The translations under genes were made by a program, and so were the position numbers. A stretch of 64,000 nt of DNA from Pseudacidobacterium ailaaui (GTDB lineage Bacteria > Acidobacteriota > Terriglobia > Terriglobales > Acidobacteriaceae): the NCBI RefSeq assembly GCF_000688455.1, contig NZ_JIAL01000001.1, positions 2,263,001 through 2,327,000 of the forward strand, in the 5' to 3' direction. How positions within the stretch are numbered: the first letter of the stretch is position 1; the number at the start of each line of letters is the position of its first letter. The notes under the pieces are model-generated. The model saw only the letters and a program-made list of their open reading frames with translations, was not told the origin of the DNA and made no database searches. Shown here piece by piece: positions 1 to 64,000 of the stretch.

Positions 1-1629
1 CTTGCTGACTTTTACCTCGTATCCAAAGGCGCGGAGGGAGTTCACCGTGGCATCTGGAAATTCGGGTTCAAGGTAGAGAACATCAGGCAAGTACTGGTGG
101 TGAAAGCGTGGTGCATCCACCGCCTGCTGAATGTTCAGGCCCTCTTCAGCGACGCTGAGAAAGATATTGGCGACGGTTGTAATAATACGTCCCCCTCCGG
201 GAGATCCAAGCACCATGGCCACCTTACCATCTTTAAGAATGATGGTTGGCGTCATGCTGGAAAGAGGCCGCTTGCCTGGAGCAATGGAGTTGGCCGGTCC
301 CTGGATTAGGCCAAACATGTTCGGTGAGCCTTGCTTTGAGGCAAAGTCGTCCATCTCATCGTTAAGGAGAAAACCGAGTCCTGCGGCGGTGACATAAGAG
401 CCGAAGCTGTTGTTCAGTGTTGTCGTTACCGAGACGGCGTTCCCGTCGGCATCCATTACCGAGTAATGCGTCGTCTGCGGCGATTCATGGCGGACATCGG
501 CCATCGTCGGCGGAGGCGGCAGGAAGCCTGCAGGGCGCTTCAATGCGGCCGAGGGAGTGGCCTGGTCTTCACGGATTCCGGCGCGCCATGCGGCAGCGTA
601 TTTCTTGTCCGTCAGTTGCTCGATGGGAATCTTGACATAATCGGGATCGCCAAGGTAATCCGAGCGGTCCATGTAGGCGCGGCGGAAGGCCTCAGTGATA
701 AGGTGCATCTCGGCCGGAGAGCGGTCGCCAAAGCGGCTGAGGTTGTAGCCCTCCAGAATGTTCAGGATTTCCAGCAAGGCCACGCCTCCTGAGGAGGGAG
801 GCGGCGAGGAAATGACCGTATAGTCCTTGTAGGTCCCGATGAGGGGCTCGCGCTCTTTCACTTCATAGGAGGCCAGGTCTTTTTCTGTAATCAGACCGCC
901 CCCCTTCTCAATGTCCGCGGCAAGCTGTTTTGCAATCTGGCCGTGATAAAAATCCTGCGGGTCTTTGGCAATACGACGCAAAGTTGCAGCGAGCTCCGGC
1001 TGCTTGAAGACCTCGCCCGCATGATAATAGTTGCCGTCCCGCTGGAAAATATGCTTCGATTCCGGAAACTCGGCCAGGCCGGATTCATGCAACTCCTGTG
1101 CCTCCTCTTCTGTCAGAACAAATCCCTCAGAGGCCAGTCGGATGGCGGGTTCCATGACCTTGGCCAGCGTCAGTCTGCCATATTTCTGTTCTGCGTAGGC
1201 CATGCCGGCGACGGAACCGGGAACACCAATGGCCTTATAGCCAACAACACTCATTTCGGGGACAACATTGCCTTTGCCGTCGAGGTACATATTCGCTGAG
1301 GCAGCAAGAGGGGCCTTTTCCCGATAGTCCAGAAATGTGGACTTCCCATCGTGGAAGTGGATCAGCATGAATCCCCCTCCGCCAAGGTTTCCTGCCGCCG
1401 GATGCACTACCGCAAGTGCGAACCCTGTGGCCACGGCAGCATCCACAGCATTGCCGCCTTCTTTGAGGACCTCCACGCCTGCATCCGTGGCCAGGTGGTG
1501 GATGCTGACTACCATGGCATGTTTGGTCCGGACCGGCGTTTCCTGTTGTACCGCAGCCGGAACGGTCTGAGCGGCGAGAAAGAGGGAGCAGAGGCAGAGA
1601 GCAAAAAAAGCAAGTACGCGTTGGCTCAT
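1..1629 (-). CDS. ggt: Gamma-glutamyltransferase, C-terminus beyond window
   Basis: The product cleaves the gamma-glutamyl bond of glutathione and related compounds in the periplasm. The frame is open from an ATG at 1629 to position 1 (543 codons), so only the last few dozen residues are missing. The N-terminus is a signal peptide (MSQRVLAFFALCLCS, cut near AAQ). The large subunit carries EGGNAVDAAVATGFAL and GGGGFML. The autocleavage site QTTHYSVMDADGNAV is visible; by family analogy cleavage falls before the first Thr (codon 472-474), which becomes the nucleophile. The small subunit has PLSSMTPTI and GSPGGGRI. It is transcribed divergently from the carboxylase gene, with only 38 bp between the starts. 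Confidence 0.93.
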   Translation of the reverse strand, partial: MSQRVLAFFALCLCSLFLAAQTVPAAVQQETPVRTKHAMVVSIHHLATDAGVEVLKEGGNAVDAAVATGFALAVVHPAAGNLGGGGFMLIHFHDGKSTFLDYREKAPLAASANMYLDGKGNVVPEMSVVGYKAIGVPGSVAGMAYAEQKYGRLTLAKVMEPAIRLASEGFVLTEEEAQELHESGLAEFPESKHIFQRDGNYYHAGEVFKQPELAATLRRIAKDPQDFYHGQIAKQLAADIEKGGGLITEKDLASYEVKEREPLIGTYKDYTVISSPPPSSGGVALLEILNILEGYNLSRFGDRSPAEMHLITEAFRRAYMDRSDYLGDPDYVKIPIEQLTDKKYAAAWRAGIREDQATPSAALKRPAGFLPPPPTMADVRHESPQTTHYSVMDADGNAVSVTTTLNNSFGSYVTAAGLGFLLNDEMDDFASKQGSPNMFGLIQGPANSIAPGKRPLSSMTPTIILKDGKVAMVLGSPGGGRIITTVANIFLSVAEEGLNIQQAVDAPRFHHQYLPDVLYLEPEFPDATVNSLRAFGYEVKVSK

Positions 1630-1667
1630 GGTTAGCGCCAGTGTAACGCGATAGAATCCTTTCTGAA

Positions 1668-3179
1668 ATGAACTTTCGGAAGGTCCTTATTGCGAACCGG
1701 GGTGAGATTGCTCTGCGCATCCTTCGCGCCTGCCGTGAGCTTGGCATCCGTACTGTGGCTGTTTATTCAGATGCGGACCGCGCCGCGTTGCATGTCATGG
1801 AGGCCGATGAGGCCTATCGTCTTGGTCCGGCTCCGGCAACGGAATCCTACCTGCGCGGCGACCTGATTCTGAACATTGCGCACCAGACCGGGACAGATGC
1901 AATCCATCCTGGATACGGGTTTCTCTCAGAAAATGCAAACTTCGCTGAAGCCTGCGAAAAGGCCGGAGTCAAGTTCATCGGGCCGCCGTCCTCGGCGATG
2001 CGCGCGCTCGGCTCGAAGACAAGCGCCCGGCAAGTGGCCGATTCTGTGGGAATGCCGCGAACGCCCGGGTCCGTGAAAGGGCTGGCCTCACTCGAAGAGG
2101 CACGCGCCGTCGCTGCCGAGATTGGCTATCCTGTCATGCTGAAGGCGGCCGCCGGAGGAGGCGGTAAGGGAATGCGCGCTGTCTTTTCTTCCAGCGATCT
2201 TCCCTCCGCATTTACTGCGGCAGCCAGTGAGGCCGAACGGGCCTTTGGCTCTGGCGAGGTCTACCTGGAGAAGCTGATTGAGCGCCCCCGTCACATTGAG
2301 ATCCAGGTGCTGGCCGATGAGCACGGCAACTGTGTTTCTCTTGGAGAGCGCGAGTGCTCTGTGCAGCGCCGTCATCAGAAAGTCATCGAAGAGGCCCCCT
2401 CCGCAGTTGTCGATGAGGACCTGCGTCGCCGGATGGGTGAAGCAGCAGTGCGGCTGGCAAAATCTGCCGGATACACCAATGCGGGTACGGTGGAATTTCT
2501 CCTGGACGAGGCCAGGAACTTTTACTTTCTTGAGATGAATACGCGCCTGCAAGTGGAGCATCCCGTGACAGAGCTGGTTACCGGGCTGGACCTTGTTCAT
2601 CTGCAGATCCACATTGCGCAGGGAGGGGAGATTCCATTCCGGCAGGAAGAGGTCCGTCTGCGCGGACATGCCATGGAATGCCGCATCTATGCTGAAGACC
2701 CTGAGAATGGCTTCTTTCCTTCGCCGGGCCGAATCACACGGCTGCTGCAACCAGGTGGACCAGGGATCCGCGAAGACTCAGGCGTTTACGAAGGCTGGGT
2801 CGTGCCGATGGAGTATGATCCGATGCTCTCCAAGCTGATCTCGTATGCTCCAGACCGGCATATCGCCATTCAGCGGCTGCTGCGCGCACTGGATGAGTAT
2901 GTGATCGGCGGCATCCGGTCAAACCTGAATTTGTTCCGTGTTGTTCTTCGTGACCCCGATTTTCAGGCTGCTCGGATTGATACTGGCTATCTGGAACGCC
3001 TGCTTTCCACGACCAGCCTTTCCAGGAAGCCGGATGCGGAACATCAGGAAATTGCCGCTCTGGCTGCGGCCATCTTTGAAAGTTCTCGGGCAGCGAATGG
3101 TGGTCAGCCAATGTCGTCCGCAAACAAGAACCGCAGCGCGTGGAAGCAGGCTGCGCGACAGGAGGCACTGCGCGCATGA
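1668..3179 (+). CDS. Biotin carboxylase subunit of acyl-CoA carboxylase
   Basis: This ATP-dependent enzyme carboxylates biotin on the carrier protein encoded next to it. The 503 residues show the biotin carboxylase N-terminal domain (KVLIANRGEIALRI at 5-18), the ATP-grasp glycine loop (KAAAGGGGKGMR, about 159-170), the HIEIQVLAD and GERECSVQRRHQK motifs, and EMNTRLQVEHPVTE near residue 290. It is about 50 residues longer than a typical AccC, through a C-terminal extension resembling the linker of acyl-CoA carboxylase alpha chains. Its TGA overlaps the ATG of the carrier gene (ATGA), so the two are translationally coupled. A TAGAAT -10-like box lies at 1652-1657. It may serve propionyl-, methylcrotonyl- or another acyl-CoA carboxylase; no carboxyltransferase gene is in the window. 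Confidence 0.92.
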   Translation: MNFRKVLIANRGEIALRILRACRELGIRTVAVYSDADRAALHVMEADEAYRLGPAPATESYLRGDLILNIAHQTGTDAIHPGYGFLSENANFAEACEKAGVKFIGPPSSAMRALGSKTSARQVADSVGMPRTPGSVKGLASLEEARAVAAEIGYPVMLKAAAGGGGKGMRAVFSSSDLPSAFTAAASEAERAFGSGEVYLEKLIERPRHIEIQVLADEHGNCVSLGERECSVQRRHQKVIEEAPSAVVDEDLRRRMGEAAVRLAKSAGYTNAGTVEFLLDEARNFYFLEMNTRLQVEHPVTELVTGLDLVHLQIHIAQGGEIPFRQEEVRLRGHAMECRIYAEDPENGFFPSPGRITRLLQPGGPGIREDSGVYEGWVVPMEYDPMLSKLISYAPDRHIAIQRLLRALDEYVIGGIRSNLNLFRVVLRDPDFQAARIDTGYLERLLSTTSLSRKPDAEHQEIAALAAAIFESSRAANGGQPMSSANKNRSAWKQAARQEALRA

Positions 3180-3682
3180 TCCTGCAACTGGAGATGGATG
3201 GCCAGCTGCGCCGCGTGGAACTGAGCGCGGGGGAAGCTCCGGGCAGCTTCCGTGCTGTGCTGGATGGCAGCATAGAAAGACAAGTCGAGGCCCACTGGAT
3301 TCGTCCCGGAGTGCTTGCTCTCCAGGTTGCCTGCAGGTCCTATCGGTGTGTGTTGGAAGAAAGCATCGAAGGCCCAGTCCTGCATGTAGCAGGTGCCCGG
3401 GTACCCTATCACGTGGAGGACCCGCGGTCCCTGAAGTCCCGCCGCAGCCGGACTGGCGGACACGAGGGACCGAAAGCAGTGACAGCTCCTATGCCCGGGC
3501 GGGTCGTGCGCGTCCTTGTCAACGAAGGCGAAGAAGTGCAGTCGCAGCAAGGCACGGTTGTGATTGAAGCAATGAAGATGCAGAACGAGCTGAAGTCGCC
3601 CAAGGCCGGAAAGGTCATCGAGGTACGGGTGCAGCCAGGCGGGACAGTGGCCGCGGGCGAGGTATTGGTTGTGGTCGAGTGA
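3176..3682 (+). CDS. Biotin carboxyl carrier protein (split alpha-subunit C-terminus)
   Basis: The 168-residue protein carries the biotin used by the preceding carboxylase. Its last 75 residues form a biotinyl domain with the AMKM biotinylation motif (VIEAMKMQNELKSPKAG). The first 90 residues are a beta-rich region ending YHVEDPRSLKSRR, like the linker domain of methylcrotonyl/propionyl-CoA carboxylase alpha chains and unlike the Pro/Ala-rich linker of AccB. The start at 3176 overlaps the upstream stop codon and is preceded by AGGAGG at 3160-3165; the longer reading from 3140 lacks such a site. I infer that the two genes are a split alpha subunit. Confidence 0.88.
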   Translation: MILQLEMDGQLRRVELSAGEAPGSFRAVLDGSIERQVEAHWIRPGVLALQVACRSYRCVLEESIEGPVLHVAGARVPYHVEDPRSLKSRRSRTGGHEGPKAVTAPMPGRVVRVLVNEGEEVQSQQGTVVIEAMKMQNELKSPKAGKVIEVRVQPGGTVAAGEVLVVVE

Positions 3683-3702
3683 CGCACCCTCGCGAATTGA
3701 TT

Positions 3703-3731
3703 TTGTCCGGAACCCGCTTCTGCTCTATAGT
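3703..3731 (+). promoter_or_regulatory. Sigma70-type promoter for His/Cys-rich gene and TonB receptor
   Basis: A -35 box TTGTCC (3703-3708) and a -10 box TATAGT (3726-3731) are separated by exactly 17 bp. Transcription would begin near 3738, only a few bases before the ATG at 3741. Either that mRNA is almost leaderless or the true start is the ATG at 3768. Confidence 0.55.
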
Positions 3732-3740
3732 CAAATTAGG

Positions 3741-4088
3741 ATGCGTGTTTTCTACCTCCATAAGCGCATGCAAGCTTCCTGGCTTCGATGGCTAGGAGTG
3801 CTCTGTATTGCGCTGGTTTTGCTGACCGGGTTCATCCAGGTCACACACACGCATACCGATGGCCATGCCGACCATGAGGGCTGCTCACTGTGCGTTACGG
3901 CACACCATGTGGTGCAGACGGTCGCGCTGATCATACTGGCAGTCTCTGTTCAGCCGGTTTCACCGCTTGCTGCAGAAAAGGGCCAGGACATGCCCCGCCA
4001 GCGGTTTCTATTAAAACTGGCCAATCGGCCTCCGCCCGAAGCCCGGAATACGGTCCATCCGTTGTTTGAGCGGCCTGCTTTTGCCTAA
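3741..4088 (+). CDS. Small His/Cys-rich secreted or membrane-anchored protein (DUF2946-like)
   Basis: The product is about 115 residues. It has an N-terminal hydrophobic segment (WLGVLCIALVLLTGF) followed by the metal-ligand-rich stretch HTHTDGHADHEGCSLC and then AHH. This layout of a signal anchor, His-rich strand and CxxC resembles DUF2946-type proteins, which are often found beside metal-linked TonB receptors; that match is from memory. A second hydrophobic segment (VALIILAVSVQPVSPLA) follows. It ends 49 bp before the TonB receptor gene and probably shares its mRNA. The ATG at 3768 (MQASWLRW) is an alternative start because of the very close promoter. A metal-handling role in the envelope is inference. 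Confidence 0.6.
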   Translation: MRVFYLHKRMQASWLRWLGVLCIALVLLTGFIQVTHTHTDGHADHEGCSLCVTAHHVVQTVALIILAVSVQPVSPLAAEKGQDMPRQRFLLKLANRPPPEARNTVHPLFERPAFA

Positions 4089-4137
4089 GCAGGTCCTTCC
4101 TATTCTCAGAAGTCCGGTCGATTTGGAGGATCCATTT

Positions 4138-6846
4138 ATGCGCACGTTGTTGCGTCGCATTGCCTTTTCTCTTTTTCTTGTCTGCTTTTTTTCCGGCGCG
4201 CTTCACGCGCAATCCACGAGCAACTCTGGCACCATAACTGGTACGGTCACCGACCCCACTGGAGCGGTTGTCCCTGGCGCCACGGTGACCATTCACAATC
4301 CCGTCAGCCAGTATGAGCGTTCTGTCACCACCGACAAAACAGGGCATTTTCAATTTCCCAATGTTCCGTTCAATCCTTATCACCTTACAGTCACGATGTC
4401 GGGTTTCAGTAATGCGGCCCAGGATGTGGATGTGAACTCCATTGTCCCCGTAACAGCAAACATCAGCCTGAAACTTGGTGAGGCCTCAAACACCACGGTC
4501 GTTGTGACCGGAGAAGACCTGGTGGAAAATGACACCACCATGCACACTGACATAGACCGCAGCATGATGCAGAAGCTGCCTTTGGAGAGCCAGTCTTCCT
4601 CCATCAGTTCTCTGGTAACGCTGGCTTCCCCTGGTGTGGCTGCCGATTCCAACGGGCTGTTTCATGGATTAGGGGATCATGCTTCGAACTCATTTTCTGT
4701 GGACGGACAACCCATCAGTGACCAGCAGAGCAAGGTCTTCTCCAATCAGATCCCCGGCGATTCCGTGCAGTCTCTGGAGGTAATTGACGGAGCACCCCCT
4801 GCCGAATATGGGGACAAGACGAGCCTTGTGATCAAGGTCACCACCCGCTCCGGACAAGGCATGAAGAGGCCCACCGGCAGCATCAACACTTCTTATGGGA
4901 CTTTCGGTTCGGTGAATGGAGGTTTCGACCTTGGCTACGGCGGCGATAACTGGGGCAATTTCATTGCTGCGAACGGCCTGAATACAGGACGCTTTCTTGA
5001 TCCGCCCGAATTTCGGGTATTTCACGCCAAGGGCAACGAAGAAAACATCTTCGATCGTGTGGACTATAACTTTACCCAGGCCGACTCTATTCATCTGAAT
5101 CTGCAATACACCCGTTCCTGGTTCCAGACGCCGAACGCCTACGACAACCTCAATGTTCTGGACCAGTTTGGAAACAGCGTGGGTGAAACTGACCAGAAGT
5201 CGAAGATTGAGACCTTCAACATCGCGCCTACCTATACTCGACTCATCAATAATGATGCCGTCTTCAATTTTGGCGCTTATGCACGTAAGGACGCGTATAA
5301 CTATTACCCCAGCGGCAATCCTTTAGCAGATTTTTCGCCAACGCAGTCAGAGACGGTGCAGCAGCGCCGGACCCTGTTGAATGCCGGCGTACACTCGGAC
5401 ATCTCCTACGTTAAGGGTGCGCACAACTTTAAAGCAGGGGCTGTATACGAGCATACCTTCCTGCGTGAAAATGATTCTCTCGGAATTGTGAACCCTACGT
5501 TGAACTCTCCCTGTGTGGATGCAAATGGCAATCCGCTGAACGGATTCACCGACCCTTCGCAATGTGCGGCGGCAGGGGACCGGCCTAATCCAGGATTCAA
5601 TTCCGTTCTACTGCCTTATGATCTGACGCGAGGTGGCAGTCTGTACGCTTTTTATGGTCCGGCTGACATCAAGGAACTGGCATTGTATGCAGAGGACCAG
5701 ATTACAGCCGGGAACTGGCTTTTCAACCTGGGGATGCGCGGTGACCTTTACAACGGCCTTACCCGCGAACGGCAGGCGGAGCCGCGACTGGGCGCTTCTT
5801 ACAGCATCAAGCCCACCAACACGGTCCTGCGTGTTTCCTACGCGCGCACGCTGGAAACGCCTTTTAATGAAAACCTGGTCCTGTCGAGCACAGGCTGCGC
5901 AAATTCTGTGCTTTCACCTCTGCTCTCGTGTACTCCGGGAGTGTCCGGTAAATTAAACCCGGGTTTTCGGAATGAATTTCACGCCGGATTTCAGCAGGCA
6001 TTCGGTAAATATGCTGTTGTCAGCGGAGAGTACATCTGGAAATACACGCACAATGCATTTGACTTCAGCGTGCTGGGCAATACTCCCATTACCTTTCCGA
6101 TCGACTGGCACAATTCGAAGATCCCAGGGTTTACGCTGCGTGCGGATGTGCCAAACTTCCACAATATCAGCGCTTTTGTTGTGATGTCGTCTGTTGCCGC
6201 GCGCTTCTTTCCACCGCAGATTGGGGGCGCCGGGGCGACCGTCGGACAAAGTGGATATCCTTTTCGCATTGACCATGACGAGCGCTACAACGAAACCACC
6301 CACCTCCAGTACCAGATTCCGTGGCGAAAGAGCCTGTGGTACAGCTTCAACTGGAGGTATGACAGCGGTCTGGTTGCTGGTTCTGTGCCTTGCTACAACG
6401 TGACGGACCCGAACAGCAGCTGCAATCCCATCAATGGAGGCACGTCCATTACTCTACCCAATGGTCAGCCGGGGATTGATCTGAGCAAACTCTCTGCGGA
6501 CCAGCAGTTTCAGGCCGGACTTACCTGCGACGGCGTGCGGGCCACGCCCACCTCTGGCTTTACGGTGTGTGATGCCGCCGGACTTACTTCCAAACTGGTG
6601 AAAGTGCCCGCTCCAGGGACCGAGAACGATGACAAAAACCCACCGCGTATTCAGCCGCGCAGTCTCTTTGACATGGCCCTCGGCGATGACAATCTGTTCC
6701 ATGGCGACCACTATAAGTGGGGGCTGCGCCTCACGGCTGTCAATGTGACGAATAAATATGCGCTCTACAACTTTCTCTCAACCTTTAGCGGAACGCACTA
6801 CGTGACGCCCAGGACTGTAACCGGAGAGGTGAACTTTTCCTTCTGA
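4138..6846 (+). CDS. TonB-dependent receptor with N-terminal carboxypeptidase-regulatory-like domain
   Basis: The 902-residue product is an outer-membrane gated channel that imports a ligand using TonB energy. It has a signal peptide (cut after LHA), a CarboxypepD_reg-like beta-sandwich (GTITGTVTDPTGAVVPGATV, about residues 30-110), a plug region (about 120-240) and a beta-barrel ending in VNFSF, with the terminal Phe expected for BAM insertion. GGAGGA at 4125-4130 lies 7 nt before the ATG at 4138 and decides this start over 4066. It is shorter than the two other receptors in the window (1180 and 1237 residues). The His/Cys-rich neighbour upstream suggests a metal or metal-complex ligand, which is inference. 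Confidence 0.9.
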   Translation: MRTLLRRIAFSLFLVCFFSGALHAQSTSNSGTITGTVTDPTGAVVPGATVTIHNPVSQYERSVTTDKTGHFQFPNVPFNPYHLTVTMSGFSNAAQDVDVNSIVPVTANISLKLGEASNTTVVVTGEDLVENDTTMHTDIDRSMMQKLPLESQSSSISSLVTLASPGVAADSNGLFHGLGDHASNSFSVDGQPISDQQSKVFSNQIPGDSVQSLEVIDGAPPAEYGDKTSLVIKVTTRSGQGMKRPTGSINTSYGTFGSVNGGFDLGYGGDNWGNFIAANGLNTGRFLDPPEFRVFHAKGNEENIFDRVDYNFTQADSIHLNLQYTRSWFQTPNAYDNLNVLDQFGNSVGETDQKSKIETFNIAPTYTRLINNDAVFNFGAYARKDAYNYYPSGNPLADFSPTQSETVQQRRTLLNAGVHSDISYVKGAHNFKAGAVYEHTFLRENDSLGIVNPTLNSPCVDANGNPLNGFTDPSQCAAAGDRPNPGFNSVLLPYDLTRGGSLYAFYGPADIKELALYAEDQITAGNWLFNLGMRGDLYNGLTRERQAEPRLGASYSIKPTNTVLRVSYARTLETPFNENLVLSSTGCANSVLSPLLSCTPGVSGKLNPGFRNEFHAGFQQAFGKYAVVSGEYIWKYTHNAFDFSVLGNTPITFPIDWHNSKIPGFTLRADVPNFHNISAFVVMSSVAARFFPPQIGGAGATVGQSGYPFRIDHDERYNETTHLQYQIPWRKSLWYSFNWRYDSGLVAGSVPCYNVTDPNSSCNPINGGTSITLPNGQPGIDLSKLSADQQFQAGLTCDGVRATPTSGFTVCDAAGLTSKLVKVPAPGTENDDKNPPRIQPRSLFDMALGDDNLFHGDHYKWGLRLTAVNVTNKYALYNFLSTFSGTHYVTPRTVTGEVNFSF

Positions 6847-6868
6847 TGTGCAGCCAAGCACTGATTTC

Positions 6869-6902
6869 AGGCCGCCTCCAGCAATGGCAGAGGCGGCCTT
6901 TT
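6869..6902 (+). terminator. Rho-independent terminator after the TonB receptor
   Basis: A perfect 10-bp stem (AGGCCGCCTC at 6869-6878 with GAGGCGGCCT at 6890-6899) closes an 11-nt loop and runs into TTTT. It ends the operon started by the promoter near 3703. Confidence 0.9.
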
Positions 6903-6958
6903 CTGCAGGCCGCTCTGTCTGGATTGATTCCTTATCGTTTCTCCGGTAGCGTCTGAGT

Positions 6959-7729
6959 ATGGCTGGAGTTTTGTTGTCCCTGGCAGGCAGGGTGGCCCTG
7001 ATTACGGGCGGTTCACGCGGAATTGGCGCCGAATGTGTGCGATTGTTTCATGAAGCAGGGGCAAAGGTGGCCTTCAGTTGCCGTTCGGTCCGGGCCGAAG
7101 CGCAGAAGCTGACGTCTCAATGCGGTGGTGAGACCATTGCTTTGGAACAGGAGCTTTCTTCCTCAAAGGATGGACGCGCTCTGGTGGAGAAGACTGTGAC
7201 GGCCTTCAGCCGTCTCGACTGCCTCGTTGTGAACCACGGGATCTGGCCTCCGGAAGATATTTCGATTGCTGAGATGAGTGACGCGCAATGGCGTGGGACG
7301 TTGGCAGTCAATCTCGATAGCGTCTTCGGGCTGGTGCAGGCCGCTGTGGCCCAGATGAAACGGCAGAAGTCCGGAGGGCATATCGTTCTGATTAGCTCGA
7401 CGGCCGGGCAGCGGGGGGAGGCGTATCACGCCGATTATGCCGCAGCCAAAGGGGCCCTGATCAGTCTGACCAAGAGCCTGTCCAGCGAACTGGCCGGAGA
7501 AGGCATTTACGTGAACTGCGTTGCTCCTGGGTGGGTGGCGACAGAGATGTCTGCTCCCGCCTTGCTGGACCCGGCCCGCAGAGAAAAAATCTTTTCGACG
7601 ATTCCGCTGGGGCGGGTGGCTTCTCCACGGGAGATTGCAGGTCCCGTTCTGTTTCTGTGTACACCGTTTGCAGGTTTCATCAGCGGAGAAATCGTCAATG
7701 TGAATGGTGGCGCAGTTCTGGTGGGGTAA
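6959..7729 (+). CDS. SDR family NAD(P)-dependent oxidoreductase
   Basis: The 256 residues form a classical short-chain dehydrogenase. The cofactor loop GGSRGIG is near residue 18. The Ser of VLISSTAG and the YAAAK of YHADYAAAKGAL complete the catalytic set, and the chain ends with a GGAVLVG-type tail. The usual NNAG motif is VNHG here, a minor deviation. It resembles FabG/glucose-dehydrogenase-like members, but the substrate cannot be told from sequence. The next gene begins 2 nt after its stop, so the two are probably coupled. Confidence 0.9.
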   Translation: MAGVLLSLAGRVALITGGSRGIGAECVRLFHEAGAKVAFSCRSVRAEAQKLTSQCGGETIALEQELSSSKDGRALVEKTVTAFSRLDCLVVNHGIWPPEDISIAEMSDAQWRGTLAVNLDSVFGLVQAAVAQMKRQKSGGHIVLISSTAGQRGEAYHADYAAAKGALISLTKSLSSELAGEGIYVNCVAPGWVATEMSAPALLDPARREKIFSTIPLGRVASPREIAGPVLFLCTPFAGFISGEIVNVNGGAVLVG

Positions 7730-7731
7730 AG

Positions 7732-8571
7732 ATGGTCTGGATGGTTCTAAATCAGAAAGAGGGCCGCTGCAGGAGTCTGGTGGCGCGATGCATCAGCATG
7801 GGGGTCCTGGTGTGGGCGTTGGTTTTGCAGGGGAATTCTGTTCACGCTCAGGGGGCCCCATCACAGGACCCAGGCGCCAAGAAGGCCCAGATGCTGCTGG
7901 ATGCCATGGTCCAGGCGATGGGCGGAGACCGCTGGCTCCATCTGCAGAATAGCTATATTGAAGGGCGCACCTCTGGTTTCTATCAGGGCAAGCCCACCGG
8001 AATGATAGGAGATTTCTACTGGTGGCACATCTTTCCCAGCCAGGACAGGATTGATCTGAGCAAGAAGCACGACGTAGTGGAGATCTTTGACGGCAGGCAA
8101 GGGTGGGAAATTACGTATCGTGGCAAGCGTCCTCTGCCTCAGGACCAGGTGGATGATTTTCTCCGCCGTCGCGACCACTCCATTGAAACAGTCGTAAAGG
8201 TCTGGATGAAAGACCCGAACACTATGTATTTATACGAAGGCCAGACACTGGCTGAACGTCATCTTGCAGACCAGGTGACACTCATCTCAGCCAGCAATGA
8301 CTCCGTAACAATTCTGCTTGATGCCGATACGCACCTGCCGCTCAGACGTTCCTTCCAATGGCGCGACCCTCTTTACAAAGACAAGAATGAGGAAGTGGAA
8401 GAATACGACGACTACCACACGATTGATGGCATCCCAACTCCATTTACCATTACCCGTTTCCATAACGGCGATGAAACCAATCAGCGGTATGTATTCAAGG
8501 CCGCGTATAACGTGCCGCTTCCGCCAGACGGCTTTGATGCCGATGCCTTGGCCAAAAAAATCAGGAAATAG
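7732..8571 (+). CDS. Secreted hypothetical protein, possibly LolA/LolB-like fold
   Basis: The product is 279 residues with a hydrophobic signal segment (MGVLVWALVLQGNSVHAQ). I do not recognise the family with certainty. The mature part has alternating strands with conserved-looking phrases (IEGRTSGFYQGK, IFDGRQGWEITYRGK, DTHLPLRRSFQWRD, HTIDGIPTPFTITRFHNG). These are typical of acidobacterial outer-membrane-lipoprotein-sorting-like proteins built on the LolA half-barrel. It follows the SDR gene by 2 nt and overlaps the end of the convergent kinase gene by 11 bp. The ATG at 7741 is an alternative start. Confidence 0.75.
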   Translation: MVWMVLNQKEGRCRSLVARCISMGVLVWALVLQGNSVHAQGAPSQDPGAKKAQMLLDAMVQAMGGDRWLHLQNSYIEGRTSGFYQGKPTGMIGDFYWWHIFPSQDRIDLSKKHDVVEIFDGRQGWEITYRGKRPLPQDQVDDFLRRRDHSIETVVKVWMKDPNTMYLYEGQTLAERHLADQVTLISASNDSVTILLDADTHLPLRRSFQWRDPLYKDKNEEVEEYDDYHTIDGIPTPFTITRFHNGDETNQRYVFKAAYNVPLPPDGFDADALAKKIRK

Positions 8572-9211
8572 GACGCTTTTCTGTGGGCAGGAAGTACTGT
8601 GTTCCGTTTACCGGTCCTGTAATGCGCTTAAGAAGCCGCTGCAAATGGGCGGGGTTCCTGACGAAGTCGATCTCTGAGGTGTTGACGACCAGCAGATCGC
8701 TGGCCGTGTAATGAAAGAAAAAATGTTCATAAGCGGCGGCCAGTTGCTCAATATATCCATCGCTGATGGCCCGTTCTTCAGCAATGCCCTTGCGCTTCAG
8801 CCGCTGCTTCAGGACCTCTGGCGTGGCCTGAAGATAGATCACAAGGTCAGGCAGGGGCACATCTTGGCGTAGTTGCTGATAATAGCGGTTGTATAGCGCA
8901 AGCTCTGCATCACTGAGGTTTACATAAGCGAAGATTTTGTCTTTTTCAAAGATGTAGTCGGAAACAACCGGCCCGGCATTTCCCCCGGCCTTTTGCAGCT
9001 GCTCATGCCGCTCTTTCAGGAACCACATCTGCGCAGCAAACGCCATTCCCGGTTCGCCGCGATAAAAACGGTCGAGAAAAGGATTGTTTTCTGGTTCCGC
9101 AAGATGCTTCGTACCCAGCTGGTCTGCAAGCAGCTTTGCCAGTGTGGATTTGCCCACGCGTATCGGACCTTCCACAGCAATAAAACGGGAATCTTTCAGG
9201 GACCTGGGCAT
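8561..9211 (-). CDS. Deoxynucleoside kinase
   Basis: The product phosphorylates deoxynucleosides for salvage. The 216 residues contain the P-loop GPIRVGKST (15-23), an EPENNPFLDRFY segment matching the substrate-binding helix of the dCK/dGK family, and VSDYIFEKDKIFA, which corresponds to the Asp-Arg(Tyr) region. Also present are LPDLVIYLQATPEVLKQR before the lid and a KRKGIAEER lid. The size fits the bacterial dAK/dGK group (about 200-220). The last codons overlap the convergent upstream gene by 11 bp. Confidence 0.9.
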   Translation of the reverse strand: MPRSLKDSRFIAVEGPIRVGKSTLAKLLADQLGTKHLAEPENNPFLDRFYRGEPGMAFAAQMWFLKERHEQLQKAGGNAGPVVSDYIFEKDKIFAYVNLSDAELALYNRYYQQLRQDVPLPDLVIYLQATPEVLKQRLKRKGIAEERAISDGYIEQLAAAYEHFFFHYTASDLLVVNTSEIDFVRNPAHLQRLLKRITGPVNGTQYFLPTEKRPIS

Positions 9212-9282
9212 AATAGAATAAAAAGCGAAAATACCATATTTGCAGAGAGCACCTCAACGCGCAAGTTACACTAATTTTTCTG

Positions 9283-10011
9283 ATGCTTGCTACGCTTGCC
9301 ACTGCCGGGGCCGTTACTCTGGCTGCCGGAGCATACACTTATGCGGCCATGTCGCCTACATCGCAGATTTTTGGCCGCACCATCATCGGCGGTCCGGACC
9401 CGCACGAGTTTGCACTGACCTACGACGATGGCCCCAACGATCCTTACACTCAGCAACTGCTCGATTTGCTGGCCGAGCAGAATGTCCGCGCAACCTTTTT
9501 TCTGATTGGCCGCTTTGTGCGCCGGCGTCCGGAGATAGTGCGGGCCATTCAAAAGGCCGGACACCTTATCGGCAACCATACAATGACGCATCCGGTACTC
9601 TTGTTCCAGTCTCACCGGCGCGTGCAGGATGAGTTGAAGGCCTGCAACGCTGCGCTGGAGGATGTGCTCGGTCACCCCGTCCGCTATTTTCGGCCTCCCC
9701 ATGGAGCACGTCGCCCAGATGTGTTGCGCGCAGCGCGCGAACTGGGACTGACGTCGGTCCTATGGAATGCAATGGGATATGACTGGAGGCCCACCACGCC
9801 TGAAGCCGTGCTTGCCAACCTGCAGAAAGGCATACGCCGTAATCGTAAGCGCGGCAGAGGATCGAATCTTCTTTTGCATGATGGTGGACAAGCAGGTATT
9901 GGCCAGGACCGCAGACACACAGTTCTGGCCACCGCTTCGCTACTCAGATCGGCCAGGGACGCCGGCATTCGGTTTGTGACCGTGGATGCTTGGGCGCAAA
10001 CTACTGATTGA
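9283..10011 (+). CDS. Polysaccharide deacetylase (NodB domain)
   Basis: The 242-residue protein has an N-terminal hydrophobic segment (LATLATAGAVTLAAGAYTYAA) that anchors or exports it, followed by a NodB domain. Motif 1 is TYDDGP, motif 2 NHTMTHP (metal-binding His pair), motif 3 YFRPPHGARRP, and the late motif LLLHDGG. These are the zinc ligands and catalytic base of carbohydrate esterase family 4, which removes N-acetyl groups from chitin-like or peptidoglycan sugars. The frame stays open upstream of the ATG with further hydrophobic codons and no clear ribosome site, so the true start may lie slightly upstream. Confidence 0.88.
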   Translation: MLATLATAGAVTLAAGAYTYAAMSPTSQIFGRTIIGGPDPHEFALTYDDGPNDPYTQQLLDLLAEQNVRATFFLIGRFVRRRPEIVRAIQKAGHLIGNHTMTHPVLLFQSHRRVQDELKACNAALEDVLGHPVRYFRPPHGARRPDVLRAARELGLTSVLWNAMGYDWRPTTPEAVLANLQKGIRRNRKRGRGSNLLLHDGGQAGIGQDRRHTVLATASLLRSARDAGIRFVTVDAWAQTTD

Positions 10012-10018
10012 AAACCCT

Positions 10019-11323
10019 TTAGGCACGGAAGGCCTCTCGTGCTGCAGAAATTGTCGCATCGACGTCTGCCATGGTATGGGCCGCACTCAGAAATGCCGCT
10101 TCAAACTGCGAAGGAGGAAGCCAAATCCCGTTTTCCAGCATGGCGCGATGAAAACGGGCGAATGTGCTCGTGTTGGAAGTAGATGCCGAGGCAAAATCCT
10201 TTACCGGTTCGCCAGTAAAGAACCAGGTAAACATAGACCCGGCACGATTGGCAGTCAGGTGGATGCCAGCACTTGCCGCCTCTGCGGTCACTCCGTCCAC
10301 AACTGCGGCCGCCAGTCTTTCCAGCTGCGGATAGATGCTGTCGCGATGTGTCCTCAGGTGGGTCAGAGTGGCCAGGCCGGCAGCCATGGCCAGCGGGTTC
10401 CCGCTGAGCGTTCCCGCCTGATAGACCGGGCCCAGCGGGGCCAGTAGGTCCATGATTTCTTTACGCCCGCCAAATGCAGCGCAAGGCAGGCCCCCTCCGA
10501 GGATTTTTCCCAACACTGTAAGGTCTGGCCGTACGCCATAGACCTCCTGAGCTCCGCCAAAGGCCAGACGAAATCCTGTCATGACCTCATCAAAGATGAG
10601 CAGAACACCTTCCTGCTGCGTGAGCCTGCGCAGCGCTTCCAGATATCCCTCCGCAGGCAGCACGCACCCCATATTTCCCACCACCGGTTCCACGAGGATG
10701 CAGGCAATCTCGTCCCGATGTGCCTCCAGGGCCATTTCTACTGCCTGCACGTCATTGAACGGCAGGGCCAGCGTAAAATGCGCCACCTCCTCAGGAACTC
10801 CGGCAGAGCCGGGGAGACCAAAAGTGGCGACCCCCGATCCGGCTTTGACCAGTAGCCCGTCAGCATGCCCGTGATAACAGCCCTCGAACTTAACAATATA
10901 TTTCCGTCCTGTATAGGCACGCGCTAAGCGGATGGCGGACATGGCCGCTTCGGTCCCTGAGTTGACAAAACGCAGTTTCTCGATCGAAGGGAAGGCAAGT
11001 GTGACCAGCTCCGCAAGGTCGGCCTCCGCCGGAGTGGATGCTCCAAAGCTGGTGCTGTTTGCTGCTGCTGCCCGAATGGCCTCAACCACAGGAGGAAAGG
11101 CATGGCCCAGAATCATGGGTCCCCAGGACCCGAAATAGTCAAGATAACGGTTGCCGTCGGCGTCCCATAAAAAAGCCCCTTCCCCGCGAATGGCAAAGGG
11201 AGGATTGCCCCCAACGGCGCGAAAGGCGCGTACCGGCGAATCAACTCCGCCGGGAAGATACTTTTCCGCACGGGCCTGCAGGGCTGCAGAACGAGAAAGG
11301 GTCCGTCTCAAAGTACTGGGCAT
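10019..11323 (-). CDS. hemL: Glutamate-1-semialdehyde 2,1-aminomutase
   Basis: The enzyme makes 5-aminolevulinate from glutamate-1-semialdehyde in the C5 pathway of haem synthesis. The 434 residues show the class III aminotransferase fold: [13 protein letters not shown] near the N-terminus, [44 protein letters not shown] and the PLP-lysine motif GKILGGGLP. The ATG at 11323 is preferred; the longer reading uses TTG at 11329. It converges with the deacetylase gene with a 7-bp gap. Confidence 0.96.
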
Positions 11324-11404
11324 CACCAACCAGTATAGGGCTTCATGGCAGCGCCATTTGCCCAGGCAGTCAGAAGCGTTGCTTCCGGCTGCTGTGCATC
11401 GGCT

Positions 11405-13276
11405 TCAAGACCTGAGTACGGTGCGGATGTGCAGCTCCTTAAGTTGCGCGTCGCTCACCGGAGTCGGCGCATCCACCATCAGGTCAATGGCCTTGGCCGT
11501 CTTGGGAAAAGCGATTACTTCGCGCAGGCTTGATGCTCCGGCGAGGATCATCACCAGACGGTCCAGTCCAAGTGCAATTCCCCCATGTGGAGGAGTTCCG
11601 TATTGCAATGCTTCGAGAAAGAAGCCAAAGCGTTCCTTCGCTTCTTCTTCGGACATGCCAAGCGCCCGAAAGATCTGCTGCTGCACGTCCTGCCGGTGAA
11701 TACGGATCGAACCGGAGCCTAGCTCAAGCCCGTTCATCGCAAGGTCGTAATAGCGAGCGCGCACCGATGCAGGGTCAGAAACCAGCCGGTCCATGTCCTC
11801 TTCATGTGGGGACGTGAACGGATGGTGTGCTGGCATCCACTTTCCGGTTTCGATGTCGTGCTCGAACATCGGGAAGTCCGTGACCCAGATGGGGCGGAAA
11901 GCGGCAGAGCCATCCACGATACCGGAATTGCGTTCCGGCGATGCGACAACCTGTTCGGTCACCGCAAATGCGCCGTGGCGGTCGGCATATTTCTTCGCCA
12001 GCTCCACACGGAAGCTTCCCGCGGCCGAATACACAGCAATCTCGCGCTCAGACAGCCGGCCCTCAAATTTCGTATCACTGGCCTGAATGTGCGTCGCTGC
12101 GTCTCCGGCCACGATGATGAGCAGATCGCCTTCCTCTGCCTTCGTCAGCTCGCGCAGTTTGGCAACCGCGTTCGGGAAGGACTTTTCCAGGCGTTTAAGG
12201 TCATCGATATATTTCGCTCCCTTGCGCGTATCGAAGAGCGGGCGGTTGTCGTCACGCTCTTTGCGCGAAAGCTCCCCAACTTTAGGAATCCGCAGTGCGA
12301 CTACGGGCAAGGCGGGATCAATGGCCAGCGCTGCCAGGTCGCTTTCAGAAAAGATTTCTTTCACATCGGTCAGGCCAGGCAGACGGAGATCGGGCTTGTC
12401 GATACCAAACTGCCGCATGGCTTCGTCATAGGTAATCTGCGGAAACGGCGTCGGCAATGCAATGCCAACCGCTGCAAAGGCGGCCTTCAGAAAGCCTTCC
12501 ACCGCACGGAAGATCGTCTTCTGCTGTGGAAATGTCATTTCCAGATCAATCTGGGTGAACTCCGGCTGGCGGTCGGCGCGCAGGTCTTCATCGCGGAAGC
12601 AGCGTGCGATCTGAAAATAACGGTCGAAGCCGGAGATCATCAAAATCTGCTTAAACAATTGCGGCGACTGCGGCAACGCGTAGAACGTTCCCGGATGCAC
12701 GCGGCTGGGCACCAGATAATCACGCGCTCCCTCCGGTGTGGAGCGTGTCATAAAGGGCGTTTCAATCTCAAAGAAGTTCTGCTGTGAAAGATATTCACGC
12801 ACAGCCAGGGTGATTTTATGACGCACCTCAAAGTTGTGCTGCATCTCAGCACGGCGCAGGTCAAGATAGCGATATTTCAGCCTCACCTCTTCGTTGCTGA
12901 TGGCTTCCTCGGCAGGCGAAAACGGCGGGACTTTGGCGTCGTTGAGCAGGCGCAGTTCTTCGGCGACTACCTCAATCTCACCGGTGGCCATTTTAGGATT
13001 GATGACGTCTTTGCCGCGCAACCGCACTTTCCCGATGGCGGCCACGACATATTCCGGCCGCGCCTGTTCGGCCTTCGCGTGAGCAGCCGGCCCGAGCTCC
13101 TTATCAAACACAACCTGAGTAATGCCATAACGGTCGCGCAGATCAAGAAAGATGAGATTGCCATGGTCGCGGCGGCGGTTCACCCATCCCAGCAAAACAA
13201 CGGATTTCCCCGCGTCCTCAGAGCGAAGCTCTCCGCAGGTATGCGTGCGTTCCAGTGTTCCTAAAAAATCCAGCAA
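11405..13276 (-). CDS. aspS: Aspartate--tRNA(Asp/Asn) ligase
   Basis: The 623-residue class II synthetase has the OB-fold anticodon-binding domain (GWVNRRRDHGNLIFLDLRDR), motif 1, motif 2 (FQIARCFRDEDLRADRQPEF), a GAD insertion domain and motif 3 (GIALGLDRLVM). The residue after RRRD is His, as in non-discriminating AspRS enzymes (for example Pseudomonas His31), where discriminating enzymes have Leu. It may therefore charge both tRNA-Asp and tRNA-Asn. The start is TTG at 13276, supported by AAGGA eight bases upstream. hisS lies 155 bp upstream on the same strand. Confidence 0.96.
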   Translation of the reverse strand: MLDFLGTLERTHTCGELRSEDAGKSVVLLGWVNRRRDHGNLIFLDLRDRYGITQVVFDKELGPAAHAKAEQARPEYVVAAIGKVRLRGKDVINPKMATGEIEVVAEELRLLNDAKVPPFSPAEEAISNEEVRLKYRYLDLRRAEMQHNFEVRHKITLAVREYLSQQNFFEIETPFMTRSTPEGARDYLVPSRVHPGTFYALPQSPQLFKQILMISGFDRYFQIARCFRDEDLRADRQPEFTQIDLEMTFPQQKTIFRAVEGFLKAAFAAVGIALPTPFPQITYDEAMRQFGIDKPDLRLPGLTDVKEIFSESDLAALAIDPALPVVALRIPKVGELSRKERDDNRPLFDTRKGAKYIDDLKRLEKSFPNAVAKLRELTKAEEGDLLIIVAGDAATHIQASDTKFEGRLSEREIAVYSAAGSFRVELAKKYADRHGAFAVTEQVVASPERNSGIVDGSAAFRPIWVTDFPMFEHDIETGKWMPAHHPFTSPHEEDMDRLVSDPASVRARYYDLAMNGLELGSGSIRIHRQDVQQQIFRALGMSEEEAKERFGFFLEALQYGTPPHGGIALGLDRLVMILAGASSLREVIAFPKTAKAIDLMVDAPTPVSDAQLKELHIRTVLRS

Positions 13277-13431
13277 GGTCTGTATCCTTATTTAACAAGA
13301 AGCAAATTCCTACGCAAATTCAGGCCAGCGAAATGTGCTGAGCGCGCATGCGAGGTTCTTGCAGGGGGCCAGTTCCATCGTGGGCCCCCATTGCTTCGCC
13401 TACCCGAAGCGTCGAAACTACAAGCGTCGGA

Positions 13432-14715
13432 TTAGCCCTGACGCAAAACTGTTACCAGCTCCGCCCGGGCCACCTTCACCTGCTCACCCTTTGCAAAATC
13501 CTTTACCGTCAAGATACCGGATTTCACTTCGTCCTCGCCCAGCAACACGATCTTTCGCGCCAGCTTGTTCCCAATCTCGAACGACTTTTTTACCCGAAAG
13601 CTGCCATCGCCCAGCTCTACTTGCAGGCCTGCGCGACGCAATTCGCGGGCAAGATCAAGCGCTGCTGCGTTTTGTGCTTCTCCCACCGGGGCGACATATG
13701 CATCCGCCAGTTTGCCGTGCTGGGCAGCCTGGGCCTGAAGCGTCAGAACCAACCGGTCTTCACCCATAGCAAAACCGATGCCCGGTGCTTTCGGTCCCCC
13801 AATGACTTCCGACAAACCGTCATAGCGTCCGCCACCAAGCAGCGCGTTCTGTGCGCCCAGACCGCCATGCGTGAACTCAAACGTCGTGCGCGTGTAGTAG
13901 TCCAGCCCGCGTACCAGTCTCGGATTCACTTCATACTTCACGCCGCAGGCATCGAGTGCCGCGCAGACCGCCGCAAAGTGCGCCCTGGAATCTTCATCCA
14001 GGTAATCTGCAATCTTCGGCAGCGATTCGATGATCGGCTGGTCCTCCGGGACCTTGCAGTCGAGTACGCGCAGTGGGTTTGTTTCCGCGCGTCGCTGGCA
14101 GTCCACACACATCTGCAGGGCCTTGTCCTGGAGTGCCTCGCGCAATGCCGCCACATACCGGGGGCGGTCGCTTGACGAACCTACCGAATTGAGCACCAGC
14201 TTCCATCCGTGAATGCCAAGTTCATCGAGCAACGTGGCCAGCATCTCCAGCACTTCGGCATCGCGCAAGGGTGATTCAGACCCCGCACTGGGAGGTCCGA
14301 TCACTTCAGCGCCAATCTGGTAGAACTGCCGATAGCGACCCTTCTGTGGGCGCTCTCTGCGAAACTGCGGCCCAATATAGTAGAGCTTTTGCAGCAGTCC
14401 TGTCTCGCCAAGCTTGTGCTCGATATATGCGCGGACCACGCCGGCTGTATTTTCAGGCCGCAACGTCAGAGACTGCGACTTTTCCGACTGTGCCCGCGCA
14501 CGGTCTTCCCACGTGTACATCTCCTTGGAGACGATGTCAGTTTCTTCTCCGACGCCCCGCGTAAAGAGCTGCGTCTCCTCAAAAATGGGCGTGCGGATCT
14601 CCCAGAAGTTATAGCGGGCAAAGACGCGCCGCGCCGTTTCTTCAACGAAGTTCCACAGTCCAGTTTCCGGCGGCAGAAGGTCCCGTGTGCCGCGAACGGC
14701 TTTCAATGTACTCAT
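13432..14715 (-). CDS. hisS: Histidine--tRNA ligase
   Basis: The enzyme charges tRNA-His. The 427-residue class II synthetase begins VRGTRDLLPPE. It has motif 2 (QFRRERPQKGRYRQFYQIGAE), the histidine-binding motifs LVRGLDYYTRT (HisA) and ALLGGGRYDGL (HisB), motif 3 (GIGFAMGEDRLVL) and a C-terminal anticodon-binding domain with VELGDGSFRVKKSFEIGNK. The Cys-containing insert (CVDCQRR...LDCK) is usual for bacterial enzymes. It lies upstream of aspS in the same direction, as in many bacteria. Confidence 0.97.
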   Translation of the reverse strand: MSTLKAVRGTRDLLPPETGLWNFVEETARRVFARYNFWEIRTPIFEETQLFTRGVGEETDIVSKEMYTWEDRARAQSEKSQSLTLRPENTAGVVRAYIEHKLGETGLLQKLYYIGPQFRRERPQKGRYRQFYQIGAEVIGPPSAGSESPLRDAEVLEMLATLLDELGIHGWKLVLNSVGSSSDRPRYVAALREALQDKALQMCVDCQRRAETNPLRVLDCKVPEDQPIIESLPKIADYLDEDSRAHFAAVCAALDACGVKYEVNPRLVRGLDYYTRTTFEFTHGGLGAQNALLGGGRYDGLSEVIGGPKAPGIGFAMGEDRLVLTLQAQAAQHGKLADAYVAPVGEAQNAAALDLARELRRAGLQVELGDGSFRVKKSFEIGNKLARKIVLLGEDEVKSGILTVKDFAKGEQVKVARAELVTVLRQG

Positions 14716-14817
14716 TTGCTGTGAATTGGCCTAATCCTTAGATTAACAGGGGAATGGGCCTCATGCAGCAAGAGGGATTGACTTCCCGTTCTAGCTGGTT
14801 GCAGAGGACCTGCTCGG

Positions 14818-16413
14818 TCAAAATTCTTCCGAGTGGGTAGAATCCACGCTCTTGTCTCTGATTCTGGAACTGCCAAAGACCCGGAAATCCGAGACCTCTT
14901 TTAAGCGGAAGATGGGGCCATGGCTGTCTTTCGGGACCTTGATGCGGAAGAAGTCTGCTTCATGAACATCTTCAAGCACAAAGGCAGGACGGAGGTCCGG
15001 AGCGGCCGAGGCAATTTCCACATCCGTCAACTCGACATTCTTTACGTGGCGCAAATAAAAGCCGTGAGCGGGCAGGGGTCCAAACATGTGCGGGTCAGGA
15101 TAGGCGTCCTCTTTTTCCGGCACCTGAAGGTTCGCTGCTTGCGCGTCCCCGCCGCCCTGGTGATGCAGGTAAAGATTGTTAAACCGGATCTCTTCGACCG
15201 GATGGCCGGGAATCCCGCTAATCAGCACAGCCTGGTGTGAGGCAGAATTGTAACTGACAATGTTACTGAACAGGATACGGCGCGCATCACCCACCGGCAC
15301 ACCCTGTGGTCCTCTCATCCGGCTGCCCAGACGCACAAAGATGGGCGTATTCATGATGTCGCGCATGGTGATGTTGGTAATTGCAATATCTTCAAGCAGG
15401 GCCCCATCCACGCTCTCAAGCGCAAATCCGCCGCACCCTTCAAAGACACAATTCGAGATGGTGATGTTTTTGAAGCCGCCGTTTGATTCTGTGCCGCACT
15501 TGATCCGCCCGGTACGAGGGACTCGCTGACCGGGGGGAAATTTCTTGAAGGTCCCGTCCAGCAAAGTGCCGAGCTCATATGTACCAGTGACATAACAATT
15601 CGTAATCGTCAGGTTTTCTGTGGCGCGTGCGTAGCCGAGTGCAAAAGAGCTTTTCGGGCAAATACCATCGTCCCAAGGCGAATTGACGCTGCAATTTGAG
15701 ACACGGACGTTCTTGCAGCAATCAATGTCCATCCCGTCGCGGTTCGTGTCGATCTTCAGATTGTCAATCGTAAAATTGTCTACGCCAGTCGCAAGGATGC
15801 CAAAATGGCCGCCTTTCAGAATTGAAAAGTCACGCAGAATGACATTGCGACAGTTCTTTAGGGCGATCGCTTTATTGCCTACGCGCGGGTTTTCCGCCAG
15901 TGGCTGCTCATTCGCCCATCCGCGGCTGAGGCCTTTTCCATAAATCAGGCCTGGGCCGCAAATGGTCACATCGTGTAGGTCCTCACCCCAGATCAGGCTG
16001 TTGTGCCAGTGATTATGTCCGTAATCCTGATAGCTTTCCCATGGCGCATTGGATTCTGCAGGATCATAGCCCTCATTTCCCGTCGCAGGCGTTTCCGCAG
16101 CAAGAATCGTGGCGCCCTGTGACAGGTACAAAGCAACATTGCTCTTCAGGCGAATGGAAAAAGAATGATATGTGCCGGCAGGAAACAGAACCGTGCCGCC
16201 TCCCGCATTGGCCGCCGCTTCGATGGCTTTGTTGATGGCCGAGGAGTCGATCGACTTGCCGTCGCCAGTTGCGCCAAAGGCGCGCACATCGTAAATGCTT
16301 CCATGCGCTGGTGGAGCAGAGACTGTTGTCTGCGCTCCAATGCCCAGAGGGGCAAAGGCGCCGGCGGCTCCGACGGTTGCATATTTCAGAAAATCACGGC
16401 GGGGTTTCTGCAT
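14818..16413 (-). CDS. Glycoside hydrolase family 28-type exported protein
   Basis: The 531-residue product has a twin-arginine signal (PRRDFLKYATVG) and then a right-handed beta-helix typical of pectinases. It starts with YDVRAFGATGDGKSIDSSAI and GGGTVLFPAGTYHSFSI. The GH28 acidic residues are present as NRDGMDID and WDDGICPKS, and the RIK motif as GRIKCGTESNGG. The GHG histidine motif is not seen at its expected place, so the exact chemistry is uncertain. The ATG at 16413 is preceded by AAGGAG; the longer frame from 16524 has no such support. It is divergent from the peptidase gene and shares a palindromic control region. Confidence 0.85.
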   Translation of the reverse strand: MQKPRRDFLKYATVGAAGAFAPLGIGAQTTVSAPPAHGSIYDVRAFGATGDGKSIDSSAINKAIEAAANAGGGTVLFPAGTYHSFSIRLKSNVALYLSQGATILAAETPATGNEGYDPAESNAPWESYQDYGHNHWHNSLIWGEDLHDVTICGPGLIYGKGLSRGWANEQPLAENPRVGNKAIALKNCRNVILRDFSILKGGHFGILATGVDNFTIDNLKIDTNRDGMDIDCCKNVRVSNCSVNSPWDDGICPKSSFALGYARATENLTITNCYVTGTYELGTLLDGTFKKFPPGQRVPRTGRIKCGTESNGGFKNITISNCVFEGCGGFALESVDGALLEDIAITNITMRDIMNTPIFVRLGSRMRGPQGVPVGDARRILFSNIVSYNSASHQAVLISGIPGHPVEEIRFNNLYLHHQGGGDAQAANLQVPEKEDAYPDPHMFGPLPAHGFYLRHVKNVELTDVEIASAAPDLRPAFVLEDVHEADFFRIKVPKDSHGPIFRLKEVSDFRVFGSSRIRDKSVDSTHSEEF

Positions 16414-16484
16414 CGGGTACGTTCTCCTTGTGGTCAGACCTCGTAGAAACAATACAGCATCACCCATCGATTTGTCTGTTGGAG

Positions 16485-16506
16485 TTGTATACAAAGATGT
16501 ATACTT
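16485..16506. promoter_or_regulatory. GTATAC double palindrome, putative GntR-type operator
   Basis: The perfect 10-bp palindrome TTGTATACAA (16485-16494) is followed 12 bp downstream, centre to centre, by a second copy ATGTATACTT. TATACT at 16500-16505 could also act as a -10 box for the peptidase gene. TTGTATACAA-like sites bind FadR/UxuR-type GntR regulators. The location between a GH28 gene and the peptidase gene fits an operator for both, which is inference. Confidence 0.45.
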
Positions 16507-16535
16507 AGCGCCAGTACGGTTCACGAGGGAATTCC

Positions 16536-18809
16536 ATGCTCAGGAAATTGTGCATCTTTGCTGCGGGCTTGTACTTTACGTCATGCTTGCATGGACAGGT
16601 TACAGTTGCTGATTACGAGCGCGCCAACCATCTGCGCGACAAATATAAGGGGCTTGCGCTGAATCTTCCTGAGGAGCCGCACTGGATCGAGAAGACAGAC
16701 AGCTTCTGGTACCGCAAAACCGTTGAGGGTGGACACGCCTTTGTCCTGGTGGATGCCAGTTCGCTGGCCAAACGACCGGCATTTGATCATGAAAAGCTGG
16801 CAGCGGCCCTCTCTTCGGCGAGCGGAGAAAAGTACTCAGCGGTTACGTTGCCGTTCTCGCGGTTTGAGTATGCCGAGAACCAGAGCGTCATCCGGTTCAG
16901 AATAGACCGCCAGCGTTGGCGTTGTGATGTGGTGAAGTATACGTGCGATAAGGCTGGACCGCCGGAACCGGAGGATGACGATGGCGGCTATGATGATACT
17001 CCTAAAGCCGTAAACAGCGAGACTGAAACTGTTCCATCACCCGATGGCAAGCTCGAAGCTTTTATCGAAAATTACAATGTCTATGTACGCCCGAAAGGCA
17101 AGTCGGAGAAAACCGCGCTGAGCTGGGACGGCTCTGAGGACAATTACTACGCACTCAGTACAGTGGTTTGGTCGCCGGACTCGCGGCATCTGGTGGCTTA
17201 CCGTGTCCGTCCTGGATACAAGCGCGAGGTGCACTATATCGAATCATCACCCTCAGACCAGCTTCAGCCGAAGTATTCTTCCATGGTCTACCCTAAGGCC
17301 GGAGATGTGCTCGCTCTGCCCCAGCCGGTGCTCTTTGATGTGCAGCGGAAAGATGCGATTTCCATCGACAACGCGCTCTTTCCTAATCCTTACGAGTTGT
17401 CTCCGGCAGAATGGTGGAAGGACGGCCGCGGCTTTACTTTTGAGTATAACCAGCGCGGACATCAGGTATATCGCGTGATTGAAGTCAATGCTGCGACTGG
17501 CGCAGCGCGAACGCTGATTGAGGAAACCAGCAAGACGTTCATTGATTACCGGCCCCTGGTTCCCGACCAGTTTGACACGGGTAAGCGGGTCCGCATCGAT
17601 ATTCACGATGGAAAGGAAGTGCTCTGGGCATCGGAACGCGATGGATGGGAGCACCTTTACCTGTATGACGGGGTGACCGGCAAGGTAAAGAACCAGATTA
17701 CAAGAGGAGACTGGGTTGTTCGCGCGATTGATGATGTAGACCCGGAAAAGCGCATGATCTGGTTTGAAGCCAGTGGCATGGAACCGGGCAAAGACCCTTA
17801 TTATATGCACCCATACCGTATCAACTTTGATGGGACTGGCCTGACACCACTTTCAAAAGAAGACGCAGATCATCGCGTGGTCTTTTCACCGGACGGAAAA
17901 TATTACGTCGTCACTTGGTCGCGGATTGATCTGGCTCCTGTGATGGAATTGCGGCGCACGGAAGACAATAAGACCCTGATGACGGTCGAGCAGGGCGATA
18001 TTCATAAGCTGCTCGATGCCGGTTGGCACCCGCCGGAAGTCTTTACGGCAAAGGGGCGCGACGGCAAAACAGATATCTGGGGCGTGATTTACCGGCCTGC
18101 GAATTTTGATCCGCACAAGAAATATCCTGTGGTCGAGTCCATCTATGCCGGACCGCAAGGTTCCTTTGTGCCGAAATCATTCGGGCTATGGGCGCAGCCG
18201 TTAACGGAGCTTGGCTTCGTCGTCGTTCAGATTGACGGAATGGGAACGAACAACCGCTCAAAGGCATTTCACGATGTGGCGTGGCAGAATCTGAAGGATG
18301 CTGGCTTCGAGGACCGTATCCTGTGGCACAAAGCAGTGGCGGCCAGATACCCATGGTATGATATTTCGCGTGTGGGTATCTTCGGCACCTCCGCAGGCGG
18401 ACAGAGTGCCCTGGGCGCGCTTCTTTTTCATCCTGAGTTTTACAAGGTAGCTGTCGCCAACAGTGGATGCTACGACAACCGCATGGACAAAATCTGGTGG
18501 AACGAGCAATGGATGGGCTGGCCGGTCGGACCGCAATATGCTGCATCATCGGATGTAGACAACGCTTGGCGGCTGAAGGGGAAACTCTTGCTAATTGTAG
18601 GGGAAATGGACAAGAACGTGGATCCCTCGTCTACATTCCAGGTGGTCAATGCGCTCATCAAAGCGAAGAAGACCTTCAGTCTGCTTGACGTTCCGGGAGG
18701 GGGCCACGGCGCAGGCGGCGAATACGGCCAGCGCGCGTTGGAAGACTTTTTTGTTCATAACTTGCTCGGACAGGAGCCTCCCGACTGGAATGCGATGGAT
18801 GGTCATTAG
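16536..18809 (+). CDS. S9 family peptidase (prolyl oligopeptidase / DPP IV-like)
   Basis: The 757-residue exported serine peptidase has a signal peptide (cut near LHGQ), an N-terminal beta-propeller (about residues 60-480) with repeated blades such as [15 protein letters not shown] and [13 protein letters not shown], and a C-terminal alpha/beta-hydrolase domain. The nucleophile motif is [12 protein letters not shown], the acid lies in [11 protein letters not shown] and the His in GGGHGAGG. It probably trims peptides in the periplasm. GAGGGA 5 bases before the ATG supports the start. Confidence 0.93.
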
Positions 18810-18832
18810 TCTGGGCAGGCCAGACTTGGGCC

Positions 18833-19813
18833 TTAAAGATCTTGCGCCGTGCCGGTTCGCCAGCTTTGGTAGGCCATATCCAGCACACGTTGGTTATGGA
18901 GGCCGTCTTCTCCCGGCGCCAGATACTTGCCACGTCCTTCAATCGCGGCGGAAAAACTATCGATCATGCGGCTGTAGGCATCGGCGTTGGAGACACGCTG
19001 GTGGGCCGCAACTTTTCCGTTTCGATAAAGGACCACATCCACTGGATGGTCCACAGTCATGGCGTTTTCACAAACAATCACACCGGATTGGCCGGAAACT
19101 TCAATCAGGCTGCGATAAGCAGCCCGTGTGGTAACGGAAACCGATCCAATCGCCCCGTTCCCGAAGGAAACGGCCAAGACCGCGTGTGATTCAACCTCAC
19201 CTGACCGGGCGTCTCTCCGTGCCAGCGTGCTCACGCGGGTGATATCGGTAGCCAGTAGAAACCGCAGGGCATCGAGGCAATGGATGGCAACGTCACCGAT
19301 CGGGCCGCCTAGAGCCAGTTTCGGGTCATAAATCCAGGTCCGTGGGCTTCGCTCTGCTTCATAGCAGAATTGCGAATGTAACAGCGCGGGGGCGCCGATG
19401 CGTCCTTCAGCAATCCATTCACGGATAAGCTGAACACTGGCGTTGTAGCGCATGTTCTGCGCAACTCCAAAGACTACGCCTGCCGCCCGTGTGGCAAAGA
19501 GCATTTGCTCGGCTTCCGCAGCATTCATGGCCAGAGGTTTTTCGCAAAGAATATGTTTGCCATGCTGCGCAGCCAGCAGAACATGTGGCAAATGCAGTGC
19601 GTCCGGCGATGCGATAAAAACTGCATCGATCTCCGGCGAGGCGCAGAGGTCTTCCGGAGTACTGAAAACATGAGGAATGTGAAATTCGCGCGCGTTGGCG
19701 CTGGCCTTTGCCAAGTCACGCCGCCAGATTCCGGTGAGGTGCCTTCCTGCAAAAGCGGGAACCAGCCTTTTGACGGCGTGGTGTCCAAAGCCGAGGATCC
19801 CATAGCGGACCAT
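18833..19813 (-). CDS. Gfo/Idh/MocA family oxidoreductase
   Basis: The 326 residues begin with a Rossmann loop (YGILGFGHHAV), carry the family hallmark CEKPLAMNAAEAEQM near residue 95, and have the GGPIGDVAIHCLD motif with the catalytic Asp and His in the C-terminal alpha/beta domain. Members oxidise or reduce sugars and inositols with NAD(P). The substrate is unknown here. It converges with the peptidase gene; a short stem (AGTCTGG/CCAGACT, 18808-18826) without a T-tract lies between them. Confidence 0.9.
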   Translation of the reverse strand: MVRYGILGFGHHAVKRLVPAFAGRHLTGIWRRDLAKASANAREFHIPHVFSTPEDLCASPEIDAVFIASPDALHLPHVLLAAQHGKHILCEKPLAMNAAEAEQMLFATRAAGVVFGVAQNMRYNASVQLIREWIAEGRIGAPALLHSQFCYEAERSPRTWIYDPKLALGGPIGDVAIHCLDALRFLLATDITRVSTLARRDARSGEVESHAVLAVSFGNGAIGSVSVTTRAAYRSLIEVSGQSGVIVCENAMTVDHPVDVVLYRNGKVAAHQRVSNADAYSRMIDSFSAAIEGRGKYLAPGEDGLHNQRVLDMAYQSWRTGTAQDL

Positions 19814-19926
19814 AAGCGTCCTTAGTTTTCTTGCTGGCTACAACCCTTTCATGGCCAGGCTTCCGCGGCCTTCAGGAAGCAAATCCGAGGGCTGCGAGTC
19901 AATGGCTGCTGACCGAATCCGGGCGT

Positions 19927-21024
19927 CTACTGCGCACCATTTTTGAAGATTTCTTCGGCGAAGAAATTCTCCACCCTGGCCTGGTCGCGCAACATCTCCA
20001 GATACGCATTCCGCAACAACTGGGAACGGGCATCACGCAACTGGCTGCGGATACTCTGTTGCACCCGGGGATCATTCAGCTCTCGCTGGCCTGCTGCTTC
20101 TTTGTCCAGCAATTTGTAGATGGCATAGCCGACCACTTTATGTTGGGCGTCATACACGGGCAATACTTCAGTAATTTGCCCAGGTTTGATTTTTGCAATC
20201 GCAGCATATACTTCCGGGCTGCTGTGGAGTTGAGATTCAGAGACAAAACCCATGTCCCCGCCGTTGGATGCCGTATCCGGGCGTTCCGAGAAGTTCTGCG
20301 CTAGAAGCCCGAAGTCCTCGCCGCTTTCCAGGCGGTTGTGCAGCATCTCAATTTTTTTCCTGGCCTCAGCATCATTTGTGGCTTTGCTGTTTTGCAGGTT
20401 GGCCGTCTGCTGCTGTTGTGGAAGAGGTTGAGAGGTGACGATAATCTGCGCCAGATGGTACATCGGCTCAATCAGATTGAACTCTGACTTGTGCGCATTG
20501 TAGTAACTGGAGATATCAGCGTCTGTTATGTTGATTTTGGAATTGATTTCCTTGTTCAGAAGTTTGTCTTCGGTCTTCGAGCGGCGGATCTGGCGTTTCA
20601 GGTCCTCCAGCGTCAGGTGCTTTTCTGCCAGCCGGCGATTGAATTCTTCCTGGGTAAAGGGAGCTTTCAGCTCATTTAACTGATTGTCCACCTCTTCGTC
20701 GGTCGCCGTTAGGTTCAGCTTGGCCGCGCGCTGCATCAGGATTTCCTCGTCAATCAACTGACGGATAATGTTCAGGCGGACAATGTCAGCCTGTTCTTTT
20801 GACGGCTGCTGTTGGGAGTCGCCAAGGTTGTTCTGGTAGAGCTGTTCCACCTCAGCGCGCATGATGGGTTTGCCGTTCACAGTGGCAACCACGTCCGGTC
20901 CATGCGCGCGATGGCATCCCCATGCTGCGGCAATGGCCAGGGAAGCGATGCCGACCGCTGCCATCTGGTGCAGGCGAGGAATCAAAGCCGAGGACTTATG
21001 AGGAATGATCAATGCACGTAGCAA
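19927..21024 (-). CDS. SurA-like peptidyl-prolyl cis-trans isomerase lipoprotein
   Basis: The 365-residue product has a lipoprotein signal (IASLAIAAAWGC, acylated Cys). A SurA-N-like chaperone domain follows (VNGKPIMRAEVEQLY, then IIRQLIDEEILMQRAAKL, TDEEVDNQL and EEFNRRLAEK). Next comes a parvulin domain (YHLAQIIVTSQ, LESGEDFGLLAQNFSE, GGDMGFVSESQL and KPGQITEVLPV). It should help fold outer-membrane proteins in the periplasm. The start is TTG at 21024, supported by GGGAG nine bases upstream. It is the last gene of the lptD-methyltransferase-dsbA-like group on this strand. Confidence 0.9.
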   Translation of the reverse strand: MLRALIIPHKSSALIPRLHQMAAVGIASLAIAAAWGCHRAHGPDVVATVNGKPIMRAEVEQLYQNNLGDSQQQPSKEQADIVRLNIIRQLIDEEILMQRAAKLNLTATDEEVDNQLNELKAPFTQEEFNRRLAEKHLTLEDLKRQIRRSKTEDKLLNKEINSKINITDADISSYYNAHKSEFNLIEPMYHLAQIIVTSQPLPQQQQTANLQNSKATNDAEARKKIEMLHNRLESGEDFGLLAQNFSERPDTASNGGDMGFVSESQLHSSPEVYAAIAKIKPGQITEVLPVYDAQHKVVGYAIYKLLDKEAAGQRELNDPRVQQSIRSQLRDARSQLLRNAYLEMLRDQARVENFFAEEIFKNGAQ

Positions 21025-21078
21025 CGCTTATCTCCCTGGGACAGTTCCGATGTAACCCACAAATTCTGAATGTATCAT

Positions 21079-22023
21079 TCATTTCCCCTGGCCCTTATCG
21101 GCGGCGGGTACTTCTGGTTTTCCGGCCGGTGGCGGGGTCACTCCCTCCGCGGCCAGTGCCCGGTCAATCGCCATCCAGAGCTGCTCTTCGGGTAATGCAC
21201 CGGAGAGCCGTTCACCGTTGATGAAGAGCGTGGGTGTGCCATCCACGCCCAGCGCGTCGCCTTCCTTCATGGAAGCGCGCACAACGGAATCATCTTGTTT
21301 GGCAAGGCACGCATCGAGTTTACCCGAATCCAGTTTGCTGCGCTGGCCTTCGTCCCGTGCCAGCTTGTCCAGTGTGGCAGCAGACTTGGCGGGATCGCGC
21401 TGGGGCCCGCTGATGTCTTCCCCATGGGTATGCAGATAATCCACATAGCTCCAGTACGCCGTGGGACTTTGCGCTGCCAGACAGTTCGCGTCCACCGCCG
21501 CATGGAGCGCCCAGGGATGGATCTCAACCAGAGGAAAGTCTTTATAGATGACGCGAACCAACCCCTTATAGTGGTCCATCGTGTCCGGAAAGAGCTGCGC
21601 GTGCATACGTGCACAGTAGGGGCATTCCAGATCGTCAAAGTTGATGATGGTCACCTTGGCGTCAGGGTTTCCACGCACAGGGCGGTTGGCGATAGAAATC
21701 AGATCGGCAGGGTTCTTGCTCAGGTCCCATTTGGAGAGTCGCGCCAGGGTATTGCCGTCTTTGGAAAGCAGAAAATTCAGGGTCTGCTGCTTTGACGGAT
21801 CACTGGTAGAAGAAAAGGTAATGGGAATGGCATCGAAGCCCGGAATGTCACTCTTAGAACGTGGCCCCACGCTGACCTTCCAGTCCTGTGGAACATTCAA
21901 CTGGGAACGCACCAGAATTTCAATACGGCGGTCCACTTTCGGATTGTTAGGGGTGTCCTGGGCCTTGCAGCCTGCTGCCAGAAGGAAAGCGAGGCAGCCA
22001 AAAAGGAAGCGGGTTCGAAGCAA
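21079..22023 (-). CDS. DsbA-family thioredoxin-fold lipoprotein
   Basis: The 314-residue product has a lipobox (FLLAAGC). An N-terminal domain of about 110 residues is followed by a DsbA/DSBA-like thioredoxin domain with the CPYC active site (DDLECPYCARMHAQLF) and a cis-Pro loop (GVDGTPTLFINGERL). It likely catalyses disulfide formation or exchange at the periplasmic face. AAAGG lies 8 bases before the TTG at 22023, giving a compact lipoprotein signal; the frame could also begin at TTG 22041. Neighbouring lptD and SurA-like genes suggest a role in outer-membrane protein maturation. Confidence 0.88.
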   Translation of the reverse strand: MLRTRFLFGCLAFLLAAGCKAQDTPNNPKVDRRIEILVRSQLNVPQDWKVSVGPRSKSDIPGFDAIPITFSSTSDPSKQQTLNFLLSKDGNTLARLSKWDLSKNPADLISIANRPVRGNPDAKVTIINFDDLECPYCARMHAQLFPDTMDHYKGLVRVIYKDFPLVEIHPWALHAAVDANCLAAQSPTAYWSYVDYLHTHGEDISGPQRDPAKSAATLDKLARDEGQRSKLDSGKLDACLAKQDDSVVRASMKEGDALGVDGTPTLFINGERLSGALPEEQLWMAIDRALAAEGVTPPPAGKPEVPAADKGQGK

Positions 22024-22063
22024 GAAAACCACCTTTCCCAAAGGGGAGAAATCTGTTCTCTGA

Positions 22064-22687
22064 TTATCTCATCCGCGGGGCAAATTGAAGGCGGCAATAA
22101 AGAAAGGGCTGCGGCTTTCCCAAAGGAGTTATATGGTTTTCCTCCACACTTTCCCTCAATTGGAAATCCTCACCTAGCTCCCGCATGAGCGTTTCAGCAC
22201 TATAACGGAGGACCTCCAGTCCACTACATTTTTCCGGACCGTTGAAAGCAAAGGTGGCCAATATGATGTGACCACCAGGTCTCAGCGCTTCCTGTACTTG
22301 ATGAAGATAGAGGCTCCGTTGTTTTGCTTTTGTCAAAAAATGGAAGACAGCGCGGTCGTGCCATAAGTCATACTTATGTTTGGGAAGGCTGATTGAGGTG
22401 ATGTCAGCAGCAATCCAGTGAATCTGATCGGCACGGCTTTGTAATCGCTCCTTCGCAAGGGAGAGTGCGGTTTCTGAAATATCCAGGACGGAAATATTCT
22501 CGTAGCCGCGCGCCAATAAGTCATCAGCTAGCGTCGAGGCCCCTCCACCCACATCAAGGATGCAGGCGCTTCGTTTGAGCCCCGTGTTTTCAATCAGCTT
22601 AAGTGAAGTTTCAAGATGAGAACGGTACCAGCTGACCTCATCTGCCTTATGTGTGCCATAGATATATTCCCAATACGCTCTATCCAT
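22064..22687 (-). CDS. Class I SAM-dependent methyltransferase
   Basis: The 207-residue protein has the SAM-binding motif CILDVGGGASTLADDLL near residue 42, the acidic loop VLDISETALSLAKERL, DLWHDRAVFHFL and LRPGGHIILATF. It resembles small cytosolic methyltransferases of the thiopurine/tellurite-resistance type with a WHDRAVFHF motif. The substrate cannot be inferred. It sits between lptD and the DsbA-like gene; the gap to lptD is 40 bp. Confidence 0.88.
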   Translation of the reverse strand: MDRAYWEYIYGTHKADEVSWYRSHLETSLKLIENTGLKRSACILDVGGGASTLADDLLARGYENISVLDISETALSLAKERLQSRADQIHWIAADITSISLPKHKYDLWHDRAVFHFLTKAKQRSLYLHQVQEALRPGGHIILATFAFNGPEKCSGLEVLRYSAETLMRELGEDFQLRESVEENHITPLGKPQPFLYCRLQFAPRMR

Positions 22688-22727
22688 CGATCATGTGAAC
22701 CGGCCCTTTGATATTTGCGCTGCAAGA

Positions 22728-25169
22728 CTAAAAAATACGCACAGCTCTTCTTAAACTTCCCGCAGAACCCACCCCGGCCAGCGTAAAGCTGTAGAGATAC
22801 TGTGTATCATCGCGTACTGCGCCGAGAGAGTATCGGCGGACTTCCAGACTCAGGCCACAGCAGTCCCAGTTCCAGGAGCTCTGGATTGCTCCATATTGCA
22901 ACTGGTTCTGTACGAAATCATAGCCCAGCGTACCTCCAGCGCTCAGCCCTCCTTTTGTGGAAGAGCCATAGCTCGCCGTAAGGCGCAGCTGATTATAGTT
23001 AGAGATAATATTTGTGGCTTGCGTGCCCTGGCCTACAGTGGCGGGCGCTTCTGGGGCATTCAGATGAAATTCGCCCAGGTTGAAGCTGTAGTCTCCCACT
23101 TTGTAGCCCGCATACACATTGCTGGCGGTCATGCGGCCCAGCCGCGGATCGTAATCCATGTCCCATTCAAGGTCTGTAGCGGATGTTGTCCGCATCCTGA
23201 GCCGCGATATGATGGGCGAAAATGTGCGCGGTCCGGTGAGAAAGGCGATCCCGGTCAGATCGAGCGTGGGGGCCAGTACGTTCCTCGTTCCATTGGTGAC
23301 TGCTCCGCCAAAAGTATTGTTCAGGAAATATTTCTGCGCCAGCTGCCAGGAGATCCAGTCTTCTGTTCCGCCTCCGCACAGTTCGTCAGGTCCGAGTGCT
23401 TCGTCACCCTTGCAGGGATGAGGCCGGAGATGGCGCAGGAAAAGCCGCTGGGTCAGCGAGTAATCAAGTTCATTCGTATCGCTGGCAATGTCCACATCAT
23501 CAAAGCGCAGGATCGAATCAAAATTTCCAATGCCAGCAACATAGTGATACTGAAAATCCGGCTCAATGGAGTGACGCAGGCTGCCTCCAAAGAGGCGCAC
23601 CAGCCATGGCGCTGTGAAATCGCGCTCCAGGGCGGGAGGATGAATGTCGATGCCTGCTTCCAGATCTTTTCGGTTCACACTAGCGTCGCGTAGTGAAGGG
23701 ACAGTGCCCAGGGGGGCCGGCGTCTGGCTCTTTCCATAGAATGTCTCGCGGACAGCAGCTTCGGGCCGGAAAGTCCACTCGCCAAGCTGAAAGGGGAGAG
23801 CAATGTGTGGATAGAGGTCCACGCGGGGCACAAAATAGGCATGGAATGTGGCAGTGTTCAGACTATTGGAGGGTTCGGAGCGCGAAAGAGCAGCTACCGA
23901 TGCGGTCCCTCCCCACATCAGCGCAGTATCGCCCAGATAATGGTCTTCAGCCTCCATTTGCAGTTCCGGAAGGTGCAGGATCCTGATTTCCGCATTCGTT
24001 GCGGTGTTCTGGAAGCTCTGATAGCGATCAAAACGCAGATTTTGTGAGAATCCCCCGAGGGAATGTACGCCAAAGATCTGTGATTTCACCTCTGAGTCAA
24101 TCGCTGTAGCGTAGTTTTCCTCAAAGGCCTGTCGATAGATGTAGGAGCTGAGGTATTCAGCATCCACAATGCCTCGTGTATGACTTCCCCAGTCGCGACG
24201 TCCATCCACCATTAGGTCTGTGCCGCCCTGGTTGATGTTGTCTGGTGCGAGGCCACGGTCGAAGAGAGCATGAAAACGCACATTCAGAAAATTCTCACCG
24301 AATCCGCGATACCGAAAGAGCCCCATGGGTGAAAAGCCGCGTTTCGAAAAATATTCTGTGCCGATGGTGAGGTCCGAATTGCGGCTTAACGCAAAATAAA
24401 TCTCTTCCCCAAAAATGAAGCCTTTTGTTGTGCTGTTGCCGGCGATGGGCAGGAGAATGCCCGTAGTGCGATCCTCTTCACTGACCGCATGGGTGGCATA
24501 AGGCAAATAAAGCAGAGGGACATGCCATAGCTGGAAAATCGTGTTTCGGGCCGCCGCCTGATTATCATTTACATTGATTTCTTTGGCCAGCAACCGCCAG
24601 TCCGGCTGCGGCAGGCGGCAGGAGGTCATAGTGCCGTCAATGAGTTTATAGTTTCCCTGGCCCAGCTGTATCAATTCCCGTCCTGTAACGGCAAAAGGAT
24701 TGGGTGAAGTGAACACCTTCTTGTTGCGTTGCATCGTCCGGTTTGTACCGGTCCCGATGGTCCCGATTACGTCATAAAAACGCCCTGTGTCTTCATCCAG
24801 ATTCATTTCACCGTGGGTGGCCGTAAGATGCAGGTCATCCCGACTGCTGTCCAGGGTCAGATGGCCATCTGCAACGACCTCTCCCGTGTCCCGGTTATAG
24901 ATGATTTTGTCGGCCTGAATGACGTAGTCCCGATAATGGATGACCACATTGCCTTCGAGTGTGTAGATATTGTCCTTTTCCCGCTGCGAGACAGCGCGAA
25001 TCTCTACAGGCACCCCACCCTGGGGCGCCGGAATGACCCGTGCCACCGGAACACTCGGAGCGTCCGGCAACTGAGATGCGGGGGGAAACTGCTTTGTCAC
25101 TGTCTGCGGCCAAAGAGGCGGATGACAGAGAAACAGCAGCGTGATACACAAAAAGATGCGGGCTCTCAT
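22728..25169 (-). CDS. lptD: LPS-assembly outer membrane protein LptD
   Basis: LptD inserts LPS into the outer leaflet with LptE. The 813-residue product has a signal peptide (MRARIFLCITLLFLC, cut near WPQ). An OstA-type periplasmic domain follows (YTLEGNVVIHYRDYVIQADK, GEVVADGHLTLDS), then the long C-terminal barrel ending in Phe. The cysteines known to form the essential disulfides in E. coli have apparent counterparts: MTSCRLPQPDW (Cys codon 24618-24620) and an adjacent Cys pair DCCGLSLEV (22857-22862). The ATG at 25169 opens the signal peptide, while the longer frame to 25346 adds a non-signal leader and is rejected. The Dsb-like and SurA-like genes downstream fit its folding needs. Confidence 0.93.
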   Translation of the reverse strand: MRARIFLCITLLFLCHPPLWPQTVTKQFPPASQLPDAPSVPVARVIPAPQGGVPVEIRAVSQREKDNIYTLEGNVVIHYRDYVIQADKIIYNRDTGEVVADGHLTLDSSRDDLHLTATHGEMNLDEDTGRFYDVIGTIGTGTNRTMQRNKKVFTSPNPFAVTGRELIQLGQGNYKLIDGTMTSCRLPQPDWRLLAKEINVNDNQAAARNTIFQLWHVPLLYLPYATHAVSEEDRTTGILLPIAGNSTTKGFIFGEEIYFALSRNSDLTIGTEYFSKRGFSPMGLFRYRGFGENFLNVRFHALFDRGLAPDNINQGGTDLMVDGRRDWGSHTRGIVDAEYLSSYIYRQAFEENYATAIDSEVKSQIFGVHSLGGFSQNLRFDRYQSFQNTATNAEIRILHLPELQMEAEDHYLGDTALMWGGTASVAALSRSEPSNSLNTATFHAYFVPRVDLYPHIALPFQLGEWTFRPEAAVRETFYGKSQTPAPLGTVPSLRDASVNRKDLEAGIDIHPPALERDFTAPWLVRLFGGSLRHSIEPDFQYHYVAGIGNFDSILRFDDVDIASDTNELDYSLTQRLFLRHLRPHPCKGDEALGPDELCGGGTEDWISWQLAQKYFLNNTFGGAVTNGTRNVLAPTLDLTGIAFLTGPRTFSPIISRLRMRTTSATDLEWDMDYDPRLGRMTASNVYAGYKVGDYSFNLGEFHLNAPEAPATVGQGTQATNIISNYNQLRLTASYGSSTKGGLSAGGTLGYDFVQNQLQYGAIQSSWNWDCCGLSLEVRRYSLGAVRDDTQYLYSFTLAGVGSAGSLRRAVRIF

Positions 25170-25364
25170 CACGAGGGGCGATCTGGAAATTTCAGCATAA
25201 CAGGCTTCCGATCTGCTCTTCACAAGGAGAAGCGCGCTGCTCTGGCTTTCAACAACCCGATTTCGCCGCTCCAGCTTGTGTATAGCTGGAGACAGGTTGT
25301 GTGTCTCCGCGAGGCCTCCCGCTTTCCAACAGAAACGGTCATTCACTTTGAACGGGGAACTCCA

Positions 25365-26492
25365 TTGAGCACTTCGACTTCTAGTCTTTCATCTGCCTCT
25401 GCCGCGAATTGGAAAGATGAGATCAATGCCCGTCTGGCTGCGCACCGAACGCGGCGCACCCGTGTACCGGAAACCCAGGCTTCCCTTCCCGGTCTGGATT
25501 TAACGCCTGAAGCCGCTGGCGGCCGGCGAAATGTCGCGGCGCGTGTGGCGGAGCGTTACGCGAAGGCCCCTTCGTATCAGGAGCTTCTGGCGGCGCAGGC
25601 TGCCGCCGCGCGTGCCGCTGAAGCGGCGGCTGAAGCTGCGGCCCAGGCCCATGCCGTCACCCAGGCAGCCCTGGCTGGCATGGAGGAGCGGGAGGAAGCT
25701 TCCGGACAGGACCACGTTGAAACAGCGGCGTCCCATCCGCAAATGGCACTCGCTGAGGTAACAGACCCGCTTGAGGAAGTCGCCATCACACCACCTCAGC
25801 CTTTGCCAGCCAAATTGATCGAATTTCCCCGGGAATTGATTGCTCCTCGAAAGGCGCGGCCCCGTCTCGCGGAAGGGCCCCTGCGTGAGGCGGACCCGAA
25901 CCCGGAAGGGCCGCAACTGCGCATTTTTGAGGTGGAGCCAGAAAGTATCTCCAAAGAACCAGCCGTCGAACCAGTGCTTCCTGAATGGCACTCCATCCGC
26001 CTGGATCCAGAACCACAGGAGAACAGGCAAGCAAGCGAAACGGCTGCTCCGGTGAACTATGACCATCTTTTTGATCTGCCACTTCAAGTGGCATCCCTCG
26101 AAGACCGCCTGATGGCAGGAATTGTAGACTTGGCCCTGGTCATGGCAGCGTTCTTTGTCTTTGTGCTGGTTTTCGTGGCCTGTACTGCCCATCCACCAAC
26201 GGGGAAGCCCGCAATCGCCGGAGCAGGTGTGGCTCTGGCGACGTTGTTTGTGCTGTATCAGTGGCTCTTTTTTGCTTATTCTGACGCCACGCCGGGAATG
26301 CGGTATGCAAAAATTGCTCTCTGCACCTTTGACGACGAGAATCCCACACGCAGAATGATGCGCAATCGCGTGGGGGCGCTTCTGCTCTCCGTTCTGCCGA
26401 TGGGGTTGGGTTTCCTGTGGTGTTTTTTTGATGAGGACCGGCTGGGGTGGCACGACCGCATGACCAGGACCTACCAGAGAAGCTATCGGTAG
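25365..26492 (+). CDS. RDD family membrane protein with long N-terminal cytosolic region
   Basis: The product is about 375 residues. The first 220 are charged and low complexity, including an alanine-rich helix likely to form a coiled coil ([20 protein letters not shown]), and there are Pro/Glu-rich stretches. The C-terminal 140 residues form an RDD domain with transmembrane helices ([49 protein letters not shown]) and the RDD-typical [12 protein letters not shown] and TPGMRYAKI. No ATG is available; TTG at 25365 is the likeliest start, but an upstream GTG cannot be excluded. Upstream sequence in this frame lies opposite lptD. The function is unknown. Confidence 0.75.
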
Positions 26493-26541
26493 GGCGTTTC
26501 TCTTTGCTGCTGTCGCCAATTTATGGTTTACCCTGATTTGG

Positions 26542-27642
26542 ATGACGATGCGCATGGGCAGCGACCACTACGGTCCGATCCTGGTAACTGGCGGGGCAGG
26601 CTTTATTGGCTCCAATTTTGTGCTGGAATGGCTTCGGCACATTGGCACCCCGGTCCTCAATCTTGACGGCCTTACCTATGCAGGGAACCTCGAAAACCTC
26701 CGCTCTCTTGAAGGCGACGCGCGCCACATTTTTGTTCACGGAGACATCTCGGATGAAAAACTCGTGGCTGCACTTCTGCAAGAGTATCGGCCCCAGGCCA
26801 TTGTTCATTTTGCAGCCGAAAGTCATGTAGACCGCTCGATCGTGTCTCCTGATGCGTTTATCCGGACCAATGTCTTCGGGACATTTGCTCTATTGCAGGC
26901 AGCGCGCTCCTATTTTTCAGCGCTGGGCGAAGAGCAAAAAAAGACCTTCCGTTTTCTGCATGTTTCCACGGACGAAGTGTATGGGTCCCTGACGCCCGAG
27001 GACCCAGCGTTTACGGAAGATACGCCTTATGCTCCCAATAGCCCTTATGCTGCGTCCAAGGCGGCCTCGGACCATCTGGTTCGCGCATATTTTCACACCT
27101 ACGGGCTGCCTGTGCTTACCACGAACTGCTCGAACAACTATGGGCCATTCCAGTTTCCGGAAAAGCTGATCCCGCTGATGATTCTGAATGGACTGGAGGG
27201 CAAACCCTTGCCTGTTTACGGCGATGGCCGGAATGTACGGGACTGGCTCTTTGTCGAAGACCACTGCTCGGCCATCCGCGCGGTGCTCGAAGGCGGAAGG
27301 CCGGGAGAGACCTATAACATAGGCGGGTCGAGCGAGCGGACCAATCTTGAAGTCGTGGCTACAATCTGCGACCTGCTGGATGAACTGTCTCCAGACCAGA
27401 AGATTGGCAGCCGCCGGAATCTGATGACCTTTGTTCCGGACCGTCCCGGTCATGATCGCCGCTATGCCATCAATGCGGAGAAAATCAGACGCGAACTGGG
27501 CTGGTCGCCGGTGGAGAAATTTGAGACGGGGATCCGCAAGACCGTCCAGTGGTACCTGGAACACAGAGACTGGGTCGAGCATGTGCGTTCCGGCGCGTAT
27601 TTGCAGTGGATTGAGACAAACTATGCGGGGCGAAACGCATGA
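26542..27642 (+). CDS. rmlB: dTDP-glucose 4,6-dehydratase
   Basis: This is the second step of dTDP-L-rhamnose synthesis. The 366 residues show the Rossmann motif [25 protein letters not shown], the dehydratase signature [18 protein letters not shown] with the catalytic Tyr/Lys, [14 protein letters not shown] and [15 protein letters not shown]. In-frame ATGs at 26548 and 26554 are alternative starts. Its TGA overlaps the ATG of rmlA. Confidence 0.97.
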
Positions 27643-28529
27643 TGAAAGGGATTGTGCTGGCAGGAGGATCAGGAACGCGCCTGTATCCGGTAACGCATGT
27701 GGTTTCCAAGCAGCTGCTTCCGGTTTATGACAAGCCCATGATCTATTACCCGCTGAGCACGCTGATGCTGGCCGGAATCCGGAACATTCTCATTATTTCC
27801 ACGCCGCAGGACACTGCGCGCTTTGCTGACCTTCTGGGATCGGGTGAACAGTGGGGAATGAGCTTTTCCTATGCCGTCCAGCCCAGCCCGGATGGTCTGG
27901 CGCAGGCTTTCCTCATTGGAAAGGACTTCATTGGCCAGGACCCTTGTGCTCTGGTTCTGGGGGACAACATCTTTTACGGACAGACTCTTTCCTCGCAGTT
28001 GCAACGCGCAGCGAAAAAGACCGTTGGGGCGACGGTCTTCGCTTACCCTGTCCATGACCCGGAGCGATACGGTGTGGTGGAATTTGATGCGAACGGACGG
28101 GCCATGAGCCTGGAGGAGAAGCCTGCAAAACCAAAGTCGCGTTATGCCGTGACCGGACTGTATTTTTATGACAATGATGTGGTCGGGCTGGCTTCTGGGT
28201 TGAAACCTTCCGCGCGAGGAGAGCTGGAAATCACGGACTTAAATCGCTGCTATCTGGAACGGGGCACTCTGGATGTGGAACGAATGGGCCGCGGCATGGC
28301 CTGGCTGGATACCGGGACCCATGATTCACTCTTTGAGGCTGGACTTTTTATTCAGACGATCGAGCGGCGACAGGGTCTTAAGGTGGCCTGTCCGGAAGAG
28401 ATCGCCTATCGCTCGGGTTATATTACCTCCGAGCAATTGATGAAGCTGGCCGATCCGGTGCGTAAAAGCGGATATGGGCAGTATCTGATCTCGCTGTTGA
28501 ATGAACCCTATTTTCCGGCCGGGGCATAA
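27639..28529 (+). CDS. rmlA: Glucose-1-phosphate thymidylyltransferase
   Basis: This is the first step of dTDP-L-rhamnose synthesis. The 296 residues begin [18 protein letters not shown], the nucleotidyltransferase signature, and include [44 protein letters not shown] and [12 protein letters not shown]. The length matches the family. Either ATG of the ATGATG at 27639-27644 can be the start; the first overlaps the rmlB stop. Confidence 0.97.
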
Positions 28530-28535
28530 AAATCC

Positions 28536-29081
28536 ATGAATGTGATAGAGACGGCATTGCCAGGGGTGCTGATTCTCGAACCGCGCATCTTCCGTGATGC
28601 CCGGGGATCTTTCTGCGAAATCTATAATGAGCGCACCATGGCGGCCCTGGGGCTGCCTACCAATTGGGTGCAGGACAATTTTTCTCTGTCAAAGCAATAT
28701 GTGGTGCGCGGGATTCATTATCAAGTCCAGAACACGCAGGGAAAACTGGTGCGCGTCACCCATGGAGCAGTTTGGGACGTTGCTGTCGATCTCAGGCAGA
28801 AATCGCCCACCTTTGGGAGGCACATTGGGGTGGAGCTGTCCGGGGAAAACAACCGTATGCTCTGGATTCCGCAGGGTTTTGGCCACGGATTTGTGGTTTT
28901 GTCGGAGAGCGCAGGTTTCGCCTATAAGGTGACCGACTACTATTCGCCTGCCGGAGAGCGCACGCTGCTCTGGAATGATCCAGACCTGGCCATTCCCTGG
29001 CCAGTGACGGCCGAGCAGGCAATCGTATCAGAAAAAGACCGACAGGGCAGCTCCTTGCGTGAGGCGGAGTTGTTTCCATGA
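28536..29081 (+). CDS. rmlC: dTDP-4-dehydrorhamnose 3,5-epimerase
   Basis: The 181-residue cupin catalyses the third step of rhamnose synthesis. Visible signatures are FRDARGSFCEIYNE, WVQDNFSLSKQYVVRGIHYQ (catalytic His in RGIHYQ), GAVWDVAVDLRQKSPTFG, IPQGFGHGFVVLSE and the active-site Tyr region YKVTDYYSPAGE. It starts 6 nt after rmlA and overlaps rmlD by 4 nt. Confidence 0.97.
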   Translation: MNVIETALPGVLILEPRIFRDARGSFCEIYNERTMAALGLPTNWVQDNFSLSKQYVVRGIHYQVQNTQGKLVRVTHGAVWDVAVDLRQKSPTFGRHIGVELSGENNRMLWIPQGFGHGFVVLSESAGFAYKVTDYYSPAGERTLLWNDPDLAIPWPVTAEQAIVSEKDRQGSSLREAELFP

Positions 29082-29932
29082 CTGGACAGAAGGTCCTGCT
29101 GCTGGGAGCGGGCGGACAGGTAGGCACCGAGCTTCGCCGCAGTTTTTCCGGGGCGCCAGAGCTGCTGGCCTGCGGACGTCAGCAGGCAGATCTTTCACGG
29201 CCTGAGAAGCTGCGGGACCTGGTGCGGGAGTTCCGGCCCGATGTGATTCTGAACGCGGCCGCTTATACGGCTGTGGACCGGGCCGAATCCGAGCCAGACC
29301 TGGCCATGATGGTCAATGCGGCCGCACCGGGGGTTCTGGCCGAGGAAGCCGCAAGATTGGGGGCGCTGCTGGTCCACTATTCCACCGATTATGTTTTTGA
29401 CGGCACAAAGAGCGGTCCATGGCTGGAATCGGACGCGACTGGCCCCTTGAATGTTTATGGCAGAAGTAAGCTGGCCGGCGAAGAAGCCATCCAGAGGGTC
29501 GGCGGGAGATATTTCATCTTCCGGACGAGCTGGGTCTATGGTCCGCATGGCAGCAATTTTCTGCTGACAATGCTGCGACTGGGCAGAGAGAGGCCCCAGT
29601 TGCGCATTGTCGATGACCAGACGGGCGCACCGACCTCTTCCATCGAGATTTCCCGGGCGACACTTGCGGCACTCAAGCGCGCGTCGGATGCGCCTTCGGG
29701 AATTTACCATATGAGCTGCGGCGGGTGGACCTCCTGGTATGGCTTTGCCTGTGCCATCTTCAGGCAGGCGGGCACCTCCGCGGAGCTGCTTCCGATTCCT
29801 TCGGAGCAATATCCGACCCCGGCCAGGCGTCCACGGAACTCGGTCCTCAGCAATGAAAAGCTGCGGGCCGTCTTTGGAGTGGAACTGGCGGGCTGGGAAG
29901 AGGCATTGCAGGAAGTTTTTCCAAGGCTTTGA
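29078..29932 (+). CDS. rmlD: dTDP-4-dehydrorhamnose reductase
   Basis: The 284 residues complete the dTDP-L-rhamnose pathway. Motifs include LLLGAGGQVGTEL, DVILNAAAYTAVDRAE, HYSTDYVFDG, LNVYGRSKLAGEEAI (Tyr/Lys of the extended SDR) and FRTSWVYGPHGSNF. The start overlaps the rmlC stop (ATGA). It is followed after 55 bp by fliD in the same direction. Confidence 0.97.
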   Translation: MTGQKVLLLGAGGQVGTELRRSFSGAPELLACGRQQADLSRPEKLRDLVREFRPDVILNAAAYTAVDRAESEPDLAMMVNAAAPGVLAEEAARLGALLVHYSTDYVFDGTKSGPWLESDATGPLNVYGRSKLAGEEAIQRVGGRYFIFRTSWVYGPHGSNFLLTMLRLGRERPQLRIVDDQTGAPTSSIEISRATLAALKRASDAPSGIYHMSCGGWTSWYGFACAIFRQAGTSAELLPIPSEQYPTPARRPRNSVLSNEKLRAVFGVELAGWEEALQEVFPRL

Positions 29933-29987
29933 TGCCTGGGTGTCCTCCTCCATTCAAGTTTCTCCCGCAAGCGACGATAACCAGGAC

Positions 29988-31343
29988 ATGGGAACCGTTG
30001 GCCTCTCCTTTGGATCTCCTACGGGCGGAAGCGGGTTTGATGTCACGTCCACGGTCAACCAGATCGTGACGAACATGCAGGCGATTGAGACGCCGTGGAA
30101 GAACCAGCTGACTACGCTCCAGAATAAAGACACAGCGCTGACCACGATCGGGACCGATCTCAGCTCTCTGACGACTGCGCTCCAGTCGCTTACGGATTTT
30201 TCCGGGGTCCTTTCGCAGAAAGAGGGCTCCAGTTCGGACACCAGCGTATTGCAGCTGACCTCGGCAGCATCGAGTGCCGTGGCCGGCACCCACACGGTCA
30301 CCGTGCAGTCGTTGGCCCAGACGGCCTCCTATGTCACAGGAACGATTGCGAACGCCAGTGATACCCTGAGCGGCAGCCTGAGCATCGGGGGACAGTCGAT
30401 TGATGCAAGCGGTATGACGCTCTCTTCTCTGGCGGCCGCGATCAATGGCGGCGGCTACGGCGTCTCTGCCAACCTCATTACAGATTCTTCGGGCACGCGG
30501 ATGGTGCTGGTCAGTCAGACAAGCGGCGCTGCCGGCAATCTTTCCATCTCCAGCAGTCTGCAGGATGGATCGACGGCCATCGGAATCACCCAGTCCCAGA
30601 CCGGGCAGGACGCGCAGCTTACGGTGGATGGGGTCCAGATGACCAGCTCGTCGAACACCGTGACCAATGCCATCCAGGGGGTGAGTTTTCAGCTGCTTAG
30701 CGCAGCGGCCGGGGAGCAGGTGCAGGTCATCATCACCAACAACAACAGCGCGATTGAATCGGCCATGAGCACATTTGTGAGCGCCTACAACAAAGTGGTG
30801 GGCGACCTGAATACCCAGGAGGGGAAGGACTCATCAGGAAACGCCGAGCCGCTTTTTGGCAGCTCTGTGTTGGCCACGCTCCAGGAAAACCTGCAACAGG
30901 CACTGGTTTTTACCCAGGCGGCAGGAAATGGGGCGATTACCTCGATCACACAGCTTGGCATCAGCGTGAACAATGACGGCACACTGTCACTGAACACGGA
31001 CACTCTTGATAGCGTGCTGAATACGAACTTCAATGATGTGGTGAGCTTTTTTGAACCAAGCGTCACCTATACCTCGTTCGGGGGCAATTTCAACAATGTG
31101 CTGAACAACCTTGGCAATCAGGCCCCGGATGGTCTGGTGTATCTGGCCCTGCAGGAGGATGCCAGTACGGAGAACGAGCTGAATACAAACATCAGCAATG
31201 AGGAGACTTTGATCAGCGCGCAGAAGACGCAACTGACCACAGAGCTGAACGAGGCCAACTATATTCTGACTTCCATCCCACAGGAGCTGGACCAGATCAA
31301 CGAGATATACAGCGCCATTACCGGTTATAACCAGAAGGGCTAG
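29988..31343 (+). CDS. fliD: Flagellar filament cap protein
   Basis: FliD (HAP2) caps the growing filament and promotes flagellin polymerisation. The 451 residues begin in the FliD_N pattern (SGFDVTSTVNQIVTNMQAIE, then a coiled segment with TTLQNKDTALTTIGTDLSSL). A central domain contains a hook-IN-like repeat (GIGITQSQTGQDAQLTVDGV region). The FliD_C coiled coil follows (ENELNTNISNEETLISAQKT and ELDQINEIYSAI). The ATG at 29988 gives the conserved start; the longer frame from 29739 overlaps rmlD and is rejected. Confidence 0.93.
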   Translation: MGTVGLSFGSPTGGSGFDVTSTVNQIVTNMQAIETPWKNQLTTLQNKDTALTTIGTDLSSLTTALQSLTDFSGVLSQKEGSSSDTSVLQLTSAASSAVAGTHTVTVQSLAQTASYVTGTIANASDTLSGSLSIGGQSIDASGMTLSSLAAAINGGGYGVSANLITDSSGTRMVLVSQTSGAAGNLSISSSLQDGSTAIGITQSQTGQDAQLTVDGVQMTSSSNTVTNAIQGVSFQLLSAAAGEQVQVIITNNNSAIESAMSTFVSAYNKVVGDLNTQEGKDSSGNAEPLFGSSVLATLQENLQQALVFTQAAGNGAITSITQLGISVNNDGTLSLNTDTLDSVLNTNFNDVVSFFEPSVTYTSFGGNFNNVLNNLGNQAPDGLVYLALQEDASTENELNTNISNEETLISAQKTQLTTELNEANYILTSIPQELDQINEIYSAITGYNQKG

Positions 31344-31348
31344 GCCCC

Positions 31349-31780
31349 ATGCAGAACAGACATTATCACCAGCAGTCGCTGGCAGGCAGTAATCCGGTGG
31401 AGCTGATTGTTGCTCTCTACGATGGCATGGCCCGTTTTTTGAACCGGGCCATCGCCGCGACAGAGGCCGGAGATGTTCAGGCCCGACGGGTCGCCGTCAA
31501 ACGGGTGCTGGACATTCTCATGCATCTGCAATCGCGGCTGCGCATGGAAGTGGGCGGCCCGGCCAGGACGCTGGCGGAGTTCTATGCGGCCGTCTTTGCC
31601 TTATGTCTGGAGGGCTCGCGATTGTCCTCATCCGACCGCTTCCGCGAAGCGGTACGCTGTGTCCTGAATGTACGCGAGGCCTGGCAGCAGGTGGCCCGGG
31701 ACCCGGAGGTATGTGCGATGTATGCTCCGCCCTCAGGGCCTGGGTCGGAAGCTACGTCGGTCTCCGGCTGGACGATTTAA
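31349..31780 (+). CDS. fliS: Flagellar secretion chaperone FliS
   Basis: FliS binds the flagellin C-terminus in the cytosol before export. The 143-residue protein has the family pattern: a short N-terminus with Y and Q residues, then GSNPVELIVALYDGMARFLNRA and a helical bundle (LDILMHLQSRL, ARTLAEFYAAVFALC). It follows fliD by 5 nt, as usual. Its 3' end overlaps the convergent ABC transporter gene by 4 bp. Confidence 0.9.
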   Translation: MQNRHYHQQSLAGSNPVELIVALYDGMARFLNRAIAATEAGDVQARRVAVKRVLDILMHLQSRLRMEVGGPARTLAEFYAAVFALCLEGSRLSSSDRFREAVRCVLNVREAWQQVARDPEVCAMYAPPSGPGSEATSVSGWTI

Positions 31781-33543
31781 CCGGTGACGGCCAGCTCTTC
31801 TTCAAGCAACTGCTTCTGGAAGAGGCTGGCGTAGTGGCCGTTGCGGGCCAGAAGCTCCTCGTGGGTGCCCAGCTCGACAATGCGGCCGTGGACGAGCACG
31901 GCAATCTGGCTGGCATGGCGTACGGTGGAGATGCGGTGGGAGATGAGGACGGTGGTGCGGCCCTGCATCAGCTCGTGGAGCTCTTCGAGGATGCGCTCTT
32001 CCGTATACGTATCCACGCTGGCCAGGGCATCATCGAGGACCAGGATGGAAGGATTGCGCAGGATGGCTCGGGCCAGTGCCGTGCGCTGCTTTTGGCCGCC
32101 GGAGAGCGTGACGCCACGCTCGCCGACCATGGTCTGGAATCCGCGAGGAAATTCTTCAAACTCGCGGCGGATATGGGCGGCTTCCGCAGCGCGGAGGACC
32201 TGGTCGAGATCGGCCTGAGGCGCGCCGAAGGCGATGTTTTCCTGAATGGTTTCGCTGAAGAGAAAGGTCTCCTGAGGAACGAAGCCGATGCTGGCGCGCA
32301 GAACGTCGAGCGGATAGTCGCCGATGGGCCGACCGTCAATGAAGAGGGTCCCTGGGGGCGCATCATAGACGCGGGCGATGAGCTGGACCAGGGTCGTTTT
32401 TCCCGACCCGGTGGGGCCAACCAGTGCCAGGCTGGTGCCGGCCGGGACGCGGAGCGAGATGTTGTGCAGTACCTCAACGGGGCGGCCCTCTTGGTTGGAG
32501 TAGGAAAAGCTGAGGTCCCGGAACTCGATCTCACCGCGCAGCCTATGATTGGGCGGAACGGAGGGGTCGGCGGTGCGGTCGTCGATGGCGGGTTTGGCCT
32601 TCAGTAATGCATCAATACGGGCGACCGAAGCGGTACCGCGCTGGACCAGGTTGACGACCCATCCGAGGGCGATGATGGGCCAGGTGAGCATGAGCATATA
32701 GGTGTTGAAGGCGACGAAGTCGCCGACGCTGATGCGGTGGGAGAGGACTTCGTGTCCGCCGACGAGCAGAGTGATGGCCAGGGCGAGGCCGAGAATGAAC
32801 TCCAGGGTAGGCCAGAGCATACCCATGAGCTGGACCAGGCGCAGGGCGCGACGGATGTATTCCTGGTTGGATTTTTCAAAGGCAGCGATCTGGGCCTCTT
32901 CCTGGGCAAAAGCGCGGACCAGGCGCGCGCCGGAGAAGTTTTCCTGGGCCTGGGCGGAGATGTCCGAATACATGGCCTGGATGCGCTCGAAGCGTTCGTG
33001 AATCCTGCGTCCCATGGTCTGCACCAGGACGCTGGCCAGGGGAAGGGGGACCAGGGCCACCAGGGTGAGGAAGGGGCTGATCTTGAGCAGGAAGTAGAGT
33101 GCCCCCAGGGAGAAGAGCAGTGTATTGGCGCTGTACATGATGGCCGGTCCTAAGAGCATACGGACGGCGTTCAGATCATTGGTCATGCGCGCCATGATGT
33201 CGCCGGTGCGGTGCTGCTGGTACCATGCGGCCGGCTGCTTTTCCAGCTGCAGGAAGAGGTCGTTGCGCAGGTCAAATTCGATGTCCCGCGAGAGGCCGAT
33301 GATGATCCAGCGGGTGAGATACAGGAAGACCCCTTTGGCAAGGGAGACAGCGACGAGCAGGCCGGCGTAGAGCCAGATTTTTCTTTCCGTGACGCCCTGA
33401 TTGAGGTCATCAATGGCGATACGGATGATCTGGGGGAAGAAGATCCAGATAAGGTTGCTGAGGACCACAGAGACCCCTCCCCAGAAGAAGCCTCTGCGGT
33501 AACGGCGGAGATAAGGGAAGAGGGGCCGGAGTTTCTGAAGCAT
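31777..33543 (-). CDS. ABC transporter, fused permease and ATPase (MsbA-like exporter)
   Basis: The 588-residue half-transporter has an N-terminal six-helix type I exporter domain (about 1-310) and a C-terminal ATPase. ATPase motifs are Walker A GPTGSGKTT, Q-loop FVPQETFLFSE, signature LSGGQKQR, Walker B ILVLDDALASVD and switch ISHR. It probably works as a homodimer in the inner membrane. Similarity is to MsbA and multidrug or lipid exporters; the substrate is unknown. Confidence 0.93.
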   Translation of the reverse strand: MLQKLRPLFPYLRRYRRGFFWGGVSVVLSNLIWIFFPQIIRIAIDDLNQGVTERKIWLYAGLLVAVSLAKGVFLYLTRWIIIGLSRDIEFDLRNDLFLQLEKQPAAWYQQHRTGDIMARMTNDLNAVRMLLGPAIMYSANTLLFSLGALYFLLKISPFLTLVALVPLPLASVLVQTMGRRIHERFERIQAMYSDISAQAQENFSGARLVRAFAQEEAQIAAFEKSNQEYIRRALRLVQLMGMLWPTLEFILGLALAITLLVGGHEVLSHRISVGDFVAFNTYMLMLTWPIIALGWVVNLVQRGTASVARIDALLKAKPAIDDRTADPSVPPNHRLRGEIEFRDLSFSYSNQEGRPVEVLHNISLRVPAGTSLALVGPTGSGKTTLVQLIARVYDAPPGTLFIDGRPIGDYPLDVLRASIGFVPQETFLFSETIQENIAFGAPQADLDQVLRAAEAAHIRREFEEFPRGFQTMVGERGVTLSGGQKQRTALARAILRNPSILVLDDALASVDTYTEERILEELHELMQGRTTVLISHRISTVRHASQIAVLVHGRIVELGTHEELLARNGHYASLFQKQLLEEELAVTG

Positions 33544-33573
33544 GAGTTGATTTTATCCGGCCCTGCGAGCGCC

Positions 33574-36500
33574 TTAAAAAGTGAACTTCAATGACATTTC
33601 GGAAATACGCCGTCCAGTTCGGAGCGGAGCAGTTCCAAAGACCGCGGCATTTGTATTGGTTGCCGTTGCCAGGGCGGTGGGGAGCGGGACTGCAGAGGTT
33701 GTCGTATTTCCGTTGACAAGATTGCTGTAGTTCAGGGTGATATTGCTGGGTTCTACAGCGCTGGTAAAGGTCGTGTTGGCATGATTGAGAAAGTTAAATG
33801 CGGCGAAGCGGAATTGGAGGGCACGGCCTTCACCCAAATGGAAGGCTTTTTGCACAGTGAGATCGCTGTCTGTAAATGCAGGTCCATGAAGGTAAGGCAT
33901 ACGATAGGGCCCGTTGACACCTGTGGTTACTGGCAGAGCAAAACAATTCCCGTTTACATATTGATGTGGGCCACGTGTAACAGCCGGATTGCACAGCTGG
34001 CGCGGCATCAAATAAACGTCAGGGGTTCCAAGAAGCTGAGTATTGCTGACCGGGATCGTCAAAGACTCTCCATTGGGGCCAAGGACATACAATGAGCCGC
34101 CGATGGAGAAGTCAGGATTGTTCTGGGCAAAGATATTGCCACCGCTCTGCATGGTGGTAATCCCGGAGATCATCCAGCGATTGGCGAGTGCTGCCAGAAA
34201 GCGTTTGTGCACGACATCTCCGAGGGTGTAGGAATACGTTGCGTTGAAGATGTGCGTACGGTCGAAGGCTTCGGGACCGTAATCGTTGCGATAGTTGAAG
34301 GGATCGGCCGGGGTCCCGTTTCCATCTGCGCCCAGAACGCCCAGGGCCTTCGAAAAGGTGTAATCCACGCCATAGAGAAAGTGACCCTGCTGTTTGTTCC
34401 AAATGGCCTGGAGCGAATTGTAGTTTGTATTGATATTATGTCGCGCCACATAGAGGTGAGAGTATTGGGGATACGGGCGGAAGTCATTGACTTCCTGGGT
34501 TGTCAGTCCGCTTACTGTGGTAGTCCCCGGGGGGCCAATGATTGGGTAGGTAACACCTGTGATTGGATCGGGCCCAAAGAGTGCACCAACGTGGAGAGCA
34601 TTGATGTCATCCAGCACGGTGGGCTGAGTAGAACCATTGTTTAACAAGTGACGGCTGACATTTCCGATGTAGGAGATCTGAAGCAGCGAGTTGAAGATGG
34701 TTTTCTGGTCGATTGCCAGGTTGTAAGTATAAACCTGGGGCTGGTGATCGTCATCGGGAAAGAAGCCGTAGCCGTTCTGGGTAGGAACAAAAGCATTGCC
34801 AGCAGTTGCCGATGGGCCCTGGGAGGGAACAGAAGACAGAAGGATGGGTCCTGTAATCTGCACGCTTCGCTCGCCGATGGAATAGCTGGCTGGGGTTTCA
34901 ATGTCATTGGAGGAATCGTGGGCGGTATAAATGCCAAATCCGCCGCGGAGGACAGTATTCCCATTGCGATACACGTCCCAGGCGAAGCCGACACGTGGTT
35001 CAACAAATGCCCAGCGGGAAGGTAGACCCGAGGCGGGGACACTGCGATCCACCGAGTGCCAGAGGAAACCGGGAAGCAGGGGGTTCTGTTTGGTGGAGTA
35101 AGTGGATGGCATCCAGACTGGGATTCCAACACCGTGTGCATCGGTCCAGGGGGTAAAGTGATCGAGGCGGACACCATAGTCGATGGAGAACCAGGGTGTG
35201 ATCCTGAAATGGTCTTGCGCGTAGCCAGCGATGTCCCAGAAGTAAACGTTGGGCGCAGGGGAAATATTCGTTTGCGAGTACTGGAACACACCCCCTTCCA
35301 GAAAGTCGGCAAGATAGTTGCCTCCATTTCCACTGCCGACTTTGCCGGTGTTATGGACTGTGCCTTGCACAGGATCGTTATAGGTTTCACCAAAGTAATA
35401 GAGGTCAAGCGCACCGTTTGTGGTGACGAAGGGAGTTACCTGGTGGTTGGTGTCCATCTGGGCGAAAAACCCGAGACGGAATGTATGGTGGCCCAATACC
35501 TTTGTTAGGTTGTCACCACCGGTGCGGACCCACTTCTTGGCGTAAATGCCGCCAAAGGTGGTATCTGGGTAGAGGTTTACGGGCAAGCCATCATAGCCAT
35601 AGTCCTGGAATTCAGGAATGACTTTGGAGCCGTTATTAAAAAGGCCCTGATTTTTCCATGCACCATTGAGCGTTAGGGCGGAGAAATTTTTAGCGACGAA
35701 GGCATTATTAAACCAGGCACCGGAGAGGTAAAACTCATTGGTGAGCGTCGGGCTGAAGAGTGTGGTCCAGTTCAGTGAGCCAATCTGAGTATTCAGGTCG
35801 CTCAGAAGGCCGCCTCCGGGAGTATTGGTGCCTCCCATGCTTCCGCGCGGAGAGTAGTACTCGACCTGGGGTACGCCGGCCTTGCCCCGTTCGGTGCTGT
35901 ACATGATGAACAACTTATTTTTGTCGCTGATGGCATCGTCGATGCGGCCTTGGGCCTGCCAAAGGTCATTGTTCACAAGATTGGTAATGATGTAGTTGTA
36001 TCCCTGACTGGTGGTTGCAGTATTCGGCAAAGGCAGCGTGTTAAGGAGCAACTGGTTTACCGAATCGATATTGGATCCGAGTTGGCCATTGGTGAGAGGA
36101 GCACCATTTTTACCGGTGGCCGGCACCTGACTCAGATTGGCATATGTAGCACTATTGACCAAGGGCCCCAGATATTGGTTGATTTGTGTCTGACTGAAAT
36201 CGCCATTGCGCATTCCTGCCGTTGGAACCAGGGCAGAGAGGATGGCGCTGCTTGAATTGCCATAAGCATATTCATTGCGTTGCGCGTAGTCTTCGGCACC
36301 AGCGAAGAAAGTAAGTCTGCGACTATGGTTGAAACCTGTCCCAGGAATGAGCACGGGACCACCTAAAGTAAATCCGGGATAGACTTCGCGGTCCGTTGGT
36401 TTGGGCTGGTTGGTGTAATTGGAGAGCCAGTCGGTTGAATCCAACTGATAGGTGCGGGCATAGGTATAGAGGGAGCCGTGAAATCGGGGACCTCCAGAGA

Positions 36501-37287
36501 TGCCGACCGCATTAATCACAATGGGTCCGTGGGCTTGGTCGGCTGCAATGCTGGAGGTCTGTACTTTGACCTCGCTGACCTGGTCATAATTGATGTTCTG
36601 CAACATGCTGGCATAGGCACCCGGATCGGTCACGTCAACCCCGTTGTAGAGCAAGGCAACAGAGCTGCTGATGGTCCCTTCCCCGGAGTAGGAACCATAG
36701 GCCCCGGTGACTGTGACCTGTGAAGGGTCGTAGGTGGTATTTGTGATGTTGTTATTGCCGTTTGTAATGGCAAAACCGGGCAGTATCTTGAGCAGTTCGG
36801 TAACGTCGCGCCCTTCGACCGACAGGTTCTGAATGTCCTGTGCAGAGATTAAAGTGCTGGCTTCGCCGGAATCCAGTGTGATGGCCTCGGTAGCCTCTTT
36901 GACCTGAACTGTTTGAGTCGCCGCACCAGGCGTCAATTGAAGAGTGCGGAGGCTGCGCTGGTCGCCGGGATCGAGATGAATCCCGGCCTCTTTAAAATTC
37001 TGAAAGCCCTGGGCTGCGATATCAATTTCGTAATCGCCTACCGGTAGTGCGGAGAAGGTAAAGTCACCAGAGCCATTGCTCTGGCTTTGGCGAGTGTCAT
37101 TCGTCGTCAGGTTTTTTAGTGTAACTATCGCATTTGGGATGACCGCGCCTGAGGGATCTACGACTGTACCGCTGAGACTGGCTGTTACGCCTGCCTGCGC
37201 ATGAAGTCTGTTCGCAGCCGTAATTACCAGCAAAAGAACGACTGCGCATAGAGAAATACTGGAAATGAGCCTTTTCTGTGTTTTCAC
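33574..37287 (-). CDS. TonB-dependent receptor, long Oar-like form
   Basis: The product is about 1237 residues. It has a signal peptide (cut after RLHA), a CarboxypepD_reg-like domain (SLSGTVVDPSGAVIPNAIVT), a plug (SVEGRDVTELLKILPGF, IAADQAHGPIVINAVG) and a large beta-barrel that ends MSLKFTF. The start is probably GTG at 37287, because GGAGG lies 8 bases upstream; the ATG at 37302 lies within that ribosome site. Family members import oligosaccharides or peptides across the outer membrane. The promoter region holds an operator-like palindrome next to TTGACA, also found before the receptor that starts at 62788. Confidence 0.92.
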   Translation of the reverse strand: MKTQKRLISSISLCAVVLLLVITAANRLHAQAGVTASLSGTVVDPSGAVIPNAIVTLKNLTTNDTRQSQSNGSGDFTFSALPVGDYEIDIAAQGFQNFKEAGIHLDPGDQRSLRTLQLTPGAATQTVQVKEATEAITLDSGEASTLISAQDIQNLSVEGRDVTELLKILPGFAITNGNNNITNTTYDPSQVTVTGAYGSYSGEGTISSSVALLYNGVDVTDPGAYASMLQNINYDQVSEVKVQTSSIAADQAHGPIVINAVGISGGPRFHGSLYTYARTYQLDSTDWLSNYTNQPKPTDREVYPGFTLGGPVLIPGTGFNHSRRLTFFAGAEDYAQRNEYAYGNSSSAILSALVPTAGMRNGDFSQTQINQYLGPLVNSATYANLSQVPATGKNGAPLTNGQLGSNIDSVNQLLLNTLPLPNTATTSQGYNYIITNLVNNDLWQAQGRIDDAISDKNKLFIMYSTERGKAGVPQVEYYSPRGSMGGTNTPGGGLLSDLNTQIGSLNWTTLFSPTLTNEFYLSGAWFNNAFVAKNFSALTLNGAWKNQGLFNNGSKVIPEFQDYGYDGLPVNLYPDTTFGGIYAKKWVRTGGDNLTKVLGHHTFRLGFFAQMDTNHQVTPFVTTNGALDLYYFGETYNDPVQGTVHNTGKVGSGNGGNYLADFLEGGVFQYSQTNISPAPNVYFWDIAGYAQDHFRITPWFSIDYGVRLDHFTPWTDAHGVGIPVWMPSTYSTKQNPLLPGFLWHSVDRSVPASGLPSRWAFVEPRVGFAWDVYRNGNTVLRGGFGIYTAHDSSNDIETPASYSIGERSVQITGPILLSSVPSQGPSATAGNAFVPTQNGYGFFPDDDHQPQVYTYNLAIDQKTIFNSLLQISYIGNVSRHLLNNGSTQPTVLDDINALHVGALFGPDPITGVTYPIIGPPGTTTVSGLTTQEVNDFRPYPQYSHLYVARHNINTNYNSLQAIWNKQQGHFLYGVDYTFSKALGVLGADGNGTPADPFNYRNDYGPEAFDRTHIFNATYSYTLGDVVHKRFLAALANRWMISGITTMQSGGNIFAQNNPDFSIGGSLYVLGPNGESLTIPVSNTQLLGTPDVYLMPRQLCNPAVTRGPHQYVNGNCFALPVTTGVNGPYRMPYLHGPAFTDSDLTVQKAFHLGEGRALQFRFAAFNFLNHANTTFTSAVEPSNITLNYSNLVNGNTTTSAVPLPTALATATNTNAAVFGTAPLRTGRRISEMSLKFTF

Positions 37288-37386
37288 TGCCACCGCCTCC
37301 ATGAAAGTTTGTAGGTAAGCTTTTTCGGGAATTACGATTTATGCACTCCCGGTGCACCCGATATTTCTCCATGGAGCAACAAGGAC

Positions 37387-37410
37387 TGTCAACAGAAAAA
37401 TCGTTTTTCT
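37387..37410 (-). promoter_or_regulatory. TTGACA -35 box abutting an AGAAA/TTTCT palindromic operator
   Basis: On the minus strand a perfect -35 TTGACA (37387-37392) is preceded, after 1 nt, by a 17-bp near-perfect inverted repeat with a central CG (plus strand AGAAAAATCGTTTTTCT, 37394-37410). This resembles LacI-family operators. The same arrangement occurs at 62895-62916. No good -10 box is evident. Confidence 0.55.
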
Positions 37411-37452
37411 TTTTGACTATATCGATTTATTTCGATTGAAATTGTTTCTTTG

Positions 37453-38259
37453 CTAAGACCCGTTCCGGTGCAAATTGGAGGCAGCCCTTTTGAGGTGGTC
37501 GTGAGGGGTCATTTCGTGGATCAGGAGAAAGCGATTTCTGGATGGGGGTTTTCTCTCATGTTTCCAGCAGAAGCCCTGGATACCAGCCGCGGGCTGGGGT
37601 GCGCAAAAAATCTGTAAATTCTTGCAAGGACGTGGTTTGCAGAAAGATTCGGCCTTGACGGTGGGCAAGGTGCCGGGTTGGGGCGGGTCTGGTTCGAAGC
37701 CGAAGAAGCGGGCACCCCGCTCGCTGTTGCGGATCTTTTCCTCAAGTTCGGCCTTTTCGCGGCGTCTCCGCTCCCGGAAGAGCTCGGCTTCTTTCAGCAG
37801 AAGGCGGCCCAGGCTCCATTTGGATTCGGGGACGGGGATTTCTTCTGGATCAGGGCACTCTTTGGGCGGAGCAATCAGGGTGCCGTCGGCATGAGGGCAG
37901 GTTTCGCGAACGGTTTCTGGCTGATAGATTTTCGGCTCTTCTTCCTGCGGCTTGTTTTCGAGCTGTTGGCGGGCGGCCAGGGTATGACGGAAGTTCTGGC
38001 TGGCGATGCGAAGGACCATGGCCAGAGTGCGGGCGCGACGGACTTCCATCCTGCCGCTGGCGATGGCCTGGGCCAGTTGCGAGAGGGCGAGCTGGATGGC
38101 GTCGGGGTCTTCGAGCGGAGGCAGTTGCAGATCGGATGTGACTTCGGCATCCGGACGGACGCGGTGTACGGAGTGGAAATAGCAGAAGTCATGGTTCCGG
38201 AGCGCGGGGGACTGGCACCGCTTTCCATTGGGGAGAATATGCCTGCATTCGTGATACAT
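37453..38259 (-). CDS. Hypothetical protein with N-terminal Cys/His motif
   Basis: I do not recognise a named family. The 268-residue protein starts with a compact Cys/His module (CRHILPNGKRCQSPALR, then DFCYFHSVHR) that could bind zinc. A helical region follows (DPDAIQLALSQLAQAIASGR, RRARTLAMVLRIASQNFRHT), then a Pro/Glu-rich linker and a charged helix (FRERRRREKAELEEKI). To my knowledge this module recurs in proteins of acidobacterial genomes. The ATG at 38259 places the motif at the N-terminus. No signal peptide is present. Confidence 0.7.
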   Translation of the reverse strand: MYHECRHILPNGKRCQSPALRNHDFCYFHSVHRVRPDAEVTSDLQLPPLEDPDAIQLALSQLAQAIASGRMEVRRARTLAMVLRIASQNFRHTLAARQQLENKPQEEEPKIYQPETVRETCPHADGTLIAPPKECPDPEEIPVPESKWSLGRLLLKEAELFRERRRREKAELEEKIRNSERGARFFGFEPDPPQPGTLPTVKAESFCKPRPCKNLQIFCAPQPAAGIQGFCWKHERKPPSRNRFLLIHEMTPHDHLKRAASNLHRNGS

Positions 38260-38332
38260 CGGGCCGCCTTTCTGCGTGTTTGCGGAGGTAGAGCTGGCGG
38301 AGATGGTATATCGCCTTCCGCCGGGCACAAGC

Positions 38333-38363
38333 AAAAAGGCCAGACGGAGTGCGTCTGGCCTTT
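38333..38363 (-). terminator. Rho-independent terminator downstream of lptFG
   Basis: A perfect 12-bp stem (AAAGGCCAGACG at 38335-38346 with CGTCTGGCCTTT at 38352-38363) and a 5-nt loop are followed on the minus strand by a T-run. It lies about 150 bp after the lptFG stop and before the Cys/His-motif gene, so it would end the copper-lptFG transcript. Confidence 0.85.
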
Positions 38364-38519
38364 GAGAGGTGCTGTTTTGATTCCTTAATTTCAGGATAGC
38401 AAAAAAGGTGGAAATTCCCTGCCACTTCTTGCGGAAAATTTTTAAGGGGGCGGCAGGAATGCGTTTCGCGTTTCGGTGAGTTCAACGCAGATGCTGGTGG
38501 CCGGACGAGGAAACCGGTC

Positions 38520-40835
38520 TCAGGTATGGGTGCGCAGGAGCAGATAGCTGCCCGCCAGTCCGAAGAGGACATCTGGCGACCAGGCGGCGAGGAAGGCCGG
38601 CAGAAGGTTGACATTGCCCATGGCTTCAAAGGTCCCGTCAACGAACATGTAGGCGATGGCCATGCCGATGGCCACGGCGATTCCGGCAAGCGAACCCTTT
38701 CTTCCCATCGACAGGGCAAAGGGGATGGCGAGGATGGCCATGACAAGGGTGATGAGAGGATAGGCCACTTTGCGGTTGAGCTGGACGCGGAGGCGCATGG
38801 TGTCAAATCCGCTCTGGCGGAGGGCCTGAATGTAGCGGCGCAGCTCATTAAAGCTCATTTCCTGGGACGGGCGCAGCTCCTGCTTGAAGTACGAGGGCGG
38901 TTCGGTGACCTCAGGAAAGGTATTGACCTCGAAGGTTTTGTAGCCGGTAATTTCATCGCCATCAAAGCTGCGTTCCCAGCCATGCTCGAAGATCCAGCGG
39001 TTCCACTGCGGGTCCCAGTGGGCGCTGGCGGCGAAGATCCGGCGAGTGAGGGAAAAGGTGGCCGGGTCAAATTCAAAGACGGTGATATTGGCAAAGCGGT
39101 CGTTGTAGGCGTCGAAGAACTCGTAATAAAAGATGCGTCCGGGCTTGCCGCGCTGTTGATTGCCGAACATCCATTTGCGGTCGAGGCTCTGGTAGGTCTG
39201 GGCGGGCCTGCCTTTGATGATGTTGCGCAGCTCTTCTTGTTTGCGGTTCGCCGAGGGCAGATAGAGCTCATCGAAGATGAACAGGGAGAGGGCGAGCACA
39301 GAGGCAATGACCAGCACAGGCACGATCATGCGGTAAAGACTGATGCCGGTGGCCTTCATGGCGGTGATTTCGTTGGTGCGGTTGAGCAGTCCGAAGACGA
39401 CCAGCACGGAAATCAGCACGCTGAGGGGCGTGAGGTTATAGACCATGTTCGGCGTGAGGTTGATGAGGTATTCGCCGACGATGATGAGGGGTGTCTGGTT
39501 GCGGATGATGTCGCCGAGCAGCTCGAAGAAGGTAAAGACCAGCATCAGCATGACGAAGGCGACGAGGACCATGAGAAATGTGCCGAGAAACTGGCGCAGG
39601 ATGTATTCGTCGAGGATGAGGGGAAAGCGGCCGCGGATGTGGCGGCGCGAGACGGTCCTCTCCTGCGGTTGGGGCAGGTCGGCGGCGGCGGACTTCAGGG
39701 GCCGGGTCCTGAGGCTGATGGAGGCAACGGCAGCAACGGCGGCGCCCCCGGTAGACATCTGGCGAAGGAAGAAAATTCCGCAGACGCCGAAGAGGAGATT
39801 GGCGGCCCAGACGCCGAGGAAGATGGGCAGCTTGTGCTGGCGGGCTAGTGCGATTCCGGTAGAAGAGAGAAAGTAGTAGATGAAGACGAGAAGGATGGTG
39901 AGGACAAAGCCTGCACTTTTGCCGCCGCGTTTGGAGGAGATTCCGAGAGGGACGCCGACGAGCATGAGGACGAGGCAGGCAGCCGGGTAAGCGAAGCGCT
40001 TTTGCAATTCAATCTGGTACCAGTGGCCGCCTTTGCGGGCGCGTTCGAGCAGCTCACGGTTGGACATGGCCAGGACGGGGGCATCGCTGTGACCGAGATG
40101 GGGGTCCGAGGTGGACTCTGACTCAAAGTGCATGTCGGTCTGGTCGAAGGTGGAGACGGTGTATCCGTCGGGCTTGCCGGAGGAGATTTCGTGCTGCGCG
40201 CCGTTGCGCAGGCGCATGATCAGGCCCTGATTGTCACTGCTGACGACGGTGGCTTCTTCGGCGGTGGTCACTTTGGGGGCGGTGGGATCGGTGAGGTCGG
40301 CGAGAAAGACCTGGTGCCAGTTTGAGGCACCGGTGCCGGCCCGCACGTCCTCGACGTAAAGAACCGCGTTCTTCAGATCTTCATAAAAAACGCGTGGCTG
40401 GATTTCGTAGGTGGCCTGGGTGTTTTTCAGGTTGTCTTCCAGATGGAGCAGCCGGGCGGAGGCCTTCGGCGCCAGATACAGGCTGTTGGCCATGCCCAGG
40501 CACCAGGCGCAGACGGCCACTACGGCCACGATGCCGACAAAGCGCCAGACCCCAATGCCGGAGGCGCGCATGGCGGTGATTTCACTGTCTGCGGCAAGGC
40601 GGCTGAGGCCGAGGAGTATGCCCACCAGGACCGCCATGGGAATGGTGACGGTAAGCATGTTGGGCAGCATGAGAAGGAAGACTTCAAAGACCGTGCTGAG
40701 GGAGGTGGTGTTGCGCACGGCAAGCTCGACCAGCGGCCCCAGCTCCTTCATGAAGAGGACAAAGGTGAACAGCACACCCCCGATCAGGGCATGGGAAATG
40801 ACCTCGCGCAGAACATAACGGGTGAGGATACGCAC
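38520..40835 (-). CDS. Fused LptF-LptG permease of the LPS transporter
   Basis: The product is about 771 residues and contains two complete LptF/LptG units. The first (about 1-365) starts VRILTRYVLREVISHALIGG and contains GLSRLAADSEITAMRASGIG. The second (about 405-771) starts LDEYILRQFLGTFLMVLVAF and contains GLLNRTNEITAMKATGISLY. Each has the four end helices flanking a periplasmic beta-jellyroll. LptF and LptG are normally separate proteins of about 360 residues that pair in the inner membrane with LptB. A GTG at 40835 with GGAAG seven bases upstream gives the usual LptF N-terminus; an ATG at 40907 is the alternative. It follows csoR on the same strand. Confidence 0.9.
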   Translation of the reverse strand: MRILTRYVLREVISHALIGGVLFTFVLFMKELGPLVELAVRNTTSLSTVFEVFLLMLPNMLTVTIPMAVLVGILLGLSRLAADSEITAMRASGIGVWRFVGIVAVVAVCAWCLGMANSLYLAPKASARLLHLEDNLKNTQATYEIQPRVFYEDLKNAVLYVEDVRAGTGASNWHQVFLADLTDPTAPKVTTAEEATVVSSDNQGLIMRLRNGAQHEISSGKPDGYTVSTFDQTDMHFESESTSDPHLGHSDAPVLAMSNRELLERARKGGHWYQIELQKRFAYPAACLVLMLVGVPLGISSKRGGKSAGFVLTILLVFIYYFLSSTGIALARQHKLPIFLGVWAANLLFGVCGIFFLRQMSTGGAAVAAVASISLRTRPLKSAAADLPQPQERTVSRRHIRGRFPLILDEYILRQFLGTFLMVLVAFVMLMLVFTFFELLGDIIRNQTPLIIVGEYLINLTPNMVYNLTPLSVLISVLVVFGLLNRTNEITAMKATGISLYRMIVPVLVIASVLALSLFIFDELYLPSANRKQEELRNIIKGRPAQTYQSLDRKWMFGNQQRGKPGRIFYYEFFDAYNDRFANITVFEFDPATFSLTRRIFAASAHWDPQWNRWIFEHGWERSFDGDEITGYKTFEVNTFPEVTEPPSYFKQELRPSQEMSFNELRRYIQALRQSGFDTMRLRVQLNRKVAYPLITLVMAILAIPFALSMGRKGSLAGIAVAIGMAIAYMFVDGTFEAMGNVNLLPAFLAAWSPDVLFGLAGSYLLLRTHT

Positions 40836-40915
40836 AGAGAAGCTTCCAGATTCCAGTTTACAGCGGTCGGGAGGAGGACGCGGATGCTTCCGTGCGCCGG
40901 CGGACACGGCCCGGA

Positions 40916-41248
40916 TCAGCGGGAGTGCTTGTAGATGAGATCGAGGACCTCGTTGTACATCTGCTCGGCGCTTTCGGGGCCTTTTCGAATTGCATCTGTG
41001 GCGCAGTGCTTCAGGTGGTTGTACATCAGGTGACGGCTGGTCCCGCGCAAAGCTTCCTGTACAGAGGAGATCTGCACGAGGATGTCAGCGCAGTAGCGCT
41101 CCTCTTCGACCATCTTCTGGATGCCGCGGACCTGTCCGGCGATGCGTGCGAGGCGGCGCAGGGTGGCGGCTTTGATTTCGGGATCAACCTGAACGGCCTT
41201 GCGCTGGTCTCCGCAGGCGCAGTGGGCGTGGTCTGTTTTTTTGCTCAT
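40916..41248 (-). CDS. csoR: CsoR/RcnR-family metal-sensing repressor
   Basis: The 110-residue all-helical repressor has the CsoR copper ligands in register: Cys53 (RYCADILVQ), His78 and Cys82 ([10 protein letters not shown]). It also has a His/Cys N-terminal tail ([10 protein letters not shown]) not needed for the core fold. Cu(I) binding should release it from DNA. Its ATG overlaps the copA stop (ATGA), which places it at the end of copZ-copA-csoR and implies autoregulation through the operator near 43735. Confidence 0.9.
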
Positions 41249-43521
41249 GGATGAAAACCTTTCAATCGCAGACTGTTGCTCAAGACGCTGACAGAACTGA
41301 GGGCCATGGCAGCGCTGGCGATGACCGGGCTGAGCAGGATGCCAAGTGCGGGATAGAGAAGGCCGGCGGCCAGGGGGAGCCCGATGAGGTTATAGGCCAT
41401 GGCCCAGGCAAGGTTCTGGCGCATGACGCGCAGGGTCTGACGGGCGAGACGGATGGCTTCCACTACCTGGCGCGGATTGCCGTGCAGCAGCACGGCGTCG
41501 CCGGCTTCGCGGGCGAGGTCGGCACCCGTGCCGATGGCAAGGCCGGCGTCGGCCTGGGCGAGAGCGGCCGCATCGTTGATGCCGTCGCCCACCATGGCGA
41601 TCTTGCGGCCCGCCTTTTGCATCTGGCGAATGGCGGAAAGTTTCTCCTCAGGAAGGAGCTCGGCGCGGAAATCGTCGATCCCGAGCTCGCGGGCCATGGC
41701 GGCGGCGGCCTGCTGATGGTCGCCGGTGAGCATGACGGTGCGGAGTCCCAGCGTGTGCAGCGAGGCCACGGCCTGCTGTGCGCCGGCACGCAGGGTGTCC
41801 TGCGCTTCCAGATGGCCGATGCAGGTCTGGTCCAGCGCGAGGTACAAAAGGGTGGCCACCGACGCCGAACCGGCAGGGACGGAGATGCCGAGGTCCCGCA
41901 TGAGGGCGGCATTTCCTGCTGCGGCCCATTTGCCCTGGATGGTCCCGGTCAGGCCTTTTCCGGGGACGACATGGAGGTCAGCGGCAGGGGAGGGAGAGAT
42001 GCCCTCGGTCCGGGCGCGCTCCATCACGGCGCGGGCCAGAGGGTGCTCGGAGTGCTGTTCGAGGGCCGCGGCGACGGAGAGAAGCTGTTGCGTGTCCCAT
42101 CCGCTGGCCGGATGGATGGCAGTGATCCGGGGCCTGCCTTCGGTCAGGGTCCCGGTCTTGTCAAAGACGATGGTATCGACGCGGGCAAGTCGCTCGATGC
42201 TTTCGCCGCCTTTGAAGAGGATGCCAAGCTGGGCGGCGCGTCCGATGGCGACGGTGAGGGCAGCAGGAACGGCCAGCCCCATGGCGCAGGGACATGCGAT
42301 GACCAGCACGGTGACGGCAGTGGCAAAGGCACGGCTGACTTCTCCGGAGGGGACCACCCACGCCCAGACGATGAAGGTGACCGCAGCCAAAGCAAGCACG
42401 ACGGGAACAAAGACAGAGCTGACGCGGTCAGCAAGCTGCTGCATGGGTGCGCGCGAAGATTGGGCCTGCTCCATGAGGCGCAGCATCTGGCCGAGGACGC
42501 TTTCGGCCCCCAGCGAGGTGGCGCGGCCGGTGAGCACGCCATCAAAATTGACGGACCCGCCGATGATGCGGTCGCCGGTCTGGCGCGGGACCGGGACCGA
42601 TTCGCCGGTGATGAGGGACTCGTCCACGCTACTGGCGCCGGCGGTCACGACGCCGTCTACGGGAATGCGTTCCCCAGGGCGGACGAGGAAGATGTCTCCG
42701 GGATGGACCTCAGCCAGCGGGACCTCGACTTCAAGGCCGTCACGGAGGAGGCGGACGGTCTGTGGCTGCATTCTGGCGAAGGCCTCCAGAGCATCCAGGG
42801 TGCGGCGCCGCGCCCGCGACTCCAGCCACTTGCCAAGCAGAAGAAAGCCAAGAATCAGAAGGACGGAGTCATAGTAGACATCGGGGTGGAGGCCATGCCG
42901 CAGGAAAAGCCGTGGTGCGAGGGTGGCCAGGGCTGAATCGAGAAATGCCGCGAGCGTGCCCAGAGAAACCAGCGTATTCATGTTGCTGGAGCCGTGGAGA
43001 GCGGCCCGCCAGGCCCCACGGTAGATCGGCAGCCCGGCCCAGAACATGCCGAGGAGGGTGATGCCCATCAGGGCATAGGCAAGCGCCGGGTGCGGAATGC
43101 GATCGAGCCAGGGAAAGATGCGCATCCAGGCTTCATGCGTATGCATGAGAGGCAGGGAGAGCACCATGGCGAGTGCCCCTGCGGCGAGGGTGGCGATGGC
43201 GCGCAGCTTCAGGGTGGCTTCGTTGCCGGCATCGTCATGGGCGTGCTGGTGTCCATGCGTCTGTCCATGCTCCTGGGGCACCACGGCGTCGTATCCGGCT
43301 TCACGGACGGCATGAACGAGGTGTTCGGGCTGCGCGACCTCGGGATCATAGGTGACGCGGGCGCGATGGTCCATTAGGTTCACCTGCGCATCGTTGACGC
43401 CCGGAGTCTGGCGAAGGGCCCTTTCGACGTGGACCTGACAGGCGGCGCAGCTCATGCCTGAGATGGGCAGTACAAGGGTTTTCGCAGGGGATTTCGCGGC
43501 GGTTTTCGCGGGCCCGGGCAT
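41245..43521 (-). CDS. copA: Copper-exporting P-type ATPase
   Basis: The product pumps Cu(I) out of the cytosol. The 758 residues start with one heavy-metal-associated domain (GMSCAAC, Cys25 and Cys28). A His-rich linker follows ([13 protein letters not shown]), then eight membrane helices. The metal site CPC is in [17 protein letters not shown]. The catalytic elements are TGES, DKTGTL, the HP motif (EQHSEHPLA) and [10 protein letters not shown]. The ATG at 43521 follows the copZ stop by 4 nt and uses the GGAG at the end of copZ. Confidence 0.95.
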
Positions 43522-43525
43522 GGCG

Positions 43526-43729
43526 CTACTCCAGATGGGCGGAATAGCCCGACTTGGCCAGGGCATCAAGGATGGTGGAAGGGGCCAGGGTGTCGGGCAC
43601 AGAAAGACGCGCCCCGCCTACCCGCACTTCCAGCACCTGGGCATTGGGAATGTTGCTGAGGGCCTGGGTGACGCGGCGGACGCAGGCACCGCAGTGCATT
43701 CCATCAATGTGGAGCGTGAGATCTTTCAT
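43526..43729 (-). CDS. copZ: Copper chaperone, heavy-metal-associated domain
   Basis: The 67-residue protein is a single HMA domain: [20 protein letters not shown] with the metal-binding GMHCGAC, then [17 protein letters not shown]. It should carry Cu(I) to CopA, encoded 4 nt downstream. It is the first gene of the copper operon. The frame continues upstream without a stop, but that part lies in the promoter and across the response-regulator gene. Confidence 0.9.
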
Positions 43730-43730
43730 C

Positions 43731-43777
43731 GGTATACCCCCTATCCCTATTATGCACCCAGAGCGCCGGCCCGACAA
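43731..43777 (-). promoter_or_regulatory. copZ promoter with CsoR-like operator
   Basis: On the minus strand a -35 TTGTCG (43772-43777) and a -10 CATAAT (43749-43754, preceded by TG) are 17 bp apart. Just downstream, at the expected start of transcription, lies ATAGGGATAGGGGGTATACC (plus-strand positions 43731-43750). Its GGGGGTATA half matches known CsoR operators. The overlap is consistent with repression by the CsoR encoded in this operon. Confidence 0.6.
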
Positions 43778-43805
43778 GCGGGCGAGAGCAGGAGTGGAGG
43801 GGAAG

Positions 43806-44531
43806 TCATTCCCCATCGGGGGTGAAACGATATCCAACGCCGCGCACGGTCCGGAGAAAGATGGGGCTGGCGGGGTCCTCTTCGAGGTAGCGGCGGAGGC
43901 GCACGATGAAGTTATCAATGGCGCGGGTGTCGGTGTCTTCGCGCACGTGCCAGACCTGTTCGAGGATCTCCTTGCGGGAGACGATGCGTCCGGGATTCTG
44001 TGTGAGATAGCGGAGAAGGCCGGCCTCCATGACGGTGAGGCGCACCTGTTTGCCGGGAGCGGTGAGTTCGAGTGAGTCAAAGTCAATGCAGCGTCCTGCA
44101 AATTCAAATCGGGAGGGGGACGGCCCGGTCTGACCGGACGAGGGAAGGTGCCAGGCGACGCGACGCAGCAGGCCGTGAAGACGCGCAAGCAGGACGGAGA
44201 GGTCGAAGGGCTTGGGAAGATAGTCGTCGGCGCCGGCGGCAAAGCCGTTAAGGACATCTTCGGTACGGCCGCGCGCGGTGAGCATGAGGATGGGAACGTA
44301 GTTCTGCTGGCTGCGCAGGTGGCGGGCGACGGTAAAGCCGTCCTTGCCGGGGAGCATGACGTCGAGGATGATGGCGTCAAATGCGGGACTGGCGGCGATG
44401 GCAGAGAGCGCCGCTTCTCCGTCCGAGGCCAACTCGACTTCATAACCTTCCGCCTGAAGGTTAAAGAAGAGGCCCTGTGCGAGATGGGCTTCATCTTCGA
44501 CGACAAGGATGCGTGCAGCGTTTGCAGGCAT
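43806..44531 (-). CDS. OmpR/PhoB-family response regulator
   Basis: The product is about 241 residues. The receiver domain (ARILVVEDEAHLAQGL, phospho-acceptor Asp in AIILDVMLPGKDG, Lys in DDYLPKPFD) is followed by a winged-helix DNA-binding domain (ETDTRAIDNFIVRLRRYLEE-like region, then FLRTVRGVGYRF). The ATG at 44531 and GTG at 44540 are both possible. It follows its histidine kinase gene by 35 bp. The copper operon downstream has its own promoter, so a link to copper is possible but unproven. Confidence 0.93.
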   Translation of the reverse strand: MPANAARILVVEDEAHLAQGLFFNLQAEGYEVELASDGEAALSAIAASPAFDAIILDVMLPGKDGFTVARHLRSQQNYVPILMLTARGRTEDVLNGFAAGADDYLPKPFDLSVLLARLHGLLRRVAWHLPSSGQTGPSPSRFEFAGRCIDFDSLELTAPGKQVRLTVMEAGLLRYLTQNPGRIVSRKEILEQVWHVREDTDTRAIDNFIVRLRRYLEEDPASPIFLRTVRGVGYRFTPDGE

Positions 44532-44566
44532 ACATTCCACTGTATCGCGGGGGCCGGGTGCGGGGA

Positions 44567-45490
44567 CTACTCCAATGGGGAAGGAGAGGCGTGTTCGAGC
44601 AGACGCGGCAGCAGCAGGCGGATGGTGGTGCCGCGGCCTTCACCTGCGCTCTCTGCCGTTACGTCCCCGCCGTGCTGACGTGCGATGGAGCGAACCAGGA
44701 AGAGCCCCAGCCCAGTCCCTTTGGTGCGGAGGACCTGACGGGCGGGCACACGATAGAAGCGCTTGAAGATCCGTTTGAGATGGGCCGGAGCGATCCCGAT
44801 GCCTTCATCGGAGACGCTGAGCACGATCCAGGCATCGCCTTCCGGGGCCAGGCGGACACGCGCGCGGAGGCCATGGGGAGAGTACTTGACTGAGTTGTTG
44901 AGAATGTTCATGACCGCGGTCTGCAGCTCATCGGGATTGCCGCGCACCAGCAGAGGGGAGCCAGAGGCGGTGAAGGAGATGGTGTCTGCGGCGAGGTGGT
45001 GCTGGAGGAGAGTGGTTTCCACACAGTGACGCACGAGCTCGGCCATGTCCACTTCTACGCGGACCTGGTTGCGTGCGCGCTGGCCGACTTCACCGGCCTT
45101 GAGGACCTGCTCGACGGTGGCCAGGAGACGTTCGCTATCGGCCAGCATGATGCTGTAGAAGTGCTGCCGCTGCTCCTCACTGAGGACGCGGCGCTGGAGG
45201 GTCTCAAGATAGAGTCGGATGGAGGTGATGGGGGTCTTGAGTTCGTGGGTCACGGCGTTGAGGAAGCTATCATGCCGCTCGTTGCGGCGGACCTCACGGA
45301 CGAGAAAGATGGTGTTCAGCACGACCCCCGCGATCAAAAGAAGAAAGAAAGGGATGCCCACCAGCATGGGCCAGTCGCGGCGCCAGTTGAGGATGATCCA
45401 GCCAATGTTGAGCGCAATGGCCACACCGACAAGACAGACACCCAGGGCGATGAAGAAGATGATGGCAGGGCGGCGTCGGGTGATGCGCAT
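44567..45490 (-). CDS. Sensor histidine kinase with no large periplasmic domain
   Basis: The 307-residue kinase has two membrane helices (about 10-34 and 41-64) separated by only a few residues. The dimerisation and phosphotransfer domain (NAVTHELKTPITSI, His82) follows, then the ATPase domain with N box NILNNSVKYS, G1 VSDEGIGI and G2 GTGLGLFLVRSI. Such kinases often sense through the membrane or a partner protein. It is the first gene of a kinase-regulator pair. The signal is not evident. Confidence 0.93.
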   Translation of the reverse strand: MRITRRRPAIIFFIALGVCLVGVAIALNIGWIILNWRRDWPMLVGIPFFLLLIAGVVLNTIFLVREVRRNERHDSFLNAVTHELKTPITSIRLYLETLQRRVLSEEQRQHFYSIMLADSERLLATVEQVLKAGEVGQRARNQVRVEVDMAELVRHCVETTLLQHHLAADTISFTASGSPLLVRGNPDELQTAVMNILNNSVKYSPHGLRARVRLAPEGDAWIVLSVSDEGIGIAPAHLKRIFKRFYRVPARQVLRTKGTGLGLFLVRSIARQHGGDVTAESAGEGRGTTIRLLLPRLLEHASPSPLE

Positions 45491-45551
45491 GGTTGTTGGT
45501 TAAGAGTGTAAGTCACGATGGGCAGCGGACGACCCTCAGCGTACAGGAGGG

Positions 45552-46484
45552 TCAGGCCGCGCCAGCGGGCCGGGGATCTTCAGGATCGTACTGGGCGATT
45601 TTGACGTCGTGCGCCAGACCCAGCTTTTTGAGCAGCCAGATGCCATAGTAGTTGGGGTCAAACTCATACCACTTGAGGCCGTGGCGGGCAGAGACGGGAT
45701 GGGCGTGATGATTATTGTGCCAGCCCTCCCCACCGGTCAGCAGGGCGACCCACCAGTTGTTGCGTGAATCGTCGCGGGTCTGGAAGCGGCGCGAACCCCA
45801 CATGTGGGTGGCGGAATTGACGAGCCAGGTGGCGTGCAGTCCGACAATGACACGGAAGAAGATGCCCCACAGGACCCAGCTCCAGCCGCCGATGGCGAGC
45901 AGGATGACGCCGAGGACGGTGAGGGGCACCCAGTGATATTCACTGAGCCATACGTAGAAGCGGTCCCGGGAGAGGTCCGGCGCATAGCGGGCATGGATGG
46001 CCGTCTGTGAGTGCATGGTTTCGCCGCTGAGGATCCAGCCGAGGTGTGCCCACCATCCGCCTTCATGCGGGGTGTGGGGGTCACCTTCGCGGTCAGAAAG
46101 CTGATGGTGCACGCGATGTGTGGCCACCCAGAAGATGGGACCGCCTTCAAGGGCGAGCGTGCCGCAGACGGCGATGCAATATTCAAGCCACTTGGGGACC
46201 TTATATCCGCGATGGGTCAGCAGACGGTGATAGCCCATGCCGATGCCGACATTGACAGCGACGGCGTAAAGCAGAATGGAGACGAGGATGGCGCTCCAGG
46301 AGAAGAAAAAAAGCGCTGCCAGGGCGCCGAGGTGGAAGGCGATCATAAAGGACGTGGTCAGCCAGTTGGTGCGTCCGCCCTGGGCTGCGCGCCCCAGCGT
46401 GGGGACTTCTGGCCGGGCAGCATAACGTTTCCGAGTGACTTCTGCTTCCGCAGCGACGGGTCTTTCGAGTAATTCAACAGGCAT
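45552..46484 (-). CDS. Membrane fatty-acid (acyl-CoA) desaturase
   Basis: The product is about 310 residues with four membrane helices and the three His boxes of the delta-9 desaturase family: HRLLTH (GYHRLLTHRGYK), HRVHHQ (ATHRVHHQLSD) and HNNHHA (EGWHNNHHAHPV). It should introduce a double bond into acyl chains using a di-iron centre, adjusting membrane fluidity. AAGGA 11 bases before the ATG at 46484 makes it a better start than 46496. An inverted repeat lies directly upstream. Confidence 0.93.
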   Translation of the reverse strand: MPVELLERPVAAEAEVTRKRYAARPEVPTLGRAAQGGRTNWLTTSFMIAFHLGALAALFFFSWSAILVSILLYAVAVNVGIGMGYHRLLTHRGYKVPKWLEYCIAVCGTLALEGGPIFWVATHRVHHQLSDREGDPHTPHEGGWWAHLGWILSGETMHSQTAIHARYAPDLSRDRFYVWLSEYHWVPLTVLGVILLAIGGWSWVLWGIFFRVIVGLHATWLVNSATHMWGSRRFQTRDDSRNNWWVALLTGGEGWHNNHHAHPVSARHGLKWYEFDPNYYGIWLLKKLGLAHDVKIAQYDPEDPRPAGAA

Positions 46485-46500
46485 CTGGAGCAACATCCTT

Positions 46501-46517
46501 CAGGAAAAATCTTCCTG
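46501..46517 (-). promoter_or_regulatory. Short inverted repeat in the desaturase leader
   Basis: CAGGAA and TTCCTG flank a 5-nt spacer immediately before the desaturase ribosome site. It could be an operator or a leader hairpin; no T-run follows it. Confidence 0.3.
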
Positions 46518-46593
46518 TTTCTACCGTATCAGCGAGGGGCTGGCGCGGATGTAAGACTTTTGTAATGTCACCGTGATAGCGTGCTAACGAGCC

Positions 46594-49374
46594 ATGAAAA
46601 AGGACCTGCTGCTGCTTCTGTTGTGTGGCGCCTGTGCGGCGCAAACGATTCCTCTGCCCACCAGCAAGAAACTGATGGAACCTGTGCCGGGTTCGCCGCA
46701 ACGGCTGAACAGTCTGCCGATGATGATGGCCTGGTCACCGGACCATCGCCATCTGGCCATGGTGAATGCAGGTTATGGGACGGTCGAGTCCAGCTATGCG
46801 CAGTCGATTGCAGTGCTCGACACGGAGACGCAGAAGCTGGCGGATTTTCCGCAGGAGCAGACGGCCCCCGGATCGGCGCAGACGCTTTACAACGGGCTGG
46901 CCTTTAGTCTGGACGGAAGCCATCTGTACGCGAGCCTGGACTCGCTGGCCCAACCGGAGAGCGGCAATGTGATTGCGGTCTACCGCTATGACGGAACAAC
47001 GCTCCAGTTTGAGCGGAACATCACGGTGCCGCTGCAGAAGCTGGCCGCCGGCCACGTGCAAAATCCGCTGGGCGGGAACGTACCGGCTGGCATGGCGATC
47101 CCGGTGCCGACGGGGCTGGCGGTGGTGAAGGGGCAGTCCGGCGGGGAAGAGGTCCTTGTGGCCGATGAATTCTCCGATGATGTGCTGCTGATGGATGCGG
47201 CCTCAGGGAAGGTCCTGGAGCGGTTTGATTTTGCCGACCATGCGATGGTGCCCTCGGAGTATCCGATTACGGTGATTGCCAGTCGGGACAGCCGCCGGGC
47301 CTTTGTTGCGCTATGGAACGGATCAGCGGTAGCGGAGCTGGACCTGCATCAAGGAAAGATCGTGCAAAAGCTCGCGCTGCTGCCGCCAGACAAGGCGACG
47401 TCGCCGGGGTCGCATCCGGCTGCGCTGGTGCTCTCTCCGGATGAGAAGGTGCTGTATGTGGCGCTGGCCAATCGGGACGCGGTGGCCGCGGTCCGGCTCC
47501 ATGGAGAGAAGATGCAGCTTGCCGGGATGTACAACACGCAACTGCCGGGGCAGCGGTATTTCGGGGCGATTCCGGAGGCGCTGGCGCTCTCAGAGGACGG
47601 CAGGACGCTGTATGTTGCGAATGGGGGTTCGGATGCGGTTGCAGTGTTTGCCACCAGCGAGCTGAAGCCGGGCGCGATGACGGAGGCCAAGGGCTTTCTG
47701 CCCACAGAGTGGTTCCCGACAGCACTGGCGGTGAAAGGCGGTCACCTCTATGTTGCCGCGGGAAAGGGACGGGGCACGGCTGCAAATGTTGCTCCGCAGC
47801 CTCTACCGGAGCGAACATGGGGGCAAACGCGGAGGGTGCGTCGTCCGCATACCTACATTGCGACGATGTTGCACGGGTCTCTGGCAGATGTGGACCTGGA
47901 GCAGGCACAAAGGGAGCTGCCCCGGCTCACGTCTGAGGTGCTGGCCAGCAACATGATGGAGGCAGCGTCGCAGCACCTGCAATTCGCCGGTGGAACCAAC
48001 CCCATCCACCATGTGATTTACATCATCAAAGAAAACCGCACCTACGACCAGATTTTTGGCGATCTGGGGGTGGGAAACGGCGACCCTTCGCTGACGATGT
48101 ATGGTAAGAGCATCACGCCCAATCTGCACAAGCTGGCGTTGCAGTTTGGTGTGCTGGACAACTTCTACGATTCGGGCGAGGTTTCCGGAGACGGCCACGT
48201 GTGGTCGAATGCGGCCATCAGCAGCGACTACACCGAAAAGACATGGCAACAGGCGTATCGCGGCAGTGCGCGAGTATACGACTTTGAGGGCATTGTCGAG
48301 AAAGGCAATCCGTACCGGGAAGGGATTCCGGACGTGAATGAGCCAGCCAGCAGCTACATCTGGACGGACCTGGCAAAACACGGCAAGACGCTCTACCACT
48401 TTGGGGAGTACATTGCGACGACCTTCTGCCAGGAGGAGACGGAGCAAGCCAGGGAGAAGTCTCCGCTGGCGGGAACGCCGGAGCCGGCACCGGAGCAGTG
48501 TGCTGCTCCCGTCATTCATCCGGGCCAGCCGATTCCGGCAAATTATGGCGGGGGAGTGAGCCGGTATCCATGGGACATTCCGCTGATTGCAAAAAATGTG
48601 GCCACCAAGCCGGAGCTGGAAGGGCATTTCGATCCGCAGTATCCGGACTTTGAGCTGGCCTTTCCGGACCAGCTTCGCGTTGAAGAGTTCCTGACGCACT
48701 TTCGCCGGTGGGTTGCAGAGCGCAAGCAGGGACAGGACACGATGCCGGACTTTGTGATGCTGCGGCTGCCCAATGACCACACGGCGGGGACGCGCCCGGG
48801 GATGCCGACTCCGCGGGCCTCGATTGCAGACAATGATCTGGCGGTGGGCCGGGCGGTGGAGGCGGTTTCGCACAGCCCCTACTGGGACGACACGGCGTTT
48901 TTCATCCTGGAGGACGATGCGCAGGACGGGGCCGACCATGTGGATGCGCACCGCAGTACGGCGCTGATTATCAGCAAATACGCACCGCGTCATGCGCAGC
49001 CCCTGGTGGACTCAAACTTCTACACGACGGTGAGCTTTCTGCGCACGATGGAGGACCTGCTGGGGATTCCGCCAATGAACAACAATGACGCGCTGGCGCC
49101 GCTCATCTCTTCTGTGTTTGCCGGAGCCGGGGACCAGCCGCCCTTTGACGCGGACTATTCGAACCGCGACAACGGGCTGATTTATACGGCCAACACGCCA
49201 AAGTCGCCGGGAGCAAAGGAATCAAGCCGGATGGACTTTACCCATGAAGACCGCGCCGATCCGGTGAAGCTGAATGTGATTCTCTGGCGGGACGCCATGG
49301 GCGACAGGCCGGTCCCCTGGATGGTGCTGCATCCGCACAACGGGCACAGAGACGATGATGATGGTGGGGAATGA
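46594..49374 (+). CDS. YncE-type beta-propeller fused to phosphoesterase domain
   Basis: The 926-residue exported protein has a signal peptide (LLLLLLCGACAAQ). A seven-bladed YncE/YVTN-like propeller (about 40-420) has repeats such as LVLSPDEKVLYVALANRDAV and LALSEDGRTLYVANGGSDAV. A C-terminal phosphoesterase/alkaline-phosphatase-superfamily domain (about 470-890) has HHVIYIIKENRTYDQIFGDL, SGDGHVWSNAAISSDYTEK, RLPNDHTAGTRPGMPTPRAS and FILEDDAQDGADHVDAHRST, which include likely metal ligands. The same fusion is known in other acidobacterial proteins. The substrate is unknown; secreted phospholipase or acid-phosphatase activity is plausible. Confidence 0.88.
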   Translation: MKKDLLLLLLCGACAAQTIPLPTSKKLMEPVPGSPQRLNSLPMMMAWSPDHRHLAMVNAGYGTVESSYAQSIAVLDTETQKLADFPQEQTAPGSAQTLYNGLAFSLDGSHLYASLDSLAQPESGNVIAVYRYDGTTLQFERNITVPLQKLAAGHVQNPLGGNVPAGMAIPVPTGLAVVKGQSGGEEVLVADEFSDDVLLMDAASGKVLERFDFADHAMVPSEYPITVIASRDSRRAFVALWNGSAVAELDLHQGKIVQKLALLPPDKATSPGSHPAALVLSPDEKVLYVALANRDAVAAVRLHGEKMQLAGMYNTQLPGQRYFGAIPEALALSEDGRTLYVANGGSDAVAVFATSELKPGAMTEAKGFLPTEWFPTALAVKGGHLYVAAGKGRGTAANVAPQPLPERTWGQTRRVRRPHTYIATMLHGSLADVDLEQAQRELPRLTSEVLASNMMEAASQHLQFAGGTNPIHHVIYIIKENRTYDQIFGDLGVGNGDPSLTMYGKSITPNLHKLALQFGVLDNFYDSGEVSGDGHVWSNAAISSDYTEKTWQQAYRGSARVYDFEGIVEKGNPYREGIPDVNEPASSYIWTDLAKHGKTLYHFGEYIATTFCQEETEQAREKSPLAGTPEPAPEQCAAPVIHPGQPIPANYGGGVSRYPWDIPLIAKNVATKPELEGHFDPQYPDFELAFPDQLRVEEFLTHFRRWVAERKQGQDTMPDFVMLRLPNDHTAGTRPGMPTPRASIADNDLAVGRAVEAVSHSPYWDDTAFFILEDDAQDGADHVDAHRSTALIISKYAPRHAQPLVDSNFYTTVSFLRTMEDLLGIPPMNNNDALAPLISSVFAGAGDQPPFDADYSNRDNGLIYTANTPKSPGAKESSRMDFTHEDRADPVKLNVILWRDAMGDRPVPWMVLHPHNGHRDDDDGGE

Positions 49375-49440
49375 GAGGACGACACGAGGCCGAGGGCTAC
49401 ATCCGGGGCGAGAACCGGCGGCAGGTTACACTGACTAGTC

Positions 49441-50793
49441 ATGAAGCTATCTCGCCCCATACTGGCCGTTCTGTGTGTTGTTCTTTGCTGGAGCGCCGCA
49501 GGAAGCGCTCTTGATCGTTCCTCAGGTGCGGACTATCACGCGCGCCGTGCTGCTCTGGCAGGCAAACTGAATGGCGGAGTGGCCGTGCTGTTTGCCGGGG
49601 AAGAACCGCTGCTGGATTTCATGCCGTATCGGCAGGATTCGGACTTCTACTATCTGACCGGATGGAACGAGCCGGGCGCCGCACTGTTGATTGAGGCCCC
49701 GGCAGCGGCGCAGGGAACACGGCCTGCGCGTGCTTACCGCGAAGTGATGTTTTTGCCCACGCGCAATCTGCGCATGGAGCTGTTTACGGGCAGAAAGCTG
49801 GATGCGGCCTCTCCAGATGCTCCGCGGCTGACAGGGGTGGATGAGGTAAGGCCGATGAGCGACCTTGCGGTGATCCTGAACCAGATTGCGGCGGGGGACC
49901 GAACGATGATGTATCGCGTTTGGTCTGAGCCGGAGACGGAGCAGGCAAAATCGCTGCTGGCCTGGACGGCAGCCACGCTGGGGATGGAACATGCTCCTCC
50001 GATGAAGGACGTGCGCGGAGCGGTGGCGGAGCTGCGGGCGGTCAAAGATGCCGATGAGCTGATGCTGCTCCGGAAGGCCGCTGATGCTTCTGTACAGGCG
50101 CAGCTGGCGATGATGAAGGCCGTGCATCCGGGCCAGAGAGAACGTACCGTGGCCGGCATCATCCTCGAAAAGCTCATGGAGAACGGATGTGAACGGCCCT
50201 CCTATGCGCCGATTGTGGGATCAGGGGAGAAATCGACGGAGCTGCACTACGCTGAAAACAGCCAGACGATGCAGGCGGGTGATGTGGTGGTGGTGGATGC
50301 AGCCGGCGAGTATTCCATGTATGCCTCAGACATTACGCGCACGCTGCCAGTCAACGGACACTTCAGCGCGCGGCAGCGTGAGATTTACGACATTGTGCTG
50401 GGGGCGCAGAGGGCAGCGATGGAGGCCTTTGTGGCCGGGAAATCCCGCATCAATGATCCGCAGCACAAATATCCGGACTCACTCGATACGATTGCGTGGA
50501 ACTACATGAATGCCCATGGCAAGGACCTGCACGGCGACCCGTTGGGCAAGTACTTTATCCACGGTATCGGACATTCGGTAGGGATTGACGTGCATGATCC
50601 CTATGACTACTCGCAGCCCATCCAGAAAGGGATGGTCTTTACCATCGAGCCGGGGATTTACATTCCAGAAGAAAAGCTGGGGGTGCGGATTGAAGATGTG
50701 TTCTATGTAAAGCAGGACGGCACGCTGGAGTGCCTGACCTGCGCGCTTCCTAAAGAGGCCGAGGCGGTAGAAAAGGAAATGCGCAGCCGATGA
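49441..50793 (+). CDS. Exported Xaa-Pro aminopeptidase (M24B)
   Basis: The 450-residue protein has a signal peptide (VLCVVLCWSAAGSA). An AMP-N domain follows (LFAGEEPLLDFMPYRQDSDF, YLTGWNEPGAALLIE), then a pita-bread metallopeptidase. The five metal ligands are visible in VVVDAAGEYSMYASDITRT (two Asp), FIHGIGHSVGID (His), FTIEPGIYI (Glu) and GVRIEDVFYV (Glu). It releases N-terminal residues preceding Pro in the periplasm. Its stop overlaps the next start (ATGA). Confidence 0.94.
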   Translation: MKLSRPILAVLCVVLCWSAAGSALDRSSGADYHARRAALAGKLNGGVAVLFAGEEPLLDFMPYRQDSDFYYLTGWNEPGAALLIEAPAAAQGTRPARAYREVMFLPTRNLRMELFTGRKLDAASPDAPRLTGVDEVRPMSDLAVILNQIAAGDRTMMYRVWSEPETEQAKSLLAWTAATLGMEHAPPMKDVRGAVAELRAVKDADELMLLRKAADASVQAQLAMMKAVHPGQRERTVAGIILEKLMENGCERPSYAPIVGSGEKSTELHYAENSQTMQAGDVVVVDAAGEYSMYASDITRTLPVNGHFSARQREIYDIVLGAQRAAMEAFVAGKSRINDPQHKYPDSLDTIAWNYMNAHGKDLHGDPLGKYFIHGIGHSVGIDVHDPYDYSQPIQKGMVFTIEPGIYIPEEKLGVRIEDVFYVKQDGTLECLTCALPKEAEAVEKEMRSR

Positions 50794-51182
50794 AGGAGAT
50801 TGCGCAGTCTTTCTTTGTAATTTTGTCCGGTTTTGTGACCGTTGTGGGGCTTTCCGGAATTGTGGCGGCAGTGGTGAAGCGGACCTTTCCTGGGCTGGAG
50901 GAGAAGACGCCTGCCGACCCCTTTGCCATGGCCATGAACGTGGGCGTGGGTCTGGCCGCCTCGCTTACGGGCGGTTATGTGACCGCGCGGCTCTCGGCGG
51001 GCAATCCGATTGTTCATACGCTGATGCTGGCATTGGTGGTGCTGCTGTTCAGCGCCTTCTCTGCGGTGCAGATGAAGGACCGGCAGCCCATCCTCTATTT
51101 GCTGGTGCTGACGGTGGTTCCGCCGCTGGCGGTGCTTTGCGGAGGGTTGCTGCGGCTGAGGCAGCTGGGGATCGCTTGGTAA
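50790..51182 (+). CDS. Small four-helix membrane protein of unknown function
   Basis: The 130-residue protein has about four hydrophobic segments (FFVILSGFVTVVGLSGIVAA, NVGVGLAASLTGGYVTARLS, LMLALVVLLFSAFSAV and LYLLVLTVVPPLAVLCGGLL). No family is recognised. It is translationally coupled to the Xaa-Pro aminopeptidase gene and followed by a terminator, so the two form a complete operon. Confidence 0.75.
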   Translation: MKEIAQSFFVILSGFVTVVGLSGIVAAVVKRTFPGLEEKTPADPFAMAMNVGVGLAASLTGGYVTARLSAGNPIVHTLMLALVVLLFSAFSAVQMKDRQPILYLLVLTVVPPLAVLCGGLLRLRQLGIAW

Positions 51183-51187
51183 ACAGC

Positions 51188-51216
51188 AAAGGGCGGAAAC
51201 CAGGTCCGCCCTTTTT
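51188..51216 (+). terminator. Rho-independent terminator after the membrane-protein gene
   Basis: The stem AAAGGGCGGA (51188-51197) pairs with TCCGCCCTTT (51205-51214) and is followed by further T residues. It lies in the convergent gap and may also slow the opposing transcript. Confidence 0.85.
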
Positions 51217-51236
51217 GATTTCGGAATCCGCCGGGA

Positions 51237-52076
51237 TTACCAGCGCACGCCAAAGGTGACAGGAAGCGTTCCGAAGCTCCCGGTGCCCTGCTGGGTAGCA
51301 GAGGCAGAGGGCGAATCGACCCAGACATAGCGGACTTCTGCAAAGAGCTTGCCGTTGCTGTCCGGACCGAAGGCCTTCCATATGAAGCCTGTGCCGATGT
51401 TCATGCCGCCCTGATTGCTGGAGAAGTGCCCGATGGTGACATTGGCGACGCCTTCATAACAGAAGCCGAAATAATCGCAATAGAGCACGGCCTGGGGCGA
51501 TGTAAATGTGGTGACCTTGCGGTAGAAGCCGCCTCCACCAGTAAAGTAGGCCCCGAAGCTCCCTTTGGAAGGCAGATAAACGATGGGGTCCACGGTGAAG
51601 GACCAGACATGCACATTGCCACCCGGGGCACCGACGGCGGCCAAAGTGCGGCCGGGGATTTTGTCATCCATGAACTGATATTCGACGAGGGTGCCCAGCC
51701 ATTTATTGAAGTTCCAGCCTGCGCCCAGGGTGAGATTGCCGCCATAGGTGGCATAGTTGGTCGTGTGGCCGACCGGAGCATTGAACCCGCCGCCTGCTTC
51801 AAAGGCGATATGGCTCCAACGGCTCTGGTAAGAGGGGTAAGAGTTGCCTTGCCCGTACTGCGGCTTCGCCGAGGCGGAAGGAGCAGGATTCGGAGCAGCG
51901 GCAAGCGAGGCCCCATCAATATCTTCGGTCAGATAGGCCTTGTAGTCCGATGAGCTGGAGACCCCGGGACCGCTGGTCTGGGCCGAGGCTGAAGATGGAA
52001 ATGCCGCCAGGGCCAAAGCAGAACATGCCATGGCAATTTTGAAAAGAAAAGAACGGGGAGTTGAACTGACCACCAT
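51237..52076 (-). CDS. Outer-membrane beta-barrel protein
   Basis: The 279-residue product has a signal peptide (cut after SSASA). A disordered Ser/Ala/Pro segment follows (about 35-85), then a small barrel with alternating strands (HIAFEAGGGFNAPVGH, GGNLTLGAGWNFNKWLGTLV, GMNIGTGFIWKAF and LPVTFGVRW with a terminal aromatic). It is like OmpA/OmpW-type barrels. Two Cys (YCDYFGFC) may form a disulfide in an outer loop. The specific function is unknown. Confidence 0.8.
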   Translation of the reverse strand: MVVSSTPRSFLFKIAMACSALALAAFPSSASAQTSGPGVSSSSDYKAYLTEDIDGASLAAAPNPAPSASAKPQYGQGNSYPSYQSRWSHIAFEAGGGFNAPVGHTTNYATYGGNLTLGAGWNFNKWLGTLVEYQFMDDKIPGRTLAAVGAPGGNVHVWSFTVDPIVYLPSKGSFGAYFTGGGGFYRKVTTFTSPQAVLYCDYFGFCYEGVANVTIGHFSSNQGGMNIGTGFIWKAFGPDSNGKLFAEVRYVWVDSPSASATQQGTGSFGTLPVTFGVRW

Positions 52077-52252
52077 AGAATTTCCCTCAGTGTTTTGGAT
52101 TTGGGGCCTTCGTGGGCCGGGCCCCTGACAAACTGGTTAACACTATTCCGATGCTTTTGACTCGGTAAATGATGTTTCTGCGTGAAACACAGGGATTTTC
52201 CGGGGCCGCCGGCAGCCATCGGGACGACGCGGTTGCGCTACCATAAGAGAGA

Positions 52253-52960
52253 ATGTCCGCTGCCCGTTCCAAAGCTGTCGTGAGCCTCTCCGGAGGCATG
52301 GATTCGTGTGTCTGCGCTGCTTTGGCCGCGCGAGATTTTGACGCTTATGCGATCCACTTCAGCTATGGACAGCGCACCGAAGCCAGGGAGCTCAAGGCGG
52401 CCCAAGCGGTGGCGGCGCAACTGGGGTTCCGGGATTTTCTGCATCTGAAGACAGACCTTTTCCGGAGGATTGGAGGATCGGCACTGACTGACGCCGGGAT
52501 CGGGGTGCCGGAGGCCCCGGAAGATGGGCAGATTGGCGCGGAAATTCCGGTGACCTATGTGCCTTTCCGCAATGCGCATTTTCTTTCCGCGGCGGTGAGC
52601 TGGGCCGAAGTGCTGGGGGCGCAGAGGATCTATATTGGCGCCGTCGAGCAGGACAGCTCCGGGTATCCGGATTGCCGTCCGGCCTATTATGAGGCCTTTC
52701 AGCAACTTGTGCGCAGGGGGACCAAAGAGGGAGACATCGAAATTGTGACTCCGCTCATCCATCTCCGCAAGAAGGAGATTGTGCGGATCGGTCTTGAACT
52801 TGGTGCGCCGCTCCATTTAACGTGGTCATGCTATTCAGGCGAAGAGACCGCCTGCGGTGTATGTGAAAGCTGTGTGCTGCGGCTGCGCGCTTTTGAAGAG
52901 GCCGGAGCGCAGGACCGCATTCCCTACGCTGTGCGCCGGAGAGGGACAGGCAGGGAGTAG
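52253..52960 (+). CDS. queC: 7-cyano-7-deazaguanine synthase
   Basis: QueC converts 7-carboxy-7-deazaguanine to preQ0 for queuosine, using ATP and ammonia. The 235 residues show the PP-loop SGGMDS (13-18), HFSYGQRTEARELKAA, VPFRNAHFLSAA, GAVEQDSSGYPDCRPAYYEAF and the zinc-binding Cys cluster (CYSGEETACGVCESCVLR). No other que genes are adjacent. Confidence 0.96.
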   Translation: MSAARSKAVVSLSGGMDSCVCAALAARDFDAYAIHFSYGQRTEARELKAAQAVAAQLGFRDFLHLKTDLFRRIGGSALTDAGIGVPEAPEDGQIGAEIPVTYVPFRNAHFLSAAVSWAEVLGAQRIYIGAVEQDSSGYPDCRPAYYEAFQQLVRRGTKEGDIEIVTPLIHLRKKEIVRIGLELGAPLHLTWSCYSGEETACGVCESCVLRLRAFEEAGAQDRIPYAVRRRGTGRE

Positions 52961-53007
52961 AGGGTTCAAAACATAAGCGCTTCCAGAGGAGGCGCAAGGA
53001 GAGGAAC

Positions 53008-54096
53008 ATGAGAAAGATGAAGCTCTGGCTGGCATTGGCCGTTGCCTTTTGCTTGCCGGTGTTTGCACAGGAGCAAACGGGAAAAATCCACGGCCATATT
53101 CAGGACCCGGCAGGGGTGGCGGTGACCGATGGGATTGTGACGCTTTCCACCGATGGAGGTAAGACGGCCAAATACACCTTCAAGGCCGACTCCAATGGCG
53201 ATTACAAGGGCGACGGGATCGCCCCCGGCACGTACACGGTTTCTCTGCGGCGTCCAGACACTCCTGCCGACAAGGTCCTGGACCAATTTCTGAATGTAAA
53301 AATCACGGCCGGTGAGGACACGCAGCAGGACTTTGATATGACCCGCGCCGACTATATCTCCAAGCTGACGCCGGAACAGCGCAAGCAATTGGAGGAGCTG
53401 AAGCAGAAAAATGCCGAAGCGATGAAGGAAAACGCGGTCATCAAAAACCTGAACGCGGACCTGAAGCAGGCGCGCGATGACAATCACAACAAAAACTTTG
53501 CCGCCGCCGAGCAACTGATGCTGAAAGACACGCAGGCAAAGCCGGACGCCTCAGTACTGTGGCTGGAGCTGGGCGTGGCCCAGGCGGGCGAAAAGAAGTG
53601 GCCCGACGCTGAGACCTCTCTGAAGAAGGCCATTGATCTGGAAAGCCAGAGCAAGAAGCCGAATCCGGAGGTGCAGGCCGCGGCGAACAACTCGCTGGGC
53701 GAGGTGCTGGCCAACGAAGGCAAGATCCAGGACGCGCAGGCTGCCTATGAGGCGGCGGCGAAGGTGAATCCGACGCAGGCCGGCATGTACTACAGCAACG
53801 AGGCAATTGTGATGAGCCGCGCCGGGCAGACCGACGCCACGGTGGCAGCAGCCGACAAGGCCATTGCCGCCGACCCGAACAAGCCGATTCCGTACTATTT
53901 GAAGGGGCAGGCGCTCATCAGCAAGGCGACGGTAGACCCGAAGACGGGCAAGATTGTGGCTCCTCCGGGGACGACCGAAGCATACCAGAAGTATCTGGAG
54001 CTGGACCCGAACGGTCCGTTTGCGAATGAAGTGAAAGGCGTGCTGCAGGGCATGGGTGAGACCATCAAGAGCAGCTATAAGGCGCCGAAGAAGTAA
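53008..54096 (+). CDS. Exported carboxypeptidase-regulatory-like and TPR protein
   Basis: The 362-residue protein has a signal peptide (cut near VFAQ). A beta-sandwich like the CarboxypepD_reg domain follows (IHGHIQDPAGVAVTDGIVTL, about 25-110), then a charged helix and a set of tetratricopeptide-like repeats (FAAAEQLMLKDTQAKPDASV, WPDAETSLKKAIDL, IQDAQAAYEAAAKVNPTQA, DATVAAADKAIAADPNKPI). It should be a periplasmic scaffold. AAGGAGAGGAAC before the ATG gives strong initiation, and a strong terminator follows. Confidence 0.85.
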   Translation: MRKMKLWLALAVAFCLPVFAQEQTGKIHGHIQDPAGVAVTDGIVTLSTDGGKTAKYTFKADSNGDYKGDGIAPGTYTVSLRRPDTPADKVLDQFLNVKITAGEDTQQDFDMTRADYISKLTPEQRKQLEELKQKNAEAMKENAVIKNLNADLKQARDDNHNKNFAAAEQLMLKDTQAKPDASVLWLELGVAQAGEKKWPDAETSLKKAIDLESQSKKPNPEVQAAANNSLGEVLANEGKIQDAQAAYEAAAKVNPTQAGMYYSNEAIVMSRAGQTDATVAAADKAIAADPNKPIPYYLKGQALISKATVDPKTGKIVAPPGTTEAYQKYLELDPNGPFANEVKGVLQGMGETIKSSYKAPKK

Positions 54097-54113
54097 GCAG
54101 GAGCGAGGAAGAA

Positions 54114-54150
54114 AAAAGAGGCAGGGAGCGTTCCCTGCCTCTTTTGTTTT
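54114..54150. terminator. Bidirectional terminator between TPR gene and fliC
   Basis: AAAAGAGGCAGGGA (54114-54127) pairs with TCCCTGCCTCTTTT (54132-54145) around a 4-nt loop, with A- and T-tracts on either side and more T residues after. The symmetry lets it end both the TPR gene and the convergent flagellin gene. Confidence 0.92.
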
Positions 54151-54159
54151 TTGGGGGGG

Positions 54160-54975
54160 CTACTGGAGGAGTTTTTCAACCAGCTGCTGCGCGCTGTTGG
54201 CCTGGGCCAGGGCGCTGATGCCGGTCTGGCTCAGGATTTCGTATTTGGAGAGGTTGGAGGTAGCAGTGGCGTAGTCGGTAGCCATGACGTCATTTTCCGC
54301 CGAGAGTGTGTTGGTGGACTCGGTGCTCATGACGTTGGAAACCGCCTGTAGGGTGTTGATCTGTGCGCCGACGGTACCGCGGTCGGCGGCGATGGTGGAG
54401 ATGGCGGAGGTGATCTTGGTCAGTTCCGCCTGGGCTGTGGCCTGGTCTGTGAAGCCGGCAAAGGTCAGTCCAAGTGTTGTGGAGTCGACCTGGGCCAGGG
54501 CCGTGGTATCGTTCTGCTGGCTGGTCGTGCCGTCGGAGGTGTAAATGGCGGCCGTGGTGCCGAAGGTCTTGATGCCGTTGTACTCGGTGTTGGTGTTGAT
54601 GTTGTTGATCTCACCGATGATGTTGAGGTACTCGGAGTTGGCCGCTGAGATCTGGGTGGAGTTCAGCGTGCCGTTGGAGGCCTCCGTTGCCAGTGTTACT
54701 GCGCGGTTGAGCAGGCTGGTGATCTGAGACATGGCCCCGTCGGCCACTTGCAGGAAGTCGACGCCTTCGCTGGCGTTGCTGGCTGACTGCGAAAGGGCCG
54801 TGGAGGCCGCCTGCAGGCCATTGGCCAGAGAGAGACCGGCGGCGTCATCGGCGCCGGAGTTGATGCGTGAACCGGAGGAAAGCTGCTGGAGGGTCTTCTG
54901 CAGGTTGAGCTGCGTCTGGTTGAGGTTGTTTGCTGCATAGACAGCGGAGATATTATTCAGGACACCCAGTGACAT
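54160..54975 (-). CDS. fliC: Flagellin
   Basis: The 271-residue filament subunit is nearly pure D0-D1. It has an N-terminal flagellin domain (SLGVLNNISAVYAANNLNQT, LQQLSSGSRINSGADDAAGL) and a C-terminal domain (AENDVMATDYATATSNLSKY, ISALAQANSAQQLVEKLLQ). The surface-exposed D2/D3 region is very short. The ATG at 54975 follows GAGGAG by 11 bases and gives the conserved MSLGV start; the longer frame to 55140 runs through the promoter. A sigma28-type promoter lies about 70 bp upstream. Confidence 0.96.
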   Translation of the reverse strand: MSLGVLNNISAVYAANNLNQTQLNLQKTLQQLSSGSRINSGADDAAGLSLANGLQAASTALSQSASNASEGVDFLQVADGAMSQITSLLNRAVTLATEASNGTLNSTQISAANSEYLNIIGEINNINTNTEYNGIKTFGTTAAIYTSDGTTSQQNDTTALAQVDSTTLGLTFAGFTDQATAQAELTKITSAISTIAADRGTVGAQINTLQAVSNVMSTESTNTLSAENDVMATDYATATSNLSKYEILSQTGISALAQANSAQQLVEKLLQ

Positions 54976-55046
54976 AGATGCTGTGCTCCTCTTGATTTTG
55001 AATTTGGGGGGCCAGCATTTCCTGCGGCCCGGATTACCCACTGGCT

Positions 55047-55073
55047 TCATCGGCGCGGGCGACGGGGGCTTTA
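55047..55073 (-). promoter_or_regulatory. Sigma28 (FliA)-type promoter for fliC
   Basis: On the minus strand TAAAGCCC (55066-55073) and GCCGATGA (55047-55054) are exactly 11 bp apart. The consensus is TAAAGTTT-N11-GCCGATAA: the first five bases of the -35 and seven of eight of the -10 agree. Confidence 0.85.
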
Positions 55074-55089
55074 TGGGGCGGGTCCGGTT

Positions 55090-55105
55090 TGGCACACTAC
55101 GTGCG
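55090..55105 (+). promoter_or_regulatory. Sigma54 (RpoN)-type promoter for flbD-motA-motB
   Basis: TGGCAC, then 5 nt, then GTGCG. The invariant GG (-24) and GC (-12) have correct spacing, and the rest differs from TGGCAC-N5-TTGCW at two positions. It would start transcription near 55116, about 84 bp before the flbD ATG. Confidence 0.6.
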
Positions 55106-55199
55106 CCGGAGAAGGGTGAGAACGGGCGGTCCTCCCACATTTGAACCTTTTCCTCTCCTTGCCGATAAGCCCCTTATCACAGACAAGGACCCTCCACGC

Positions 55200-55547
55200 A
55201 TGATTGAACTGACAAGATTGAACGGGCAGCCGATGGTTGTGAACAGCGACCTGATCAAATACGTCGAGTCGTCTCCGGACACGATGCTGACCCTGATCCA
55301 CGGCGAAAAGATTGTCGTGGCCGAGCCGGGCGAGGAGGTGGTCCGGCGCGTGACCGAATACCGGACGCGGCTGCTGGCCGAAGTGATGAGACGGGTTGCC
55401 GGCGGCGATGCGGCGGCGATGGGTACGGCAGCGTCCGGCGCCGCGGGGCTACGGATTGTGGCCGCGCAGGCGGCGTTGGAAGATGCGCCCGGGGAAGAGG
55501 AAGCGCTGCTGCAGCGCAGACGCAGGGACAGATCCATCCAATTGTGA
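55200..55547 (+). CDS. flbD: FlbD-family flagellar protein with C-terminal extension
   Basis: The 115-residue product starts with the short FlbD pattern MIELTRLNGQPMVVNSDLIK, YVESSPDTMLTLIHGEKIVV and EEVVRRVTEYRTRLL. Typical FlbD proteins stop near residue 70; here a further 50 Ala/Gly/Glu/Arg-rich residues follow. The role is unclear, though genes of this family usually sit before motA. It is 9 nt upstream of motA. The ATG at 55200 gives the family's usual start. Confidence 0.85.
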   Translation: MIELTRLNGQPMVVNSDLIKYVESSPDTMLTLIHGEKIVVAEPGEEVVRRVTEYRTRLLAEVMRRVAGGDAAAMGTAASGAAGLRIVAAQAALEDAPGEEEALLQRRRRDRSIQL

Positions 55548-55556
55548 GACGCGACC

Positions 55557-56351
55557 ATGGACAAAAGCAGCTTTACAGGATTGTTGCTGGCGCTGGCCGG
55601 AATTCTGGCCGGACTGCTCATCGAAGGCGGGCATATCGGGCAGATTCTGCAGCCGACGGCGGCCATGATTGTGCTGGGGGGCACCATCGGGGCGGTGATG
55701 CTTCAGTATCCTCTGGCCACAGTGGGAGCGGCCTTCGGGCGGCTGGCGCAGGTATTCTTCGCCAAAAACAAGGACGCGGAGGCGACGGTGAAGCTGCTGC
55801 TGGGCTTTGCCAACAAGGCGCGGCGCAGCGGCATTGTTTCCCTGGACCAGGACCTGGCCTCGATTGGCGATCCATTTCTGAAGCAGGCGCTGATGCTGGC
55901 CGTCGATGGTACCGAGCCGGCCGAGCTGCGCAAGATCATGGAGCTGCACCTGGAGAACCAGGCCGAATCCGAAGATGCCATACCGGCGGTTTTTGAGTCG
56001 GCGGGAGGATTTGCGCCGACGATTGGCATTATTGGCGCGGTGATGGGGCTGATCCAGGTGATGCAGCGGCTGGACCACATGGATGAAGTGGGCCGGGGCA
56101 TCGCGGTGGCCTTTGTGGCGACCATTTACGGTGTGGGATGCGCGAACATCTTTTTTCTTCCGGCGGCGGGCAAGCTGCGTCACCGGATCAGCGAGGAGCG
56201 CCGGTTGAAGGAGATGGTGCTGGAAGGCGTGATCTCGATTCTGGAGGGCATGAACCCGCGCATGATTGAGATCAAGCTGCAGGGGTTTCATCCGACCACG
56301 GGCAGGAAAACGAAGAAAGAGAAAGGCGCGGTGGAGACGCAGGCGGCATGA
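55557..56351 (+). CDS. motA: Flagellar motor stator protein MotA
   Basis: The 264-residue protein has four membrane helices, with GGTIGAVMLQYPL following helix 2 and a cytosolic loop. The late helices lie in GGFAPTIGIIGAVMGLIQVM and GIAVAFVATIYGVGCANIFF, which contain the ion-path Pro region. The length fits the MotA/PomA/MotP group. With MotB it forms the torque-generating ion channel. The stop overlaps the motB start (ATGA). Confidence 0.95.
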   Translation: MDKSSFTGLLLALAGILAGLLIEGGHIGQILQPTAAMIVLGGTIGAVMLQYPLATVGAAFGRLAQVFFAKNKDAEATVKLLLGFANKARRSGIVSLDQDLASIGDPFLKQALMLAVDGTEPAELRKIMELHLENQAESEDAIPAVFESAGGFAPTIGIIGAVMGLIQVMQRLDHMDEVGRGIAVAFVATIYGVGCANIFFLPAAGKLRHRISEERRLKEMVLEGVISILEGMNPRMIEIKLQGFHPTTGRKTKKEKGAVETQAA

Positions 56352-57199
56352 AGCAGAAACACGAAAAGCATGCTCCGAACCACGAGCGGTGGCTGGTTTC
56401 CTATGCTGACTTCATCACGTTGATGTTTGCTTTTTTTGTCGTGATGTACGCCAGTTCCAAGGCAGACCTGAAGAAGCAGGCCGCCGTGGCCCAGGCGATC
56501 AATTCGGCATTCCAGTCCCTGGGGCTGTTTCAGTCCCCGGAGAAGGAACAGAACAAGGCGGCCGCAGCGCTGGCCACTTCGCAGGACGCGCCGGTTTCTC
56601 CGATGAATGTGGTGATGGGCGAGCAGATGATGGCATCGTCGGAGGTGCGGGAAGACCTGGAGCGCATCAAGAAGCACCTGGAGCGGCTGCTCTCCAACCA
56701 GATTGCGCGGCACGTGGTGGCGATCCGGATTGGACGGGACGGGCTGGTGATTTCTCTGCGCGAGGCCGGTTTTTATGAGAGCGGCTCGGCGGCGCCGCAA
56801 CCGGAGTCGGTCAGGACGCTGGATGAAATTGCCGAGGCGCTGCGGACAACGCCATATGACATTCGCATTGAGGGGCACACGGACAATGTGCCGATCCACA
56901 ACGGGCAGTTTGATTCGAACTGGGAGCTTTCGACGGCGCGGGCGACGCGGCTGGCCCGGATGTTTATTGTGGCCCACCACTATGCACCGGCGCGGCTTTC
57001 AGCCTCAGGCTATGCGGAGTTTCATCCGGTGGCGAGCAATGATTCGGCCGACGGGCGTTCGCAGAACCGGCGTGTGGACATCATTGTGCTGCCCAGCATG
57101 ACGGCGCCCGCGCGCGCTCCGGCAGTTGTGGTGCGGGACCTGAAGCCGGAGGCGATCAATGCCGCGTTGGCCCGGCCACTCCCAGCAGCTTCACGATGA
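56348..57199 (+). CDS. motB: Flagellar motor stator protein MotB
   Basis: The 283-residue protein has a single N-terminal membrane helix with the ion-binding Asp21 ([20 protein letters not shown]). A periplasmic linker and an OmpA-like peptidoglycan-binding domain follow ([34 protein letters not shown] and [14 protein letters not shown]). Its last 44 bp overlap the convergent YjbQ-family gene. Confidence 0.95.
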
Positions 57200-57590
57200 C
57201 GCGTTTGCGGCGCTGGCCATCAAATTCGGCATAGAAGGCGCGCTGCCAGGTGCCGAGGTCCAGATGGCCGTCGGTGATGGGCAGAGTGACTTCATGGTGC
57301 AGCAGCAGGGACTTCAGGTGCGCGTCGGCGTTGTCCTCCCCGGTCTGATGATGGCGGTAATCGGGGCGTGCGGGGGCGAGCCGTTCCAGCCACTCTTCGA
57401 TGTCGGCAATCAGGCCACTCTCATGATCGTTGACATAGACGGCGGCGGTGATGTGCATGGGAGAGACAAAGCAAAAGCCATCGCGGATGCCGCTGCGGGC
57501 AACGATTTCCTCAAGCTGCGGCGTGATGTGGACGATCTCCTGCCGCTTTCTGGTGTGGAAGACCAGATACTCCGTGTACGTCTTCAGCAT
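57156..57590 (-). CDS. UPF0047/YjbQ-family protein
   Basis: The 144-residue protein belongs to the YjbQ family (secondary thiamine-phosphate synthase activity reported for E. coli YjbQ): [61 protein letters not shown] and [21 protein letters not shown]. The invariant His residues and [10 protein letters not shown] are present. GGAAG 8 bases before the ATG at 57590 is preferred to 57608. Its 3' end runs 44 bp antisense to motB. Confidence 0.92.
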
Positions 57591-57671
57591 TCCTGTGGCT
57601 TCCGGCATGCTTTTTATTTTGCCGCAAGCAGGAACAAAAGTGGGACGGGGTGAGGGAAATCTTCCGGCGGC

Positions 57672-58079
57672 CTACTTTTTGGACATGGAGCGCAGATAGA
57701 TGACCAGGTTCCAGATTTCGTCCGGCTTGGCGCGCGGTCCTTCGCCGGGCATCTGGCCTTTGCCGTTTTCGATGATGTCGTAGAGCTGGCGGTCGGAGAA
57801 GTCCTTGAGCGCATCGGGTTTGGTGTAGTCGCGGAGGGTGAGCTTCATGTCGCTGGCGACATCGCCTTTGCCGTCGCCTTTCTCGCCGTGGCACATGGCG
57901 CAATCGTAGCTATAGATTTTTTTGGCGCGGGCCTGGGACTCGGGTGTGGGCCTGACGGGATTGCTCTGCGGCCCGGATGAGGACGGCGATGAAGGTTGTT
58001 GCGATGATGGCTGGTCCTGTGCGGCAGAAAAGAGAGCAACCAGCAGCAGCGCTGAAGAGACGAGCAAAGGCTTCAACAC
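57672..58079 (-). CDS. Exported c-type cytochrome
   Basis: The 135-residue product has a signal peptide (VSSALLLVALFSAAQ). A disordered Ser/Pro/Gln linker (about 25-50) follows, then a single-haem class I cytochrome c domain with CAMCH (YDCAMCHGEKGDGKG) and an axial Met in GQMPGEG. The start is GTG at 58079 or TTG at 58076, both just after TGGAGG. It may carry electrons in the periplasm; the partner is unknown. Confidence 0.88.
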   Translation of the reverse strand: MLKPLLVSSALLLVALFSAAQDQPSSQQPSSPSSSGPQSNPVRPTPESQARAKKIYSYDCAMCHGEKGDGKGDVASDMKLTLRDYTKPDALKDFSDRQLYDIIENGKGQMPGEGPRAKPDEIWNLVIYLRSMSKK

Positions 58080-58200
58080 AGCGGCCTCCAGAGAGATGTA
58101 GGGTGGAACCGGGAAGAATGGTACACCCCTCGGGAGGGAAAGGGAAAGATGTTCCTTGATGGGATGGAAACTGCGATGCGGCGGCCCAGGTAGGGCGGGG

Positions 58201-59148
58201 TCATTGTTTCAGCTGCTGCCTGTACCACTCCACGGTGCGGCGAAGCCCCTCCTCGAAACTGATGGAAGGTTCATAACCAAAGGCCTCGCGGGCGGCGCTG
58301 ATGTCGGCCAGCGAGTTCTGGATATCGCCGGTACGCGGCGGTCCGTAGACGGGGGGCTGATGGAAGCCGGTGAGTTCGGCGAGGACCTTGTAGGTCTGAT
58401 TGAGGGTGTGCCGCTGGCCGCAGGCCACATTGAAGACACGTCCGGCCACCTTTTCCGCAGGTGCGGCGGCGGCGAGAAGATTGGCGGAAACGGCATTTTC
58501 CACATAGGTGAAATCACGGCCCTGTTCGCCGTCGCCGAAGATGGTGGGCTGCTGGCCGTGGAGCATCTGGAGGGCAAATTTCGCCATGACGCCGCTGTAA
58601 GGAGAGTTGGGGTCCTGGCGGGGACCGAAGATGTTGAAATAGCGCAGGCAGACGGTTTCAATACCATAGACCTGCCAATAGCTGCGCATGTAGAGCTCAC
58701 CGGCCATTTTCTGGACGGGGTAAGGGGCAATGGGCATGGGCACCATGGTCTCTACACGCGGAAAGCCTGGCTGGTTTCCATAGGCAGAGGAGGAGGCAGC
58801 GTAGAGGATGCGTCTGACTCCAGCTGCGCGTGCGCCTTCGAGCACGTGGAAGGTGCCGTCGATGTTGGCGGTGTGGCTGGTGCGGGGGTCTTTGATGGAG
58901 CGGGGAACGGAGGGCAGCGCACCCTGGTGAAAGATGATCTCGACCCCCTGACAGGCCCGCGCGACGGCGGCCTGGTCGCGCAAATCGCCCTCAATGAATT
59001 CGATGCGGTCCAGAAATCCGGAGAGGTTTTCCCGGTGTCCGGTTTCAAAATTATCAAAGCCGCGGACGGTTTCTCCGCGTTCTACGAGTGCTTGCGTGAT
59101 CCAGGAACCAATAAAACCAGCGCATCCGGTGACCAAATAACGTGCCAT
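58201..59148 (-). CDS. NAD-dependent nucleotide-sugar epimerase (WbpP-like)
   Basis: The 315-residue extended SDR has YLVTGCAGFIGSWI, GALPSVPRSIKDPRTSH, LYAASSSAYGNQPGFPRVET, the YPVQK catalytic pair (APYPVQKMAGELYM), YFNIFGPRQDPNSPYSGVM and GDGEQGRDFTYVENAVSANL. These match UDP-hexose or UDP-N-acetylhexosamine 4-epimerases of the WbpP group. The substrate is inferred only. The ATG at 59148 gives the conserved N-terminus; the longer frame runs through the intergenic region. Confidence 0.88.
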   Translation of the reverse strand: MARYLVTGCAGFIGSWITQALVERGETVRGFDNFETGHRENLSGFLDRIEFIEGDLRDQAAVARACQGVEIIFHQGALPSVPRSIKDPRTSHTANIDGTFHVLEGARAAGVRRILYAASSSAYGNQPGFPRVETMVPMPIAPYPVQKMAGELYMRSYWQVYGIETVCLRYFNIFGPRQDPNSPYSGVMAKFALQMLHGQQPTIFGDGEQGRDFTYVENAVSANLLAAAAPAEKVAGRVFNVACGQRHTLNQTYKVLAELTGFHQPPVYGPPRTGDIQNSLADISAAREAFGYEPSISFEEGLRRTVEWYRQQLKQ

Positions 59149-59245
59149 CTTTTTATGGTACCGGGAGAGAGAGGACTTGCAGAAATGAGAAGAAGGCCCA
59201 CACATCGCGCGGAGGAGACGGGATGCGTGGGCCGGGAAGCCAGCT

Positions 59246-62200
59246 TCAGAAGGTAATTTTTCCGCCAAGCTGGAGAATGCGTCCAGGCCGGGCCGATGTG
59301 ATTTTGCCGAAGTTGGTATTCGGGCTGGGGGGCTGGTCGTTGACGTTGCGGTCGACAGCGCCGGTGCCGGGTCCGCTTGCAGCCGCCGAGGGCGAGCTGG
59401 GATCGACGCCCCATTGGGTGTGGTTGAAGGTGTTGAAGGACTCAAGACGGAGCTGGAAGTTCACCCTTTCACCGAAGGAGAAGTTCTTGAGCAGGCCCAT
59501 GTCCCAGTTATTGATGCCGGGGTCACGGAGGATATTGCGTCCGCTGTTGCCGAAGGCACCGGCCAAGGGCTGAGAGAAGGCCGCGGTATTGAACCACTGG
59601 TTGATGCTCTTATGGAAGCCCTTGTTGGGGTTGCCCACGACATTGGCCCGCTGGTTGTAGGCTTCCAGCAAGCCGAAGCTGTCATTGGCCATGACAGAGA
59701 AGGGGAAGCCGCGCTGGAAGGTGCCGATGCCGGTAAGCTGCCATCCGCCCAGAGCGAGGTCCGTCGCCTTGTTGGCGTTGGTCAGAAAGCGCTTGCCCTT
59801 TCCGATGGGCAGGTTGGCCACATAGCTGACGACAAAGCGATGGTCTACGTCGAAATCAGACCGGGCATAGTCGAGCTTGGGATTGTGGTCGTCCATGTGC
59901 CCGGCAAAGCCGTTGGTGGCCCCGATGCCGGCGGCGGCGGACTTGTCGTCCATGCTGCGCGCATAGGTGTAGACGGCAAGCAGGGCAAGGTCGTTGGTGC
60001 GACGCTCCAGCTTTACGTTGCCAGCGTTGTAGTTGGAGTAGCCGTCCCAGCGGCTGTCGAGGGTGCCGGTGGTGTTGGTGAAGTTGAGATAAGGCACACG
60101 GGCACGCGCCGGGCAATCCCCTGCGGTGGGGTTGGTCTGGCAAAGCGCAGGGTCCGAAGCGGGATAGGGTTGGTTGATGTTCGTGCGGTCCAGCAGGTGG
60201 GTCCCTTTGTTGCCGACGTAGTTGATTTCCAGAGTGGTGTTGGGGGCCAGTTCGCGCTCAACAGACAGAGACCACTGCTGCACGTAGGGATTGATGGGGT
60301 GTTCTGAGATGATGACGGCGATGAACTGGCTGCCCGCCGGATAGGTGGTCCCGTTATTGGAGCCGACGGCAACGGGCAGGAGCGTGCTGGTGACAGGGAA
60401 GAGGTTATTGGTGAGCTTGGGAACGTTGGGGTTTGTGGTGGGCGACAGACTGGTGCGAATGACAAAGGGATAGAGGTCACCAGAGTCGTCAATCTCGCGC
60501 GTTTCCGAGGAATCAAAGAAGATGCCATAGCCGCCGCGGACGACCATCTTGTTATCAATCGAAGGCCGATAGGCAAAGCCAATGCGCGGAGCAAAGGTGA
60601 GATACGACGGGTCGCGAGGATTGTTGCGTCCGCAGTAGCGATAAAAGCCGTTGCCGGCGGGCGCGATGCCATCGGTGAGCAGGGCCTGATTGGCAAAGCA
60701 CAGACCGCCGCCGGTGTTCTGGGTGTCAATCCAGAACATCTTGTTGTCCTGCTCGAAGGGGATGGTGCGGAAGTCCCAGCGCAGGCCCAGATTGAGGGTC
60801 AGGTTGGGAGTGGCCTTCCAGTCGTCCTGAAAGTAAGGCCCGATGTATTTGAAGTGATAACGGTTGGTGTTTCCAGGATTGCCGGTGGTGGGGCTGAAGG
60901 GGCCGGGCTGGAAGGTGCTGGCGCCGCCATAATAGCCCAGCAGAAAGTCTGCCACAGCATTGCCGGTGCCACAGTAAGGGGTTGTGCAGTTGTTGGTGCC
61001 ATTGTTGCCGTTCTGCAGGACCGTGGTGTTGTTGAAGGTGTAGCTGCCCAGGAAGTTGGTGGAAAGATCGCGCTTCTGCACCCATGTACGGAAGTCAAAG
61101 CCCATGCTGAAAGAGTGGCTGCCGTGAATCAGAGAGAACGAATCGGCGTATTCCCACATGGGGATGTCGCTGGTGGTGGGGTTGTTCCCGGGACTGCCGA
61201 CACCGCCGCTCAGATTCTGGAGCGAGATGCCGGGATAGCCGCGAGCATAATTGGGCAGGTTGGTGAAGACGCCGGTGAGGCCAAGTGCATCCACGTCTGA
61301 CTGCGGTGCGGGGCTGTCGCCCTGAATGACGGTGGCGCCGAGATATCCGACGCGGAAGTTATTGATGATGTTATGGCCAAGGGGGATGGTGTGAGAGATC
61401 TCCCAACTGGTGGAATCTTCGTTAAAGATGTTGAGGCCGGCGGGGATGGAAACGGTGCTGGCGGTTTCCAGCCCGTAGTTGGCTTTGGTGTAGCGGAAGA
61501 AGACAGAGCCGAGTTTTCCCAGGTTCTGGTCAAGGCGATAGGTCTGCTGGTCGGTGTCATTGGGCAGATTCACGTTCAGGTGATAGTTGCCCAGAGGGTT
61601 TGTGGAATTCGGGGCGGGAAAGAGTTTGGCCGTGACATTCGCCAGCCGGCTGAAGCGGCTGGAAGGGATGACGTTTCCAGGAAAGGGCTGGCCCGTAGTG
61701 GGGTCAATCGGCATACAGGCGTTGTTACTGTTCAAGGCAGCGGTGCAGGCCGGGGTGCCGAAGGCGGGCAGGCCTGAGGAGGCAAAGTTGCCGGCCACCT
61801 GCGCGGGGTCCGGAACATTGTAGTAATTACTGGTACCGTTGATGATGCGCCACCCCTCATAGTTGGCGAGAAAGAAGGTCCGGTTGCGCCCATCATAAAG
61901 CTTGGGGACCCAGACGGGGCCATCGAGCACATAACCGAACTGGTTCTGGCGCAGGCGCGGTTTTACGGGCTGAAAGTGCGTGCTGGCATCGAAGGCATCG
62001 TTGCGCGCGAATTCAAATACTGAACCGTGGAACTGATTGCCGCCGCTCTTGCTGACGATGTTGACCTGGTTGGCGCTGAAGCCGTATTCGGCAGAATACG
62101 TCTCGCTCTGAACTTTGAATTCCTGAATGGCGTCCTGGGAGAGAATGACGGCCGGAGTGTTCAGGGCGGTGTCCGTATTCACCATACCGTCGAGGGTGTA

Positions 62201-62788
62201 GTTGTTCGATTCTGGACGCGCGCCATTGATGCTGATGGCGTTGCCTTCACCCTGGCGCATCTGGCCTTGCTCGCCGACGGTCTGGACGGCGCCGGCGCCG
62301 ATGAAGAGCAGGTTGAGGAAGTTACGGCCATTCAAGGGCAGCTGGTTGACCTGCTTCTGGCTGACGAGCTGGGAGACGGCCGAGGTGTCCGTGTCGAGCG
62401 CAACAGCACCGGCACTGACCTGAATGGTTTCTGCGGCGGCGCCAGGCTTGAGAGTAAAGTTCACGCGCGCCTGCTGCGCGACCACGAGGGTAATATTGCT
62501 GACCTGTTGGCTACCGAATCCGGTTGCGTTGACCGTCACCGAATAGGGGCCGGGCTGCAGGTCCGGAACCGAGTAGTCTCCTGATGCGGTGGTCTGGGTC
62601 TGATGGGAGATCCCTGTCGCTGTATTTGTAACAACGACGGTTGCATTGGGCAGGACGGCCCCGGTGGAGTCAGTGACTGTGCCGAGGATGGTCCCGGTTG
62701 CGGTTCCCTGACCATAGACTGTGCTGAGCATTCCTGGTCCGAAGAAGACGGAAAGGATGCAGAGCAGACAACTGATTTTGCGAATCAT
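59246..62788 (-). CDS. TonB-dependent receptor, long Oar-like form
   Basis: The 1180-residue receptor has a signal peptide (ISCLLCILSVFFG), a CarboxypepD_reg-like domain (GTILGTVTDSTGAVLPNATV), a plug (KQVNQLPLNGRNFLNLLFIG, GNAISINGARPESNNYTLDG) and a barrel ending LQLGGKITF. The start at 62788 follows GGGAGG by about 7 bases. It is divergent from the GH106 rhamnosidase gene across a 431-bp intergenic region, suggesting uptake of rhamnose-containing oligosaccharides. That is inference. Confidence 0.92.
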   Translation of the reverse strand: MIRKISCLLCILSVFFGPGMLSTVYGQGTATGTILGTVTDSTGAVLPNATVVVTNTATGISHQTQTTASGDYSVPDLQPGPYSVTVNATGFGSQQVSNITLVVAQQARVNFTLKPGAAAETIQVSAGAVALDTDTSAVSQLVSQKQVNQLPLNGRNFLNLLFIGAGAVQTVGEQGQMRQGEGNAISINGARPESNNYTLDGMVNTDTALNTPAVILSQDAIQEFKVQSETYSAEYGFSANQVNIVSKSGGNQFHGSVFEFARNDAFDASTHFQPVKPRLRQNQFGYVLDGPVWVPKLYDGRNRTFFLANYEGWRIINGTSNYYNVPDPAQVAGNFASSGLPAFGTPACTAALNSNNACMPIDPTTGQPFPGNVIPSSRFSRLANVTAKLFPAPNSTNPLGNYHLNVNLPNDTDQQTYRLDQNLGKLGSVFFRYTKANYGLETASTVSIPAGLNIFNEDSTSWEISHTIPLGHNIINNFRVGYLGATVIQGDSPAPQSDVDALGLTGVFTNLPNYARGYPGISLQNLSGGVGSPGNNPTTSDIPMWEYADSFSLIHGSHSFSMGFDFRTWVQKRDLSTNFLGSYTFNNTTVLQNGNNGTNNCTTPYCGTGNAVADFLLGYYGGASTFQPGPFSPTTGNPGNTNRYHFKYIGPYFQDDWKATPNLTLNLGLRWDFRTIPFEQDNKMFWIDTQNTGGGLCFANQALLTDGIAPAGNGFYRYCGRNNPRDPSYLTFAPRIGFAYRPSIDNKMVVRGGYGIFFDSSETREIDDSGDLYPFVIRTSLSPTTNPNVPKLTNNLFPVTSTLLPVAVGSNNGTTYPAGSQFIAVIISEHPINPYVQQWSLSVERELAPNTTLEINYVGNKGTHLLDRTNINQPYPASDPALCQTNPTAGDCPARARVPYLNFTNTTGTLDSRWDGYSNYNAGNVKLERRTNDLALLAVYTYARSMDDKSAAAGIGATNGFAGHMDDHNPKLDYARSDFDVDHRFVVSYVANLPIGKGKRFLTNANKATDLALGGWQLTGIGTFQRGFPFSVMANDSFGLLEAYNQRANVVGNPNKGFHKSINQWFNTAAFSQPLAGAFGNSGRNILRDPGINNWDMGLLKNFSFGERVNFQLRLESFNTFNHTQWGVDPSSPSAAASGPGTGAVDRNVNDQPPSPNTNFGKITSARPGRILQLGGKITF

Positions 62789-62894
62789 CGAGCGCCTCCC
62801 GAAATGGTTCTTTCTGCGGTAAGACCGAAAAAATGGCCTGGGCTGATGTGAGTTTTTCCAGGCAGGCGGCAAGGTAGTCTCTGGAAAGTTCGTC

Positions 62895-62916
62895 TGTCAA
62901 GAGAAAAATTTATTCT
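62895..62916 (-). promoter_or_regulatory. TTGACA -35 box abutting an AGAAA/TTTCT-like operator
   Basis: The -35 TTGACA (62895-62900, minus strand) is next, after 1 nt, to the plus-strand inverted repeat AGAAAAATTTATTCT (62902-62916). Block and spacing repeat those at 37387-37410; on the plus strand both read CTGTCAA-N-AGAAAAAT. Confidence 0.55.
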
Positions 62917-62923
62917 CAAATGA
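62914..62923. repeat. TCTCAAATGA element, copy 1
   Basis: The 10-bp word occurs again at 63094-63103. In both copies it is followed by AAACA, directly overlapping here and after a 1-base offset in the second copy. It overlaps the operator of the TonB receptor. Confidence 0.4.
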
Positions 62924-63093
62924 AACAAACATATACCGGGCTTCGGGAAGCGCCATCGCGCTGAAACGGGAGCAACGGGGCAGGGAACGTGCAAGATAGA
63001 GCAAGGCAGAGCGATTGTCTGCAGGTAAGGGGATTTTCTTAAGGAAAACACGAGGAATGAGGGGCGGGAACACGCCGCGTTTTTTGGCGCGAA

Positions 63094-63105
63094 TCTCAAA
63101 TGAGA
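63094..63105. repeat. TCTCAAATGAGA inverted repeat, copy 2 of the element
   Basis: The copy near the rhamnosidase promoter is extended to an inverted repeat (TCTCA-AA-TGAGA). The AGAAACATTTTCCT that follows loosely resembles the AGAAA/TTTCT operator used by the receptor. Confidence 0.4.
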
Positions 63106-63219
63106 AACATTTTCCTTCCACACCATTGAGTGCGCGTGCTATGCTTCAGGACGCTTCCGGGAAGATGTATTTCTGCTCTTCCCGCCAACTTCCCGAGCAG
63201 GAGTGAAAGGACCATTTGC

Positions 63220-64000
63220 ATGAAAGCGTTGTTGGCAGCAGGTGTGTTGTTTGTGGGGTTCTCTGTGGCTGGAGCACAGAACAGTGTGGACCCGCTGAAG
63301 AAGGGTTTTGAAAATCCGCCGGAGAGTGCGCGGCCGCGTGTGTGGTGGCACTGGATGAACGGCAATATTTCGAAAGAGGGAATCAAGCTGGACCTGGAAT
63401 GGATGCACCGTGTTGGGATTGCCGGGTTCCAGAATTTTGACGCGGCGCTGGCGACGCCGCAGGTGGTGCCGCACCGGCTGGCGTATATGACTCCGGAATG
63501 GAAGGACGCCTTCCGCTATGCAATTGGACTGGGCGACCAGCTTGGGATGGAGATGGCGATTGCGGGATCTCCGGGATGGAGCGAAACGGGTGGTCCGTGG
63601 GTGCCACCGTCGCAGGGCATGAAGAAGTATGTGTGGAGTGAGACGGTGGTGGAGGGAGGCAAACCATTTACCGGAACCCTGCCGCATCCACCATCGAACA
63701 CGGGCGCGTTCCAGAACATTGGCGTGCGGGACATGCTGGAGGCTCCGGAGGGACACAAGACGCCACAGTTTTATGCAGACGCGGCGGTGGTTGCGTACCG
63801 TATGCCTGCGGAGGACGTTTCGATCGAAGACCTTCATGCCAGGATTACGGCGAGTGCGGGCGCTCCGGACACGGCCATGCTGCGCGATGGAGACCTGGAA
63901 CACACGACGAAGCTGCCGATCCCGGCCGAGGGGCAGAGTGCGTGGATCCAGTATGAGTTTCCGCAGCCGGAGACGATGCGCTCGATCACGATTGTGACCA
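63220..64000 (+). CDS. GH106-type alpha-L-rhamnosidase, N-terminal part
   Basis: The frame is open to the window end (260 codons). A signal peptide (LLAAGVLFVGFSVAGAQ) is followed by the GH106 family start: PRVWWHWMNGNISKEGIKLD, LEWMHRVGIAGFQNFDAAL, WKDAFRYAIGLGDQLGMEMA and GSPGWSETGGPWV. Full members are about 900-1100 residues, so most of the protein lies outside. It would release terminal rhamnose from plant or bacterial glycans in the periplasm or at the surface. The ATG at 63220 has AAAGGA 8 bases upstream. Confidence 0.85.
   Translation, partial: MKALLAAGVLFVGFSVAGAQNSVDPLKKGFENPPESARPRVWWHWMNGNISKEGIKLDLEWMHRVGIAGFQNFDAALATPQVVPHRLAYMTPEWKDAFRYAIGLGDQLGMEMAIAGSPGWSETGGPWVPPSQGMKKYVWSETVVEGGKPFTGTLPHPPSNTGAFQNIGVRDMLEAPEGHKTPQFYADAAVVAYRMPAEDVSIEDLHARITASAGAPDTAMLRDGDLEHTTKLPIPAEGQSAWIQYEFPQPETMRSITIVT

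Follow-up and report, generated by a model that had tools for sequence, protein, structure and literature searches.

Gene content of the locus and sampling of relatives

The window analysed here, a 64-kb stretch of a 3.69-Mb genome that consists of a single contig, came from a soil bacterium whose closest named relatives by MotA are Acidobacteriaceae (Acidobacteriota). Within it, the flagellin gene fliC (positions 54160-54975, minus strand; 271 aa; PF00669 and PF00700 over cut-off) is divergent from flbD (55200-55547, plus strand; 115 aa), from which it is separated by a gap of 224 bp, and flbD is followed on the same strand by the stator genes motA (55557-56351; PF01618 and PF20560, with NF006583 over cut-off) and motB (56348-57199; PF13677 and PF00691). 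As the best scores of the stator pair (55557-57199) were obtained with NF006583, a flagellar motor protein entry, over cut-off, and with the MotD entry NF006541, which stayed under cut-off, motAB is used as a loose label. The gap holds a predicted sigma-28 promoter facing fliC, a sigma-28-type site facing flbD-motAB and, between the two, a sigma-54-like element that also faces flbD.

The initial annotation had treated flbD as a regulator gene. FlbD of Caulobacter is a sigma-54 activator with receiver, AAA+ and HTH domains, and an identity of this kind was ruled out for the protein encoded here, which is only 115 aa long and has PF06289 (E 7.9e-25, residues 1-57) as its sole Pfam match. Its PF06289 domain and its position next to motAB are those of the small FlbD proteins, which we take to be the same family as SwrD. 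An excerpt of PMC9195833 states that swrD increases flagellar motor power during swarming.

Of 396 genomes of the phylum, 69 had FlbD, at 70 places in total, and 48 of these places (30 loci and 18 stretches) were inspected, the 22 omitted lying outside the family. A further 17 loci found by MotA brought the total to 65, from which L162 (interval of 2076 bp) was excluded. Of the 64 flbD upstream regions left, 62 were distinct once loci with no difference in the compared stretch had been merged; flbD was divergent to fliC within 600 bp in 52 of the 64 regions (50 distinct). In a tree of MotA and FlbD (midpoint root, with L159 on a long branch), 15 loci formed a group with support 95/84, referred to below as the clade. 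L139, a near copy of L138, was left out of the column profile and the interval lists, and two sister loci, L102 and L143, were placed neither in the clade nor in the comparison group of 35 other divergent loci.

Sigma-28-type sites facing fliC and flbD

Promoters of the sigma-28 (FliA) class carry a TAAA-type -35 and a GCCGATAA-type -10 at fixed spacing. The initial annotation had reported such a motif on the minus strand facing fliC, and an exact match to TAAAG-N14-GCCGATGA was indeed read there at 55047-55073 as TAAAGCCCCCGTCGCCCGCGCCGATGA, that is, TAAAGCCC-N11-GCCGATGA, with a predicted transcription start at about 55040. A search of the window for TAAAG-N14-GCCGATNA with up to two mismatches gave 11 matches against 3.7 expected, a number reached in none of 100 shuffles, and the fliC-facing site was the only exact match in the 64 kb; it therefore stands by its own sequence. 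Under a relaxed pattern, defined after the sites had been seen, a fliC-facing sigma-28-like site was present in 46 of the 50 distinct divergent loci (shuffled mean 0.2, maximum 2), with L135 (TAACG) failing and scored as a miss, and the strict form GCCGATRA faced fliC in 37 of the 50 (shuffled mean 0.4, maximum 3). This conservation supports the presence of a sigma-28 promoter from which FliA RNA polymerase would transcribe fliC leftward.

A second site of this type, absent from the initial annotation, lies on the plus strand at 55142-55168, where the sequence TGAACCTTTTCCTCTCCTTGCCGATAA fits TGAAC-N14-GCCGATAA, with 31 bases between the site and the start of flbD at 55200; the predicted transcription start is at about 55175. 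The -10 matched GCCGATAA at 8/8 positions and the -35 is weak, TGAAC matching at 3/5. In the comparison, 51 of the 62 distinct loci, counting the window's own, had GCCGATR no more than 75 nt from flbD (shuffled mean 0.66, maximum 3). These comprised 44 of the 50 divergent loci and 7 of the 12 non-divergent ones, nearly all of the latter 12 lying outside the family. Sigma-28-type sites pointed towards both fliC and flbD in 42 of the 50 distinct divergent loci. Three clade loci had an imperfect flbD -10 (7/8 in L130 and L132, 6/8 in L140), and the -10 was also kept where the sigma-54-like element described below was absent. The site overlooked by the initial annotation thus seems to be the best conserved signal facing the motor genes. 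Because its -10 recurs so widely, FliA most likely drives the stator operon as well as fliC, and sigma-54 would supply no more than an additional promoter, confined to one clade; the spread of both sites suggests that both operons are most likely FliA-dependent in most of the family.

These counts bear directly on the division of labour that had been proposed for the region, namely RpoN for stator and regulator genes and FliA for the filament. Both motifs exist, as such a scheme (flbD-motAB under sigma-54 only, fliC under sigma-28 only) would have it, yet the stator genes carry a conserved sigma-28-type -10 of their own, including in loci that lack the sigma-54-like element, and the latter is kept in one clade only; the scheme is accordingly regarded as improbable. 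The arrangement preferred here is instead one in which FliA RNA polymerase would also transcribe flbD-motA-motB rightward from 55142-55168. With both operons transcribed by FliA, filament and stator genes would therefore both be late genes, released upon FlgM export. In enteric bacteria, the class 3 promoters of motAB and fliC are FliA-dependent. The present locus would resemble these in placing filament and stator genes under sigma-28, and differs from them in that the two promoters stand back to back in one intergenic region.

Genome-wide scans with loose sigma-54 and sigma-28 patterns were set aside as too noisy: the matches numbered 355 and 341, compared with 243 and 181 in the reversed controls, and seven of the matches listed in one of these scans belonged to a single tandem repeat. 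Another sigma-28 pattern had 14 exact matches in the genome, of which only the fliC and flgM sites were judged plausible promoters, the other loci being judged by eye from lists of open reading frames. A hand-set sigma-54 weight scan of about 200 kb returned many matches and was used only for candidate places and for the flbD-facing and flgM-facing sigma-28 sites.

Regulators and a probable sigma-54 tier of basal-body operons

The regulators sought in the genome for a tiered cascade were all found: rpoN, fliA (over cut-off), flgM, which has a sigma-28-type site upstream, and sigma-54 activators, whose family gave 15 matches. Ten of these are strong, including one (genome positions 450620-451849) that adjoins flgB. 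The latter has an AAA+ domain and lid and gave no HTH match in this genome or in the 6 relatives scanned, the protein ended soon after the AAA+ lid in the 10 relatives inspected, and its N-terminus resembles a receiver only weakly. A gene for an OmpR-type response regulator directly precedes that of the activator (450620-452550; L145).

According to an excerpt of PMC3930126, H. pylori FlgR is likewise a sigma-54 activator without a DNA-binding domain. The activator described here differs from FlgR in the OmpR-type gene that precedes it, in a box upstream of the -24 elements (see below) and in its weakly receiver-like N-terminus, and DNA binding may be supplied in trans by the OmpR-type regulator.

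In the 54 genomes searched, rpoN was found in 53 and the flgB-type activator in 45 (E<=1e-80). Within the clade (14 genomes searched, that of L139 being excluded), rpoN was not found in G399 and was a contig-end fragment in G402, and the activator was not found in G399, G401, G402 and G404, all of which are draft MAGs. Presence of rpoN or of the activator was considered as a test of the sigma-54-like element and rejected, since most genomes have both genes whether or not they have the element, so that neither gene discriminates.

A clearer sigma-54 signal was seen upstream of flgB, where [TC]GG-N9-TGC[ATG] was present in 24 of 28 loci, compared with 0-4 at other spacings (two of 30 activator loci gave no flgB match). 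Four loci of one genus, g2 (L191, L192, L193 and L174), lacked the flgB -24/-12 spacing and kept the activator. In five genomes of the same family (L176, L177, L180, L183 and L184), the stretch from the activator to flgB contained a hairpin-like repeat with a T run, terminator-like by eye, immediately ahead of the -24 element.

The upstream regions of flgB, fliN and flgF in this genome share the composite TTTTCTNAT-16 nt-YGG-N9-TGCA. When the whole genome was searched with this pattern, which was built from those three sites and then recovers them, five matches with at most one mismatch were obtained: those before flgB (450576-450616, minus strand; L238), fliN (2578037-2578077, plus strand; L239) and flgF (2588164-2588204, plus strand; L242), one just before a predicted fliK start (444082-444122, minus strand; L240) and one inside an unrelated open reading frame. 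The identification of fliK is based on a weak family match, under cut-off. At up to two mismatches there were 29 matches in the genome against 7 in the reversed control, and three of the 24 two-mismatch matches were inspected. A sigma-54 tier is thus likelier, and clearer, before flgB, fliN, flgF and perhaps fliK than before flbD.

Sigma-54 and sigma-28 tiers of the kind that the initial annotation had envisaged are therefore likely, given the regulators encoded, although the division of genes between them that it had claimed is not supported. Taken as a whole, the data partly support a tiered cascade of a known kind with a modestly new promoter layout. In common with the RpoN/FliA cascades of Pseudomonas, Campylobacter and Helicobacter, as covered by excerpts of PMC3930126 and PMC3372290, the genome encodes RpoN, FliA, FlgM and a sigma-54 activator, with sigma-54-type sites before basal-body operons and a sigma-28 site before flagellin. 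It differs from those cascades in that the activator sits with flgB behind an OmpR-type regulator, and in the layout of the stator genes, which are divergent from neighbouring fliC and have their own sigma-28-type site, joined in one clade by a sigma-54-like element.

The flagellar gene control of Acidobacteriota seems hardly to have been described: no title on flagellar promoters or gene control in the phylum was found in the open-access literature among the matches listed, and a table excerpted from PMC3372290 counts three Acidobacteria genomes with RpoN. The outcome of the present comparison is a family-wide set of putative promoter assignments, sigma-28 for flagellin and stator and sigma-54 with an upstream box for basal-body operons.

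A sigma-54-like element between the two sigma-28-type sites

On the plus strand at 55088-55105, a -24/-12 element reading TTTGGCACACTACGTGCG faces flbD, with a predicted start at about 55116. The motif TGGCAC-N5-GTGCG that the initial annotation had placed 16 bp from the fliC-facing site was confirmed within it, at 55090-55105 (TGGCACACTACGTGCG), the gap being 55074-55089. In an excerpt of PMC6424431, the sigma-54 consensus is given as TGGCACG-N4-TTGCW, with GG and GC ten bases apart. The GG and GC of the window site are separated by this distance, as they are in all 15 clade loci; the full TTGCW at -12 is not matched, the window having GTGCG and the clade a nearly invariant CGTGC, and the element is for this reason termed sigma-54-like. 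Counts in the window were not above expectation, either for TGGCAC-N5-TTGC with up to two mismatches (80 against 85.5 expected) or for TTGGC-N7-GTGCR with up to one (10 against 14.5), although the flbD-facing site was the only exact match to the latter. The element is consequently unremarkable by sequence alone, and its support comes from conservation in relatives.

Within the clade, TTGG-N9-TGC coincided with GG-N10-GC in 14 of 15 loci (L131 has TGTGG) and was found in 0-2 at other spacings. Under a looser pattern, 13 of 15 loci matched at spacing 10 and 0-5 at any other spacing, and on the opposite strand the count rose to 7 of 15, at spacing 11. The 14 non-redundant clade loci gave the consensus TTTGGCA-N5-CGTGCR, in which TTTGG and CGTGC vary little or not at all. 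No excess at the clade spacing was seen among the 35 other divergent loci, which as a group lack the element. This absence, together with the chance-level counts in the window, would fit a non-functional sequence that arose by chance and was inherited by shared descent in one clade. Such an origin is, however, very improbable, as the adjacent spacer has diverged (mean identity of its inner 13 bp 0.31 in 66 pairs) whereas the two halves of the element have hardly done so.

We lean, with little more than even confidence, towards three promoters in the gap: sigma-28 promoters of fliC and of flbD-motAB, and the clade-specific element as an extra, sigma-54-type promoter of flbD-motAB. What is observed here is the sequences, how they are conserved and the regulator genes; the sigma factor assigned to each site, the start positions, the order of expression and the activator are inferred. 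In the clade, the element would then most likely allow the stator to be expressed earlier, alongside the hook-basal-body operons, RpoN being opened by an activator such as the product of the gene adjoining flgB. The flbD element has no TTTTCTNAT box 16 nt upstream and has GTGCG in place of TGCA, which counts against its being of the same kind as the flgB, fliN and flgF sites.

The missing box is one of several observations that agree with a different role, in which TTTGGC-N6-CGTGC would be bound by a regulator of the fliC sigma-28 promoter, or of this and the flbD one together, and flbD-motAB would be transcribed with sigma-28 only. In 13 of the 15 clade loci the element stands 16 bp from the fliC -35, and in two sisters, one of them L128 of Acidobacterium sp. 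S8, it stands 27 bp away, one helical turn more, whereas other distances vary (71-132 for the fliC leader, 23-62 from the element to the flbD sigma-28 site). A promoter serving flbD alone needs no fixed distance to that of fliC, so the near-constancy counts against it and keeps a regulator site in contention; for the same reason, the element may serve fliC, or both fliC and flbD. In addition, the constancy of CGTGC and TTT exceeds what the sigma-54 consensus requires. There is also precedent, since an excerpt of PMC2859248 describes the E. coli aer and trg sigma-28 promoters as activated by CRP, and CRP as acting on an E. coli sigma-28 promoter from -49.5. Like aer and trg, the locus may carry a protein-binding site that stands at a fixed distance ahead of a sigma-28 promoter, and it differs from them in the motif.

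Other observations speak against a regulator site. GG-N10-GC is retained throughout the clade and the consensus is oriented, not symmetric, as expected of a -24/-12 promoter; a reading of the element as a dyad (GCA-N7-TGC) was also rejected, its arms matching poorly by eye. Elsewhere in the genome the motif shows no enrichment, with 2 exact matches in all and with 38 at up to one mismatch against 39 in the reversed control, so that no regulon of such a regulator is visible. Nor does the kept spacing weigh heavily. Judged from the flanks, a pair of loci would differ by about one indel in 16 bp, and none of the eight pairs compared differed in spacer length; the estimate is rough, as these pairs share members and the alignments are of diverged non-coding DNA. 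With few indels expected in 16 bp, the fixed length is only moderate evidence. A regulator site is on balance a possible but rather unlikely explanation, and an extra flbD-motAB promoter is preferred.

If the sigma-54-like element and the fliC promoter function as a pair, two alternative sigma factors would be coupled by geometry at one intergenic region, and a promoter pair with fixed spacing is unusual. One doubtful, more specific form of such coupling would have sigma-54 and sigma-28 holoenzymes locked back to back, 16 bp or one turn further apart, with the closed sigma-54 complex at flbD gating or assisting FliA at fliC and so tying filament to stator production.

The fliC -35 tract occupies the position at which the other likely flagellar sigma-54 promoters of the genome have the TTTTCTNAT box. 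Equating the two was rejected: the register is the same, but the sequence differs and the two loci with 27 bp between element and -35 do not keep the register, leaving the coincidence as a hint only. Related sequences were also observed beyond the clade. The sister pair L102 and L143 have TGGCACG 6 and 5 bp, respectively, from the -35, with GG-N11-GC in L143, and in L126, which belongs to another clade, TGGCCC-N5-ATGC and the -35 are 7 bp apart.
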